Below, piece by piece: positions 1-38,559 of a DNA stretch of 38,559 bases. Position 1 is the stretch's first letter. Every line of letters begins with the position of its first letter. Both the position numbers and the translations under genes were made by a program. The DNA is from Microcaldota archaeon. Lineage in GTDB: Archaea > Micrarchaeota > Micrarchaeia > Micrarchaeales > Micrarchaeaceae. The stretch spans positions 1 through 38,559 of the forward strand of contig JAJYWI010000018.1 of assembly GCA_021791535.1 (NCBI GenBank), in the 5' to 3' direction. The notes beneath the pieces are model-generated. The model was not told where the DNA came from, did no database searches, and saw only the letters and a list, made by a program, of their open reading frames with translations.

Positions 1-229
1 ATGTTTCTTTAAGTATTTCAGCGCCGCCAGCATATTTTGATGCCAAAATGTCATAATACTCCAATATTGGTGTTTCGAGTGGGCCAAAATTGTACAATTT
101 GAAAGTATCTACTAAAGTGCTCCTTATCATCTCTCGGACAGACTGCTCTGCGGGCATGTAATCTTTTGTGCCTTTAACCACACGCATCTCAACATCGGCT
201 TCTTTTTTAATGTACATACCATAACCCAT
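1..229 (-). CDS. hisS: Histidyl-tRNA synthetase, N-terminal part (cut by window edge)
   Basis: The minus strand reads 76 codons from an ATG at 229 down to the window edge without a stop. The translation contains KGTKDYMPAE, then FGPLETPILEYYD and LASKYAGGAE. These are the class II HisRS motif 1 region (KGT/RDYLP...FEPLETPxLE). The enzyme charges tRNA-His in the cytosol. Only the first sixth or so of the protein is present, so catalytic motifs 2 and 3 lie outside. The start at 229 fits a TATA box at about 253-262 and a near-leaderless mRNA. A second Met at codon 5 is also possible. The match was recognised by motif pattern, without any database search. Confidence 0.85.
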   Translation of the reverse strand, partial: MGYGMYIKKEADVEMRVVKGTKDYMPAEQSVREMIRSTLVDTFKLYNFGPLETPILEYYDILASKYAGGAEILKET

Positions 230-252
230 TATAGGATACGTCTATATCTTTT

Positions 253-262
253 GGATATAAAA
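253..262 (-). promoter_or_regulatory. TATA box of hisS
   Basis: On the minus strand this reads TTTTATATCC. It lies about 28 bp before the hisS ATG at 229, the spacing expected for an archaeal leaderless transcript. Confidence 0.5.
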
Positions 263-264
263 AT

Positions 265-499
265 TTATCGATGCCTTGGGATTTAGGAAGTTGAATTTTA
301 TATCAGTATCATTTCATCACCTTTCTGGAGTTCTTGATCATTTCATCCCACACATAGTTTACCCGTATTTGAGGAGGTATGCGATAGGGCAGGAATAGAT
401 GTGGACGGATACTCTTCCAATCCCTGCAAACCTGTTTTTTGCCATGCCGAACACCTCTTTCGGACGTGAGGACACCCTCTCGACAGACCACCTTTTCCC
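265..499. other. Intergenic stretch, no recognised gene
   Basis: Both strands are open in short runs only. A 74-codon minus-strand ORF (309-533) has no recognisable motif, no promoter at a sensible distance, and overlaps the transposase remnant. The stretch may hold further decayed transposon sequence, but I cannot show it. Confidence 0.4.
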
Positions 500-694
500 G
501 CTCCAAAAGAAATATGGAGATTAAACCAAACAAACTGGAAAAACAGGTCTAGGTATCATATGAGGTCTTTGGTAGAACCTTCGTTTTCCATATTCAAAAA
601 CGCCTTTGGCGAGTACACCTTCTCTAGGGATAAGGAAATGAAAGAGAAGGAGCTGCTGCTGAAGGCTGTTGTTTACAACACGTTTTTAGTCTAG
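500..694 (+). pseudogene. Remnant of a DDE transposase C-terminus
   Basis: In the frame ending at the TAG at 692-694, the translation has a W-N-x-x-x-W-x-x-R-x-R-Y-H lead-in, then MRSLVEPSFSIFKNAFGEY and, a little later, KEKELLLKAVVYN. This matches the end of IS4-like DDE transposases: RYHxRSxVE with the catalytic Glu, then FSxxKxxFGxxxxS and KxELLLKxxxYN. Only about 65 codons remain. An in-frame stop at 467-469 closes the frame, and the catalytic Asp-containing part is absent. I see no clear terminal inverted repeats. It is a dead copy, in an AT-rich stretch next to tRNA-Ala. Assignment to a particular IS family is uncertain. Confidence 0.55.
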
Positions 695-817
695 AATTCA
701 GAGTGCTCAAAACATTGTATATGCTGCTCATTTGTCAAGAACTGTTGGGCAACGCCCGGATTAGATGAAGCTTTATAAATTTTCAATGCCATCGTTTGCA
801 TGTTACAAATTTAAGAG
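695..817 (+). promoter_or_regulatory. Intergenic with TATA box for the methyltransferase
   Basis: A TATA-like element CTTTATAAATT lies at 771-781, about 40 bp before the ATG at 818, so a short leader of some 15 nt is predicted. A small GGGC/GCCC stem lies at about 746-756. Nothing else is recognised. Confidence 0.4.
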
Positions 818-1573
818 ATGATTTCGATTATGCTTTCAAAAAAAAATACTGCGATGTTTTATGATAGCATTGCTGCAGAATACGATGCACTTAAGAGCAG
901 TAGCGTATCTATTGTTCATAAATACCTCTTGATACCTAATCTTTTAAGGGTATTACCGGATGTAAATGGAAAAAGAGTAATAGATTTAGGATGTGGAACG
1001 GGCATAATTTCTTCGTTGTTAGCAAAGAAGGGGGCAGAAGTAACTGGAATCGATATATCTAAGAATATGACAGAGATAGCAAAAACCAAAGTTAAAAATG
1101 CAAGATTCTTGGTAGAAGACATAGAGGATATGAATCTTCCATCCGAATATTTTGATATTGGCGTGTGCGTATTAGCAATGGATTATATAAGGGATATAGG
1201 AAGATCTCTACGTGAAATAAATAGAGTGCTCAAGAAGGGGGGAACAATAATACTAGTTATTCGTAATCCCCTTGTAAGTTCAACTAAGCCAATCGACAGT
1301 AGGCATAAGCATATCAGGAAATTTTATTACTATTTTAGAGAGTACAAAATAAGATATGCCTGGAATGAATTTCACAAGAATCTTGTGGATTATGAAATTC
1401 ATAGGCCAATGGAAAATTTTACCAAGCAGTTTGTATCGAACGGCTTTATTATATCATATTATTTTGACTTAAAGCCCATGAATCCGAAAAATAAGAACAA
1501 GGGGTGGGTCGATTATAACCTCAGAGTACCAAAATTCTGCGGTTTCAAACTTGTTAAATCTCAGAGGTCATAA
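818..1573 (+). CDS. Class I SAM-dependent methyltransferase
   Basis: This 251-aa soluble protein has the seven-strand methyltransferase signature. Motif I is VIDLGCGTG at residues 54-62, with the acidic strand-2 end GIDIS at 77-81. VEDIEDMNLP gives motif II, and the strand-4 region FDIGVCVLAMDYI is followed by LREINRVLKKGGTIILV. The pattern is that of the UbiE/Methyltransf_11 type. The substrate is unknown, because the C-terminal third (basic and aromatic-rich) matches nothing I recognise. Two more Met codons near the start (830 and 866) are alternatives. The gene is strikingly AT-rich compared with the SPFH/CCA genes downstream. It lies between a transposase remnant and tRNA-Ala, so acquisition by transfer is plausible. 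Confidence 0.8.
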   Translation: MISIMLSKKNTAMFYDSIAAEYDALKSSSVSIVHKYLLIPNLLRVLPDVNGKRVIDLGCGTGIISSLLAKKGAEVTGIDISKNMTEIAKTKVKNARFLVEDIEDMNLPSEYFDIGVCVLAMDYIRDIGRSLREINRVLKKGGTIILVIRNPLVSSTKPIDSRHKHIRKFYYYFREYKIRYAWNEFHKNLVDYEIHRPMENFTKQFVSNGFIISYYFDLKPMNPKNKNKGWVDYNLRVPKFCGFKLVKSQRS

Positions 1574-1842
1574 AAATCTAAAGTGCTATTCAGTAAATCT
1601 TTCGACTTTTGCTCTGTTTTGTTACAATGGATAACGTAATGGTTATCTGGAATACCCATAACTTCGCTCTCTTTTAGGGTTGTTTGACTTCTTACTATTG
1701 TGCTCTGTATCTTCGATATGGGTTTGTTTCCTATGTGGCATAAGGGCTTCGCCCTTATAAACTTTTTCACGAGCATATCCTCTCCACCGACTTTATCGGC
1801 GGTATTTCCGAAAGTTTTAATTTGATATTGAAAATCAATCAT
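1561..1842 (-). CDS. Small hypothetical protein (doubtful)
   Basis: This 93-codon ORF, or 100 codons if begun at 1863, lies directly 3' of tRNA-Ala on the same strand. It overlaps the end of the convergent methyltransferase gene by 13 bp. No domain is recognised, and the composition is ordinary for a soluble protein. It contains a perfect 7-bp stem, TAAGGGC-TTC-GCCCTTA, at 1741-1757. No separate promoter is evident, so it could only be expressed by read-through from the tRNA. It may be non-coding. Confidence 0.25.
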   Translation of the reverse strand: MIDFQYQIKTFGNTADKVGGEDMLVKKFIRAKPLCHIGNKPISKIQSTIVRSQTTLKESEVMGIPDNHYVIHCNKTEQKSKDLLNSTLDFYDL

Positions 1843-1868
1843 GCGCTGCCTTCCTCGAAGCATGAAAA

Positions 1869-1939
1869 TGGACTCGGCGGGAATCGCACCCGCGACTCGC
1901 CCTTGCGAAGGGCGTGTTTTACTACTATACTACGAGCCC
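1869..1939 (-). tRNA. tRNA-Ala (anticodon CGC)
   Basis: The minus strand folds as a cloverleaf. The acceptor is GGGCTCG/CGAGTCC, including the G3:U70 wobble that is the alanine identity element. The anticodon stem is CGCCC/GGGCG with loop TTCGCAA (anticodon CGC). The T arm is GCGGG-TGCGATT-CCCGC, and discriminator A is at 1869. CCA is not encoded; a T-run follows. There is no intron. Confidence 0.93.
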
Positions 1940-1960
1940 TCCTTTAGATTATGTGCAAAG

Positions 1961-1972
1961 GGTTAAATAAAC
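1961..1972. promoter_or_regulatory. Shared bidirectional TATA box (tRNA-Ala / SPFH gene)
   Basis: GGTTAAATAAAC reads as an acceptable TATA box on both strands. Its centre near 1966 is about 27 bp from the 5' end of tRNA-Ala (1939) and about 28 bp from the ATG of the SPFH gene (1994). This fits one element serving both directions and a leaderless SPFH mRNA. Confidence 0.5.
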
Positions 1973-1993
1973 TCCAGCACCAATCTACATATC

Positions 1994-2968
1994 ATGGCTG
2001 GCGAGAAGCCATCTGTGGGGACTGCAAGGACCTACGCTTTTGGCAAAGCGGCTGCTGTCGACGTCCTCGTGGTGGCCATAGTGACAGGGCTGGCGTACTA
2101 CCTTACGCTCAGCGTCATATCGGCAGCCATAGCCTTCTTCTTCATACTCATCATCGTGCTTGCGCTCTCCCTGAGGGTGCTGAACCAGTGGAACAGGATG
2201 GCGGTCTTCCGCCTAGGGAGATATGTCGGTGTGATAGGGCCAGGTCCATACCTGATAGTGCCGCTGATAGACAGGACGCCGGTAAGGCTTGACCTCAGGG
2301 TGATAAGCACGGCGTTCAAGGCGGAGAGGACGCTGACGAAGGACAACGTGCCTGTGGACGTAGATGCGATACTGTTCTGGCAGGTGAGGAACCCGGAGAA
2401 CGCTGTTCTGAATGTGCAGTCTTACTATGATTCCGTGCTGCTTGCGTCGCAGACGGCGATGCGCGATGTGATAGGCAAGAGCGAGCTCTCCCTGATGCTC
2501 TCCGGGAGGGACAAGATCGGGAGGGACATACAGGCGCTTATAGAGGAGCGCGTTACAAGCTGGGGCGTTGAGGCCATATCTGTTGAGATACGCGACGTAG
2601 CTATACCTCCTGAACTGCAGAACGCGATGGCAAGGGTTGCCACCTCTGACAGGGAGAAGCAGGCCAGGGTCATCCTCGCCGAGAGCGAATCGCTCGCCGC
2701 CGACAAGATGCTTGAAGCGGCGCACAAGTACGAAAAGGACCCGTTCGCCATGCAGCTCCGCGGCTTGAACATGATGTACGAGATAAGCCTTACAGGGAAG
2801 AACGTGATGGTGTTCATTCCCACTGAATCGAAGGGCTTCAGCATGCCGCTGCCGATGGGCATTTCAGGCCTGAAGGAGATCATAGAGCAGCGGAAGAGGT
2901 CCGATGAGAGCGGGTCTCGGAAGAAGGCTGATGAGAGCGAGCAGCAGAAGAAGGCGAAGAAGCAGTAA
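1994..2968 (+). CDS. SPFH/stomatin-prohibitin family membrane protein (slipin-like)
   Basis: This 324-aa protein has two hydrophobic helices at about residues 22-61. The SPFH core (about 62-245) then begins RVLNQWNRMAVFRLGRYVG and continues with GPGPYLIVPLIDR, the classic slipin entry, followed by TLTKDNVPVDVDAILFWQV and the conserved IRDVAIPPELQNAMA. The end (290-324) is a charged Lys/Glu/Ser-rich tail. Such proteins form large membrane-bound ring or cage oligomers and scaffold membrane domains. In archaea they often pair with an NfeD protease partner, which is not seen here. The ATG at 1994 fits the TATA box at 1961-1972. Confidence 0.9.
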   Translation: MAGEKPSVGTARTYAFGKAAAVDVLVVAIVTGLAYYLTLSVISAAIAFFFILIIVLALSLRVLNQWNRMAVFRLGRYVGVIGPGPYLIVPLIDRTPVRLDLRVISTAFKAERTLTKDNVPVDVDAILFWQVRNPENAVLNVQSYYDSVLLASQTAMRDVIGKSELSLMLSGRDKIGRDIQALIEERVTSWGVEAISVEIRDVAIPPELQNAMARVATSDREKQARVILAESESLAADKMLEAAHKYEKDPFAMQLRGLNMMYEISLTGKNVMVFIPTESKGFSMPLPMGISGLKEIIEQRKRSDESGSRKKADESEQQKKAKKQ

Positions 2969-2971
2969 TAT

Positions 2972-2981
2972 CTATTTAAGG
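2972..2981 (+). promoter_or_regulatory. TATA box of the CCA-adding enzyme gene
   Basis: CTATTTAAGG lies about 30 bp before the TTG/GTG start codons at 3005 and 3008. It supports a leaderless start there despite the lack of ATG. Confidence 0.45.
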
Positions 2982-3007
2982 GTTATTGCCCTATTCCTAT
3001 TGATTTG

Positions 3008-4417
3008 GTGGAGCAGCACAAGCAGGAATTCAGCAAGCGGAAACTTGACATGGCAGAGAGGGTGCTGCACAGGGTCCTCGCTGACGTGAAGCCAACGCCG
3101 AACGAGATAAAGCTTCTCAACGCGAAGTCGAACGAGCTTATGGGCAGGCTGAAGGAGGTCGCGCCGAAGGGCGTAGACATACTACTTGTAGGCTCTGTAG
3201 CCAGGGGCACGCAGATAAGGGGCACTTCGGACATAGACATATTCCTGCTATTCCCTAAGGGTATGGAAGAGAGGAAAATGGAGGAGGCGGGGGTAAGGAT
3301 AGCCAAGCAGATGATAAAGAAGGGCGGAGAGCGCTACGAGATAAAATACGCTGAGCACCCTTATGTGAGGATGTTCCTGAAGGGCGCGGCCGCTACTGCT
3401 GACATAGTGCCTGCGTTCAGGATAAGCAACGCTGAGGAGATGGGCAGCGCCGTTGACAGGACCCAGCTCCACAACCAGTTCGTAAACACGAGGCTGTCGC
3501 AGAAGCAGAGGAACGACGTAAGGCTCCTGAAGGCGTTCCTTGATGCGCGCAACATATATGGTGCTGAAGCAAAGATAGAGGGCTTCTCCGGGTACCTCTG
3601 CGAGCTTCTGGTGTATTATTACGGCTCGTTCGTCAAGGTGATAGAGGACCTATCATCGCTTAGGCTCCCGACAGTTATAGACGTACTAAACAAGGGCAGC
3701 GGGGGGCGCAGGCAGAATGAGATGACGGAAAGGTTCAACAGCGATTTTGTGGTGATAGACCCTACGGACCGCAACAGGAATGTGGCCGCCAATGTGTCCC
3801 AACGATCACTGGCCAAGGCGGCGCTCGCGGCGCGCAGTTTCATCGATAATCCGAGCGTCAACACTTTCTACACGAAAGGTTACAAAGGCGAATGGGCCTC
3901 AAGAATGCTCAAGAGGCTGAACAGCAGCCTCGGCGTAGACACCATAGTGGTATCGTTCGTGCTGCCGGAGATGACCGAGGACATACTCTGGCAGCAGCTC
4001 AAGAGGCTCAAGGAAAGGATGTCACATGAGCTTCAGCACAACGGCTTCGAGCAGATGCTGTCATTGCAGGGCGTATCTGGCACCGATGCGATAATAGCTT
4101 TCCTGTTGCCGAACTCTGAGAAAAGGGTATCGGCGGTGCACGGGCCGAGCGCACTCATGGGCAGGGCAGCCATGGAGTTCATGAAATCGCACAGCAAGTC
4201 CGGGGTGCTGCTCCTCGACCAAGACAAGATACTGTCCATGGAGAAACCGAGATACAGTACACCGATTGAAGTGCTGCGCAGCATAATTTCACAAAACAAT
4301 ATAAAGTTTCCGTCTTATATAAGCAAAAGGGGAACCAAGCTGTATGTGAACAGGATGCCTGAGCGCTACTCCAGGATGCTGCACGAGGCGCTAGAGGACA
4401 ACGTGATACAGCAGTGA
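3008..4417 (+). CDS. cca: CCA tRNA nucleotidyltransferase, archaeal class I
   Basis: About 469 aa, the normal size for the archaeal enzyme. It adds C, C and A to tRNA 3' ends, which matters here because neither tRNA gene in the window encodes CCA. The nucleotidyltransferase head shows GSVARGTQIRGTSDIDIF (about residues 63-80), with the GS motif and the two DxD metal-binding aspartates. A third carboxylate is in TADIVPAF. The middle and tail domains (NDVRLLKAFLDARNIYGAE, FSGYLCELLVYYYGSF) are typical of the archaeal tRNA_NucTransf2 family. The start is GTG at 3008, or TTG one codon earlier at 3005; no ATG is available. Confidence 0.92.
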   Translation: MEQHKQEFSKRKLDMAERVLHRVLADVKPTPNEIKLLNAKSNELMGRLKEVAPKGVDILLVGSVARGTQIRGTSDIDIFLLFPKGMEERKMEEAGVRIAKQMIKKGGERYEIKYAEHPYVRMFLKGAAATADIVPAFRISNAEEMGSAVDRTQLHNQFVNTRLSQKQRNDVRLLKAFLDARNIYGAEAKIEGFSGYLCELLVYYYGSFVKVIEDLSSLRLPTVIDVLNKGSGGRRQNEMTERFNSDFVVIDPTDRNRNVAANVSQRSLAKAALAARSFIDNPSVNTFYTKGYKGEWASRMLKRLNSSLGVDTIVVSFVLPEMTEDILWQQLKRLKERMSHELQHNGFEQMLSLQGVSGTDAIIAFLLPNSEKRVSAVHGPSALMGRAAMEFMKSHSKSGVLLLDQDKILSMEKPRYSTPIEVLRSIISQNNIKFPSYISKRGTKLYVNRMPERYSRMLHEALEDNVIQQ

Positions 4418-4426
4418 GGCAATCAA

Positions 4427-5167
4427 ATGGCGACATACCCGGTTGTTGACAGGAAGTACTTCGTATCTGAGAAGGTAGACGCCACGCCAGAAGTGATAAT
4501 AATCGGTTTCAAGCCAGAGGACGGGAAGCCTAACGCTTTCGACCCAGGCATGTTCATGATGCTTTCCGGCATAGACAAACAAACTGGGGAGAGGCACGTG
4601 GCGAGGGCCCTTTCCATAGCATCAGACCCATCGGCGGTGAACATGGAGTTCTTCATAATAAAGAATCCAACTCATGGGGAACACATCGGAAGGTCCCACT
4701 TCAACGATGTGGAGATGGGCGATATATTCATGCTGAAGGGGCCATCAGGCCAGTTCAAGTTCGACCCGAACAAGGACCCGAAGGTGCTGTTCATAGCTGG
4801 AGGAACGGGAGTAGCGCCGTTCATGTCGATGCTCAGGCACATGAAGATAGTCAACGCAACGACGGACGTGATAATGCTGTACAGCATAAAGTTCCCTACC
4901 GAGATAATAAAGAAGGATGAATTGGACGCGCTGCAGCAGCAGCTCAAGCTCAAGATGACAGTGACGGTCACAAGGCCTGTGGAGGGAGACGGGTGGAGCG
5001 GCCAGACCGGGCACATAGACGCCCCAATGATACAGAAGTACGCGCAGGACTTCAATGAAAGGATGTGCTACATATGCGGACCGCTTGCGTTCGTAAAGGC
5101 GGTGAAGGACGCGCTGGCTGCATTGCAGATTCCACAGCAGAGGATAAGCGCAGATGTTTGGGGCTAA
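4427..5167 (+). CDS. FNR-like FAD/NAD(P)H oxidoreductase
   Basis: This 246-aa protein has the ferredoxin-NADP reductase fold. The FAD domain (about 1-105) has ARALSIASDP in place of the usual RxYS FAD-binding motif. It is followed by GDIFMLKGPSGQF and the NAD(P) domain with LFIAGGTGVAPFMSMLRHM (about 120-138). The C-terminus has CGPLAFVKAVKDAL and ends in an aromatic (DVWG), as the FNR family does. No iron-sulfur cysteines are seen, so it is the flavoprotein alone. The electron partner is unknown: ferredoxin, flavodoxin or a dihydroorotate-dehydrogenase-type partner are all possible. It follows cca after 9 bp with a GTGAGG Shine-Dalgarno-like stretch, so cotranscription is likely. Confidence 0.85.
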   Translation: MATYPVVDRKYFVSEKVDATPEVIIIGFKPEDGKPNAFDPGMFMMLSGIDKQTGERHVARALSIASDPSAVNMEFFIIKNPTHGEHIGRSHFNDVEMGDIFMLKGPSGQFKFDPNKDPKVLFIAGGTGVAPFMSMLRHMKIVNATTDVIMLYSIKFPTEIIKKDELDALQQQLKLKMTVTVTRPVEGDGWSGQTGHIDAPMIQKYAQDFNERMCYICGPLAFVKAVKDALAALQIPQQRISADVWG

Positions 5168-5197
5168 CTACTGATTCCTTGAAAGTCGTTAATAAAG

Positions 5198-5206
5198 TTT
5201 TATAAA
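5198..5206 (+). promoter_or_regulatory. TATA box of the aminopropyltransferase gene
   Basis: TTTATAAAA at this position predicts transcription from about 5228. A GGTGA Shine-Dalgarno sequence at 5244-5248 lies 5 nt before the ATG at 5254 and decides that start over the in-frame GTG at 5245. Confidence 0.5.
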
Positions 5207-5253
5207 ACGCTGGTAAGATAACTGTTACGCAGGTACCAGAGCTGGTGACCGTA

Positions 5254-6159
5254 ATGCGGAAAATCAAAAGAGCAGAGTATATACAGGGGCTATTTAAGAC
5301 AATCATTCCCAGGGGTTGCATTGGCGAACAGTATGCAGATGATGTCGCCCTTATTTTTAAGGTTAAAAAAGTTCTCGTCCAAACAAAAACCAAATATCAG
5401 AAGGTCGATATTGTTGAAACGAACTATTGGGGGAAAATTTTATTCTTGGACAACTTGCTGATGAAAAGCGATAGGGATGGTTATATCATAAATGAAATGA
5501 TAGTTCATCCAATAATGCTTACTGGAGCCAAGAAGAAAAAGGTCTTGGTAGTCGGAGGTGGTGAGGGCTTTACTGCGACTGAGCTGCTCAAGTACCCTTA
5601 CATTGAGCAGATAGATGTAGTGGACATAGATGGTGAATTTGTAGAGATATGCAAGAAGATATACCCTGAAAAGATGGCATGCTTAAAGGACCCAAGGGTC
5701 AGGCTCATTGTCCAAGACGGGCTTGAGTATCTTAGGCAGACAAAAGAAGTGTATGACGCCATTTTTACAACACCCACGGATCCGCTGACTATTTCTGACC
5801 CGCTCTTCATAAGGGAGTACTATAGATCGTGCCGCAGCCATCTTTCGAAAGATGGGGTGTATGAAACCGATGCATATATGCCGTTCTACAAGTATGGCAA
5901 GATTGATTATGCTGTAATAAGGAAAACACTCGCAGAATTTTTCCAAATATCTAAGATATACACCTGCACAGTTCCAACATTCCCAGGTGGTCTTTTCTCC
6001 TTTGGATTTGCTTCTAACAAGTATGATCCAGAAAGGGATTTACGGCCATTTGACTTTCCAATTAGAAATAGATACTATAACATAGATTTACATTACGCTG
6101 CATTTAAGTTGCCACAGTTTATGCTAGATAGGATCGAGGAGGAAAATAAAAATAAATGA
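5254..6159 (+). CDS. Spermidine synthase-like aminopropyltransferase with altered active site
   Basis: This 301-aa protein has the N-terminal beta domain and Rossmann core of the spermidine/spermine synthase family. It shows YWGKILFLDNLLM, EMIVHPIML, VLVVGGGEGF (residues 97-106), and the MTA-adenine-binding VQDGLEYL. Family members move an aminopropyl group from decarboxylated SAM to a polyamine. Two usually conserved polyamine-site features are changed. The canonical DS(S/T)DP is FTTPTDP here (171-177), so the first, catalytic Asp is Thr. The usual Y-H/Q-E before the VHP motif is I-N-E. GGGEG rather than GGGDG is also found in thermospermine synthases. It may act on another acceptor or be a non-synthase relative. 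The gene is AT-richer than its upstream neighbours. Confidence 0.75.
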   Translation: MRKIKRAEYIQGLFKTIIPRGCIGEQYADDVALIFKVKKVLVQTKTKYQKVDIVETNYWGKILFLDNLLMKSDRDGYIINEMIVHPIMLTGAKKKKVLVVGGGEGFTATELLKYPYIEQIDVVDIDGEFVEICKKIYPEKMACLKDPRVRLIVQDGLEYLRQTKEVYDAIFTTPTDPLTISDPLFIREYYRSCRSHLSKDGVYETDAYMPFYKYGKIDYAVIRKTLAEFFQISKIYTCTVPTFPGGLFSFGFASNKYDPERDLRPFDFPIRNRYYNIDLHYAAFKLPQFMLDRIEEENKNK

Positions 6160-6343
6160 ATTTATTAAGCGCTTAGCTCACTGAATTTGCCTTTTTCTAG
6201 GCCAGCAGAGGATCCTTTAGATATCAGAACCTTATCCCTAACCAAAATCACAATAATGTACAAACAATTTGTGCGCAAAAGGAGGATATAAATATCAAAA
6301 AAGACGGTAATATATTAACATGTAAGAGTAATTCAGGATTTAT
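6160..6343 (+). promoter_or_regulatory. Intergenic with TATA boxes for the ankyrin-like orphan
   Basis: Two TATA-like elements are present: GGATATAAATA near 6284-6294, and TAATATATTAAC at 6308-6319. The latter is about 30 bp from the ATG at 6344 and suggests a leaderless mRNA. No other feature is recognised. Confidence 0.4.
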
Positions 6344-6916
6344 ATGACCGCTCCAACAAGATTAATACAGAATGCAGGAAGCAACGATACTATAGGCTTC
6401 CGCGAAGCGCTGCTTGATGTACCACCAGCAGAGAGAGGCAAGGTGTTACTACGTACCCTGGACGAGAACAAGCATAATGTAGGCCATTTCTTCTCTGGTT
6501 TTGGCAACTATGATTGCTATTCGTTAGCACGGAGAGAGCTTGATGGGGACCAACGAAGAGTATTTGTGAATCAGCCAGACTGGAATGCTGATACGCCAGT
6601 TACATGCTTGGGGGTGCTCACTCCGCCATTCATAAAGGAACCATGGCCAAAGTATGATGTAGACGCCGAAAGAATAAGGACCGATCAAGAGGGATTCCGC
6701 AGATTGGAAGACGGGAAGATAAGCCTTGTGCAACCTATGCTTGAAGACGGAGCTGACTTATTCGACGTAAACAACCAAGGACATACGGCAGTGGAAGAAG
6801 CCGGTCTATCTGGTTTGGATCGGCTGGAGGCTAAGCTTGCAGAACTTTGGGAAAAATTGTTCTCTGCTGCTAAAAAGCCGGAGCTACAGACCGTAGTACT
6901 AAATAAGCTTGGTTAA
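6344..6916 (+). CDS. Hypothetical protein with one ankyrin-like segment
   Basis: A 190-aa soluble protein without signal or TM segment. Residues of the form DGKISLVQPMLEDGADLFDVNNQGHTAVEEA (written here only for its pattern: helix, LLxxGADxxxxNxxGxTAxxxA) resemble a single ankyrin repeat in the last third. The first two thirds (FREALLDVPPAERGK, FFSGFGNYDCYSLARREL) match nothing I know. Ankyrin units normally work as protein-binding surfaces, but a single repeat is weak evidence. It sits alone, AT-rich, between the aminopropyltransferase and a convergent transporter gene. Confidence 0.6.
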   Translation: MTAPTRLIQNAGSNDTIGFREALLDVPPAERGKVLLRTLDENKHNVGHFFSGFGNYDCYSLARRELDGDQRRVFVNQPDWNADTPVTCLGVLTPPFIKEPWPKYDVDAERIRTDQEGFRRLEDGKISLVQPMLEDGADLFDVNNQGHTAVEEAGLSGLDRLEAKLAELWEKLFSAAKKPELQTVVLNKLG

Positions 6917-6941
6917 CACCATGAGTTAACCCTCCTTTCTG

Positions 6942-7814
6942 TTAAAAGATGTAAGATAGCAATACAGCTCCACCTACCACTAGTATTATTCCGATCCATT
7001 GGTTGAGTTCTGGTCTCTCTTTTAGGAATACAAGGGCAAGTATTACAGTGACTCCTCCTGAAAAGCCAGCTAGTGCAGATATCACGGGTAGATTTGCAGT
7101 TTTCAAGAAGAAAGCGTATAAAAAGGCGGTAGCGGCAATTGCATCAAGCGCACCGGCGCCTATTACATATGGCAGATACCTTTTCTCAGGCACAGCAAGA
7201 CTCTGTTTTGTAGCGTATCCGTATGCGAAGCCGAACACCATACCAATACCACGCCAAGTTAGATTAGTTAGCGCGAATCCAAGTGCTGCAATGTATAAGC
7301 TTGAAAACAGAACTGGAGTACCTGTAAAAACCATCGCAACTATCGCACTGATGACGCCAGCAGCCAGAATTCTCTTCTTCGTTTTGAAGGCGCTGAATTT
7401 TGTTGAAACAAGGATTATGCCGATTATTATCGCTGTTATGGCAACTAATTCGAGATTCGATACGACAACGCCAAGAAAAAATATTGCTCCGATAACTTGT
7501 ATTATGGGATAGGAATTAACCATAGGTGCATTAACCGACACATCTCCGTATCTAAATGCTCTAAAAGTGAAGAAGTTGGCAAAAAATGCAAATACCCCTC
7601 CAGTGATTACTGCTAGAAGTATGTCCGTTATTGTTACGTTAGAGTATGACAAAAAGAACGCTACCGGGATAAGCAGGACTAAGCTACTTGTAAGTAGAAG
7701 ATACACTGTAGTGCGCTGATGCCCTATCTTTCTAGACGCCTTTGCAGCAAGATAATCAGTAGTACCCCAGCAGAGCATTGCAACGAGACCAGCTACAATT
7801 GGTAGCGCACTCAT
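6942..7814 (-). CDS. EamA-type transporter (DMT superfamily)
   Basis: A 290-aa membrane protein with about ten hydrophobic segments in two halves, as in the drug/metabolite transporter superfamily. It has the opening IVAGLVAMLCWGTTDYLAAKASRK. The second half contains the closing pattern PVISALAGFSGGVTVILALVFLKERPELNQWIGIILVVGG, of which the LKERPxxxQWxGxxLVxGG part is the EamA signature. The substrate cannot be read from sequence; relatives export amino acids, sugars or other metabolites. A TATA-like CTTAATAAG near 7840-7848 lies about 28 bp upstream of the ATG at 7814. It ends 25 bp from the convergent orphan gene. Confidence 0.85.
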   Translation of the reverse strand: MSALPIVAGLVAMLCWGTTDYLAAKASRKIGHQRTTVYLLLTSSLVLLIPVAFFLSYSNVTITDILLAVITGGVFAFFANFFTFRAFRYGDVSVNAPMVNSYPIIQVIGAIFFLGVVVSNLELVAITAIIIGIILVSTKFSAFKTKKRILAAGVISAIVAMVFTGTPVLFSSLYIAALGFALTNLTWRGIGMVFGFAYGYATKQSLAVPEKRYLPYVIGAGALDAIAATAFLYAFFLKTANLPVISALAGFSGGVTVILALVFLKERPELNQWIGIILVVGGAVLLSYIF

Positions 7815-7880
7815 AGAGTATGCTCTGGAAACGATATCTTATTAAGCTTCTTGCAACGGGAAACGTCGGTATCAAAAGGT

Positions 7881-8274
7881 TTATTTTTGTTTCTTCTTTT
7901 TCTTACCAATTAGTTCTATCCATATCCCATCTGGGTCCTCAACGTATGCCAACGTGCTCCTCCAATCATCGAATTGCTTTGCTGCAATTTTTGCACCGTT
8001 GGATACTAACCTTTTTACTTCTGTCTCAACGTCTTCGACCATAAAACCCAGATGATCTAGCTCTTCTCCGTTTTTGTATGGAGTATAGAATTTATTGTTT
8101 TGTGGATACCAGTTGAGTTCTAGTCTTTGCTTTGTTTTAGGGTTCTATGAGAGATACAAATTTGCCGCAGTGCCCCATTGTTCCTTTCCCTTCAACCTTT
8201 AATCCAAGGTTGGTATAGAATTTGATCGATCTGTTAAGGTTCCTAATGCGTATTCCACTATAAATGAACTTCAC
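7881..8274 (-). pseudogene. VOC/glyoxalase family protein, frameshifted
   Basis: On the minus strand, a GTG at 8274 begins KFIYSGIRIRNLNRSIKFY and runs to SLIEP followed by TAA at 8137-8139. Shifting one base at the CCC run (8140-8142) restores reading: KTKQRLELNWYP, then ELDHLGFMVEDVE, ending YVEDPDGIWIELIG and a Lys tail at 7881. Together they give a full-length vicinal-oxygen-chelate protein of about 130 aa: beta-alpha-beta-beta-beta twice, DHLGF metal-ligand strand, and DPDGxxIEL end. The break is a single extra base. It is either a recent pseudogene, a sequencing error or a recoding site. It starts 11 bp after the stop of the HTH regulator, so it would be in that operon. Confidence 0.75.
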
Positions 8275-8285
8275 GCGCTTACACC

Positions 8286-8981
8286 TTATATTTTGTTTAA
8301 TCTCTCATAGATCTCATCCATGCCCAGCTTCGTCGTAAGGAGAGGTATCTTCTCTATCTGGGCTATCTTTATGGCCAGCTTGTCTATGGTCGTTATTCCG
8401 TGTAGCACCACCAGCTTCGGCTTTATCGGCGCCACCCTTATCACCACCATGGGAGACCTTCCGGTCGATACGTGGTCGAAGAGGAACGCCCTCTCGAGGG
8501 TCGAGCCGAACAGCTTCGGGTAATCCGACGGGGACATATCTAGTATTACCTTGAGGCTGTCAACCGATGTGTATCCGAAAAGCCTCACCGAATCCAGGTA
8601 GCTCGGGTTGGCTATTATCTTGCCGTCTATGACTCTGTTGAAGTCTATGCCGCTTATAGGCGCTGCGAAATCGTGGATCGTGTAGAACTTCTCCTCTGTC
8701 CTCTTTGGGGAAAGCTTCTCAAGCCCATTGATGACAGTGCTTCCTTTCTCCTCGTCTATCGAGAAGAGGGCGTCTACGAACCTCTTTATCACGCCAACCC
8801 CTGGGCTCATCCTGCGGTTGCTCTCGTAGTCGCTTATCGTAGATGTAGATATCTTGATCTGCTTTGCGAGCTCGACTTGCGTTATGCCGAAGAGCTCCCG
8901 CCATTTCTTCATCGCGCTGCCTGGGCTCTCCGACAGGGCTATTTCCCCTGCTATTTTCTCCCTTAGCTCGTCCATGGTCAC
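8286..8981 (-). CDS. XRE-family HTH transcriptional regulator with archaeal C-terminal domain
   Basis: A 231-aa protein. After a short N-terminal helix it has an XRE helix-turn-helix (residues about 25-70): WRELFGITQVELAKQIKIS, then TSTISDYESNRRMSPG. The C-terminal 150 residues (HDFAAPISGIDFNRVIDGK, GYTSVDSLKVILDM, and VIRVAPIKPKLVVLHG) resemble the predicted archaeal transcriptional regulators grouped as COG1709. The ligand or DNA target is unknown. Its ATG overlaps the stop of the upstream membrane protein gene (ATGA-type, 8978-8981), so the two are translationally coupled and probably functionally linked. Confidence 0.85.
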   Translation of the reverse strand: MTMDELREKIAGEIALSESPGSAMKKWRELFGITQVELAKQIKISTSTISDYESNRRMSPGVGVIKRFVDALFSIDEEKGSTVINGLEKLSPKRTEEKFYTIHDFAAPISGIDFNRVIDGKIIANPSYLDSVRLFGYTSVDSLKVILDMSPSDYPKLFGSTLERAFLFDHVSTGRSPMVVIRVAPIKPKLVVLHGITTIDKLAIKIAQIEKIPLLTTKLGMDEIYERLNKI

Positions 8982-9760
8982 TCCGCCTTTGTCTGCATGC
9001 TCTTCCTGCCCTTTCTCTGCGATTTCTTTTTAATGTTCTTATAAAGCTGGTCTATCTGCTCTTCAGTCATGTTACTTTTCTGCACAGCTTGCCGCGCAGA
9101 TGCTGGCTCTCCGGGAGCGATGGGCTGCTTCTTCACGATTCCATATATTACAAGGGCTATGCCTGCGATGAGCAATACGAAGAAGCTCGCGCCTGCGGCA
9201 AGCACTCCGACAGCTGACTCTGCCTGAGAGCCTGCAAGAGATGATGACGTTGACTCGTATAGCACCGAGGCTTTCACGCCGCTTGCGCTTGACGCGCTTC
9301 CGTTGGTGTTGTCAACTACAGCGTAATATGTTCCTGTCACGTTATCTAGCGATGTACTGTTGGTTTCGTAGAACGGCGTCGTGTTGTCTATGGATGCGGA
9401 ATAGGGGATCGTAGCGGACTTCGTGCCTAAGTACCCGTAGACCAGGCCAGCGCCTTCGAGCGGCAGCGCGGATCGGTACCCCGAAGGCGCGTTCGTTGAA
9501 TACATTGAGCTGCTCCATTTGAGGAAACCTGTGCTATTGAAAACATAAAAATTCACAGGCGCATCGCTGATCATCGCGATTATGGCTGGCTGGCGCGTAA
9601 GCTGGACCTGCGCGTATGTGAATGCAGAAGCGCCGACTGTGACGTTCTTCTGCGTGAAGAGGTTGTTCACTGTGGAGTTGAGCAGGCTGCCAGCGAGCAG
9701 AAGCATGGCGAACGCGACCACTAGCAGTATTACCCCTATATAGATAAACTTCTTCTTCAT
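8978..9760 (-). CDS. Two-TM envelope protein of unknown function
   Basis: A 260-aa protein. It has an N-terminal TM or signal anchor (residues 5-27) and an outside domain of about 155 residues with several N-x-S/T sites (NST, NVT, NTT, NGS) and a predicted beta-rich GTYYAVVDN pattern. A second TM follows (about 183-209), then a basic cytoplasmic tail of about 50 residues rich in Lys/Arg/Gln. No family is recognised. An SD-like GGGGGA at 9767-9772, 6 nt before the ATG, supports the start. It is translationally coupled to the HTH regulator, so it might anchor, sense for or be controlled by it. Confidence 0.75.
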   Translation of the reverse strand: MKKKFIYIGVILLVVAFAMLLLAGSLLNSTVNNLFTQKNVTVGASAFTYAQVQLTRQPAIIAMISDAPVNFYVFNSTGFLKWSSSMYSTNAPSGYRSALPLEGAGLVYGYLGTKSATIPYSASIDNTTPFYETNSTSLDNVTGTYYAVVDNTNGSASSASGVKASVLYESTSSSLAGSQAESAVGVLAAGASFFVLLIAGIALVIYGIVKKQPIAPGEPASARQAVQKSNMTEEQIDQLYKNIKKKSQRKGRKSMQTKAE

Positions 9761-9787
9761 GAGTATTCCCCCAGGTGTATCTCGCTA

Positions 9788-9830
9788 AAGGTATTTAGAA
9801 CCCTATATGTTGCAAACATATTAAATATCA
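9788..9830. promoter_or_regulatory. Divergent promoter region (envelope protein / KaiC-like)
   Basis: On the plus strand, ATATTAAATATC at 9818-9829 lies about 30 bp before the KaiC-like ATG at 9857. On the minus strand, TTCTAAATACC (about 9790-9800) lies upstream of the envelope protein gene. The two promoters are separate. Confidence 0.45.
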
Positions 9831-9856
9831 ATCAGTCAATTATCTATGGTGCATGT

Positions 9857-10600
9857 ATGGCGGTGGCTTCTCCCGTTGGGAACGATAGGATAGCAACTGG
9901 AATCGATGGGCTTGACACCCTGCTCTATGGGGGCGTGCCTGCAGGCAATCAGGTCATCATAGCAGGAGGGCCTGGTGCAGGAAAGACACTACTCTCCCTT
10001 GAGATACTGTACAACAACGCGAAAAAAGGGGGCTCTGGAACCTTCATAGCACTGGAAGAGCAGGAGAGCGTAGTGATTCAAAACTTCAAGCGTGCGTTTC
10101 CTAGCCTTTCCGACATAGATGACCTTGTGGCCAATAACTCGCTGGTCGTAGCTGGCGAAGAGGTTACTCCGAAAATGGAGGTAGGTAGCGACTCTGAGTC
10201 GTACTCGTTCGGGAACGTGATATCAAGCATTGAAAGCATAATAAGGTCAAACAATTCGAAATGCGTTGTGATAGACTCGCTATCGCTGATAAAGCTGATG
10301 TTTGACAACCAGGCGCTCTATAGGAAGTACATGCTCATGCTCTCTTTTAACCTCAGGAAGCTCGGGGTGAACAGCTTCCTTACGATGGAGCTGCCTCACT
10401 CCGATAGGGGCGCGCTAGCTTTCAGCCCGGAGTTCTTCATATTCGACGGTACGATAGTGATGTACCAGGGAATCGAGGAGAACAAACGAACATTCAGCCT
10501 CGAAGTAATTAAGATGCGCGGCTCAAACCACAGTCTCTCGTTCTCGCCGTATGAGATAACGAACAAGGGCTTCAAGGTTTTTTCGATAAGCGAAATGTGA
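9857..10600 (+). CDS. KaiC/RecA-like ATPase (single domain)
   Basis: A 247-aa RecA-superfamily ATPase of the archaeal KaiC-like group. It opens with RIATGIDGLDTLLYGGVPAGNQ and has Walker A GGPGAGKT at residues 37-44. The catalytic glutamates are in FIALEEQES, and Walker B is the VVIDSLSLIKLM strand. The closing IKMRGSNHS is typical of the KaiC RxRGxxHs ending. It holds one ATPase domain, unlike the double-domain cyanobacterial clock protein. Archaeal relatives include FlaH/ArlH-type motor regulators and other signalling ATPases. The gene is followed after 15 bp by a secreted repeat protein, so a role in envelope or signalling is possible. Confidence 0.88.
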   Translation: MAVASPVGNDRIATGIDGLDTLLYGGVPAGNQVIIAGGPGAGKTLLSLEILYNNAKKGGSGTFIALEEQESVVIQNFKRAFPSLSDIDDLVANNSLVVAGEEVTPKMEVGSDSESYSFGNVISSIESIIRSNNSKCVVIDSLSLIKLMFDNQALYRKYMLMLSFNLRKLGVNSFLTMELPHSDRGALAFSPEFFIFDGTIVMYQGIEENKRTFSLEVIKMRGSNHSLSFSPYEITNKGFKVFSISEM

Positions 10601-10615
10601 GAGTTAGGTGCTAGT

Positions 10616-11701
10616 GTGTGGCCCTCCAATAAGAGCAAGGCTGCCGGCTCCCAGAGCGTCAAGGTAGAGACTACGCAGAGGGAACGCCTTATAATCCTTG
10701 CTGTGATAACCGTTGCGCTCGTAATCATAGCCGGAGTAGTGCTAGTTGCCGCTTCGACTGGCACTCCGCTAAGCAGGTGCAACAGGATAATAGTCTCGCA
10801 GCAGAGGTCAGCTTGCCTGCTCGGACTGGCGAATGCGACAGGGAACGTATCCGTATGCAGCTACCTGCATGGCTCGCAGTCAGAAGAATGCGTATCAGGG
10901 ATAGCGCTCGCCTCCGGCAACCCTGGCCTTTGCAGCAGCCTATCTTACAACGAATCGTTCTATGGCCAATGCGTAATATCTACAGGGATATCATCGCACA
11001 CGGTATCGTACTGCTTGTCGTTATCCGAACCGTACCTCTCAAGCTGCGTTTACACTATTGCAGAGGCAGGCAACTTCAGCAACATATCAGAATGCAACTA
11101 TATATCTAATGCCAGCCTGAAGGGCCAGTGCAGCGCGAAGAGCTATTACGAGGAGGTGCTGAAATCCAGAGATGCGAGCTACTGCGCATACCTGCCGTCC
11201 ACCCTCAACTCTACTCTTGTATCGTACATGGCAGGAACAAGCGTGAGCGTCCTTGGAGAAAGCAACGCCTCGGCAGCGCTGCCGTACTTGAACGCTACGA
11301 CGCCAATGCAGTACTGCTATTACAACGTAGCGTTGCTCAACCGCAATAGTTCCATGTGCAGCATGGCTGGCTCGAAGCTCAGCGCGCAGTGCAGTGCAAG
11401 TTTATCCACAGGGAGCAACTATACAGTAGGTGCATCAAACGTGATAACTCTGCAGAACGTGACGTCCCTATGCGCCGCTGCGCCTGCATCTGTGCAAAGC
11501 CTCTGCGCTGATTCCCTCTACACCTACATAGCGGTAAAGCAGAGGAATGCCTCCGTATGCGACCTCATATCATCGGGAGTCTACCAGTATGCATGCTACA
11601 CTTCGATGGCTAGGACGTACAACGACAGCTCGTACTGCGACTATATACAGAACTCTACCATAATGTCTGACTGCCTTATATACGGAAACACGACAACGTA
11701 G
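10616..11701 (+). CDS. Membrane-anchored extracellular Cys-pair repeat protein
   Basis: A 361-aa protein beginning with GTG, preceded by AGGTG at 10606-10610, 5 nt away. A short basic N-terminus and one TM helix (about 25-47) lead into an outside domain with about 20 cysteines. They occur in pairs in an irregular repeat of roughly 20-30 residues: N-x-S-x-C-x-x-L, 8-10 residues, C-x-x-x-x-A. Examples are NVSVCSYLHGSQSEEC, NPGLCSSL and NASVCDLISSGVYQYAC. Many N-x-S/T sites support surface exposure and glycosylation. The pattern suggests stacked two-helix units each closed by a disulfide, like a secreted TPR/Sel1-style solenoid. No known family is recognised with confidence. Confidence 0.75.
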   Translation: MWPSNKSKAAGSQSVKVETTQRERLIILAVITVALVIIAGVVLVAASTGTPLSRCNRIIVSQQRSACLLGLANATGNVSVCSYLHGSQSEECVSGIALASGNPGLCSSLSYNESFYGQCVISTGISSHTVSYCLSLSEPYLSSCVYTIAEAGNFSNISECNYISNASLKGQCSAKSYYEEVLKSRDASYCAYLPSTLNSTLVSYMAGTSVSVLGESNASAALPYLNATTPMQYCYYNVALLNRNSSMCSMAGSKLSAQCSASLSTGSNYTVGASNVITLQNVTSLCAAAPASVQSLCADSLYTYIAVKQRNASVCDLISSGVYQYACYTSMARTYNDSSYCDYIQNSTIMSDCLIYGNTTT

Positions 11702-11711
11702 TTGCTTTTTG

Positions 11712-13121
11712 ATGCAGAACTATAGAGGAATCGTAACTTCTGTTAAAAGGTCACCGGACCCGCGCGACAACTTATACACGATAGTCTCGACGAAAGCAAT
11801 TTCGGCGAAGAGCGCGATGCTGATGGAGGTCAATGATATCGTAGATGTGACTCTAGGCGACCGCGCGATAACCTCTGTTGAAGTTGCCGGAAAGGCGTCA
11901 AGCGACGACTTCGAAAAGGCGCTGGGCAGGCTTGTAGGCGCGCTGGATATAGGGCTCAATGCAAATAGAGTTGCAATGAGATACAGAGACAGGGCTTACG
12001 GCGGCACTCTGCACAAGATGGCTGGAGCGCTTGAGGGAGCTGCGCTCTCGCTGGCTGGTGCGTACCTATCCGGCGCGCCAATCATAGTAAGATTCCACCA
12101 TGATGGCGACGGGTCGAGCGGCGCCGTTTCACTTTACAGGGCGCTCTCGTGCATATCCGAGAAGCTTTTTGTTGGGCAGCGCGGCGTATCGTGGGTGATG
12201 CACAGGGGGGTAGAGTACGACAGGGAATCTTTCTACGCAGACACGCTGGAAATGAAAAACTACGAGAGTGCGTCCAGGCCGGTCGTACTAATCAGCGACT
12301 TCGGCACAGCGCCTGGCAGCGAACAGCAGCTTAGGGATGCATCAGGCAAGGCCACGGTGATAATGCTTGACCATCATCCGCCCTACACATCGTTCCCGAA
12401 GGGCTCTGTGCTGTACATAAACCCATGGGACTACGGATCAGACACAAACTTCACAGCAGGCTTATTGACATCATTTCTCGCGGAAACGCTGTGCGATGTC
12501 GATACAGATGACATGAAGAGCGCGTCGCTAATAAGCGATTTCAGCGCTTTCGCAGACAGGTCGGACGGGGACGCCGTGAGGAGGGCGGTGATACTCGACT
12601 ACCTGACAAACGTAGCCGGGAGGTCTGATTCCAGCATATCTAGGTTGACGCCTTCGTATATAGAGTCTGTGCTGTCAAGCAAGGAGAAGTCTGACGATAT
12701 ATTCTACACTGCTTCAAGCACGATGAACGAGATGCTTGACCTCGGAGTGAAAAGTGTAAAACCATACAGGTGCAAGGACGGGATAACCGCATTCGTGCTT
12801 GAGTTCGAGACGCTGCCGAAAAGCGATACCGGTTACCCGCTGCCAGGCAGGTACAGCTCAAGGCTCCAGGAGAGACTGGAGTCTATAAACGGGGAGCGCA
12901 CGATTACGCTAATGCACTATGGGGGCTACATAACACTGCGCATATCGAAAGGCATATCGAAGGCTGTGGGCATACTCAGGATAATAGACGAGATTGCCAA
13001 ATCGTCAGACTACGATGTCTCTGGAGGCGGGCACAACGAGGCGGCAAGCATACGCGTGGACAAGTCCCATACTGGGGAGGTTGTCAACATCGTGCTGAGG
13101 AAGATAGGCGCTAGCCTCTGA
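11712..13121 (+). CDS. DHH/DHHA1 phosphoesterase (archaeal RecJ-like)
   Basis: A 469-aa soluble protein. An N-terminal region of about 70 residues could be an OB-like domain. The DHH core has IIVRFHHDGDGSSGA (residues 124-137), VVLISDFGTAPG, the MLDHHPP motif (DHH at 220-222) and YGSDTNFTAG. The DHHA1 end carries SGGGHNEAA, the GGGH substrate-binding motif. This is the RecJ/GAN-type nuclease or oligonucleotide phosphodiesterase family; archaeal members work with the GINS/CMG replisome or degrade short RNA/DNA. The ATG at 11712 is preferred over the preceding TTG. It overlaps the end of the convergent rfcL by 11 bp. The exact substrate is unresolved. Confidence 0.85.
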   Translation: MQNYRGIVTSVKRSPDPRDNLYTIVSTKAISAKSAMLMEVNDIVDVTLGDRAITSVEVAGKASSDDFEKALGRLVGALDIGLNANRVAMRYRDRAYGGTLHKMAGALEGAALSLAGAYLSGAPIIVRFHHDGDGSSGAVSLYRALSCISEKLFVGQRGVSWVMHRGVEYDRESFYADTLEMKNYESASRPVVLISDFGTAPGSEQQLRDASGKATVIMLDHHPPYTSFPKGSVLYINPWDYGSDTNFTAGLLTSFLAETLCDVDTDDMKSASLISDFSAFADRSDGDAVRRAVILDYLTNVAGRSDSSISRLTPSYIESVLSSKEKSDDIFYTASSTMNEMLDLGVKSVKPYRCKDGITAFVLEFETLPKSDTGYPLPGRYSSRLQERLESINGERTITLMHYGGYITLRISKGISKAVGILRIIDEIAKSSDYDVSGGGHNEAASIRVDKSHTGEVVNIVLRKIGASL

Positions 13122-14334
13122 TTGCAAGAATTCCTTTGACCTCATTGTCAGTCATATCGAACCTGCTTGCAAAAAAATCGTAGACCGACTCGCTGCCGTC
13201 GCGCTGCACCGCCAGATTGGCTGCCGAGGAGAGCAGCGGGAGTACGCTTGATTTTATCTCCTTGATGCTCATGTGCACCTTCTTCTGCAGCTTCTTAGCC
13301 AATTCTGTCTGCAATCCCCTTGATTCCTTCGTACCGCTGAGCGATGATATGACCTTTGGAAAGGAGTATCTCATTCTGCTGTCAGGATAGCTGCTCTTCG
13401 ACAGCGCGACCCCGCTTGACATCATCACGTTCATGTAGCGCCAGTACGTATAGTATTGGCTCCTTGAAGCCCTAGAGTTGAAACCGCTCGCCATAGCGAG
13501 CATTCTGTATGCATCGCGCAGGTCCTCCTTCTGCAGGTACCTGTGCGGGAGGTTCTCATCTATCCATTTCATCAGCATCTCGTTGTCCACATCTGAGGAC
13601 GCCATCGCCTTTAGTGGCACGGCCAACGTATTCGACTGGAATATCTTGTCTAGCACCGAGAAGATGTCAGACTTCCTATCGCGCATGCCTATGGATTCCA
13701 GCATCTCGTCGTCGGATCCTACCATGACAATCAGGTCGTTCAATGCGCTCCTGGCGTCGCCGGCCGCCCTGCTGGCTATGCCATCTATTACGTTGGGGCT
13801 TAGGTCAGCTCCTATCCTCTTGGCCGCATTCCTGAGCACTGCCGCAACCTCATCGTTGCGCAACCTCTTGAACTCAACATTGTCGGTCTTTCCCCTTAGG
13901 AAGGCTATCTTCCGGTTCCACATGTCGTTGGCTATCAGTATTATCGGGCTCTTCGACTCGCCTATCAGCTTGTTTATCGCTCCTGCGGCACCCTCGTCGT
14001 GCTTGCCGGATAGCTCGTCGACCTCATCGAGGAGCAGCATGTTTATCTTGCCGAACAGGCTCCTTGTGTTAGATGATACGTGCAGCATACTCGCTATGGA
14101 TTCGGCGTCGCGGTAGTCGCTTGCACTCATTTCAACCAAATTCCAGCCGTGCTCGGCGGCAAGCATATGGGAGGTCGCCGTCTTGCCGGTGCCCGGAGGC
14201 CCGTATATCAGGAGGGGCTTGCGCCGCGCCCCATTGTCAACGTCTGAAGCGAATCTCTCTAGGTAGGTTATCTGCTCGGAGTGCCCGACTATGTCATCAA
14301 TGCTGTCGACGTAGGCCGAATCGAAATCAGGCAT
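13111..14334 (-). CDS. rfcL: Replication factor C large subunit
   Basis: A 407-aa AAA+ clamp-loader subunit. It has IDDIVGHSEQITYLERF, Walker A GPPGTGKT (residues 45-52), SASDYRD, Walker B MLLLDEVDEL (about 99-108), and sensor regions around IILIANDMWN and DARSALNDL. The C-terminal all-alpha domain has the YTYWRYMNVMMSSG pattern typical of archaeal RfcL. With the small subunit, not in this window, it loads the PCNA clamp on primed DNA. Its length is close to the usual 400-500 aa, without the long charged, PIP-box-containing tail of some euryarchaeal forms. It is divergently oriented to uppS. Confidence 0.95.
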   Translation of the reverse strand: MPDFDSAYVDSIDDIVGHSEQITYLERFASDVDNGARRKPLLIYGPPGTGKTATSHMLAAEHGWNLVEMSASDYRDAESIASMLHVSSNTRSLFGKINMLLLDEVDELSGKHDEGAAGAINKLIGESKSPIILIANDMWNRKIAFLRGKTDNVEFKRLRNDEVAAVLRNAAKRIGADLSPNVIDGIASRAAGDARSALNDLIVMVGSDDEMLESIGMRDRKSDIFSVLDKIFQSNTLAVPLKAMASSDVDNEMLMKWIDENLPHRYLQKEDLRDAYRMLAMASGFNSRASRSQYYTYWRYMNVMMSSGVALSKSSYPDSRMRYSFPKVISSLSGTKESRGLQTELAKKLQKKVHMSIKEIKSSVLPLLSSAANLAVQRDGSESVYDFFASRFDMTDNEVKGILAIRG

Positions 14335-14343
14335 GAAAGATTA

Positions 14344-14379
14344 CCTTTATAACTTTATGTCTTGTATTTTTATAATCGT
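14344..14379. promoter_or_regulatory. Compact divergent promoter (rfcL / uppS)
   Basis: CTTTATAAC at 14345-14353 lies about 31 bp before the uppS ATG at 14380. A second AT-rich element, TATTTTTATAATC at 14365-14377, reads as a TATA box on the minus strand about 37 bp from the rfcL ATG. Only 45 bp separate the two genes. Confidence 0.45.
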
Positions 14380-15135
14380 ATGTGCGTAAAGGGCAGGCTG
14401 ACAGGCAGGCCCGATGATGTGATTAAAATGGCGAGAAAGAGCAAGGATGGCAGCAACATACCGCTGCACATAGCCATAATACCAGACGGCAACAGAAGGT
14501 GGGCCAGGACTAACAGGCTGAACCTGGTAAAGGGCTACAGCGCTGGCATAAACAAGATAATAGACGTCTGCATATGGGCGCAGAAGCAGGGGGTGAAAAC
14601 TGTATCGGTTTGGGCGCTATCCTCAGAGAATGTGAAGGAGAGGAGCAGGGGCGAGCTTAGCCTCCTTTATAGGCTGTACACGAGGGCGGCATACGACAGC
14701 GGCATACTGAAGCTGCTGCAGGAGAACCGAGCTCATGTAAGGATAATAGGCAACCTATCGCTGCTGCCGGCCAGGCTGAGGGAGGCGCTGAAGAGAGTAG
14801 AGAGGAAGACAAGGATGTACAAGGACCTTTCTATAAACCTGCTTGTGAGCTATGGCGGCAGGGACGACATAGAATATGCTGTAAAGAGCGTGGCAGCAAG
14901 AGGCGCGAGGGCAGATGCCGAGTCGATACGCTCAAACCTTATGACTGCTGATGTGCCGGACGTTGACCTTATAATAAGGACATCGGGCGAGAGGAGGCTC
15001 TCTGGCTTCCTGCCGTGGCAGTCAAATTATTCTGAGCTCTACTTCGCAAGGAAGAACTGGCCTGATTTCGGGAAGGGCGACCTGAAGAGGGCCATAGAAG
15101 CATTCAAGAGAAGACAAAGGAGGTTCGGCGGGTAA
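14380..15135 (+). CDS. uppS: cis-Prenyltransferase (undecaprenyl/polyprenyl diphosphate synthase)
   Basis: A 251-aa enzyme that extends short allylic diphosphates with isopentenyl diphosphate in cis. It makes the polyprenyl carrier lipid used for glycan assembly. It shows the signature IAIIPDGNRRWA (catalytic Asp36), VWALSSENVKERSRGE, VRIIGNLSLLP, NLLVSYGGRDDI, LIIRTSGERRLSGFLPWQ and SELYF near the end, so all five conserved regions are present. The ATG at 14380 is chosen from the TATA spacing; the TTG at 14362 lies too near the promoter, and the ATG at 14428 would also give a functional protein. It is followed 15 bp later by the DUF2070 gene. Confidence 0.93.
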   Translation: MCVKGRLTGRPDDVIKMARKSKDGSNIPLHIAIIPDGNRRWARTNRLNLVKGYSAGINKIIDVCIWAQKQGVKTVSVWALSSENVKERSRGELSLLYRLYTRAAYDSGILKLLQENRAHVRIIGNLSLLPARLREALKRVERKTRMYKDLSINLLVSYGGRDDIEYAVKSVAARGARADAESIRSNLMTADVPDVDLIIRTSGERRLSGFLPWQSNYSELYFARKNWPDFGKGDLKRAIEAFKRRQRRFGG

Positions 15136-15150
15136 GCAAGCCGTGTTTTG

Positions 15151-16977
15151 ATGGTTGAAAAGAGCATATCTAGGTATTCTGACATATTCTCAAAAAGGCT
15201 GCCAGGCACAGCTCCGCTCTTCGGGGCCCTCGTGCTCCTGAGCCTGGTGGTCGGCTGGACGTCGGTTGCACTGCTGCACTACAGGCTGCTTATCAGGGGC
15301 ATACTGCCAACCATATTGCTTAACGGCACGCTTGCAGGCAGCATAGCCATACTGCTTCCCACCGTGCTTACAGTGGTGCTTGTAAAGGCCGTCCATACCC
15401 GCGTGAGGGTAAAGCATGTGCTTTTCATAGCTCTAGTCGGAGCGGTGTCGTACGCAGTCTTCTTCTTGCTGGGCAGCGTGCTCCATATAGTGTTCGGGCC
15501 ACCGGCAGCGACCATAGCTGTGATAGTCGGCGATGCGAGCATATTCGGCTGGTGGTTCTTCATTAACAAGGTGGTCCTTGGATTCAAGAAGAGGGCTGTG
15601 CTGTTTGCGGTGGCGCAGCCTACTCTAAACATAATACTCTTCGTCGTCGCTAGCAGGTTCATCTTCGCGCTCGACAGGCCGCTCAGCATACTCCTGCTAA
15701 AGCTCTATGCAGGCATTTTCATATTCGTGATAGTCAGCTACCTGCTCCTTTACATGTTCGACAGGCCGGTGAAGAAGAATCTTGGCATGGGGGGCATAGA
15801 GGTATTCTCAAGCATGCTGCAGAACTGGCTGTTCAACATAAACGTAGCCCCGCCGTTCAGCACGAAGCTGGGCATAAGGCCTGATGTTGAGACGAACGCC
15901 TTGCTGGTCAAGAGCGGCAAACGGATGAAAGCCCTCTTCTTCATACCAGAGATACACTACGGCCCTGCCGGCAGCCTAGGCGCCAGCAACTTCCCGTACA
16001 TACTTGAGAGGCACGCCGTGGCTAGGTACAAAACGAACGCGTTCATAATGCATCCAGCGGTGACAGCCGATAGGAACCCGATATCATCGAGGCAGATAGG
16101 TGTGGTAAGGGCTGCATTGGACGACGGCGTAAAGTCAGCGTCGCCGCTTGGAATGGGCATGAGCTACTCTGAGGGGCATTCAGGCAACTCGACGGTGACA
16201 AAGCTGTCTTTCGGCGACTGGTCGATGGTGACGTTCACGAGGGCCCCGCGCGTAACCGAGGACATAGCTTATGACGCAGCGACACTGTTCAAGAAGACGC
16301 TGAACAACAAGTTCGGCGAATCCGTAATCATAGACGCGCACAATTCCAGATACGAAAGCGCGCCGAAGAAAGAGTTGGAAGGCGTCAGGTTTGATTCGGC
16401 CGCTATGAAGGATTACGTAAGGGCGATAGCCTCGATGAAGGAGCTTCACAGCTCTAGATCCAGCGCCATAGGAATAGGCAGCGTCGACATATACTCTGAG
16501 CTTGGAGGGCCGAAGGACCTCGGCAAGGGCTGCATGAAGGTCGCAGTATTCCAATTCGGCAGGTTCAGGTATGCTATGCTTTACTTCAACTCCAACAACA
16601 TGCTTCCGTCGCTCAGGAACGAGATAATCGCGCACGTTAGGATGAAGTACGGGATAAAAGCGGAGGTATACACGACTGACACGCACTCGGTGAACTCAAT
16701 AGAGTACACTGCAGAGAATGTGCTGGGCAGGTACACAAAGTTCAAGGCGCTCACACCGCTCATAGACAAGGCTATGGTGGCCGCGGTCAGGGACCTCGGA
16801 CCTGCAAGGCTATACCACAAGAAGGTCGTAATGAAGAGGTTTGCTGTGTGGGGGCCGGAGGTGGGCGACATTATGCTGGATCTTACAAGGGCGGTCATAG
16901 ACAGGGCGAGGGTGCTCAGCCCCATAATAATCATATCAGGATTTATAGTTGCAGCCGCTGTGATAGCTGCGATCTGA
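15151..16977 (+). CDS. DUF2070 family membrane protein
   Basis: A 608-aa protein. Residues about 25-210 hold six or seven TM helices. Then comes a large soluble domain (about 215-585) with conserved-looking polar motifs FFIPEIHYGPAGSLGASNFPY and MSYSEGHSGNST, VIIDAHNSRYES and TDTHSVN. A final TM helix lies at the C-terminus. This arrangement and the IHYGPxGxxGxSNFP and DAHNS motifs match the archaeal DUF2070 family, whose function is not established to my knowledge. The many His/Asp/Glu in the soluble part suggest a metal-dependent hydrolase. The short gap after uppS suggests an operon and a link to polyprenyl lipid or glycan metabolism, which is inference. Confidence 0.85.
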   Translation: MVEKSISRYSDIFSKRLPGTAPLFGALVLLSLVVGWTSVALLHYRLLIRGILPTILLNGTLAGSIAILLPTVLTVVLVKAVHTRVRVKHVLFIALVGAVSYAVFFLLGSVLHIVFGPPAATIAVIVGDASIFGWWFFINKVVLGFKKRAVLFAVAQPTLNIILFVVASRFIFALDRPLSILLLKLYAGIFIFVIVSYLLLYMFDRPVKKNLGMGGIEVFSSMLQNWLFNINVAPPFSTKLGIRPDVETNALLVKSGKRMKALFFIPEIHYGPAGSLGASNFPYILERHAVARYKTNAFIMHPAVTADRNPISSRQIGVVRAALDDGVKSASPLGMGMSYSEGHSGNSTVTKLSFGDWSMVTFTRAPRVTEDIAYDAATLFKKTLNNKFGESVIIDAHNSRYESAPKKELEGVRFDSAAMKDYVRAIASMKELHSSRSSAIGIGSVDIYSELGGPKDLGKGCMKVAVFQFGRFRYAMLYFNSNNMLPSLRNEIIAHVRMKYGIKAEVYTTDTHSVNSIEYTAENVLGRYTKFKALTPLIDKAMVAAVRDLGPARLYHKKVVMKRFAVWGPEVGDIMLDLTRAVIDRARVLSPIIIISGFIVAAAVIAAI

Positions 16978-17024
16978 CTACAGGGAACGAATAAAAGCTT
17001 TGCATTCCAGAGTATCTCGGTTCT

Positions 17025-18344
17025 ATGAAGCTTTCCGCCAAAGCGGTGCCGATAAGCAAGGCTGCTGCAAACGTAGGCAGGAGCATCATTATAAGGGGGT
17101 GGATCCACAGGAAGAGGAGCAGCGGCGGGAAGATGTTCGCCGTTGTCAGGGACGTAACAGGGACGATACAGTGTGTGATAGACAAGGGCAAGGTTGGAGA
17201 GAAGGAATGGAGCGCGATAGATTCGGCTTACCTAGAGTCTAGCGTCATTGTAAAGGGCGTGCCGCACAAGGACGAACGCGCCAGCGGTGGTGTGGAGCTT
17301 AGCGTTGAAGGCCTAACGGTAGTGCACAGCGGGGAGCAGTTCCCCATAACTGAGTACCAGAGCCCTGAGTTCCTGCTTGACGTGAGGCACCTCTGGCTGA
17401 GGAGCCAGAGGATGATAAACATAATGAAGGCGAGAGCACACATTTTCAGGTATGCAAGGGATTTCTTGGACAAGAGAGGGTTCTATGAGATATCTCCGCC
17501 GCTGCTGACAGCAGCAGGTGGCGAAACCGGAGCCAGCATGTTTGAGGTGCAGTACTTCGACCAGAAGGTTTACCTGACAGAATCTTCGCAGCTCTATGCC
17601 GAGGCGATGGTGCCTGCGCTTGAGAAAGTCTACGCGCTCGCACCATCATACAGAGCTGAGAAATCCAGGACGACAAAACACCTTACTGAGTATTGGCACC
17701 TTGAGCCTGAGATGGCATATTTCGATAACAAAAAGAGCATGGAATTCCAGGAAATGCTTGTCAGCGGAATTGCGAACAGGTTGGCGAAAACAGACAGTGA
17801 GATATTGAAGTACTTTGAGGTTGACCCCGAGTCGCTGAAAAAGATCAGACCGCCATTCAAGAGGCTGACCTACGAGCAGGCGTTGCGGCTGCTTAACGAG
17901 AAGGGCGATAAGGTGGATTGGGGCGATGATTTTGGGGTTGAGGAGGAAAAGCTGCTGACAGAGAACGAGAGCGCGCCAATGTTCGTGTACAACTGGCCCA
18001 GAGAGATAAAGCCGTTCTACATGCCGGTAAATCCAAAAGACGACAGGACGGTCCTGTGCGCAGACATGCTGGCGCCTAAGGGCCATGGAGAGATAATAGG
18101 CGGCAGCGAAAGGATATGGAGGCTTGACGAGCTGATGGAGAGGCTTGATGAGGTAGAGAAAGCAAAGGGTGTGAAGTTCGATATGGATAAGTACGCCTGG
18201 TGGATAGACCTGAGAAAATACGGATCCGTACCACATTCTGGCTTTGGCATGGGCATGGAGCGCTTGATAAAGTGGATGCTCAACCTTGATCACATAAGGG
18301 ATTCGATACCGTTCCCAAGGATGATAAACCGGATTAAGCCGTAA
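17025..18344 (+). CDS. asnS: Asparaginyl-tRNA synthetase
   Basis: A 439-aa class IIb synthetase. The N-terminal OB anticodon-binding domain has SIIIRGWIHRKRSSGGKMFAVVRD. The catalytic domain has FLDKRGFYEISPPLLTAAGGETGASMFEV and YLTESSQLYAEA. Motif 2 is YRAEKSRTTKHLTEYWHLEPEMA. Motif 3 is GFGMGMERLIKW, with an end reading HIRDSIPFPRM. The RTxxHLTEYWHLExE motif and the IPFPR ending separate AsnRS from AspRS. It forms Asn-tRNA-Asn directly. It is convergent with aspS, with 16 bp between stops. Confidence 0.92.
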   Translation: MKLSAKAVPISKAAANVGRSIIIRGWIHRKRSSGGKMFAVVRDVTGTIQCVIDKGKVGEKEWSAIDSAYLESSVIVKGVPHKDERASGGVELSVEGLTVVHSGEQFPITEYQSPEFLLDVRHLWLRSQRMINIMKARAHIFRYARDFLDKRGFYEISPPLLTAAGGETGASMFEVQYFDQKVYLTESSQLYAEAMVPALEKVYALAPSYRAEKSRTTKHLTEYWHLEPEMAYFDNKKSMEFQEMLVSGIANRLAKTDSEILKYFEVDPESLKKIRPPFKRLTYEQALRLLNEKGDKVDWGDDFGVEEEKLLTENESAPMFVYNWPREIKPFYMPVNPKDDRTVLCADMLAPKGHGEIIGGSERIWRLDELMERLDEVEKAKGVKFDMDKYAWWIDLRKYGSVPHSGFGMGMERLIKWMLNLDHIRDSIPFPRMINRIKP

Positions 18345-18360
18345 TAAGTGCCATGTAGGT

Positions 18361-19650
18361 CTATGGAGTTATCCTTTTCCTGTCACGCGGGAAGAGCGCT
18401 GCTTCCCTTATGTTGTTTAAGCCTGTGATGCACATAACAAACCGCTCTAGGCCTATGCTCCATCCGGCGTGCGGCGGCGCCCCGCACCTGAACGCGTTTA
18501 TATAGAACTCAAAACCCTTCGGATCGATTCCCTTCCTTGAAAGAGATTTCAGCAGCAGATCTGGCAGGTGTATCCTTTTCGCACCGCTCGATATCTCGAA
18601 CCCTTTGTAGATAAGGTCGAAACTTTCGGTCAGTTCCGGATTATCTTCCTTTGGCATTGAGTAAAATGCGCGAACAGACGCGGGGTAATCCTTCACTACG
18701 ACAGCATCGCCGAACACATCGCTGATTCCCTTCTCATGCTCCTTTGAAAAATCGTGGCCGAATTCTATTTTATAGCCCTTGGACTTGAGCTTCTTTATCG
18801 CATCGGTGTACGTGACGGTCGTAACCTTCGGTATGTCGAGCTTGAGCCCTAGCGTTTCCACCCCCGCGGAGTTGTTCTCCTTAACAGCCTTTAGCATCGC
18901 GGTGAATGAGTCTGTAAGGTATTTTATTGCATCATCAGCATCTGCGAACGCCATCTCTATGTCCATCTGCGTTATCTCAGTAAGATGATATACTGTGTTG
19001 GACTTTTCGGCACGGAAAACAGGTACGGACATGAATACCTTGTCAAGTCCGCCTATTATGGCTAGCTGCTTGTACAGTTGCGGTGACTGCGCAAGGTATG
19101 CAGGCCTTTCGAAATATTCCACCTTGAAGAGGTCCGCCCCTCCTTCGCTCGCCTCTGATATTATCGTAGGCGTCCTTATCTGGACGAAGCGCTTTGATGC
19201 AAAAAAGGAATTGAAGGTATTGAGCACTGTAGACTCTATCTTGAATATCGAAGATGTGTGCGCCCTCCTTAGGTCTATGTACCGGTAGTTCAGCCGCACA
19301 TCTATGTCAGCTGGTACCTTGCCTGTGACTTCAAATGGTATCTGCATTGAGAGGGGATTGAGGTTTTCCACCTTTTTTGGTATTATTTCAAAACCCTTTT
19401 TGGCCTCCTTATTGACTTTGACAATCCCTTTGACAAGCAGGACGCTCTCTTTAGGCACAGACATCGCCTTGATTATATCGCCTGCGACCTCCCCTTTCTT
19501 CCCAATAACCTGGACTATGCCTGTGCTGTCTCGCAGCAGTAGGAACGTTATCTTTGCCGTCTCCCTTATCTCATGGGCCCATCCTGCCAGAACGACCTCC
19601 TTGCCGTCCATCTGGGTGCTCAGCTCAGAGACGTAATGGGTTCTTTCCAT
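18361..19650 (-). CDS. aspS: Aspartyl-tRNA synthetase, archaeal type
   Basis: A 429-aa class IIb enzyme of archaeal/eukaryal length, lacking the bacterial insertion domain. Landmarks are VVLAGWAHEIRETAKITFLLLRD (OB fold), NYRYIDLRRAHTSSIFKI, SEGGADLFKVEYF, AQSPQLYKQL and the motif 2 region VFRAEKSNTVYHLTEITQMD. Motif 3 is GAPPHAGWSIGLERFVM, with the LFPRDRKRITP end. His in GWAHEI is the residue seen in non-discriminating AspRS, although an AsnRS gene is adjacent. The ATG at 19650 is chosen over the TTG at 19674 because a TATA-like ATTAATACA lies at about 19677-19686. Confidence 0.93.
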   Translation of the reverse strand: MERTHYVSELSTQMDGKEVVLAGWAHEIRETAKITFLLLRDSTGIVQVIGKKGEVAGDIIKAMSVPKESVLLVKGIVKVNKEAKKGFEIIPKKVENLNPLSMQIPFEVTGKVPADIDVRLNYRYIDLRRAHTSSIFKIESTVLNTFNSFFASKRFVQIRTPTIISEASEGGADLFKVEYFERPAYLAQSPQLYKQLAIIGGLDKVFMSVPVFRAEKSNTVYHLTEITQMDIEMAFADADDAIKYLTDSFTAMLKAVKENNSAGVETLGLKLDIPKVTTVTYTDAIKKLKSKGYKIEFGHDFSKEHEKGISDVFGDAVVVKDYPASVRAFYSMPKEDNPELTESFDLIYKGFEISSGAKRIHLPDLLLKSLSRKGIDPKGFEFYINAFRCGAPPHAGWSIGLERFVMCITGLNNIREAALFPRDRKRITP

Positions 19651-19723
19651 CGTAACCGCTAGCCTATCGCTCAAAATGTATTAATACGTATGCTGTTAGG
19701 CAGGCTGGTAAGTTGTGCGCCTG

Positions 19724-20578
19724 TCAAAACAGCTCAAAATCTAGGCTTTCAACTATCCGCCTGGCTGCACGCATGTTAGTGGCCTCGTTGCCTTGCTCGT
19801 TTATCGGCGTCTCCATTATGAATGATCCGCTGTTGAAATGCCGGTTCCTGAAAAACTCGGTGAATCCGGCCTTCCCTATGTTGCCCTGGCCTATGTGCCA
19901 GTGCCGGTCTAGGCCGCTGCCCAGTCCGTACCTTGCATCGTTAAGGTGGACAAGGGATAGCCTCTTGAACCCTATCAGGTCATCGAATTCGTCGCACACC
20001 TTCTCTATGCTTTCTTTAGTGCGCAGGTCGTAGCCTGCTGCGAATGCGTGGCAGGTGTCGAGGCAGACGCCTACGCTCCCTATGTCGAACTCGTCAGTCA
20101 CTTTGCCTATCTCCTCGAACCGTGATCCGACGCTATTCCTGTATCCGGAGGAGTTCTCCATCAGCACTTTCACGCCAGGCACCTTGTCGATCGCGCTACT
20201 TACTGTTCTAATCAGCATCCTCCTGCCATGCTCCTCTCCTTTGCCTAGGTGCGACCCCATATGCACCACTATGCCGTTTATTCCTAGCTGCGCGCAGCTT
20301 TGCATGTTGCCGATAAGCATATCTAGGCTCTTCCTCAATATCTCCCCGCTTGATGATGAAGGGTTGCAGAGGTAAGGCACGTGTGCGAACGGGATGGAGC
20401 CGGATCTTTTTACGATACTTCTGAACTGGCCAGCGTCGTCCTCCGCTATCGTACGATGCTCCCACGCCCTCGGATTGCTGGCGAATATCTGGAATGTCCC
20501 GTAGCGGTGTTCCTCGGCGGTCAAAGCGGAGTTCTGCACTCCTCCAGCTACAGATAGGTGGAAACCCAATCTTATCAA
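19724..20578 (-). CDS. nfo: Endonuclease IV (AP endonuclease)
   Basis: A 284-aa TIM-barrel zinc enzyme that cuts DNA 5' of abasic sites in base excision repair. It begins RLGFHLSVAGG. It continues with HVPYLCNPSS, IVVHMGSHLGKG, VLMENSSGYRNSVG, VGVCLDTCHAFAAGYD, LVHLNDARYGLGSGLDRHWHIGQGNIG and FIMETP. These carry the His, Glu and Asp residues that bind three metal ions in the family. The initiator is TTG at 20578; no ATG is suitable. It is divergent from the histone-fold gene, with a TATA-like CATTAAAAT about 20 bp upstream. Confidence 0.94.
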   Translation of the reverse strand: MIRLGFHLSVAGGVQNSALTAEEHRYGTFQIFASNPRAWEHRTIAEDDAGQFRSIVKRSGSIPFAHVPYLCNPSSSSGEILRKSLDMLIGNMQSCAQLGINGIVVHMGSHLGKGEEHGRRMLIRTVSSAIDKVPGVKVLMENSSGYRNSVGSRFEEIGKVTDEFDIGSVGVCLDTCHAFAAGYDLRTKESIEKVCDEFDDLIGFKRLSLVHLNDARYGLGSGLDRHWHIGQGNIGKAGFTEFFRNRHFNSGSFIMETPINEQGNEATNMRAARRIVESLDFELF

Positions 20579-20642
20579 TCTATCAGTCCAATTTTAATGC
20601 AAAAGTCAATAAGACTGCCGCTAATCAAACATTTTGCGCTGC

Positions 20643-20650
20643 TTTAAAAA
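20643..20650 (+). promoter_or_regulatory. TATA box of the histone-fold gene
   Basis: TTTAAAAA lies about 31 bp before the TTG at 20678. It supports a leaderless TTG start, since the nearby ATG at 20664 is out of frame. Confidence 0.45.
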
Positions 20651-20677
20651 GCTTGCCGCGAAAATGCATTTCCGCTG

Positions 20678-21073
20678 TTGGGTGTTGAATTGGTAAGGCG
20701 TGCCTTCAGTCTTTACGATATAGAGCAATTCCTGAAGGAGGAGGGTGCCGAGCGGGTGAGCGAAAATGCGGTAATCACCCTGGAGAAGGAACTTGAGGAT
20801 ATGCTCGTGGAGCTCGTAAACGAGGCAAGGGTGTACGCCAACTACGCAGGCAGGCAAAATACTATAACGAATTCTGACTTGGCCTTTGTCGCGAAATCAG
20901 GAGGCAGACGCCACATCGTGGCAAAGAGCAGTGCCATAAACCACAGAAAAACGAGGAGAAGGCTAAGCGTATATGAGAGATACAGGGGCTTCCCTCTAAA
21001 GAATCACAGCACAGCAAGCGCCTTGAGGCCAAGCGCAAGCGCAACGAACGCCGCTTCTATGAGCCACATATAG
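20678..21073 (+). CDS. Histone-fold protein with basic C-terminal tail
   Basis: A 131-aa protein. Residues about 8-68 form an archaeal histone-like fold: AFSLYDIEQFLKEEGAERVSENA (helix 1 and loop 1), then the long second helix LEKELEDMLVELVNEARVYANYAGR, and NTITNSDLAFVAK (loop 2 and helix 3). In ordinary archaeal histones the protein ends here. This one continues for more than 60 residues with GGRRHIVAKSS and HRKTRRRLSVYERYR, Arg/Lys-rich, then a Ser/Ala-rich end. It probably packages DNA or acts as a DNA-bound factor. The last 70 bp overlap the convergent gene, so the tail end is read antisense to a membrane enzyme. Confidence 0.82.
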   Translation: MGVELVRRAFSLYDIEQFLKEEGAERVSENAVITLEKELEDMLVELVNEARVYANYAGRQNTITNSDLAFVAKSGGRRHIVAKSSAINHRKTRRRLSVYERYRGFPLKNHSTASALRPSASATNAASMSHI

Positions 21074-22044
21074 AGCGACACCTCCCACTCCTTGCATCTC
21101 TTGATGTTCATTATGAGATGGCACCAGCTGTAGATTCTCCTTCCATAAGGCGGCTGCATGGTGCCGTCCCGCTTGAGCTTCCCCAGGTCGGTCACATTGA
21201 ATTTCCTGGAGGCATGCAGCAGGAACTCTATTATGAAAGGTATCGATATTATGACACCGAATGCCTCCATGTTGCCTAGTATCATAGCCGAAACTATTCC
21301 AGTCCCAGCGAAATAGGCGAAACTATCGCCGGGCACCATCCTCGCTGGGTAAAGGTTGAACGCCAGCATGACTATCAGAACAGCGAGCAGCAGCGCAGAG
21401 AGCAGAAGGCCGGTGTAAGTGCCGAAGAACAGGCTGTATAGGACCATGCCGAATACGAGTATGGTGCCGGTGCCGGTAAGTATGCCGTCGAAGCCGCCAA
21501 GTAGGTTGAATGCATTGGCTGCAAATATTACAGCCAATGGTATTATCACCAACGGATAGAATACACCAAAGTTGACGAACCCTATGAAGGGTATTTCAAC
21601 AGTGGAGACGCCTGCGTTGATGGCCATCAGCGGTATCGCACCCATGAATGTCAGAAGCGGCTTGTACCACTGCTTCAGCCCCTTTCTGGTGTCCATCATG
21701 CCAGTGCTCTCCGTGAGCCTTCGCTTGACGTTTATGTCATCGAGCAGCCCGACAACAGATATTAGCATGACTGCAAGCAGCGTGGCAAGCAGGTATTCGA
21801 GAGAGGCAACTGGTATGTAGAGCGAGAAGCTTGCGCCGAACACGTACACGAGCGCACCTATCACGAACCCTATCGCTGCGGCAAGTCCGACGCCAGACGG
21901 AAGGGTGGGCTTGCCCTTCTTGTTGTGGTCAAGCGTAGTCACCCCGGATTCTGACATGTAGCCCATGAGGAACCGCGTAGCTGCGAGCGCTATCGCGAAG
22001 GCGACTATTGCAGGTACGATTATCGTTAGGTATGTGTGAACCAT
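21004..22044 (-). CDS. UDP-GlcNAc/MurNAc-type phosphoglycosyltransferase (GPT/MraY family)
   Basis: A 346-aa integral membrane enzyme with about ten TM helices. It shows the polyprenyl-phosphate HexNAc-1-phosphate transferase motifs: GKPTLPSGVGL, SVVGLLDDINVKR (Asp102-Asp103), NAFNLLGGFDGI, NLYPARMVPGDSFAYFAG and PFIIEFLLHASRK. It transfers a sugar 1-phosphate to a polyprenyl phosphate, which is the first step of N-glycan or surface glycan assembly. UppS in this window would supply the lipid. An upstream extension of the frame to 22260 would run through tRNA-Arg, so the ATG at 22044 is chosen. The archaeal equivalent is AglH-like. Confidence 0.9.
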   Translation of the reverse strand: MVHTYLTIIVPAIVAFAIALAATRFLMGYMSESGVTTLDHNKKGKPTLPSGVGLAAAIGFVIGALVYVFGASFSLYIPVASLEYLLATLLAVMLISVVGLLDDINVKRRLTESTGMMDTRKGLKQWYKPLLTFMGAIPLMAINAGVSTVEIPFIGFVNFGVFYPLVIIPLAVIFAANAFNLLGGFDGILTGTGTILVFGMVLYSLFFGTYTGLLLSALLLAVLIVMLAFNLYPARMVPGDSFAYFAGTGIVSAMILGNMEAFGVIISIPFIIEFLLHASRKFNVTDLGKLKRDGTMQPPYGRRIYSWCHLIMNIKRCKEWEVSLYMWLIEAAFVALALGLKALAVL

Positions 22045-22069
22045 GAGCCCACTAAGCAAGTAATAAGAA

Positions 22070-22094
22070 ACTAATAATTGATAGCTATTAAAGC
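22070..22094. promoter_or_regulatory. Divergent promoter (tRNA-Arg / GPT-family gene)
   Basis: CTAATAATTG at about 22071-22080 lies some 26 bp upstream of the tRNA-Arg 5' end. AGCTTTAATAG on the minus strand (22084-22094) lies about 45 bp upstream of the membrane enzyme ATG. Confidence 0.35.
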
Positions 22095-22102
22095 TTATTG
22101 TC

Positions 22103-22176
22103 GCCCTTGTAGTATAACTTGGATAGAACACGGGCTTGCGGAGCCTGTGATCCGGGTTCAAATCCCGGCAAGGGCG
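22103..22176 (+). tRNA. tRNA-Arg (anticodon GCG)
   Basis: The cloverleaf has acceptor GCCCTTG/CAAGGGC. The anticodon stem is CGGGC/GCCTG with loop TTGCGGA (anticodon GCG). The T arm is CCGGG-TTCAAAT-CCCGG, and discriminator G is at 22176. There is no encoded CCA and no intron. Confidence 0.93.
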
Positions 22177-22245
22177 CTCCAGAAATGGCATATCATAGCA
22201 TAGGCCCTGATACCTGCGATGCAGGCATTGAGAATCCGACCGCAG

Positions 22246-22254
22246 CATATAATA
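22246..22254 (+). promoter_or_regulatory. TATA box of the zincin-rtcB pair
   Basis: CATATAATA at this position predicts transcription from about 22275. It therefore favours the ATG at 22301 over the ATG at 22259, which would lie upstream of the transcript. Confidence 0.45.
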
Positions 22255-22300
22255 GCGCATGCATACGATTCATCTTCCGGAAAAAACGCAGGTTGCTGCA

Positions 22301-22819
22301 ATGCAGACTAAGAAGAGCTACGGCCCATCGGACATATGGATAAACAAGGACCTCGAGCTTCCTTCGTATCCCTTCACGAAGGTTTTCAAGGGTTTTGACA
22401 GAGTGGAGGCTGTGAGGAGAATATTCGGGACCCGTACCCATCAGGTGCTATCAAGACTTAGGGTGCTGCTCTACTCCAGCAGGTGGGGAGGGTACCTTTG
22501 GATTGATGACAAAAAAGGGGCTCTGGTCGTCAACCTACATTATCTAAAAACAGGGAGAAAGAAGTATGTATATCTCGACGTGATACACGAACTGGTCCAC
22601 ATAAAACAGCACATGGACGGCAGGGCGCTGTTTGACGAAAGGTATGGGTATGTTGATCGTCCAACTGAGATAGAGGCGTATAAAGAGGCCGTAAAGGAGG
22701 CTGATAAGATAGGCATGAGCAGGAAAGAGATAGTAGATTATTTAAAGGTAGAATGGGTGAATAGTAGCGACTTCAAGCGTCTTCTGAAAGCTGTGGGTTT
22801 GAATGGAAAAGATACATGA
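22301..22819 (+). CDS. Zincin-like protein with HELVH motif
   Basis: A 172-aa protein (186 if started at 22259). Residues 90-105 read VYLDVIHELVHIKQHM, a textbook HExxH zinc-protease helix preceded by a hydrophobic strand. RPTEIEAYKEA at 120-130 offers a downstream Glu as third zinc ligand, giving an HExxH-x(n)-E gluzincin-like arrangement. The N-terminal half contains LWIDDKKGALVVNLHY, a likely beta hairpin. The family is not clearly recognised; ImmA/SprT/WLM-like minimal zincins are the nearest idea. Its stop lies inside the start of rtcB (17-bp overlap), so the two are translationally coupled. A role in RNA ligase-related stress is inference. Confidence 0.7.
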   Translation: MQTKKSYGPSDIWINKDLELPSYPFTKVFKGFDRVEAVRRIFGTRTHQVLSRLRVLLYSSRWGGYLWIDDKKGALVVNLHYLKTGRKKYVYLDVIHELVHIKQHMDGRALFDERYGYVDRPTEIEAYKEAVKEADKIGMSRKEIVDYLKVEWVNSSDFKRLLKAVGLNGKDT

Positions 22820-24230
22820 CTACTTATGGGAAATCCCAAAGGAAGGGGACATGGCGGTCCCAGTCAGGGTATATGCAAACAAGGCATTGATAGAGAACAT
22901 GAAAAAGGATAGAACGCTCATGCAGGCAAGAAACGCCGCCAGGCTTCCCTCTATAACGAAGAACATGCTTGTTATGCCGGATGGCCACGAGGGCTACGGC
23001 TCTCCGATAGGCGGCGTCGCAGCGTTTGATGCAAACTCCGGTATCATATCACCGGGCTTTGTGGGTTTTGACATAAATTGCGGCATACGCGTGATAAAAA
23101 CCAACCTTACAGAGAAGGAAACCCGCCCAGTACTCGGCAGCCTCATGGATGCAATGTTCAGGAATGTGCCAAGCGGCGTGGGCAGCGAAAGCAAGCTCGG
23201 TTTCACTCAAAAAGACCTTGACAGGATAGCTACCAATGGTGTAGGATACATACTCGAAAAAGGATACGGCTTTGCAGACGATGCGGAAAGGACAGAGGAG
23301 GGAGGCTGCATTGAAGGTGCGATGACTGGCAAGGTGAGCGAGCTTGCAAAACAACGCGGAATAAAGCAGTTAGGCACGCTCGGCGCTGGAAACCACTTCG
23401 CCGAGGTGCAGAAGGTCGCAGAGATAAAGGATGAGGGTATAGCAAAAGCTTTCGGCCTCTTCGAGGGCCAGGTGGTCGTGATGCTGCATAGCGGATCAAG
23501 GGGCTATGGCCACCAGGTGTGCAGCGACTACCTAAAGGTGCTTGCGGATTACCAGAAAAGGAACGGCATCGTGATGCCGGATCCGGAACTGGCTTATGCG
23601 CATGTGGCTTCAAAAGAGGCAGACGATTATCTTGGGGCGATGCGCGCGGCTGTGAATTTCGCTTTCGTGAACAGGCAGATAATGATGCATTTCATAAGGA
23701 AAAGCTTTGCCGACACATTCAAGAAAAGCGCCGATGAGCTGGGCATGGAACTGCTTTACGACCTCTCGCACAATATAGCGAAGCTCGAAGAGCACGATGT
23801 AGACGGAAAACGGATGAAACTCTATGTACATAGGAAGGGTGCGACAAGGGCTTTCGGCCCTGGCCGGAAGGAGATAACACGCATATATAGGGATTACGGC
23901 CAGCCTGTGCTCATACCAGGCAGCATGGGCACAGCAAGCTACGTCCTGGCTGGGAGGGAGGAGAGCATGACAGAGACATTCGGGTCGTCGTGCCACGGGG
24001 CAGGGAGGGTTATGTCAAGGCACCAGGCCCTGCGGGAGATACCTTCCTCTAAAACGTTCAGCGCAATGAAGAGCAAGAATATAGAGGTAAGAGTGCGGAG
24101 CAGGAAGCTCGTGAGCGAAGAGGCCGAATGGGCGTACAAGAACGTAGATGACGTCGTCGCGACTATAGAGAGCGCGAAAATATCAAAGATTGTCGCGAGG
24201 ATGGTGCCTATGGGCGTCGCAAAAGGATGA
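22803..24230 (+). CDS. rtcB: tRNA-splicing RNA ligase RtcB
   Basis: A 475-aa ligase that joins 2',3'-cyclic phosphate and 5'-OH RNA ends using GTP and Mn2+. In archaea it seals tRNA exons. Motifs are LVMPDGHEGYGSPIGG, VGFDINCGIRVI (metal ligand Cys93), LGTLGAGNHFAEV, MLHSGSRGYGHQV, LYDLSHNIAKLE, PGSMGTASYVL, and SSCHGAGRVMSR, which carries the histidine guanylylated in characterised enzymes. The protein is full length and without an intein, although rtcB is a common intein host in archaea. The ATG at 22803 overlaps the zincin gene. Confidence 0.96.
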   Translation: MEKIHDYLWEIPKEGDMAVPVRVYANKALIENMKKDRTLMQARNAARLPSITKNMLVMPDGHEGYGSPIGGVAAFDANSGIISPGFVGFDINCGIRVIKTNLTEKETRPVLGSLMDAMFRNVPSGVGSESKLGFTQKDLDRIATNGVGYILEKGYGFADDAERTEEGGCIEGAMTGKVSELAKQRGIKQLGTLGAGNHFAEVQKVAEIKDEGIAKAFGLFEGQVVVMLHSGSRGYGHQVCSDYLKVLADYQKRNGIVMPDPELAYAHVASKEADDYLGAMRAAVNFAFVNRQIMMHFIRKSFADTFKKSADELGMELLYDLSHNIAKLEEHDVDGKRMKLYVHRKGATRAFGPGRKEITRIYRDYGQPVLIPGSMGTASYVLAGREESMTETFGSSCHGAGRVMSRHQALREIPSSKTFSAMKSKNIEVRVRSRKLVSEEAEWAYKNVDDVVATIESAKISKIVARMVPMGVAKG

Positions 24231-24251
24231 TGCCGCCGGTTCAGTGACGTT

Positions 24252-24262
24252 TTTATATATTA
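24252..24262 (+). promoter_or_regulatory. TATA box of the ATP synthase operon
   Basis: TTTATATATTA is followed about 25 bp later by a predicted leader. A GGTGA Shine-Dalgarno at 24299-24303 lies 5 nt before the ATG at 24309. This is the only strong promoter seen for the following 10-kb operon. Confidence 0.5.
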
Positions 24263-24308
24263 GCACACAAACACTTACTGGATTTATCCTACTTAAACGG
24301 TGAAATGG

Positions 24309-24533
24309 ATGGTAACGGCAGACCCGCAGTATGCAATCGCTGCTGCTATTGCGATAGCAGGCGGATTAATCGGAACAGGAATGGCGCAGCAGGGGATAGG
24401 AGCTGCCGGAATGGGGATAATAGCAGAGAGGCCGGAGAAGTTCGGACAGGTTCTGTTCTTCTTCGTAATACCAGAGACGCTGTGGATAATCGGATTCGTC
24501 CTTGGTCTCATACTGCTATTGCAGATACTCTGA
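24309..24533 (+). CDS. atpK: A/V-type ATP synthase subunit K (proteolipid)
   Basis: A 74-aa hairpin of two TM helices, the 8-kDa form of the rotor c-ring subunit. Helix 1 is AIAAAIAIAGGLIGTGMAQ. The polar loop is GIIAERPEKFGQ. Helix 2 is VLFFFVIPETLWIIGFV, with the ion-carrying Glu at residue 56 in the IPET motif. The ring moves H+ or Na+ through the membrane; the coupling ion cannot be decided with confidence from this sequence. An upstream in-frame GTG at 24300 is less likely because the GGTGA ribosome-binding site overlaps it. Confidence 0.92.
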   Translation: MVTADPQYAIAAAIAIAGGLIGTGMAQQGIGAAGMGIIAERPEKFGQVLFFFVIPETLWIIGFVLGLILLLQIL

Positions 24534-24553
24534 TAGTAAGGAAACAGGTTAGC

Positions 24554-25114
24554 ATGGGACTCGACGAGATTATTGGAAAGATTGAAAGCGACACGGAGGC
24601 GACGGTACGCCGCATAATGGAGCAGGCGAAGGCCCAGGGCGACAGGGCGGCAAATGATGCGAAGGCTAAAGCACAGGCTAGGCTCTCTCTTGCGAAGTCG
24701 AAGGCGGCCGCTGATTCCAAGGTTATAATGACAAGGGAGAGCAGCAGAGCCGCTACTGAGGCGTCGCAGATGTACCAGGAGAGGCTAAATGACGAAGTAA
24801 GGAAATCGATAGAATCCATAAAGGCTTCGTTCCAAGCATATACCAAAAGCGACGAATACGCAAAGCTGCTGAAGAAGCTCGCATCCAGGGCTGCTGGCGA
24901 GCTTGGCGAGGATTGCACCATATACGTGAAGAGGGACGACGACGTAAAGATAAAGCCTGCTGGGTTCACGATATCGGAATTGCCAGATGGGTCTGCAGGT
25001 GGGCTGCGCGCGGTGTCGAAGGATGGCCTGAAGTACGTCGACTACACGCTTGATGCGCTACTCTCAAGCATCAACGATGCGATTGCAGTTGAGATAATGA
25101 AGCTTATAAAATGA
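24554..25114 (+). CDS. atpE: A/V-type ATP synthase subunit E
   Basis: A 186-aa peripheral stalk subunit. Residues about 1-105 form a long charged, Ala-rich coiled coil (TVRRIMEQAKAQGDRAANDAKAKAQ is the start of the pattern). The globular C-terminal domain ends with GGLRAVSKDGLKYVDYTLDALL, the typical GG(v/l)xxxxxDGxxxxDNTxxxxL ending of subunit E. It pairs with subunit H to form the stator. The frame continues upstream across atpK, so the ATG at 24554 is taken as the start. Confidence 0.9.
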   Translation: MGLDEIIGKIESDTEATVRRIMEQAKAQGDRAANDAKAKAQARLSLAKSKAAADSKVIMTRESSRAATEASQMYQERLNDEVRKSIESIKASFQAYTKSDEYAKLLKKLASRAAGELGEDCTIYVKRDDDVKIKPAGFTISELPDGSAGGLRAVSKDGLKYVDYTLDALLSSINDAIAVEIMKLIK

Positions 25115-25118
25115 TTTC

Positions 25119-26171
25119 ATGGACTCGACATATACTGGCGCTTATGGGAGGCTCAAGGGCCTTCGGCAGGAGTTCCTTTCTCTGGGCTTCATAGAGCAGC
25201 TGGAGCAGAAGGATATCGATGAGTTCGTGAAGGCGCTCAGCGCCACCGGGTACAGGAAGGAGATAGATGAGCTATCTGCGCTATACAAGGAGCCTGACCT
25301 TCTTGAGGTCGTAATAAACGCGCACATGATGAGGATGAGCAGGAATTCCGCGTTCGCGATACCGCCTCTGGCGCGCAACATAGTAGCCGCTTTCATAGGC
25401 AGGTACGACATAGAGAACATAAAGACAATACTCTCTTCGAAGAAGCTGGGCTACGGGGTGGAACAGACGGAAGCGTTCCTAACGGTGCAGCGCAACGTAC
25501 CGGTAGGCATATTCGCAGGGCTGATAAGCCGGGAGGACTATACTGGCATCGTGGCGCAGAAGGATATAGAGGGAGTGGTCAACTACATAGTCAGGTTCGG
25601 CTACGGCACGCCGTTGCTCAAGCACCTCGACGAGGCCCGCAAGGGTGACATATCAAACATGCTCATGGCGCTTGACCTCTACTACTACACGCGGCTGCTT
25701 GACGCATTCAGGTTCTATGTCGGTAACGAGGGCATCCTGCTAAGTTTCATAAAGGGCCTGATAGACATAAGGAATATAATGACGGTCATAAAAGGTATAG
25801 AACTTGGTGGCGAAGACGTCAAAGGTTTCATAATAAAGGGCGGGGACATGCAGGAGTCGAGATTGGTAGAGATGTCGCAGAAAAAGGTCGAGGCCCTTGC
25901 GCAATACATGCCATTCAAGATCGACGACGCGTTCGAACTCTACAAAGGCGACCAGTTCGCAAGCTACTTCGAGGCGGCGCTGAGGAGGGAGCTCTACAAG
26001 AAGTACCTGAAGCTCTTCAACGAGTCAGGCATATCCGCAGCCCAGATAGTTGGATTCATGCTGAGGAGCGAGATAGAGAGGGACGAGCTGAGAAGGATAT
26101 GGATGGGCAAGTACTACAAGGTTAGCAAGGAGAGGATAGAGCACATGGGTATACTCAAGTATGTGGTATGA
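25119..26171 (+). CDS. atpC: A/V-type ATP synthase subunit C
   Basis: A 350-aa protein of the V-ATPase subunit d/C family (vATP-synt_AC39). This is the funnel-shaped coupler between the central rotor shaft and the K ring. It is mostly helical. Recognisable stretches are NAHMMRMSRNSAFAIPP, RYDIENIKTILSSKKLGYG, DLYYYTRLLDAF, KGLIDIRNIMTVIKGIELG, and a tail with GFMLRSEIERDELRRIWMGKYY. The DxxNIKxIL and EIExxxLRxIxxGK patterns are those of archaeal subunit C. Its stop overlaps the atpF start (ATGA). Confidence 0.9.
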   Translation: MDSTYTGAYGRLKGLRQEFLSLGFIEQLEQKDIDEFVKALSATGYRKEIDELSALYKEPDLLEVVINAHMMRMSRNSAFAIPPLARNIVAAFIGRYDIENIKTILSSKKLGYGVEQTEAFLTVQRNVPVGIFAGLISREDYTGIVAQKDIEGVVNYIVRFGYGTPLLKHLDEARKGDISNMLMALDLYYYTRLLDAFRFYVGNEGILLSFIKGLIDIRNIMTVIKGIELGGEDVKGFIIKGGDMQESRLVEMSQKKVEALAQYMPFKIDDAFELYKGDQFASYFEAALRRELYKKYLKLFNESGISAAQIVGFMLRSEIERDELRRIWMGKYYKVSKERIEHMGILKYVV

Positions 26172-26500
26172 TGGAATTCGAGAGGATTGCCGTAGTGGGA
26201 GAACGCGAACTCGTGCTTGGCTTTAAGCTCATTGGCATCCAGGATGTCTTCATGAGCTCTGGAAGCGCTGCGGTCGCAAAGTTCACCGAGATACTCAACG
26301 CAAAGCAGTACAACCTCGTATTGGTGTCGGAAAACCTTAGGGAGCACATGGACAGCAACGCATTGAGGATGGCGGAGACGTCGCTTAAGCCTATCGTGAT
26401 ATTCATTCCGGTGCCAGGGAGCGGCGCTGCACAGGAATCGGTCGAAACGCTGGCTAAGAGGATACTCGGCGTTGACATCAAATCGTTGAAGGGTGCTTAG
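26168..26500 (+). CDS. atpF: A/V-type ATP synthase subunit F
   Basis: A 110-aa small Rossmann-like subunit of the central rotor. It starts with IAVVGERELVLGFKLIGI and runs through YNLVLVSENLREHM to KPIVIFIPVPGSG and LAKRILGVDIK near the end. These are the usual landmarks of subunit F. Its ATG overlaps the atpC stop by 4 bp, and its stop directly abuts the ATG of atpA. Confidence 0.9.
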   Translation: MMEFERIAVVGERELVLGFKLIGIQDVFMSSGSAAVAKFTEILNAKQYNLVLVSENLREHMDSNALRMAETSLKPIVIFIPVPGSGAAQESVETLAKRILGVDIKSLKGA

Positions 26501-29500
26501 ATGGCAGACAAAGGAAGGATATTCAGGATTTCCGGACCGGTAGTGATAGCGGAGAACCTTAAAGACCCGAAGATGTACAACGTGGTCAAGGTAGGGGAAG
26601 AGGAGCTTGTAGGCGAGATAATAAGGCTCAACTCTGGCAGGGCGACCATACAGGTATACGAAGACACCTCAGGGCTGAGGCCAGGCGCGCCTGTAGAGGA
26701 CACTGGTTCTCAACTGTCGGTAAGCCTGGGTCCTGGCCTGATAGGCTCGATTTACGACGGGATACAGAGGCCGCTCGACAAGATAAAGGCAAAGAGCGGT
26801 GACTTCATTGCGAGAGGCGTGAACGTAGACCCGATAGACTTGAAGAAAAAGTGGGAGTTCACTCCAACGGCAAAGAGTGGCGACAAAGTCAAGCCCGGCG
26901 ACATAATAGGTGAGGTGAAGGAAACTGGTTTGGTCACCAACAGGGTATTGGTGCCAAACGGAATTTCTGGGAGGATAGCGCATATTTCAGGCGGGAAATA
27001 TAACGTAACCGAGAGCATTGCTTCGGTTAGCGATGGCGGCTCTTCTTTCAATATCACATTGATGCAGAAGTGGCCAGTCAGGGTGGCGCGGCCGGTGATA
27101 GATAAGCTGCCGCCAGATGTGCCATTGATAACTGGCCAAAGGATAATCGATACGCTTTTCCCAGTGGCAAAGGGGGGTACTGCTGCCGTCCCTGGGCCAT
27201 TCGGAAGCGGCAAATGCGTGGACAAAGACACGCTGCTGATGATGGGAAATGGAAGGATAGTGAGTATTGAAGAGGTGTACAATGAGGGCAGAGCGAAGGG
27301 CAAACTTGTATATGAGAATGATAATGAGGAGCTATATGACGTGTCAGGCTTGGGAAACCCTAGCGCGCTATCTCTTAACGGCAATAAATTTGACATACGT
27401 GAGCCAAAACACGTCTATCGCGGCAAAACCGACTCCACGATAAAAGTGCTCACAAAATCCGGTAAGAGGGTGGAGGTCACGCCGATTCATAGACTCTTCA
27501 CCCTATCGGATTGCGCGATCGTTGAGAAGGAAGCCGGAACTATACAAAAGGGGGATTATCTTGCATGCCCACGGAAGGTAAGTTTGGAACTTTCGGATCA
27601 GAAAATACACTTAATTTCGCTTTTGCATTCCAAAAAGCTTTTCAGCGCAGATGAAAATCTAAACGCGAGATTCGGGGTGCTATTGAAATCGGCCATCAAG
27701 AAAGGGAGACTCCCATTAAGATTCAACCAGTACCTAAGGGTTGGGAGACCGGTGCCATTGGAGCTCATCCATATGATCTCTGGAGATTCTTTGCAGGACC
27801 CAGACACAATAATTTCTTACCATGGCAAGAGGATAAAAGTGCCCAGAGTTATGAGCCCAGAACTGGCTGAATATCTTGGCTACATTATAGCTGATGGAAA
27901 CCTGAAAAACGGAAGCTACTCGATAAGGTTCTACAACACATCAAAAGAGATACTGGATAGATATGCATATCTTGCTAGGAGGCTGTTCGGCGTTGAGCCG
28001 TATATATACAGACACCCTAAGACGCGCACATCGATGATTGCACAAATTGATTGCAAAGCATTATTTGATTCCCTTGTCTCACTTGGTGTCCCGTATAAAG
28101 GCAAGGCGGGCAACGCCAGCATACCAGAGCTGCTTCTGAAGTCCAGCGATGCGTCTCTAACCTCCTTCATCGGATCATATATAGCATGTGATGGAAGCGT
28201 GGATGTCGACAACGGCAGGATAGAGATAATATCAAAAAGCCGCAAAATTATAGAGCAGTTCAGCTTTGTGCTTCTGCGCCTTGGTTTGGTGTCATCAATC
28301 GGTAAAACGAGGAAAGACGGGACCTCAAGGATATCTGTAAAGGTCGGGGGAGTAAAAGAGGCGTATAAATTGGGTGCGGCTATCCGTGGAGCAAAATCCG
28401 CACGGTTCCTAAAAATCGTGGAAGGTCAAAAAACCAGGTACTCTAACAAAGATGCGATACCGGTCCCAGGCACGCTTAAGAGCATTCTTAAGACGAAGGG
28501 AACCCAAAACAGACTGATGCGGATTGGCGTGTATCCTGAGCGCTACCTGAAAGACAGCAGTAGGATATGCATTACTACTTTAACTAAGATTATAGAAAGG
28601 TTATCACGCTGGATGGAGGTGCCTAAAGAACTGCTTACACTGCGCGAATTGTCTGAAAGTTTATTCTTTGACGAGGTAAAGGCGATTGAGTGGTCAAAAG
28701 TGCCAAAAGACGTATTCGACGTAGAGATACCCGAACTCCACAATTTTGTAGGTGGACATGGCCCATTATTGCTGCATAATACAGTTATACAGCATCAGCT
28801 AGCCAAATGGTCCGACGCGGATGTTATAGTATACATAGGTTGTGGAGAAAGGTCAAACGAGATGGCTGAAATACTGACCACTTTCCCACAGTTAAAGGAT
28901 CCAAAAAGCGGATTGCCGCTTATGGATAGGACAATCCTAATCGCTAACACGTCAAATATGCCTGTTGCCGCTAGGGAATCAAGCATATACACAGGAATAA
29001 CACTAGCAGAGTACTACAGGGATATGGGATACAACGTCGCGCTAATGGCAGACAGCACATCGAGATGGGCCGAGGCTCTCAGAGAGATATCCGGAAGGCT
29101 TGAGGAGATGCCTGGCGAGGAGGGATACCCCGCATATCTTGGGAGGAAAATTGCTGAGTTCTACGAGCGTGCTGGCAGGGTGCACGTGCTCAACGGTGCG
29201 GTAGGCTCAGTAACAGCAATCGGCGCAGTGTCGCCGCCCGGAGGTGATACCTCGGAGCCTGTTTCGCAAAACACGCTGCGTGTGACTAGAGTGTTCTGGG
29301 CTCTCGATGCGTCGCTGGCGAACAGGAGGCACTTCCCGTCGATAAACTGGCTGAACAGCTATTCGCTCTACCTTGACGACCTAGCGAAGTGGTATGACAC
29401 CAACATAGACAAGGGATGGAACGAGATGCGCTCCAATGCCATGGCAATACTGCAGAAGGAGGCTGAGATAAACGAGGTGGTGCAGCTTGTCGGATATGAC

Positions 29501-29830
29501 GCGCTGCCGGAAAAGGAGAAGGAGGTGCTCGACATAGCGAAGGTGATACGGGAGGACTACCTGCAGCAGAGTGCATACGATGAAGTGGATACATACAGCT
29601 CAACGAAGAAGCAGTACCTAATGCTCAAGGCGATTCTGCTGCTTGACGCGGCAGAAAAGAACGCGATAGACAAAGGCGTAACAGTCGATCAGCTGCAGAA
29701 GACAGACGCGAAGCAAAAGATCGCAAGGATGAAGTTCGCGAAAGAGGATGACATCCAGGGTTACTTCAATGAGCTCAAAAGGGCAATAGACGGCATAGCT
29801 GCGATGGAATCAAAGGCTAAGGAGGGATAA
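26501..29830 (+). CDS. atpA: A/V-type ATP synthase catalytic subunit A, interrupted by an intein
   Basis: The 1109-codon frame encodes a 587-aa catalytic A subunit plus a 522-aa intein, residues 239-760. Extein landmarks are [16 protein letters not shown] and [11 protein letters not shown]-type bulge-domain sequence. The P-loop [17 protein letters not shown] is split between Lys and Thr. After it come [48 protein letters not shown] and [11 protein letters not shown]. The protein makes ATP at the A/B interfaces and cannot bind nucleotide until the intein is removed. The stop of atpF abuts the start, and atpB follows after 1 bp. Confidence 0.96.
27215..28780 (+). mobile_element. Intein with LAGLIDADG homing endonuclease in atpA
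   Basis: A 522-aa in-frame insertion between Lys and Thr of the P-loop. Splicing residues are intact: Cys1 ([10 protein letters not shown]), TPIH block B at 89-92, and C-terminal LLLHN followed by extein Thr. The endonuclease has two dodecapeptides, LGYIIADG (221-228) and [10 protein letters not shown] (319-328), both with the acidic catalytic residue. So both self-splicing and homing look possible. Codon use is AT-richer than the extein. The P-loop site is one I recall for other archaeal A-subunit (VMA) inteins, unlike the yeast VMA1 site. Confidence 0.96.
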
Positions 29831-29831
29831 G

Positions 29832-31211
29832 ATGAGTGATGTATTTTACAGGACTGTGAAGCAGATAACAAGCGTTCTGCTGTTCGTTGAGGGAGTGAAG
29901 GACGCGGCGTACGGAGAGCTTGTCGACATATCGCTCGACAACGGGAAAAGCGTAACCGGCCAGGTGCTGGACAGCAGGGACGGGCTGGCTATAGTGCAGT
30001 CGTTCGGGGAGACGCAGGGGATGAACCTTGAGGGCACAAAGGCCAGGTTCCGCGGCGAAACAGCAAAGCTTTCCGTCAGTTCAGACATGCTCGGCAGGAT
30101 ATTCGACGGTACAGGCAGGCCAAGAGACGGAGGGCCTCCCATATACAGCAACGAGCAGGTCGACATAAACGGGGAGGCGATAAACCCAACTGCGAGGGAG
30201 GAGCCGTCTGAGTTCATCCAAACAGGGATATCAACGATAGACTGCATGAATACTTTGGTAAGGGGGCAGAAGCTGCCAATATTCTCGGGGTCAGGGCTTC
30301 CCCACAACAGGATAGCCGCGCAGATAGCAAGGCAGGCAAAGATACTCGGGGCTGGCGAGGAGTTCTCGGTGGTGTTCGGCGGGATAGGGATAAACAGCGA
30401 GGAGGCCAACTTCTTCAGGAGGGAGCTTGAGGAGACAGGTGCACTTGGGAGGTCGGTTGTGTTCTTGAACCTGTCATCAGAGCCGTCTATGGAGAGGATA
30501 ATACTGCCGAGGCTGGCCCTCACCACAGCCGAATTTTTGGCGTATAAGCAGGACATGCATGTGCTCGTTATATTAACTGACATGACGAACTATGCGGAAT
30601 CGCTCAGGGAGGTATCGGCTGCGCGCGAAGAGGTTCCTGGAAGAAGAGGCTACCCCGGTTACATGTACACAGACCTGTCGACAATATACGAGAGGGCTGG
30701 GAAGATAAATAACAGGAAGGGGTCGATAACCCAGATCCCAATATTGACAATGCCTGGCGATGACATAACGCATCCGATTCCTGACCTGACTGGCTACATA
30801 ACCGAGGGGCAGGTGGTCCTCAGCAGGGACCTGCACAGGCGCGGCATCTATCCGAACATAGATGTACTGGTTTCCCTGTCTAGGCTTATGAATCAGGGCA
30901 TAGGCAAGGGCCGGACGAGGGAGGACCACAGGGGGGTATCCGACCAGCTATATTCTGCATACGCATCTGGCAAGGACCTCAGAAGCCTTACAGAGATAGT
31001 GGGGGAGGAGGCCCTGAGCGAGAGCGACAAAAAGTCGCTCAGGTTCGCCGACCTATTCGAGAATAAATTCGTAAACCAGGGCTACTACGAGGACAGGAGC
31101 ATAGAGCAGAGCCTGGACCTCGGCTGGGATCTATTCAGCAACCTGGACAAGGGCGAAATGAAGCGCGTGAAGGACGAGTTCGTAAAGAAGTACGGCAAGT
31201 GGAAGGATTAG
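29832..31211 (+). CDS. atpB: A/V-type ATP synthase subunit B
   Basis: A 459-aa regulatory, non-catalytic partner of subunit A in the A3B3 head. It shows [22 protein letters not shown] and the degenerate nucleotide loop [19 protein letters not shown]. It continues with [69 protein letters not shown] and [19 protein letters not shown]. It is full length. Its stop directly abuts the ATG of atpD. Confidence 0.97.
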
Positions 31212-31832
31212 ATGGCCATAGGGACAATAAAGACAACGAGGATCGAGCTGATAAGGACGAAGGCTAGGGTAAAGGTAGCTACGAAGGGGTTGTCGCTGCT
31301 GAAGATGAAAAGGGCAAGCCTCGTCCTAGAGTTCTTCAGCCTGGCGAGGCAGATAGAGCTGCTCAGGGCCAATCTTGGCAGTAGCGTGCAGACAGCGATG
31401 GACAGCACAAAGATAGCGGACATACAGGCCGGCAGGATCAACGTAGAGAGGATAGCCGCGGAGCAGGCGACCATGCTTGTCGGAGTGAACGCAAGGAACG
31501 TGATGGGCGTCAGGATACCGAACCTGAGCATAGAGTCAGGGGCGCAGTTCGGCCTTGGCTATGAGCTGATATCGGTGCCGACCGCAGTCGAGGATGCGAG
31601 GAAGAGCTACAGGTCGCTGTTCAGCCTTCTGGTGGAGATAGCCGAGAAGGAGAACTCGCTCAGGAAGCTGCTATATGAGATAGAGAAACTAAACAGGCGG
31701 GCGAATGCGATAGAGAATGTAGTGATACCTGGCATGCATGCCAGGATATCGTACATAAGGCAGAGGCTTGAGGACCTTGAGAGGGACCAGATCGTCTCGC
31801 TGAAGTTCATAAAGAGGAAGATGGATGGCTGA
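31212..31832 (+). CDS. atpD: A/V-type ATP synthase subunit D
   Basis: A 206-aa central shaft subunit made of a long antiparallel coiled coil. It has RVKVATKGLSLLKMKRASLVLEF near the start (the LKxKRxxL pattern). Near the C-terminus comes EIEKLNRRANAIENVVIPGM, followed by the R-x-x-L-E-D-L-E-R-D pattern. The NRRxNAIExVxIP motif is diagnostic. It rotates with F and the K ring. Its last 8 bp overlap the start of the 37-codon TM gene. Confidence 0.93.
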   Translation: MAIGTIKTTRIELIRTKARVKVATKGLSLLKMKRASLVLEFFSLARQIELLRANLGSSVQTAMDSTKIADIQAGRINVERIAAEQATMLVGVNARNVMGVRIPNLSIESGAQFGLGYELISVPTAVEDARKSYRSLFSLLVEIAEKENSLRKLLYEIEKLNRRANAIENVVIPGMHARISYIRQRLEDLERDQIVSLKFIKRKMDG

Positions 31833-31938
31833 TAACAGGAGGTTGATGGAATTCATGACCATATGGGCTCTATTCATGGTGGTCAACATAGCGCTGGCTA
31901 TAGCGCTCATAGCGCTGATATTCGTGGTGTTTTCATGA
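31825..31938 (+). CDS. 37-aa single-TM protein inside the ATP synthase operon
   Basis: An ATG at 31825, overlapping the last codons of atpD, opens a 37-codon frame that ends with TGA at 31936-31938, overlapping the ATG of the next gene (31935). The product has a short polar N-terminus (MADNRRLMEF) and then one uninterrupted hydrophobic helix of about 25 residues (from MTIWALFMVV to ALIFVVFS). Overlap with both neighbours in different frames leaves no gap in the operon otherwise. That is strong evidence for translation. No homologue is recognised. It could be a small membrane-sector subunit or assembly factor. Confidence 0.65.
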   Translation: MADNRRLMEFMTIWALFMVVNIALAIALIALIFVVFS

Positions 31939-32258
31939 AGGGCGACCTCGAAGCGCTTGAGAAGATAAAGAAAGCCGAAGAGAGCGCAGCCAGGAGGGTA
32001 GAGAGGGCAGAGAAGGAGTCAAAAGAGCTTGTAGAGAAAGCAAACGATGAGGCGCGGCGCATAGCCGAGGAGGCGGAAGCCGAGGCGCAGAGATTGTACG
32101 AAGAGGAGATGGAGCGCGCAAGCATTGCGGCGCAGGAGGGGCGTGAGAGGATACTCGATGAGGCGAAATCGAAGGCAGGTAGCATAAAGGGCGTGGACAG
32201 CAAAACCGCTTATGGGATCTTCAGGAGGCTTATGGCAAAGAGGTTCGGAGTGGGATAA
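31935..32258 (+). CDS. atpH: A/V-type ATP synthase subunit H (peripheral stalk coiled coil)
   Basis: A 107-aa protein starting MKGDLEALEKIKKAEE. It is almost entirely a charged heptad/hendecad coiled coil full of Glu, Lys, Arg and Ala, ending in SKTAYGIFRRLMAKRFG. This is the size and composition of archaeal subunit H (AhaH), which twists with subunit E in the stator stalk. The frame can be extended upstream to 31863, but that would overlap the 37-aa gene entirely. The ATG at 31935 overlaps its stop as ATGA. The stop overlaps the ATG of atpI (TAATG). Confidence 0.85.
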   Translation: MKGDLEALEKIKKAEESAARRVERAEKESKELVEKANDEARRIAEEAEAEAQRLYEEEMERASIAAQEGRERILDEAKSKAGSIKGVDSKTAYGIFRRLMAKRFGVG

Positions 32259-34180
32259 TGCTAAGGCCGTCGAAGATGACGAAGATAAGGCTCGTAGTCT
32301 CTAGGGAGTTCTACAACGAGGTGCTGTCCGCGCTCCATGACCTTGGCGTCATGCAGATAGACGTCACGAGCGAGGAGGCGATGAAGCTAATCGGAGGCGG
32401 CGAGGTCGCGAGCTACAAGGAGATATCGGATATGGCGCAGAGGTTCAGGAGCCTTGGCGGCTTGCTCTACCCAGTGCATGACGACAAGAGATTCGTCTTC
32501 GAGAGCATGCAGCAGCTCTTCAGCGAATGTGAATCAGTCAAGATAGACAACAGGGTTAGCGCGATAAAGAGGGAGCTGGACTCCATCGCTGCGCAGATGA
32601 AGGAGTGCGACACCGAGCTTAGGCTGGCTGGCAAGCTGAACGGATTTAGCAAGGACCTGAGCGTGCTGCATTCGAGCAACATAAGGTCATTTGTAGTGAC
32701 CGGAAAGGAGCTCAGGCAGCTCTGCGCAGCAGTAAAGCGCGAGATAGGGGATTCTTTCATAGTGGAGCTAGATGAATCGGCTATCGTCAGCACAAGCAGG
32801 GAGCTTGAGAAGGATTTCGGGCTCCTCGCGGAGAGATACAAGGTGGAGCTTGAGGCTGTGCCTGAGCTGCATGGCAAGGTAGATGCACTGGCAGATGGAG
32901 CGAAGCGCAGGCTGGAACGCCTGCATGCGAGAAAGAAGGCGCATGAGGATGAGCTGCACGTGATATCCGAGAGGTGGTACCCTCTGGTGAGCGCGATAAG
33001 GGAGCAGCTCGACATAGAGATGGAGAAGCAGGAGATTACCAACAGGATAGGCGTCGGCAAGGACGTGATAATAATGGAGGGATGGACTCCTCACTCGGAG
33101 ATGCCCAGGATAAGGCACGCTGCGGACAGAATGTCCGGCGGCCACTTCATTCTGGAAACAATACGCACAAAGGAGCTGCCGCCGACAAGATTGGATAATC
33201 CTGTGATAACCAGGTTCTTCGAATTCTTCATACGCTTCTACTCGCTGCCGAGGAGCGATGAGATAGACCCAACTATGATATTCGTTGTCGTTTTCCCGAT
33301 ATTCTTCGGGTTTATGGTCGGGGATTTCGGCTATGGCCTGGTGATGCTGCTTGGCTCGCTCTGGCTCATCCACAGGCTCAAGCACCCGGTTAAGAGGAGC
33401 AGGCTGCCGAAGCCGCTGACCAGGTTCGTCACGATGATAGTCGGGCCGGACGGGCTTATGACCATAGCGAAGGCGATAATACCAGGCTCGGTTATCGCGA
33501 TGGTGCTGGGCGTGCTGTTCAACGAATACATGGGATTCCAGCTGCCGTACACCGCGCCGTTCAATGTCCTTATCGGGCTTCCAACGCTGCTTGTGATAGC
33601 AGGCTATATGGGGGTGGCGATGGTCGAGTTCGGGTTCATGCTAGGGTTCATAAACAAGATAGCGCATCACGAGAAGAAGCACGCGATAGCAAAGCTGGGC
33701 TGGTTCTTCGCCGCCCTCGGAGTCGTGATATTCGGGCTATCTGTACTCCACAAGGCGCCATTGGGAGTGTCGAACCCGCTGGTGATCGCAGCGTATGCGA
33801 TGCTGGCCGGCGGAATCGGGACGGTCTTGTACGGCGAGGGGTTCGGCTCCCTGATGGAGCTGCCATCGATAGTGAGCCACATACTCTCTTACGTCAGGCT
33901 TGTCGGGATATTGCTGACGTCCGTCATACTAGCAGGCATAATAGACCTCATATTCCTGCACGGAGTGACGCACTCGCTGCTTCTTGCCGTAGTCGGTATA
34001 ATCATACTTATCGTGGGCCAGATCTTCAACCTCATAATAGCGCTGTTCGAAGCTGGTATACAAGGCGCAAGGCTCATCTACGTGGAGTTCTTCTCGAAGT
34101 TCTACACAGGCAACGGTGTCCCCTTCAGGCCGTTCAAGAGCTCCAGGAAGAGGACGCTGAGCAGATTCAAACTTGAATGA
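32258..34180 (+). CDS. atpI: A/V-type ATP synthase subunit I (a)
   Basis: A 640-aa membrane stator subunit. The cytoplasmic N-terminal half (about 1-345) is an alpha/beta and coiled-coil arm that contacts the E/H stalks. The C-terminal half has seven or eight TM helices beginning MIFVVVFPIFFGFMVGDFGYGLVM. Next to the K ring, ILSYVRLVGI carries the essential Arg, here residue 547. The ending has QIFNLIIALFEAGIQGARLIYVEFFSKFYTGNG, the conserved FExxxQxxRLxYVEFFSKFY pattern. The stop at 34180 directly abuts the stop of the convergent pilin gene. Confidence 0.95.
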   Translation: MLRPSKMTKIRLVVSREFYNEVLSALHDLGVMQIDVTSEEAMKLIGGGEVASYKEISDMAQRFRSLGGLLYPVHDDKRFVFESMQQLFSECESVKIDNRVSAIKRELDSIAAQMKECDTELRLAGKLNGFSKDLSVLHSSNIRSFVVTGKELRQLCAAVKREIGDSFIVELDESAIVSTSRELEKDFGLLAERYKVELEAVPELHGKVDALADGAKRRLERLHARKKAHEDELHVISERWYPLVSAIREQLDIEMEKQEITNRIGVGKDVIIMEGWTPHSEMPRIRHAADRMSGGHFILETIRTKELPPTRLDNPVITRFFEFFIRFYSLPRSDEIDPTMIFVVVFPIFFGFMVGDFGYGLVMLLGSLWLIHRLKHPVKRSRLPKPLTRFVTMIVGPDGLMTIAKAIIPGSVIAMVLGVLFNEYMGFQLPYTAPFNVLIGLPTLLVIAGYMGVAMVEFGFMLGFINKIAHHEKKHAIAKLGWFFAALGVVIFGLSVLHKAPLGVSNPLVIAAYAMLAGGIGTVLYGEGFGSLMELPSIVSHILSYVRLVGILLTSVILAGIIDLIFLHGVTHSLLLAVVGIIILIVGQIFNLIIALFEAGIQGARLIYVEFFSKFYTGNGVPFRPFKSSRKRTLSRFKLE

Positions 34181-35587
34181 TTATATCGGGCACGTAGCAC
34201 CAGCCCATTTGAGCGTGACGCTGCCGCCGCCTCCACCAGCTGAATCTATGCCAGCCTGCCCAGTGCCGCCGTCGGCCGCTCCGCCTGCCAGGCCGTTGCC
34301 GCTGACGCCACCCGCCCCTCCGTTACCACCATATCCCCCTCCACCGCCTCCTCCCCCTCCAAAGGAGGTGCTACTAGAGCCACCAGAACCACCACCGCTG
34401 CCGCTGCCTCCGGTACCTCCTGTGCCATACGTACCAAACCCACCACTGCCGCCTGCAGTGAAACTTCCCGTATTGCTACCAGAGCATGTGCCTTCACCGG
34501 CACCAGAGCCTCCAGAGGTGCTTCCACCTCCGCCGCCACAGCCTTCTGTAAGAGTTGGTGCTTGCGTGCCTCCTTGCCCGCCATTTGCATACTGTATCAG
34601 TACTCCATTTACTAGTATCGCTGAGCTTCCTCCACCTCCACCCCCTCCAGGCTCTCCATTCCCGCCGCCCCCTCCGCCGTAATATCCGCTGCCACCGCCT
34701 CCACCGCCATCACAGTTGCCACCACAACCACTGCCGGAGCCGCCTCCTCCGCCACCGCCTCCAGCGTAGATTGTTAGGGCATCGTTAGCGTCTATGATAA
34801 AGTTGCCTGTTACTGTACTGCCAGACAGCCCATTCCCAGATGAGACACCCCCGCCTCCTCCGCCACCATACATCGTATAATTTATAACTGCATCATTCGG
34901 TACAGTCTCCGAGAGATAGCTCGTGACCGTAATTGCGTTGTTTGTGCCAGAGCCCTGCCCGCATAATGTGAAGATTGTCGTAGTGGAGAGTGATGAAACT
35001 AGGGTAGTGGAAGAGACCGACGTGGAGGAGATAGATGTGGAGTAGACTGTGGTGGAGGAGACCGAGGTTGAAGCAGTTGTGGAAAATAGCGTAGTGCTGA
35101 ATTGTATTGCAGTCGAGACCTTAAGAAGAACGCTTCCAGTGGCAGTGTGAGACAAGCCGGTCGACATGTCAGTATAATTCATTATTAGATAGCCACGGTA
35201 GATAGAACCTATGGATCCGCTGAAAACAGAAGGCCCTACGTAGCATTGTATTAAGTTGAATGTATGGCTACCTCCTGAAGGTATACTCACCTGTGGGCTT
35301 TCTTGTTGCATGTTTGCAGTTGTCACGTTTGTGTTACATCCGATAGCAGTTACGTTTATTGATGATGTTGTACCCTGCTCAATGCTAAGGCTGAGATAGC
35401 CGTATGTAGTCAGCACAGTTCCGCTGCAGGTGAATCCAATCGGCATCGTGCAGGTGTCACCTACAAGCGCGCCGGAGTTGAATACGCCCATTAAATAAAG
35501 CGCGGAGAGAGCTATTGCGACTATCAGTATCATCCACCCGTAGGTAAGCATGTACTCCATTGCTGATTGCGCTTTTCTGGCTCCCAT
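34181..35587 (-). CDS. Class III signal pilin-like protein with polyglycine tail
   Basis: About 468 aa. The N-terminus MGARKAQSAMEYMLTYGW is an archaeal class III (type IV pilin) signal. Cleavage is expected between Ala6 and Gln7, with Glu at +5 and a hydrophobic assembly helix behind. A beta-rich section with N-x-S/T sites follows (about 45-155), then a Ser/Thr/Val stalk (about 156-206). From about residue 241 the chain is dominated by runs of 3-9 glycines (nucleotides about 34190-34870), interspersed with cysteines and short strands such as LTIYAGGG and ILVNGVLIQYANGG. It ends SVTLKWAGATCPI. The ATG at 35587 is chosen because the ORF start at 35623 lies within moxR. Confidence 0.8.
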   Translation of the reverse strand: MGARKAQSAMEYMLTYGWMILIVAIALSALYLMGVFNSGALVGDTCTMPIGFTCSGTVLTTYGYLSLSIEQGTTSSINVTAIGCNTNVTTANMQQESPQVSIPSGGSHTFNLIQCYVGPSVFSGSIGSIYRGYLIMNYTDMSTGLSHTATGSVLLKVSTAIQFSTTLFSTTASTSVSSTTVYSTSISSTSVSSTTLVSSLSTTTIFTLCGQGSGTNNAITVTSYLSETVPNDAVINYTMYGGGGGGGVSSGNGLSGSTVTGNFIIDANDALTIYAGGGGGGGGSGSGCGGNCDGGGGGGSGYYGGGGGGNGEPGGGGGGGSSAILVNGVLIQYANGGQGGTQAPTLTEGCGGGGGSTSGGSGAGEGTCSGSNTGSFTAGGSGGFGTYGTGGTGGSGSGGGSGGSSSTSFGGGGGGGGGYGGNGGAGGVSGNGLAGGAADGGTGQAGIDSAGGGGGSVTLKWAGATCPI

Positions 35588-35597
35588 CCAATCACGT

Positions 35598-36506
35598 TCA
35601 GTGCAGCGTGGCCACGATCCCATCTATTATTCCGTTGACGCCTATGCCGCCTGTCGCCCTCGCCACTATCCTGTGGCTGAGCACAGGCCTCGCCAGGTAC
35701 TTCACGTCATCGATTGTTATGCCATTCCTGCCCTCTATCAGCGCCTTCGCTTTCGCGCACTTCATGAAGCTTATCTCAGCCCTCGGGCTCCCGCCCATTA
35801 CGGTGTGTATCTCGGTCCTTGTCGCGTCGACCAGCTTAGTTATGTACTCTTCGACGTCATCTGGCATCTTTACTCCGTTTACCATCGACTGCATCTGCAG
35901 CACATCATCCTTGCTAAGGACCCTCTTCGCAACCGTCTTTTCCTCGCTCTCCTTCAGCCGCAGCATCTCCTCCTCCTCGCTCATGCTCGGGTATGTCACC
36001 TCTATCCTCATGAGGAACCTGTCCGCGAGCACCTTTGGCAGCGGCGATGTGCCCTCTATATTAAGCGGGTTCTGCGTCGCCAGGGCCATGAACGGCTTTT
36101 CGAGCTGCATTGTCTTGTCTGATACTGTCACCTGCCTCTCCTCCAGGGCTTCGAGGAGCGCGGTGGTTGTCTTCGGCGGCGCCCTGTTCAGCTCGTCTAT
36201 GAGCAGTACGTTGTTGAATATTGGCCCTTTCTTCAGCACTACGTTCCTGTTCTCGTCTATGTACGTGAAACCTATTATGTCCTTTATGTCGAGGTCCGGC
36301 ATCCCCTGGATCCTGCCGAAGCTCGCGTCTATGGTGTCTGCGATCGTCTTCGTCATCGTCGTCTTCGCCACCCCTGGCACGCCTTCGAGGAGCACGTGGC
36401 CGTTCGCGACCATGGCCATGAAGATTAGTTTTATGGTATCCTCCTTTCCGGCTATATGCTTCTTCACCTCCCCGTATACGGCTTCGTAGGCAGCTTTGGG
36501 ATCCAT
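35598..36506 (-). CDS. MoxR-family AAA+ ATPase
   Basis: A 302-aa ATPase of the MoxR/RavA clade. It has GHVLLEGVPGVAKTTMTKTIAD (Walker A GVPGVAKT), and RIQGMPDLDIKDIIGFTYIDENR. Walker B is NVLLIDELNRAPPKTTTALLEALEERQV, and the sensor 1 region is FMALATQNPLNIEGTSPLP. SPRAEISFMKCAKAKALIEGR and YLARPVLSHRI lie in the lid. MoxR proteins work as chaperones for metal insertion or assembly of partner complexes, often next to DUF58/VWA genes, which are absent here. It lies 10 bp upstream of the pilin-like gene, so the two are probably cotranscribed. The start, ATG 36506 or TTG 36512, is not settled. Confidence 0.92.
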   Translation of the reverse strand: MDPKAAYEAVYGEVKKHIAGKEDTIKLIFMAMVANGHVLLEGVPGVAKTTMTKTIADTIDASFGRIQGMPDLDIKDIIGFTYIDENRNVVLKKGPIFNNVLLIDELNRAPPKTTTALLEALEERQVTVSDKTMQLEKPFMALATQNPLNIEGTSPLPKVLADRFLMRIEVTYPSMSEEEEMLRLKESEEKTVAKRVLSKDDVLQMQSMVNGVKMPDDVEEYITKLVDATRTEIHTVMGGSPRAEISFMKCAKAKALIEGRNGITIDDVKYLARPVLSHRIVARATGGIGVNGIIDGIVATLH

Positions 36507-36515
36507 GGACAAACC

Positions 36516-36569
36516 TTTTTATACCCGACCAGAGGAATAATTACTATCTGGTATGTATCTGTATAAATT
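36516..36569. promoter_or_regulatory. Divergent promoter region (moxR / rpoF)
   Basis: GTATAAATT at 36561-36569 lies about 31 bp before the rpoF ATG at 36596. On the minus strand, GGTATAAAAA (36516-36525) lies only about 15 bp before the moxR ATG. AGTAATTAT (about 36537-36545) is better spaced. Confidence 0.45.
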
Positions 36570-36595
36570 ACTAAATACTTAGTGCTGTGGTGGGT

Positions 36596-36925
36596 ATGAT
36601 AGGCAAAGAGTCGAAGAATACAGGACGAGTTTCTCTCAGCGAGGCGTTGGAGATACTGGAAGCGCGGAAGAAGGAGCGCGAGCTTACCTATGAGCAGCAG
36701 ATAGCCCTGGAGCATGCGTCGAAATTCGCGGCCTCGAAGGGCTCAGAGCAGAAGATAAAGAAGGCGCTGGAGGAGCTCGGCATGCTGTCGCAGCAGACGG
36801 TGCTTGCGATACTGAACACTATGCCGAAGAGCGAGATGCTGCTCAAGCAGATACTTGCAGGTGAGAAGAAAGCCTTCACTGATGCAGAGATAAAGAAAAT
36901 CGCAGCTATAGTGAATCCGAAGTAG
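36596..36925 (+). CDS. rpoF: DNA-directed RNA polymerase subunit Rpo4 (F, Rpb4-like)
   Basis: A 109-aa protein of the Rpb4 family, half of the Rpo4/7 stalk of archaeal RNA polymerase. It opens with RVSLSEALEILEARKKERELTYEQQIALEHASKF (pattern VSxxEAxxIL...LxYEQxxaLxHAxxF). The HRDC-like end has LNTMPKSEMLLKQILAGEK and FTDAEIKKIAAIV. The ATG at 36596 is preferred to the GTG codons at 36587 and 36590 because of TATA spacing. It is followed by the DUF655 gene, the usual archaeal neighbour pair. Confidence 0.92.
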   Translation: MIGKESKNTGRVSLSEALEILEARKKERELTYEQQIALEHASKFAASKGSEQKIKKALEELGMLSQQTVLAILNTMPKSEMLLKQILAGEKKAFTDAEIKKIAAIVNPK

Positions 36926-36951
36926 GTTTGAATGGGAGGGGTAATGCCGAT

Positions 36952-37524
36952 ATGCAAGAGGAGAGGCGTGAGGAGTATGCGTATGTGCTTGACTTCATGT
37001 CTACTGGGAAGTCTTTTTCTACAAGGTCTGAGCCGATAGCCCAGCTTGTCGGCGAGGAGTGGTTCACCCTGCTGGAGGTCACCCCTAAGCCGGGAGTGGC
37101 CATGTCACTAGGCGAGAGGGTCTATATAGGGAGGGAGGAGCGCGAAAAGGTCGCGCTGATAAAGGCGAGGATATCGTATGGCGATCTTACGCAGACGGCG
37201 AAAAACGGCCTGCAGAAGACCATACTGCAGATAATAGACGCGAACGAGAAAAGGTTTGTAGATGTCTTCAACAACGCCGGGCCGCTGAACATAAGGCAGC
37301 ATTCGCTCGAGCTGCTTCCTGGCGTAGGGAAAAAGCACCTGACTGCGATACTTAAGGCCAGGGAGGAGAAAAGGTTCGAAAACTTCGACGACATAAACAA
37401 GCGGGTCTCGCTGCTGCAGGAACCAAGGAAGCTGATAACAGAGCGCGTAATGCTGGAGCTTCAGGGCAACGAGCGCTTCTACATGTTCACGAAGCCTTAT
37501 GTGAAGAGAGAGGGCAGATACTAG
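36952..37524 (+). CDS. DUF655 family nucleic acid-binding protein
   Basis: About 190 aa. An OB-like N-terminal part contains EEYAYVLDFM, then EEWFTLLEVTPKPGVAMSLGERVYIG. The helix-hairpin-helix-like part contains LNIRQHSLELLPGVGKKHLTAILKARE and the end RFYMFTKPY. This is the archaeal DUF655 (COG1491) protein, predicted to bind RNA or DNA. It is almost always encoded with rpoF and L21e, as here. The ATG at 36952 follows a GGGAGGGG stretch. A TTG at 36928 is an alternative and would add eight residues. The last 4 bp overlap the convergent L21e gene. Confidence 0.9.
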   Translation: MQEERREEYAYVLDFMSTGKSFSTRSEPIAQLVGEEWFTLLEVTPKPGVAMSLGERVYIGREEREKVALIKARISYGDLTQTAKNGLQKTILQIIDANEKRFVDVFNNAGPLNIRQHSLELLPGVGKKHLTAILKAREEKRFENFDDINKRVSLLQEPRKLITERVMLELQGNERFYMFTKPYVKREGRY

Positions 37525-37805
37525 GCCTTGTCCAAGTGCAGAGACGGCACTATGAGCGTGCGTTCCGCGCCCATTATCCTGACCTTTACTACATAGGCCG
37601 ATCCCCTTTTCTCGACTACAGTGCCGGTCCTCCCCTTGTACCTCGGATGAGGTATGTTATGCATGCCGCCCTTCGGCACTATGCACACCTTATCGCCTAT
37701 TGAGAACTGCTTTATTATGTCGTTTGTGTTAAGCGTCGATGGCTTGTGGTGCCTTGCCAGGTGCCTTGTCTTTCCTACAAGGAGCCCCTGAGATCTCTTT
37801 GACAT
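37521..37805 (-). CDS. rpl21e: Large ribosomal subunit protein eL21
   Basis: A 94-aa protein of the archaeal/eukaryal L21e family. It opens with SQGLLVGKTRHLARHH, followed by the SH3-like core FSIGDKVCIVPKGGMHNIPHPRYKGRTGTVVEKRG and AYVVKVRI. The HPRYxGRTGxV motif is diagnostic. It is commonly next to the rpoF-DUF655 pair in archaea, although usually on the same strand. Here it is convergent with DUF655, with a 4-bp overlap. Confidence 0.95.
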   Translation of the reverse strand: MSKRSQGLLVGKTRHLARHHKPSTLNTNDIIKQFSIGDKVCIVPKGGMHNIPHPRYKGRTGTVVEKRGSAYVVKVRIMGAERTLIVPSLHLDKA

Positions 37806-37836
37806 AGACTCACATCTAGGCTCATTTGCCGTGAAC

Positions 37837-37847
37837 GTATTTATACC
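37837..37847. promoter_or_regulatory. Possible shared TATA box (L21e / single-repeat TBP)
   Basis: GTATTTATACC is nearly palindromic and is about 32 bp from the TBP-like ATG at 37874 and about 37 bp from the L21e ATG at 37805. It could serve both directions. The only 68 bp between the genes contain no other TATA-like element. Confidence 0.45.
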
Positions 37848-37873
37848 TTTAGATAGAAGTTATTCTGCGTTAC

Positions 37874-38188
37874 ATGCCCGGACATGCATCAAAAAGGCCA
37901 GTCGTGCTCAAGCCCACCTACACTATAGTCAACATAGTGGCGAACACTGCGTTGAATACGGATTTGGACCTGTACGGGCTGGCGAAGCTCTCGAGGGACG
38001 TCGACTACGAGCCTGAGCAGTTCCCTGGCGCTATCCTCAAGGTGCACGACCCAAAGGCCGCACTGCTCCTCTTCAAGAACGGCAAGATCATATGCACCGG
38101 AGCGAGGACGACATCGGATGTCAGGAAGGCGATTAACCATGCAATTGACCTCATAAAGAGGTACAAGAATGGCGCAAGGGGAAGGTAG
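37874..38188 (+). CDS. Single-repeat TATA-binding protein (half-TBP)
   Basis: A 104-aa protein holding exactly one TBP repeat (residues about 14-95): YTIVNIVANTALNTDLDL, then YEPEQFPGAILKVHDPKAALLLFKNGKIICTGA and a closing helix. Normal archaeal TBP is about 180-190 aa with two such repeats forming the DNA saddle. The residues that count are present: the minor-groove Asn (VNIVAN), DNA-kinking Phe50 (QFPG) and Phe66 (LLLF), and the NGKIICTGA strand. The frame ends in TAG, and no second repeat can be found in any frame of the 220 bp that follow. It would have to work as a homodimer. A short basic N-terminus (SKRPVVLKP) and tail (KRYKNGARGR) flank the repeat. Confidence 0.85.
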   Translation: MPGHASKRPVVLKPTYTIVNIVANTALNTDLDLYGLAKLSRDVDYEPEQFPGAILKVHDPKAALLLFKNGKIICTGARTTSDVRKAINHAIDLIKRYKNGARGR

Positions 38189-38409
38189 CCCTTTATAGAA
38201 GATGCGCCAGGCTACGTCATTTATCTAAATAAATGGTACAAACCGCAAGCTTTAAATATGCTGCTGAGCGAATACACTACATCTTGTTTCGGACGATATA
38301 CATTATGCGTATTCTGCAACAACCCTATTCTCATCCACCCGTGGCGTATGCATTGCATACGCCCGACCTTTAACCCTTGAGCGCGAGCTCATCCCATGGA
38401 ACAAACAGC
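38189..38409. other. Intergenic region with two inverted repeats and a TATA-like box
   Basis: No gene is recognised. CATTTAT-CTAA-ATAAATG at 38218-38235 is a perfect 7-bp stem with a 4-nt loop and could end the TBP-like transcript. CTTTAAATATG at 38250-38260 looks like a plus-strand TATA box. Its predicted transcript, from about 38278, would run through the palindrome at 38343-38363. A short RNA or a 22-codon frame (38304-38372) is possible but unsupported. Confidence 0.4.
38343..38363. repeat. 21-bp near-perfect palindrome
   Basis: GGCGTATGCA, one central T, then TGCATACGCC: ten-base arms that are exact reverse complements. It lies between the TBP-like gene and the convergent trmI-like gene. 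As RNA it would make a tight hairpin. As DNA it has the symmetry of a dimeric regulator site. Confidence 0.7.
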
Positions 38410-38559
38410 CTACTTCTGCGCAAAAACAAGATATCCGGTGTGCCATACCCCTTTTGTTGACGGCCTCACCCCCTGCTCCCGGACTAGTATGTCGCGCACT
38501 ATGGCCTCTATAGTAAGTATGTTGCGGAACTTGAGCTTCTCTAGCGTCTCGACGAACCT
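38410..38559 (-). CDS. trmI: tRNA (adenine-N1)-methyltransferase TrmI-like, C-terminal end (cut by window edge)
   Basis: The minus strand is open from the window edge for 49 codons to a TAG at 38410-38412. The translation shows a helix RFVETLEKLKF, then ILTIEAIVRDILVREQG and the ending VRPSTKGVWHTGYLVFAQK. The RPxxxxxxHTGxLxFAxK ending is that of archaeal TrmI/Trm61-type tRNA m1A57/58 methyltransferases. The SAM-binding core is outside the window, so this rests on the tail alone. Confidence 0.65.
   Translation of the reverse strand, partial: RFVETLEKLKFRNILTIEAIVRDILVREQGVRPSTKGVWHTGYLVFAQK

Follow-up and report, generated by a model that had tools for sequence, protein, structure and literature searches.

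In many Micrarchaeota, the general TATA-binding protein (TBP) has probably been reduced to one repeat that works as a dimer; the micrarchaeal ancestor would have had a single repeat, and one clade would later have duplicated it again. The window, i.e. the whole stretch of 38,559 nucleotides analysed here, comes from a micrarchaeote and carries such a single-repeat gene, tbp-A. The two-lobed shape of TBP is a textbook case of internal duplication in a universal factor.

The single-repeat gene tbp-A and its locus

The tbp-A open reading frame (37874-38188, plus strand) is complete from ATG to stop and encodes 104 amino acids. It contains one complete TBP repeat (37919-38164, plus strand, no internal stop), which matches PF00352 with 90.7 bits (cut-off 22.9; E = 3.6e-26) over positions 2-85 of the 85 of the profile. 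The domain occupies residues 16-97 of 104 and the profile search found no further one. We observed that the minor-groove asparagine N20 and the two DNA-kinking phenylalanines, F50 (38021-38023) and F67 of LLLFKNGK (38072-38074, plus strand), are unchanged across 38 orthologues. In the stirrup YEPEQFPG, which carries the motif EPEQFP (38009-38026, plus strand), E46, P47, E48, Q49, F50, P51 and G52 are all invariant in the same set; E46 and E48 are taken here, from established TBP-TFIIB structures, to correspond to residues that form the TFB/TFIIB-binding stirrup in two-repeat TBP. No second TBP repeat was present in the 371 bases 3' of the stop codon at 38188. The initial annotation had described one repeat with its kinking phenylalanines and groove asparagine kept and then a stop, and this description holds.

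The AF2 model of TBP-A (mean pLDDT 84, pTM 0.69) has the elements S1-H1-S2-S3-S4-S5-H2 and superposes on one lobe of solved TBP structures with 1.1-1.5 Å over about 78 residues (1.1 Å over 78 columns for 1cdw and 2z8u). With canonical archaeal and eukaryotic TBP (two repeats; PDB 1mp9, 2z8u, 1ais) TBP-A shares the fold, the kinking phenylalanines and the groove asparagine, and the TFB-binding stirrup and BRE/TATA promoters are common to canonical and micrarchaeal single-repeat TBP. However, TBP-A has one repeat and not two, FPGAI and FKNGK replace FPGL(I/V) and FxSGK, and its identity to single canonical lobes is about 31-42%. TBP-A does not have two tandem repeats in one chain, and with the NCBIfam TATA-box-binding protein models (PRK00394 series) it reaches at best 81.6 bits, with one lobe aligned, below every NCBIfam TBP cut-off (181-347 bits). 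RNase HIII and DNA glycosylases also have a TBP domain with a single copy of a TBP-like fold, but there it is part of a larger enzyme, whereas TBP-A is the repeat alone and is far closer to TBP.

Orthologues of the same size were found in all genomes of the same genus in which the locus is present, and also in closed genomes. In the genus of the window, tbp-A has dN/dS values of 0.006-0.065, computed only for pairs with unsaturated dS, and the gene is by this measure under strong purifying selection. A decayed pseudogene is ruled out by the same-size orthologues and by these dN/dS values, and a base error or frameshift hiding a second repeat by the equal gene length in relatives and in closed genomes.

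The gene for ribosomal protein L21e (37521-37805, minus strand) is the divergent neighbour of tbp-A, followed by a DUF655 gene (36928-37524, plus strand) and rpoF, encoding Rpo4 (36587-36925, plus strand); rpoF and L21e had been named correctly at the outset. Between the two divergent genes, a 68-bp promoter region contains a candidate TATA box, TATTTATA (37838-37845, plus strand), 29-36 nt before the ATG of tbp-A, and its position agrees with the peak of the BRE+TATA motif of relatives. In most micrarchaeal genomes TBP is divergent to L21e with rpoF and DUF655 adjoining, in one- and two-repeat forms alike. The shared locus indicates that one- and two-repeat TBP are positional orthologues that were changed in place. 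In the genus of the single-contig genome G032, TBP-A and TBP-B (L073, L074) are unusually diverged, and the TBP-A of G032 is without any of the customary L21e-rpoF-DUF655 neighbours. Farther upstream in the window lies a gene (34181-35623, minus strand) for a glycine-rich protein of 480 amino acids whose hydrophobic N-terminal segment (KAQSAMEYMLTYGWMILIVAIALSALYLMGVF) is pilin-like; this gene is adjoined by an AAA ATPase gene of MoxR-like appearance (35598-36512, minus strand).

We also searched the whole genome of the window (741 kb, 25 contigs, 93% complete) in six frames with PF00352. Exactly two places match, each with one repeat, C7:37919-38164 and C14:69653-69895, and no two-repeat TBP was found in this assembly. 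The second place, TBP-B, is an unlinked 117-aa open reading frame on another contig, conserved in its locus near SRP54, a glycosyltransferase and a GGR-like oxidoreductase, with dN/dS values of 0.023-0.077 in the genus of the window where dS is unsaturated. TBP-A and TBP-B are therefore the sole TBP sources of this genome. The search that had been proposed of the remaining genome brought to light no full two-repeat TBP, and the half-TBP of the window has to share its genome with a second one, which could not be seen from the window.

Distribution of one- and two-repeat TBP in Micrarchaeota

For the comparison we used a phylum sample of 146 genomes and a closer set of 60 relatives. In the phylum sample, a PF00352 match was absent from five draft genomes, and 11 of the 20 families with a TBP match have single-repeat TBP only (f1, f2, f8, f9, f10, f11, f13, f14, f15, f17 and f21, with the exception of genome G017). 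Families f3-f7, f12, f16, f18 and f20 have two repeats per chain. These micrarchaeal two-repeat proteins occupy the same locus as TBP-A and carry the same derived motifs in both repeats; they differ from it in their two repeats per chain, up to 74% identical to each other, and in gene conversion. All the non-micrarchaeal TBPs compared have two repeats. Among the 60 relatives, two separate genes of one repeat each occur in nearly all f1 genomes, and a single such gene in most f2 genomes.

Five single-contig genomes (G015, G016, G032, G039 and G084) have single repeats only, which rules out an assembly artefact; G084 is by its coordinates and contig count the closed genome of Ca. Micrarchaeum sp. 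A_DKE, in which TBP-A is locus L134; for the co-culture of this organism RNA reads are available (PMC8975820). One could suppose that tbp-A is a paralogue or a decayed relic and that the general TBP lies in the part of the window genome that the 93% complete assembly does not cover. This is hardly credible, given the same state in these five single-contig genomes, the strong purifying selection on tbp-A, and the fact that its locus is the TBP locus phylum-wide. The two-repeat TBP of the f1 genome G017 does not help the supposition either. This protein of 185 amino acids (L062 2712-3269), present alongside TBP-A and TBP-B, is canonical in appearance and lies on the 8.4-kb contig C43, where none of the usual neighbours was found around it; on these two grounds it is probably a contaminating contig.

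Other genomes depart from the general pattern. In family f11 (L093, L216, L217, L218, L242, L243) there are two or three single-repeat paralogues per genome, two of them nearly identical, and in G082, a member of this family, one of three single-repeat TBPs is at the L21e locus. Genome G135 has a one-repeat TBP (L210 2910-3200) at the same locus inside the two-repeat family f6, which points to a recent contraction, i.e. the reverse step. Two IMG/VR viral contigs of 84 and 150 kb (L343, L344) both carry a divergent TBP relative, and the open reading frame on the first (L343 3004-3561) has two repeats.

Direction of change

In a species tree of six markers, all two-repeat genomes and G135 form one clade (100/99) beside the one-repeat family f21. 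A rooted species tree, built with EF-2 and L2 and three euryarchaeal outgroups, separates at its first split the one-repeat families f10, f13, f15 and f17 from all others, and the two-repeat clade (100/99) is nested among one-repeat lineages. In the repeat tree, the micrarchaeal repeats form one clade against the canonical N and C lobes (99/97); grouping of micrarchaeal R1 with canonical N is rejected (p = 0.026), as is that of R2 with canonical C (p = 0.024), the AU p-values against the alternatives being moderate. The nested two-repeat clade and these rejections make a one-repeat ancestor with a new duplication in one clade the simplest history, and we regard it as the most likely one. By step count, loss in the stem and one regain make two steps against at least three losses. 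Acquisition of the two-repeat form by horizontal transfer is ruled out by the same locus and the same micrarchaeal motifs.

The two repeats of the micrarchaeal two-repeat genes also exchange sequence. In many of these genes, identical codons are used at 65-83% of identical residues, where codon usage would predict 39-55% (P as low as 1e-9); they form long shared runs across YEPEQFPGAI...FKNGK, and this sharing between R1 and R2 exceeds that of orthologous repeats in sister genomes (about 26-54%). Judging from such codon runs (seen in many of the genes L204-L209, L229-L237, L241 and L103), intragenic gene conversion between R1 and R2 is at work in many two-repeat TBP genes, and through it the TBP saddle would stay close to symmetry in these lineages. 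Since gene conversion alone could group R1 with R2, the case for re-duplication gains little from the repeat tree. The high identity of R1 and R2, considered as a proof of recent duplication, was weakened in the same way, as gene conversion accounts for part of it.

A two-repeat ancestor, homogenised by gene conversion, could instead have lost one repeat several times by recombination, with a protein that is still a dimer today. The visible conversion, the recent single-repeat case of G135 inside f6 and the trees in which R1 and R2 each form one clade, compatible with the data (p = 0.25 and 0.24), speak for such a history, which we hold to be possible, though clearly the less probable one. The number of further losses that it requires is no less than three and may reach about six, no sampled one-repeat family has a micrarchaeal-type two-repeat member, and a tree that unites all one-repeat lineages in a single clade is rejected (p-AU = 0.025).

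The one-repeat ancestor that we favour may itself have two origins. One repeat may have been lost in the stem, which we consider no less probable than that a primitive state was retained. The micrarchaeal clade attaches between the canonical N and C lobes and shows no significant preference for either (p = 0.42), and for this reason the repeat tree stays compatible with a phylum that never underwent the ancient TBP duplication, in which the single-repeat homodimer would be a survivor and the two-repeat form a second, independent origin; we would give this little chance. A true pre-duplication relic is thus a possible but unlikely description of the single-repeat TBP. The initial annotation spoke of a living version of the pre-duplication state: this is apt for the architecture, but the ancestry does not follow, in view of the attachment without preference and of the two repeats in all non-micrarchaeal TBPs.

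Nearly every f1 genome has two unlinked, conserved single-repeat genes, and one might take these for the N and C halves of a canonical TBP that underwent gene fission, with TBP-A and TBP-B now forming an obligate heterodimer. In the repeat tree, however, TBP-A and TBP-B are sister paralogue clades (94/74) inside the micrarchaeal clade, with no N/C split and apart from both canonical lobes. Moreover, only one TBP gene is found in most genomes of f2 and in families f8, f9, f10, f13-f15 and f17, and TBP-A is almost unchanged between f2 genomes with and without TBP-B. Fission is very improbable in the light of these observations. The loss of TBP-B in part of f2 with so little change in TBP-A suggests that TBP-A may suffice on its own. 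In the history that we propose, the ancestor of f1 and f2 would have duplicated the whole gene into TBP-A and TBP-B, with TBP-B then lost in part of f2, and another clade, descending from the same one-repeat common ancestor of Micrarchaeota, would have duplicated the repeat in place to give a two-repeat gene whose repeats were kept alike by gene conversion.

Promoters, a proposed dimer and significance

All 16 genomes tested encode a TFB that is ordinary and has two cyclin repeats. In G089, whose sole TBP has one repeat, a BRE+TATA motif (AAA, then TTTWWAAA) was found in 329 upstream regions, with a sharp peak of starts 36-40 nt before the start codon and a log-likelihood of 291.6 against 52-68 in shuffles. 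A similar BRE+TATA motif was obtained for G125, which has a two-repeat TBP (log-likelihood 175 against 57-62 in shuffles). When fewer sequences were used, with mixed seeds, the motifs obtained for two genomes were uninformative. The palindromic TATA core, TTTWWAAA in G089, was dropped as a proof of a homodimer; it has no discriminating power because a palindromic core is also present in G125.

Since one lobe corresponds to half of an 8-bp TATA box, a dimer is the natural inference, and dimerisation would be the only reasonable way for a single repeat to cover the whole box. A monomer could nevertheless bind a half-site and leave the remaining promoter recognition to TFB, which contributes BRE specificity in archaea, all the more so as the TATA motif is a computational one. 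We consider this improbable, as the TATA motif of G089 extends over all 8 bp and is informative in its two half-sites, which also holds for G125. The earlier view that this is a functional half-TBP, and that its archaeal host still uses TATA promoters, is supported, and the full 8-bp box kept by relatives with a sole single-repeat TBP lends support to the dimer that had been postulated.

In the dimer that we favour, two single-repeat copies would pair via their first beta strands to form a saddle. In ordinary TBP, these strands are where the two lobes meet. Where a genome has only one single-repeat gene, e.g. G039, G069 and G089, the dimer would have to be a homodimer; in the family of the window, an A-B heterodimer is a possible alternative, and the window genome may possibly have an A homodimer, a B homodimer or an A-B heterodimer. 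As predicted from the residues, each subunit of the saddle would sit on one half-site of the 8-bp TATA box, and a single ordinary TFB would dock on one of two equivalent stirrups. If both stirrups are competent for TFB, as established TBP-TFB structures would imply, it is the reading of BRE by TFB that must set the direction of transcription.

The abstract of a 2013 study by Brindefalk and colleagues is said to report single-TBP-domain proteins in some Archaea, in which, as in TBP-A, the whole protein is one TBP domain. Ravarani 2020 (PMC7221094) mentions single-lobe TBPs in archaea in one sentence, without species or function, and cites Brindefalk 2013 (doi 10.1093/nar/gkt045) for them. These very likely include the micrarchaeal kind, and the existence of single-lobe archaeal TBPs is consequently not new, so that the half-TBP of the window is not unprecedented. 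TBP was unmentioned in the Micrarchaeota papers examined, and no description of the dimer question, of the A/B pair or of re-duplication was found in the literature searched (Brindefalk 2013 in full text excepted). As far as checked, the new elements are the sole-TBP status, the locus shared across the phylum, the pair of TBP-A and TBP-B, and a re-duplication accompanied by gene conversion. From 34 species surveyed, the TBP repeat has been attributed to a single duplication (PMC4910066), to which the micrarchaeal two-repeat TBP is a candidate exception.

These observations carry a warning for annotation, as in many Micrarchaeota the general TBP escapes models built on two lobes. They also make the question of what the TBP duplication buys testable with natural proteins, through the polarity of a symmetric TBP and the sufficiency of BRE and TFB. 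A whole archaeal radiation would be living with one TBP lobe, and three stages apparently coexist at one locus: a single gene whose product would act as a homodimer, a pair of genes (A and B), and a fusion in place whose symmetry is maintained by gene conversion. By fusing two copies, one sub-branch of Micrarchaeota appears to re-enact the duplication that is thought to have made TBP.
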